Shown: positions 1 to 7,905 of the stretch, piece by piece | How the letters are laid out: every line of letters begins with the position of its first letter | How positions within the stretch are numbered: the first letter of the stretch is position 1 | Assembly: GCF_946481155.1 (NCBI RefSeq) | Contig: NZ_CAMLMK010000117.1 | Location: 1-7,905 of the forward strand | Reading direction: 5' to 3' | DNA: 7,905 nucleotides | Origin: an uncultured Flavobacterium sp. | GTDB lineage: Bacteria > Bacteroidota > Bacteroidia > Flavobacteriales > Flavobacteriaceae | Translations under genes and position numbers: made by a program | Notes under the pieces: model-generated | Databases searched by the model: none | Told to the model about the DNA's origin: nothing | The model's input: only the letters and a program-made list of their open reading frames with translations

Positions 1-1741
1 TTTCTCTTTTATTAAGCGCGTTTAAAATGCTATATCTTAAATCTTCAATTTTCTTATCAGCCTGATTAAATGCCTGATAACTTTTAATATCAAGGATATT
101 TTTATATTCATCCAATTTATTTTTTTTAAAACTAATGCCTATTCTGCTAAACAATTTTTGATACAGAATGTAAATTTTCTTTATATCAATTTCAGAAAAT
201 ATAGGATTATTAAAGATTGCATATCTAGAACTATCTAAATCACTATTATCAGCACGGGTAATATAATAATATCGATTATTAGTTTTTGAATAAATTTTAC
301 ACAAAATTGTATTACAACTATCTTTCTCATTTTTGAGTTTATTTACTTTTTGTTCTTCAGTAAACCCACTAGGGAATATTTCTGTATTAAAATACTGAAT
401 TTCATACCCCTTTATATTAGTTAACGCATCTAAGAAAACCTGTCTCCTTCTATCAGCTTCTTCTTTATTTGTATCTTGAATAGGATTTGCATTCTGAATA
501 GACTGCATGTAATTGTCAATTCTACCAAACTCACTTTCAGGATTAGTTTCTTCGTTTAAAGTTAATTCATATCTATCTATATATTCAGTAGGAATTCCAA
601 TGTATTTTACTTCTTCATCGTCTTTTTTTAATTTCTCTATTTGAATTTGTGGTTTGTCCTCAAAAGAGAAATGTTTTTGATATAATTCTTCAACTAAGGC
701 TTTTCCATCTTTAGTTCCTGCTTCATTTGAAGATACGTGAGAATTAGAATTTGGTTTAGTGTTTCTTCGTGTATTTTCAACCCCTCCTGTTGAATTTGAA
801 TTGGAAGTATTATTTTTTCTATGATCTCCAAAAGGCGCATATTTAATTTTGTCATATGGAAAAGTTTCTAATGTATCGAGGATTTCGTTTACGAGAAAAT
901 ATTTTTTTCCGTTTATTTTAAAGACATTCCCTGAAACCATCATTTTAAAGGGATGATCTTGTGGAAAAATAGTTTTTATTGGTCTGTAATAACCTGAAAT
1001 ATTATTATTACTTAAAAGGCAGTCTTTAAATTCTTCAATACAATCAAATGCATTTTTAATAAATGCAATCCTGAATATACATTCTATTTCACTCTCAGAT
1101 AATCCCTTTTTTATTGCTAATAAAGCAACTCTTTCTCCTTTCTCATTAGTCTTGATAGAATCATTCCGAGTAGCATTAAAAAAAAGGTTATTATTAGTTC
1201 TTTCATTTTTTTCATCAATTGATAAAAAATCAAAAAATAATGCTTTACTCAATCGGGATCCTTTAAGAAAAAAATATCTAAATACCTCATGGGAAGGAAC
1301 CAAAAAGTAATCCATCAAAGAATCATGGGAAGCTATTTTGTGAGCATTAGAATATATAAATTTTGGATTTATATTATTTGCAATAAAATTATCTTTATCA
1401 ATAGTGGTAATATCTGAAGATTTATTATAACCCAAAAGCTTATATATTTTATCCGATTTAGATTTTAAATCATTTTCTGCTATAGATAATATTTTGGGAG
1501 TTCTAACGCTTTCATAAGCGGGTTTGATAATTTTATTTTTATCATCAACGACGGTTCCTATCACCTTCGTTAATAATAAATTGATATTATGATTTTCTTT
1601 GAATATCCGTTCAGGTTCAACTATACTTTGATAATAAACTTGAACTTCTAAGTTACGATTGCCTTTATAAATCATATCATCGATAAAATGTACTTTCTTA
1701 TGATTTAAAATATTGCAATCCTTATTTTGAATATCTGACAT
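1..1741 (-). CDS. Probable TnsE-like transposition protein, 3' end outside window (partial)
   Basis: Reading the minus strand from ATG at 1741, the frame stays open for 580 codons to the window edge, so the C-terminus is missing. No signal peptide or membrane segment is seen, so it should be cytoplasmic. Residues 147-169 carry VPSHEVFRYFF followed by GSRLSKALFF, and residues 274-290 read FKINGKKYFLVNEILDT. After a Ser/Asn-rich linker (about 308-342), residues 488-510 contain YYYITRADNSD and then a Ser/Phe segment. I recall this layout (a P..E.FR..F..SS.L..AL block, a 'V.EI' block, then an [EA]DxSD block) from TnsE-type proteins of Tn7-like elements, which direct transposition to replication-associated targets through DNA structure and the sliding clamp. 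That is memory-based recognition, not an alignment. The gene starts about 65 bp inside the element end and reads inward, and it is clearly more AT-rich than comM next to it. I saw no DDE transposase or ATPase motifs. The alternative is a cargo gene of unknown function. Confidence 0.45.
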   Translation of the reverse strand, partial: MSDIQNKDCNILNHKKVHFIDDMIYKGNRNLEVQVYYQSIVEPERIFKENHNINLLLTKVIGTVVDDKNKIIKPAYESVRTPKILSIAENDLKSKSDKIYKLLGYNKSSDITTIDKDNFIANNINPKFIYSNAHKIASHDSLMDYFLVPSHEVFRYFFLKGSRLSKALFFDFLSIDEKNERTNNNLFFNATRNDSIKTNEKGERVALLAIKKGLSESEIECIFRIAFIKNAFDCIEEFKDCLLSNNNISGYYRPIKTIFPQDHPFKMMVSGNVFKINGKKYFLVNEILDTLETFPYDKIKYAPFGDHRKNNTSNSNSTGGVENTRRNTKPNSNSHVSSNEAGTKDGKALVEELYQKHFSFEDKPQIQIEKLKKDDEEVKYIGIPTEYIDRYELTLNEETNPESEFGRIDNYMQSIQNANPIQDTNKEEADRRRQVFLDALTNIKGYEIQYFNTEIFPSGFTEEQKVNKLKNEKDSCNTILCKIYSKTNNRYYYITRADNSDLDSSRYAIFNNPIFSEIDIKKIYILYQKLFSRIGISFKKNKLDEYKNILDIKSYQAFNQADKKIEDLRYSILNALNKRE

Positions 1742-1760
1742 AAATCGCTATTTTGAATAT
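1717..1760 (-). repeat. 18-bp imperfect direct repeat at the start of the element's first gene
   Basis: On the minus strand ATATTCAAAATAGCGATT (1760-1743) recurs as ATATTCAAAATAAGGATT (1734-1717), 16 of 18 bases identical with starts 26 bp apart. The first copy begins just after the inner ATGAGAAAA repeat, and the second lies within the first codons of the TnsE-like gene. The pair could extend the array of transposase sites at this element end, or be an operator for autoregulation of the gene whose start it brackets. AT-rich sequence makes chance repeats more likely here, so confidence is moderate. Confidence 0.4.
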
Positions 1761-1761
1761 T

Positions 1762-1790
1762 TTTTCTCATTCACTTATGTATTTTCTCAT
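1762..1790 (-). repeat. Paired direct repeats, 20-bp period, probable transposase (TnsB-type) binding sites
   Basis: The nonamer ATGAGAAAA occurs on the minus strand at 1790-1782 and again at 1770-1762, exactly 20 bp apart. Similarity extends a few bases further as ATGAGAAAAtAcAT versus ATGAGAAAAaAtAT. Two DNA turns of spacing within the first 50 bp of a mobile element end is what TnsB/TniA/MuA-type transposases typically bind. The outer copy contains the TGA that ends the truncated comM reading frame. That these are binding sites is inferred from position and spacing only. Confidence 0.5.
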
Positions 1791-2668
1791 CGTCTCTTGT
1801 TTTTAACACTTCCTCCTCCAACAAGCGCTGCAGACGAAGCATTGTGATGCGGACTCCGGAACGGCCTCTGGTTCATCAATCCGGTTTCTTTTACTTTTCC
1901 GGCGACGCTGTGGATTTTGGTAGTTTCTAATGCTTCTTTCAATGTCATTGGCGGCAGGATGCTTGGTAAACGCTTGGCCAACATCGTCTTTCCTGCTCCC
2001 GGCGGTCCGATAAGTATTAGATTATGGCCGCCAGCCGCGGCAATTTCCATACAGCGTTTTATAGATTCCTGTCCGCGTACCTCCGCAAAGTCGAATTCGG
2101 GATAATCTAGTGTTTTGTAAAACTCTTCGCGGGTATTTATCACTGTGGGTTGCAACGTTCCTTTTCCTTCAAAGAAATCAATGACTTCCAAGACGTTTTC
2201 CACTCCGTAGACATCTAATCCTGCAACAATTGCGGCTTCTTTTACATTTTCTTTTGGAAGGAAAAAACCCTTATAACCCTCTTCTTTGGCTTTGATGGCG
2301 ATGGATAAGGCACCTTTTATGGGTTGTAAGCCTCCGTCAAGGGAAAGTTCTCCCATAATAATATACTTGGCAACTTCTTCGGTTTTGATTTGTCCGGTGG
2401 CTGCCAAAATTCCTACGGCAATGGTTAAATCATAAGCGGAACCTTCCTTCCTCAAATCGGCGGGCGCCATATTGATGGTTATCTTTTTTACCGGAAGTTG
2501 ATAACCGTTGTTTTTTAAGGCTGCAGCAATTCGGTAACTGCTTTCTTTTATGGCATTGTCGGGCAGTCCTACCAGATGGTACCCTACTCCTTTATCAATG
2601 TTTACCTCTACGGTAATGGTCGTGGCGTCTACTCCGAATACGGCGCTTCCAAATACTTTAACTAACAT
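1787..2668 (-). pseudogene. comM: comM 5' half, interrupted by the mobile element
   Basis: ComM/YifB is a hexameric AAA+ branch-migration helicase that helps integrate incoming DNA during natural transformation. The frame is 293 codons against roughly 500 for intact family members. Residues 1-170 form the N-terminal Lon-protease-like (ChlI) domain, opening MLVKVFGSAVFGVDA and containing NMAPADLRKEGSAYDL. The AAA+ domain starts at VRGQESIKR (197-205), with Walker A GPPGAGKT at 221-228 and the family motif RPFRSPHH at 268-275. Host sequence ends at ALVGGGS (281-287); the last six residues and the TGA come from the inserted element. Walker B (normally VLFLDELPEF), sensor residues, the arginine finger and the C-terminal domain are absent, so the product should not hydrolyse ATP. 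The remainder of comM should lie beyond the element, left of this window. Start ATG at 2668 matches the family's usual N-terminus. Confidence 0.92.
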
Positions 2669-2685
2669 GGCGTGTAAAATTTTAT

Positions 2686-2693
2686 CAAAAGTA
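2686..2693 (-). promoter_or_regulatory. Candidate -7 element for comM
   Basis: The minus strand carries TACTTTTG, a full match to the Bacteroidota -7 consensus TAnnTTTG, ending 17 nt upstream of the comM ATG. No clear TTG is seen at the -33 spacing, so the call rests on the -7 box and position. Because the comM fragment and the element's first gene share this strand, transcripts from here could run into the transposon. Confidence 0.35.
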
Positions 2694-2756
2694 GTATTTT
2701 ACTTATAAAAATAAAATTTCCTATGCAAAAATTATAAGCCAGCGTCTTAAATTTCT

Positions 2757-3641
2757 TTATTCAAGTGATAATTTTAATCCAAAAGCCATTCCAAACGGAA
2801 AGTTTTTCTCCATTTGTATATGAAAAATAGGGTCATTATTTCTGATTAGATGCCACTGATTGTTATCAAACGGATTTCTGAAATAGGTATTATAAGCTTG
2901 GGTTTCGGTGAACTTCATCAGATAAGGAAAAATATGTTCTTCATCGTTAAGCAAAAGTTCATCACTGTAGTCTTTCCAGCCTATAAATTCGATACCGAAA
3001 TAAAGTCCTTCCTGAGCAAAAACCAAAGGATTATCCAGGTTAATAAAATTATATTTTTCATCAATCTCCTTTTTTGGAATTTCAATAACCTGACTACTTA
3101 CGCTATTCTTTTGAGAATCATATACATTTAACTTAAACACACATTCCTTTATTTCTTCTTCCCCGATTGTACTTTCACTTCTTTGTAATTTAAGTGGAAA
3201 ACATACTGATTTTATTAAGCCATCCTTTTCATTTCCTTTTGGCTGGAGGAAAACAATATATTCAGATTTTGACAAGAAAACCATACCTTGTCTTGACTTG
3301 TTTTTAAAATTTCCTGATTCAATTATTTTTCGCTTTTTGGCATCAATAATTAATTCGGCTAAATTATTTGATTTCGGGCTTAATTTTATAGTATCCTTAA
3401 CTTCAGATAGTTTAAAACCGGTAGTTTCATAGGCAATACAACTAATCTGAACTTCATTAATATTATATTCAATCTCGAAAAATCCCTTCTCATTACTATA
3501 AGTGCCTTTACCCGAACCAAAACTGACCGTTGCATATGGAATCGGTTTGTTGTATTCCTTATCAATAATTATGAATTTCCTGGATTGAGAATAGATACAG
3601 GTACTTATTATAATCGATAGAATTATGTACAAGTTTTTCAT
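2757..3641 (-). CDS. Secreted protein with carboxypeptidase-regulatory-like domain
   Basis: The 294-residue product has a Sec signal peptide (MKNLYIILSIIISTCIYSQS, cleavage probably around residues 18-20). It is followed by a carboxypeptidase D regulatory-like beta-sandwich at about 22-105, recognised by KPIPYATVSF (32-41), SNEKGFFEI (49-57) and a following ISCIAYET strand. This domain is common in Bacteroidota cell-surface and TonB-linked proteins and is not itself a peptidase; no zinc-binding or catalytic residues are present. The C-terminal part (about 120-290), with GLYFGIEFIGW near 212-222, looks like a second beta-rich domain I cannot name. No TonB plug or barrel follows, so it is not a receptor. 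The preceding lipoprotein gene on the same strand is separated by a hairpin terminator, so this gene probably has its own promoter. The role is unknown, probably in the periplasm or at the outer membrane. Confidence 0.8.
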   Translation of the reverse strand: MKNLYIILSIIISTCIYSQSRKFIIIDKEYNKPIPYATVSFGSGKGTYSNEKGFFEIEYNINEVQISCIAYETTGFKLSEVKDTIKLSPKSNNLAELIIDAKKRKIIESGNFKNKSRQGMVFLSKSEYIVFLQPKGNEKDGLIKSVCFPLKLQRSESTIGEEEIKECVFKLNVYDSQKNSVSSQVIEIPKKEIDEKYNFINLDNPLVFAQEGLYFGIEFIGWKDYSDELLLNDEEHIFPYLMKFTETQAYNTYFRNPFDNNQWHLIRNNDPIFHIQMEKNFPFGMAFGLKLSLE

Positions 3642-3674
3642 TTCAGCTATTTAATTATGCGAAAATACAAATAA

Positions 3675-3700
3675 TGCTTCCTGATAAAAATCAGGAAGCA
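3675..3700 (-). terminator. Intrinsic terminator hairpin after the lipoprotein gene
   Basis: A perfect 11-bp inverted repeat (TGCTTCCTGAT and ATCAGGAAGCA, arms 3675-3685 and 3690-3700) encloses a 4-nt loop. On the minus strand it lies 12 nt after the stop of the lipoprotein gene and is followed by a T-rich stretch, so it should end that transcript before the next gene, which starts at 3641. Confidence 0.75.
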
Positions 3701-3712
3701 CTAAGCATTAAT

Positions 3713-4315
3713 TTATGGGCATCTAACTCCTACAATTTCAGTGTTTGAATATACCTCTACCCATAATACATAGAAATGTTGGGTTTGATTTTGGTAGCAC
3801 TGACCTCCTATCTGATAAATTTCCCCAGCTGTTTCACTGCTTCCAAAAAATCTTCTTCTTCCCAGTACATTAGGTGTTTCAGGAGTAAAACCGTCAATGG
3901 CGTAATTTGGATCTTTTGTTAAGTCATAAACAACTTTAGATATAATGCCACCATTTGATGTATAGTAATCTAAAGTCTTGTTTGTTTTGTCTTCAGAGAA
4001 ATAAACTACTTCATTAGTTTTTGTATCTTCAAGAAAGTATCCTTTCAAAGTTCCATCAAGAGTTACTTCTGAAAGCAAATAAGTATCTGAATCTTGTTTA
4101 TACGAAACAGTTTCTTCTACAACTTGAGAATCATCGTAAAGCTCACCCATCAAGTCTTTAAAATCTTCATAAACTTCTCCGGATTCTCTGCTGGTCAGTG
4201 AAGTGTTTTTAATTTGTGAAGCATTTTCAGTCTGCACATCATTGTCGTTACTGCAAGCAAATAACAGCAATGATACTATTGCAACTAATGCAATACCTTT
4301 AAACGTATTTTTCAT
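3713..4315 (-). CDS. Putative lipoprotein of unknown function
   Basis: The 200-residue product has a type II signal peptide: a Lys-containing N-region, a hydrophobic core (about 8-19) and the lipobox LFAC with the lipidated Cys at 21. The following SNDND is rich in Asp/Asn, as in the lipoprotein export signal that sends Bacteroidota lipoproteins to the outer face of the outer membrane. The mature part is acidic in its first half, with no domain I recognise. The C-terminal region has two cysteines (in GGQCYQ and VRCP near the end) that could form a disulfide. The gene is monocistronic: a candidate promoter and a 5' leader of about 90 nt with inverted repeats lie upstream, and a hairpin terminator lies downstream. 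The surface location is inferred from the signal sequence. Confidence 0.75.
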   Translation of the reverse strand: MKNTFKGIALVAIVSLLLFACSNDNDVQTENASQIKNTSLTSRESGEVYEDFKDLMGELYDDSQVVEETVSYKQDSDTYLLSEVTLDGTLKGYFLEDTKTNEVVYFSEDKTNKTLDYYTSNGGIISKVVYDLTKDPNYAIDGFTPETPNVLGRRRFFGSSETAGEIYQIGGQCYQNQTQHFYVLWVEVYSNTEIVGVRCP

Positions 4316-4336
4316 TGTTTTTAAAAATGTGTAAAT

Positions 4337-4351
4337 CCATTTTCTAAATGG
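4337..4351 (-). promoter_or_regulatory. Small inverted repeat in the lipoprotein gene leader
   Basis: CCATTT (4337-4342) and AAATGG (4346-4351) form a 6-bp stem with a 3-nt loop, about 20 nt upstream of the lipoprotein start codon. It could be a weak leader RNA hairpin affecting translation. In AT-rich DNA a stem this short can arise by chance. Confidence 0.2.
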
Positions 4352-4383
4352 TCTACTTGTTAATTATTAAATTTCTATTATAG

Positions 4384-4399
4384 TTTAAAGGCCTTTAAA
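4384..4399. promoter_or_regulatory. Perfect 16-bp palindrome, candidate operator
   Basis: TTTAAAGGCCTTTAAA is a perfect 16-bp palindrome located 7 bp downstream of the candidate -7 box of the lipoprotein gene, so close to or just past the transcription start. A dimeric repressor bound here would block initiation. The regulator is not identifiable from the window. Confidence 0.4.
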
Positions 4400-4406
4400 A
4401 CTAGTG

Positions 4407-4414
4407 CAAAGATA
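4407..4414 (-). promoter_or_regulatory. Candidate -7 element for the lipoprotein gene
   Basis: The minus strand reads TATCTTTG, a full match to TAnnTTTG, the Bacteroidota housekeeping -7 box. It implies a 5' leader of about 85 nt containing the 16-bp palindrome. A TTG at the proper upstream spacing is not evident. Confidence 0.4.
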
Positions 4415-4510
4415 ATTTTTGTAAGATTTACCTGTTGTGGTTTTTTCTCAGCAAATGTTAAGATTACTATCCCGAATATTGATTTTTGAAGCAATTAAAG
4501 ACCCACTGTT

Positions 4511-4555
4511 TTGGCATGTGTTTTTTTCCTAAATTTATCGAAAATATAAACACAT
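4511..4555 (+). promoter_or_regulatory. Candidate promoter region of the PH-domain gene, with flanking inverted repeat
   Basis: TTG (4511-4513) is followed after 16 bp by TAAATTTA (4530-4537), a near match to the Bacteroidota TTG/TAnnTTTG promoter with a mismatch at the final G. An 8-bp inverted repeat, ATGTGTTT (4516-4523) and AAACACAT (4548-4555), brackets the -7 position and ends 8 nt before the start codon. Both the promoter and a role for the repeat are tentative. Confidence 0.3.
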
Positions 4556-4563
4556 CATAAATT

Positions 4564-4941
4564 ATGGGATTATTCAACGCGATTATGGGCAACGCTTCGG
4601 AAGTAAGCGTTGAGAAAATTTCACAGGAATTTCAGCCGATCTTAATCAATGGGGAGCAAATTGAAAAAGCATTTAAATTGGTACGCGATATGTTTGTTTT
4701 CACCAACAAACGATTGATTTTAGTGGACAAACAGGGATTAACAGGATCGAAAGTAGATTATCAGTCAATTCCATATACCAGCATCAAGAAATTCTCAAAA
4801 GAAAGCGCAGGGTTGTTGGACCTGGATGCCGAATTAAAAATTTGGGTAACCGGAGAAGCGGCGCCAATCAAGAAGCAATTCGGAAAAGACAATAACATCA
4901 ACGAGGTATATCAGATATTAAGTCAGCATATCCTTAAATAG
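4564..4941 (+). CDS. Small bacterial PH-domain protein (bPH_1, YvbH-like)
   Basis: The 125-residue protein is almost entirely one pleckstrin-homology-like domain of the bacterial bPH_1 family (formerly DUF1696). The supporting pattern is an N-terminal helix, then GEQIEKAFKLVRDMFVFTNKRLILVDKQG at about 30-58 (the 'FTNKRLILVD' strand pair is typical), then SKVDYQSIPYTSIKKFSKES and a C-terminal helix (NEVYQILSQHIL). The length matches standalone family members. It has no signal peptide or membrane segment, so it should be cytosolic or a peripheral protein. The family's biochemical role is poorly defined and no ligand can be inferred. It is a single-gene transcription unit, ended by a strong terminator before the histidine kinase gene. 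Confidence 0.88.
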   Translation: MGLFNAIMGNASEVSVEKISQEFQPILINGEQIEKAFKLVRDMFVFTNKRLILVDKQGLTGSKVDYQSIPYTSIKKFSKESAGLLDLDAELKIWVTGEAAPIKKQFGKDNNINEVYQILSQHILK

Positions 4942-4950
4942 TTTAAAAAG

Positions 4951-4973
4951 CCGCTCAATGAGCGGTTTTTTTT
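4951..4973 (+). terminator. Intrinsic terminator of the PH-domain gene
   Basis: CCGCTC (4951-4956) and GAGCGG (4960-4965) form a GC-rich stem with a 3-nt loop, followed directly by eight T residues and preceded by a run of A. It begins 10 nt after the stop codon, a classic Rho-independent layout for the plus strand. Confidence 0.88.
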
Positions 4974-5093
4974 GATGAATATTTAACAAACTGAAAATCA
5001 ATATATTATAACGTAAATATCTTCCATATTCAACAAATAATTTCATTAATCTTCATAAATTTATATTGCTATTCCGGTATAAATAAAAGTGTA

Positions 5094-6293
5094 ATGAATA
5101 AAACGCTTCCCATAGAAGAAAAAAAGAGGCTGGAAGTTTTAAAAAGTTACGAAATATTAGACACAGACCCTGAAATCGAGTATGATGATATTACCTTTTT
5201 AGCTTCAAAAATATGCAGTTCAGCCATCGCAGCAATTACACTGATTGATGAAGACAGGGCTTGGGTCAAATCGAAAGTAGGGTTTGACCAGTATGATAGC
5301 TCTCGTGAATATTCCTTTTGTTCGCTTTCGATTACAAAACCTTCAGAAATTGTCAATATCCCGGATTTAAAAAAAGATGAAGAATTTAATGCTCTCAGTC
5401 AGTTAAACGGATTCGAGAATGGCGGTTTTTATGCCAGTGTCATTTTGAAGGATCCGACCGGTTTTGCGCTTGGCGTTTTGTGTGTAGTCGATCATGTACC
5501 AAAAGAATTAAACGAGGAGCAATTAAAATCGCTTAAAATTTTAGGCGGACAGGTTTGCAAATTACTCGAATTGCGTAAAAATAATTCTACTTTGACAAAA
5601 AACAATCAGCTTCTGAATTTAAAATACTCGGAATTAGAGCATTTTGCACGCGTCGTTTCCCATGATATAAAATCGCCTTTAAACAATATCATTTCCCTCA
5701 TAAATCTGTTAAAAGAAAACAATGCTGAAAAATTCGACGAAGTCGAGAACGAGTATCTGGACTATTTGACTGACTCGTCCTACCAGTTAAAGAATTATGT
5801 TGATGGCTTACTTAATTATTACAGGGGCGACACTATAAATGCGGCCAATAAAGAAGAAATCGTGGTTGCTGACGTAATACAGGAAATAATTACTACGCTT
5901 GATCCGCAGGGAGAATGCCAGTTTAAGATTCCGGATTGTTCTGTTAAAGTGAAATTCAACAAATCGGCACTGGAGCAGATCCTTTTGAATCTCATCAGCA
6001 ACGGAATCAAATACAATGATAAAAAACCAGTATGTATAGAAATCAATTGCGAAGAATCGGAAAATCACTTCTCTCTTTCGGTAAGAGATAATGGAAACGG
6101 TATTGAAACTGACAAATTAGATACCATTTTCTCATTTTTCACCACCCTGAATAAAAAAGACAGGTTCGGAAATTACGGAACAGGCATCGGATTAGCGACC
6201 GTTAAAAAAATTACGGAACACCTTAATGGCAAAATCACTGTTCATTCGATTCCAAATCAAGGAAGCGAGTTTATAATTACTTTTGAAAAATAA
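5094..6293 (+). CDS. GAF-domain sensor histidine kinase
   Basis: The 399-residue protein is a cytoplasmic two-component sensor kinase without transmembrane segments. The N-terminus LPIEEKKRLEVLKSYEILD followed by DPEIEYDDI is the typical opening of Bacteroidota GAF kinases, and the GAF domain spans about 25-160 (ITLIDEDRAWVKSKVG, then VLCVVDHVPKEL). A short helical linker (160-180) leads into HisKA with the phospho-accepting His190 in SHDIKSPLNN. The HATPase_c domain has an N-box (LLNLISNGIKYND, 298-309), G1 DNGNGI (332-337), an F-box around IFSFFTTL and G2 GTGIGL (362-367). All catalytic boxes are present, so it should autophosphorylate. No response regulator or receiver domain lies nearby, so it is an orphan kinase whose partner and signal are unknown. 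It starts about 150 bp after the PH-gene terminator, and no convincing promoter was seen. Its 3' end converges on the dsbD-like gene with only 14 bp between the stops. Confidence 0.92.
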   Translation: MNKTLPIEEKKRLEVLKSYEILDTDPEIEYDDITFLASKICSSAIAAITLIDEDRAWVKSKVGFDQYDSSREYSFCSLSITKPSEIVNIPDLKKDEEFNALSQLNGFENGGFYASVILKDPTGFALGVLCVVDHVPKELNEEQLKSLKILGGQVCKLLELRKNNSTLTKNNQLLNLKYSELEHFARVVSHDIKSPLNNIISLINLLKENNAEKFDEVENEYLDYLTDSSYQLKNYVDGLLNYYRGDTINAANKEEIVVADVIQEIITTLDPQGECQFKIPDCSVKVKFNKSALEQILLNLISNGIKYNDKKPVCIEINCEESENHFSLSVRDNGNGIETDKLDTIFSFFTTLNKKDRFGNYGTGIGLATVKKITEHLNGKITVHSIPNQGSEFIITFEK

Positions 6294-6307
6294 ACGGCTT
6301 CCCTTTT

Positions 6308-7905
6308 CTATTTTTTGAATTTCGCAATACCGCCTTCCAGCCAGGACTTATACTCTCCTGAATCTGGAGTATAGCCAACAGGTTCAGATAATCTATTCGT
6401 TTCTGAATCTAAAATAATATAATAGGGCTGAGCGTTCGCTTTATAATTCGTAATCTGGAAATCGCTCCATTTGTTTCCGATGGTTTTTATCTCTTTCCCG
6501 GTTTCTTTTGAAGTATATTTTTCATTTTCAGGCAATTCACGCTTGTCATCCACATATAAAGAAATAAGCACTACTTCTTCTTTTAAAATGGAAAGAATTT
6601 CAGGTTGTGACCATACATAGTCCTCCATTTTACGACAGTTCACACATGCAAACCCAGTAAAATCCAACAACACCGGTTTATTAACTGATTTTGCATATGC
6701 CATACCTTTTTCGTAATCGGTAAACGCGACAATGTCATGCGGACCTAAATGTGCCCCATCTGCTAATGCGTGTTCTTCGGAATTTCCTCCTCCTTTAGAA
6801 TTCCCAACTCCATACGGACTTTCACTATAGGTCATTGGTGGCGGAAACCCGGAAATTAATTTTAGAGGAGCGCCCCAAAGCCCGGGAATCATATAAACCG
6901 TAAAAGAGAGAACCAACAATCCTAATGATAATCTTCCTACTGAAATGTAAGGGGTCGGGCTATCATGCGGTAATGTTATTCTTCCAAATAAATAGTATGC
7001 CAACGTACCAAAAATAGCAATCCATATTGTTAAGAAGGTTTCTCTTTCTAATAAATGCAATTGTAAAACCAAATCGGCATTGGATAAGAATTTAAAGGCC
7101 AGAGCCAATTCTAAAAACCCTAACACTACTTTTACAGTATTTAGCCATCCTCCAGATCTTGGTAATGAATTCAGCCAGCCCGGAAACATGGCAAATAACA
7201 TAAACGGTAATGATAATGCCAATGAAAAACCAAGCATTCCAACTATTGGCGCAAAACCTCCTTTTGAAGCTGCTTCCACCAATAAAGTACCTACAATTGG
7301 CCCGGTACATGAGAAAGATACAATAGCTAAAGCTAAAGCCATAAACAAGATACCGATAATTCCGCCTCTGTCTGCCTGGCGATCAACTTTATTCGCCCAG
7401 GAATTTGGCAGCATAATTTCAAATGCTCCTAAGAAAGAAGCCGCAAAAACTACAAGCAATACAAAGAAAATAATATTGAACCAAACGTTTGTAGAAAGCG
7501 CATTTAAAGCATCAGCTCCAAATATAGCGGTTACCAACGATCCTAATAAAACGTAGATTAAAATAATGGAAATTCCGTAAATAAGCGCATTTTTTATACC
7601 CTGTGCTTTGGTTTTGCTCTGTTTAGTAAAGAAACTAACCGTCATTGGAATCATCGGGAAAACACATGGTGTTAATAAGGCGGCAAAGCCTGAGAAAAAT
7701 GCAAGGATAAAAATCATGAACAACCCTTTTTTCTCTTCTTTTTTTCCGATAGGTTTTTTAGTAGTTAATGCCGGCGTTTCCTTTGCTTCAGACACACTAA
7801 CGCTGTCTGATTTAAACTCTGTAGCTGTTGTATCGATCGAGGCTATTGTAGCGGCGGCCGCTTTTACAGCCATTGCCGGTAATTTGAATTCAAAGGTTTT
7901 GTCTT
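6308..7905 (-). CDS. dsbD: DsbD-family thiol:disulfide interchange protein, 5' end outside window (partial)
   Basis: DsbD moves reducing equivalents from cytoplasmic thioredoxin across the inner membrane to periplasmic partners such as DsbC and cytochrome c maturation proteins. The frame is open to the window edge, reading DKTFEFKLPA before the first internal ATG at 7873, so that ATG is not the true start and the N-terminal periplasmic domain is mostly missing. Numbering from it, a charged low-complexity linker (10-50) precedes a membrane domain of about eight helices (52-335). This carries the redox cysteines Cys70 in LLTPCVFPM and Cys189 in SFSCTGPIVG. A C-terminal periplasmic thioredoxin-like domain (about 380-521) has the active site CVNC (410-413) after LLDFTGFA and a cis-proline in QPYYI (483). 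All four visible redox cysteines are conserved, so this part appears functional. The stop is TAG at 6308-6310. Confidence 0.93.
   Translation of the reverse strand, partial: DKTFEFKLPAMAVKAAAATIASIDTTATEFKSDSVSVSEAKETPALTTKKPIGKKEEKKGLFMIFILAFFSGFAALLTPCVFPMIPMTVSFFTKQSKTKAQGIKNALIYGISIILIYVLLGSLVTAIFGADALNALSTNVWFNIIFFVLLVVFAASFLGAFEIMLPNSWANKVDRQADRGGIIGILFMALALAIVSFSCTGPIVGTLLVEAASKGGFAPIVGMLGFSLALSLPFMLFAMFPGWLNSLPRSGGWLNTVKVVLGFLELALAFKFLSNADLVLQLHLLERETFLTIWIAIFGTLAYYLFGRITLPHDSPTPYISVGRLSLGLLVLSFTVYMIPGLWGAPLKLISGFPPPMTYSESPYGVGNSKGGGNSEEHALADGAHLGPHDIVAFTDYEKGMAYAKSVNKPVLLDFTGFACVNCRKMEDYVWSQPEILSILKEEVVLISLYVDDKRELPENEKYTSKETGKEIKTIGNKWSDFQITNYKANAQPYYIILDSETNRLSEPVGYTPDSGEYKSWLEGGIAKFKK

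Follow-up and report, generated by a model that had tools for sequence, protein, structure and literature searches.

What interrupted the comM gene in the stretch of uncultured Flavobacterium DNA analysed here (7,905 nucleotides, hereafter the window), and where does the DNA beyond the break belong? We consider, with a probability of about 0.9, that a Tn7-like transposon of the cut-and-paste kind inserted in comM beside the GGGS codons, that the window holds its left end together with its first gene, and that it is a member of a Tn6022-related branch in Flavobacterium.

The break in comM and the end of the foreign DNA

The interrupted comM gene (YifB family) lies on the minus strand, where its 5' part (1809..2668) comprises codons 1–286 and two bases of codon 287. 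The corresponding open reading frame (2668..1787, minus strand) encodes 293 amino acids, in which the comM part is followed by six foreign codons up to a stop at 1787; past ALVGGGS, whose serine is residue 287, it reads VKNKRR-stop. Positions 1–285 of the 499 in TIGR00368 align to residues 5–288 of this frame (349.1 bits, cut-off 362.4), and the Pfam family Mg_chelatase is matched in positions 1–96 of 207 only. Since the family models are matched well and only up to the break, the protein is cut short, not degenerate. The preliminary description, which had homology running through ALVGGGS and then lost, with a stop six codons on, was therefore accurate.

The comM genes closest to that of the window, at 97% identity, are those of F. 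saliperosum and F. cauense, which assigns the host to Flavobacterium. Among the 80 nearest comM loci in genome_contigs (83–97% identical), the frame is open through the break point to the normal stop in 79, and in the remaining one (L041) it is open until the contig ends. The motif reads AIAGGGS in one of these loci (L060), in which translation confirmed the open frame. The gene is also unbroken at this point in F. cauense itself (G002) and in G001, G013, and G227, with comM at least 95% identical to that of F. cauense. Comparison with uninterrupted relatives, as proposed in the preliminary description, thus gave 80 unbroken loci of 80, and the state held there to argue against an insertion, a truncated comM that is ancestral, was seen neither in these loci nor in the four F. 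cauense-like genomes.

The foreign DNA begins at position 1808, the base directly after comM stops (1809). Read away from comM, it starts with TGTTAAAAACAAGAGACGATGAGAAAATACATAAGTGAATGAGAAAA. Its terminal TGT (1806..1808, minus strand) opens the motif TGT-N17-GAGA, which is common to the ten ends placed in this study, and is followed by two TnsB-type repeats of 20 bp on the same strand: AACAAGAGACGATGAGAAAA at 1782..1801 (offset 7 from the end) and TACATAAGTGAATGAGAAAA at 1762..1781 (offset 27). A matrix that was trained without the window and G382, on 21 sites from G200, G136, G060, G307, and G317, ranks the second repeat as the best site in the window (15.16) and the first as the third best (10.37). 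Pairs of repeats that both reach at least 7 bits and lie 18–24 bp apart were found at 10 of 2,966,720 start positions on both strands of the 80 comM loci; the window has one such pair, at the comM break. In the training set, offset 27 occurs in three of five left ends vs none of five right ends, and the window end, with its sites at 7 and 27, looks like a left end by this pattern.

Beyond the break, G+C content is 26.6%, vs 45.3% in comM and 34.7% in the rest of the host part. The other genes of the window encode a CarbopepD_reg_2 protein, a histidine kinase, one protein each of the bacterial PH-domain and DsbD-like kinds, and a short protein that matches no Pfam family. The first gene of the element, 580 codons long and open at the window edge (1..1741, minus strand), is a candidate for a TnsE-type protein or a target selector. 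The TGT terminus, the regularly spaced repeats, and the AT-rich foreign gene pointed out in the preliminary description were all recovered, and the exact break, the TGT end, the two repeats, and the change in composition bear out its view of a transposon junction rather than a degenerate gene.

Relatives with transposition genes and their ends

Full-length comM matched 382 of 398 Flavobacterium genomes at E 1e-10. As candidates for a split gene, 46 genomes with weak or multiple matches were picked by eye from this list; several of them turned out to have comM interrupted by the end of a contig only. The 3' part of comM begins at most 9 bp from codon 287, directly after ...ACA, in G317, G307, and G060. 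Inside that ACA end, G307 carries tnsA, tnsB, tnsC, and tniQ on the strand opposite comM, and then a convergent gene of 553 amino acids without family. Pfam identifies TnsA (PF08722/PF08721), TnsB (Mu-transpos_C), TnsC (TniB), and TniQ in this genome. The same gene order is found in G060 and in G317, the latter read on two unjoined contigs; here Pfam identified TnsA of G317 and TniQ of G060, and the other genes were assigned by their similarity to G307. The convergent genes of these two genomes encode 553 (G317) and 594 (G060) amino acids, and those of G307 and G060 are related to each other (blastp 2e-6).

Relatives of TnsB occur in seven of the 398 Flavobacterium genomes at E 1e-10, namely G307 itself and six others with identities to it of 73% (G317), 50% (G136), 49% (G200), 48% (G060), 31% (G147), and 33% over 120 residues (G374). 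A TnsB profile matched none of the viral_contigs and, at E 1e-40, none of 349 genomes of the family, for which empty answers carry no weight. G200 has one strong comM match, as G136 appears to, and the tnsA-tnsB genes of both lie beside a gene that resembles, by eye, a DUF4442-type thioesterase. This site is probably a second home of the same Tn7-like family.

A second, independent copy related to that of the window was found in G382, whose comM is cut 9 bp downstream of the window's break point by the same kind of end (TGTTAAAAA..., in a longer reading TGTTAAAAATATAAGTCATTGAGAAAA). Inside this end lie a PIN_12 gene and then a gene that runs to the contig end and whose product is 28% identical to the 580-aa protein over 277 residues. 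The remaining comM of G382 consists only of residues 430–511, on another contig, with no match from the break region to residue 430.

All ten placed ends fit TGT-N17-GAGA: those of the window and G382, both ends of G307, G317, and G200, and the right ends of G060 and G136. Counted together with these ten ends, it is present 45 times among 1,056,030 positions on both strands of the stretches compared. The motif was noticed after five ends (window, G382, and the right ends of G307, G317, and G060) had already been read off the comM break; it served, or was at least borne in mind, in placing the remaining five. The contig of G136 does not reach the left end, two candidates found by the motif alone leave the left end of G060 ambiguous, and one scanned strand of a 12-kb stretch of G147 has no such motif. 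Repeats in the left ends stand at offsets 7, 27, and 48 (G200), 7 and 27 (G317), and 7 and 47 (G307), and at 7, 27, and 47 or at 7 in the two G060 candidates. In the right ends, they stand at 7 and 40–50 in five of five. As a separate observation, the right junctions of G136 (L140) and G200 (L142-L143) both carry ATTTTTTGTAT beside the thioesterase-like gene.

Both ends are placed in G200, where ATTTT stands on either side of TGT...ACA, a 5-bp duplication that, being AT-rich, is weaker than five arbitrary bases would be. By analogy, the target duplication expected in the window would be CTTCC on the plus strand (1809..1813). With five bases assumed and the first base of codon 287 counted as 0, duplications would start at -9 (G060), -3 (window), -1 (G317), +1 (G307), and +6 (G382). 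This 15-bp spread falls within the Tn6022 target region of comM, and the attachment site described for Tn6022 extends across the point of insertion and overlaps with the codons for Walker B (PMC10293859).

The left junctions of G307 and G317 lie off GGGS, at comM codons 205 and 25, respectively, with well-formed ends and no 5-bp duplication, and the stretch of comM between the two junctions is missing in both genomes. The simplest guess is a deletion beside the left end after insertion. In the same two genomes (L124-L125 and L138), a small HigA-like helix-turn-helix gene, recognized by eye, is listed first inside the left end. In G060 (L126-L128), comM is cut near residue 219 and followed by genes that appear phage-like by eye, with the Tn7-like core at the far side.

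Given the shared ends and the tns genes of these relatives, the end seen in the window is most likely the left one of an element of this kind, and the proposal in the preliminary description that a Tn7-like element cuts comM gains its support through G382, G307, G317, G060, and G200. By analogy with the relatives, the transposase genes and the right end of the window's own copy should lie outside the window: one would expect tniQ-tnsC-tnsB-tnsA to the left of position 1, followed by an ACA end and the rest of comM, so that the tnsA end would face the 3' part of the gene. In such an element, TnsB would bind to the arrays of repeats in the two ends and would excise the element jointly with TnsA, TnsC would connect these two proteins with the target, and TniQ, alone or with a partner, would direct insertion to a conserved stretch of comM. 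The insertion inactivates comM and should lower natural transformation in the host. Lower transformation would shield the element from removal by recombination. In Acinetobacter, insertion of AbaR in comM is reported to lower natural transformation (PMC7508600).

Other insertions in comM and rival explanations

Several other insertions were observed in comM of Flavobacterium. In eight genomes (G318, G104, G250, G156, G211, G266, G203, and G152; L084-L101), the gene is split near residue 280, between HHTIS and N, by islands of about 19–51 kb; in G152, about 720 kb separate the two parts of comM, which point in opposite directions. These eight splits were first taken for the same insertion as in the window and were set aside on account of their junction, which falls between HHTIS and N or similar. 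A serine-recombinase-like gene was found with hand-written expressions in five of the eight (G104, G156, G211, G266, and G152), and Pfam confirmed the one that was submitted (G104). Further insertions near residues 207–220 and 148 carry serine recombinases (Pfam Resolvase/Recombinase), and one near residue 200 carries a phage-type integrase (L117 and L118 in G042 and G268, L122 in G168, L115 in G041).

Such islands raise the question of whether a site-specific recombinase, rather than a Tn7-like transposase, made the break in the window. The tyrosine-recombinase element Tsy splits comM in the same region (PMC10293859), and large serine recombinase islands also hit this gene in Flavobacterium. 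However, in the text describing Tsy, the YRec gene is located downstream of the comM 5' part and inverted repeats went undetected (PMC10293859), whereas the window end carries TnsB-type repeats and the first gene matches no Pfam recombinase or integrase. The serine recombinase islands, for their part, enter between HHTIS and N, which is some 8 residues upstream, and their junction differs. An origin from a Tsy-type element or another recombinase island is thus very improbable.

Alternatively, comM could be a decaying or misassembled gene, its junction being taken from assembled sequence, with repeats that arose by chance. Against this, comM is well conserved up to one base, after which the composition differs; repeat pairs of the kind found at the break are as rare as given above; and in G382, a separate assembly, comM is cut at almost the same base by the same end, followed by the same gene family. 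We find this explanation scarcely credible. Nor do we give much more than a token chance to a Tn7-like element guided by CRISPR: some type I-B1 CASTs are on record as using comM for their att site (PMC11406308), but no cas gene was recognized by eye in the open reading frame lists of G307, G317, and G060.

The left-end gene and known comM-targeting systems

The 580-aa protein has a single homologue from three protein database searches, P0001, with 36% identity over 95%. No family was matched at E 0.001 in Pfam or NCBIfam, and none at E 1 in PADLOC; the best Pfam match, Glyco_transf_99, is sub-threshold (E 0.003). Relatives of the gene were found in none of viral_contigs, plasmids, and genome_contigs, and none was returned from 397 genomes of the family, whose empty answers carry no weight. 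A profile built from the 580-aa protein and P0001 matched two of the 398 Flavobacterium genomes, G382 strongly and G237 weakly; the G237 match (E 6e-5, 51 residues) was dropped as a membrane protein by eye. G382 is thus the only genome found with a relative of this protein, and its assembly, which is incomplete, gave no TnsB or TniQ match, so that the 580-aa family was not seen in one piece with tns genes.

By its place and size, this gene could encode a TnsE-type protein. The TnsE of Tn6022 sits near the left end (PMC10293859), and TnsE homologues are described as almost universal in comM-targeting elements (PMC11406308). Sequence comparison did not show such a relationship: Pfam gave no TnsE match, hhalign of the 580-aa group against Tn7 TnsE stayed at noise level, and a structure model from the two-sequence alignment was unusable (mean pLDDT 29).

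It is rather unlikely, in our judgement, that the 580-aa gene and the convergent genes of 553–594 amino acids in G307, G317, and G060 form an undescribed comM-binding target selector, which would replace TnsF and pass the site to the short TniQ; if so, targeting of comM arose yet again in Flavobacterium. In blastp, the 580-aa group met the tniQ-convergent proteins at E 0.008–0.010 (G060), 0.03–0.05 (G307), and about 1 (G317), and the scores for G060 and G307 were reached by 0 of 40 shuffles each. In a comparison with 150 natural proteins of Flavobacterium, taken from a set of 448, G060 alone beat all (29.3 vs 26.8); G307 (26.0) fell below the two best, at 26.8 each, and G317 scored 15.7. An hmmsearch of the 448 proteins together with the three convergent proteins and Tn7 TnsE had none of these four among the 12 matches listed. 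Homology to the tniQ-convergent proteins, with the natural-protein control exceeded by G060 alone, was not established.

TnsF is the comM selector of Tn6022. Plasmid locus L148 carries TnsA, TnsB, TnsC, TniQ, and a cysteine-rich gene of 476 amino acids, which by place and look is taken for TnsF. Among picked open reading frames of at least 60 amino acids in the stretches of G307, G317 (C77), G060, and G382 and in the window, no relative of this protein was found at E<1. The known home site of Tn6022 and the I-B1 CASTs is thus also used by a Flavobacterium branch whose cores yielded no TnsF, which suggests that comM is a recurrent choice of elements with Tn7-like transposases, serine recombinases, and tyrosine recombinases. 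The branch provides a test case for the way in which a short TniQ locates comM when no TnsF is recognizable, and it is relevant to the idea that mobile elements protect themselves by switching transformation off. A small TniQ is considered a hallmark of elements with an additional selector (PMC10293859). Transposons of the Tn6022 clade occur in Bacteroidetes, and comM is absent from the main text of that report (PMC8649781); no title among the literature matches listed, with subscription literature mostly outside their scope, concerns Tn7-like elements in Flavobacterium comM.

Among known systems, Tn7 resembles these elements in its TGT/ACA ends with repeat arrays, in a TnsA with both Pfam halves (as in G307), and in a 5-bp duplication (as in G200), and differs in its home site, glmS instead of comM, and in TniQ, which in G307, G317, and G060 has 321–326 amino acids, with none the size of TnsD seen there. 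Tsy (ZooTsy) splits comM close to the window's break, but is described as a tyrosine recombinase element without TnsB-type ends (PMC10293859). The likeness to the Tn6022/AbaR backbone of Acinetobacter extends to the same region of comM, near the Walker B codons in the window as in the Tn6022 family, and, in the Flavobacterium relatives, to the tnsA-tnsB-tnsC-tniQ order and the short TniQ. G307 shares 34% (TnsA), 38% (TnsB), 36% (TnsC), and 29% identity (TniQ, over 159 residues) with a Tn6022-type operon of A. baumannii, and the twenty best plasmid-borne relatives of its TnsB, with Acinetobacter elements among them, are 36–39% identical. In contrast, the host is another one, TnsF is operonic with tniQ in Tn6022 whereas the next gene past tniQ is convergent in G307, G317, and G060, and neither this convergent gene nor the window's 580-aa gene matched anything in the A. 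baumannii element. Judged from sequence, the left-end protein of no assigned family and the relatives without a recognizable TnsF appear to be new, and the home site and the core would be known ones, as in Tn6022.
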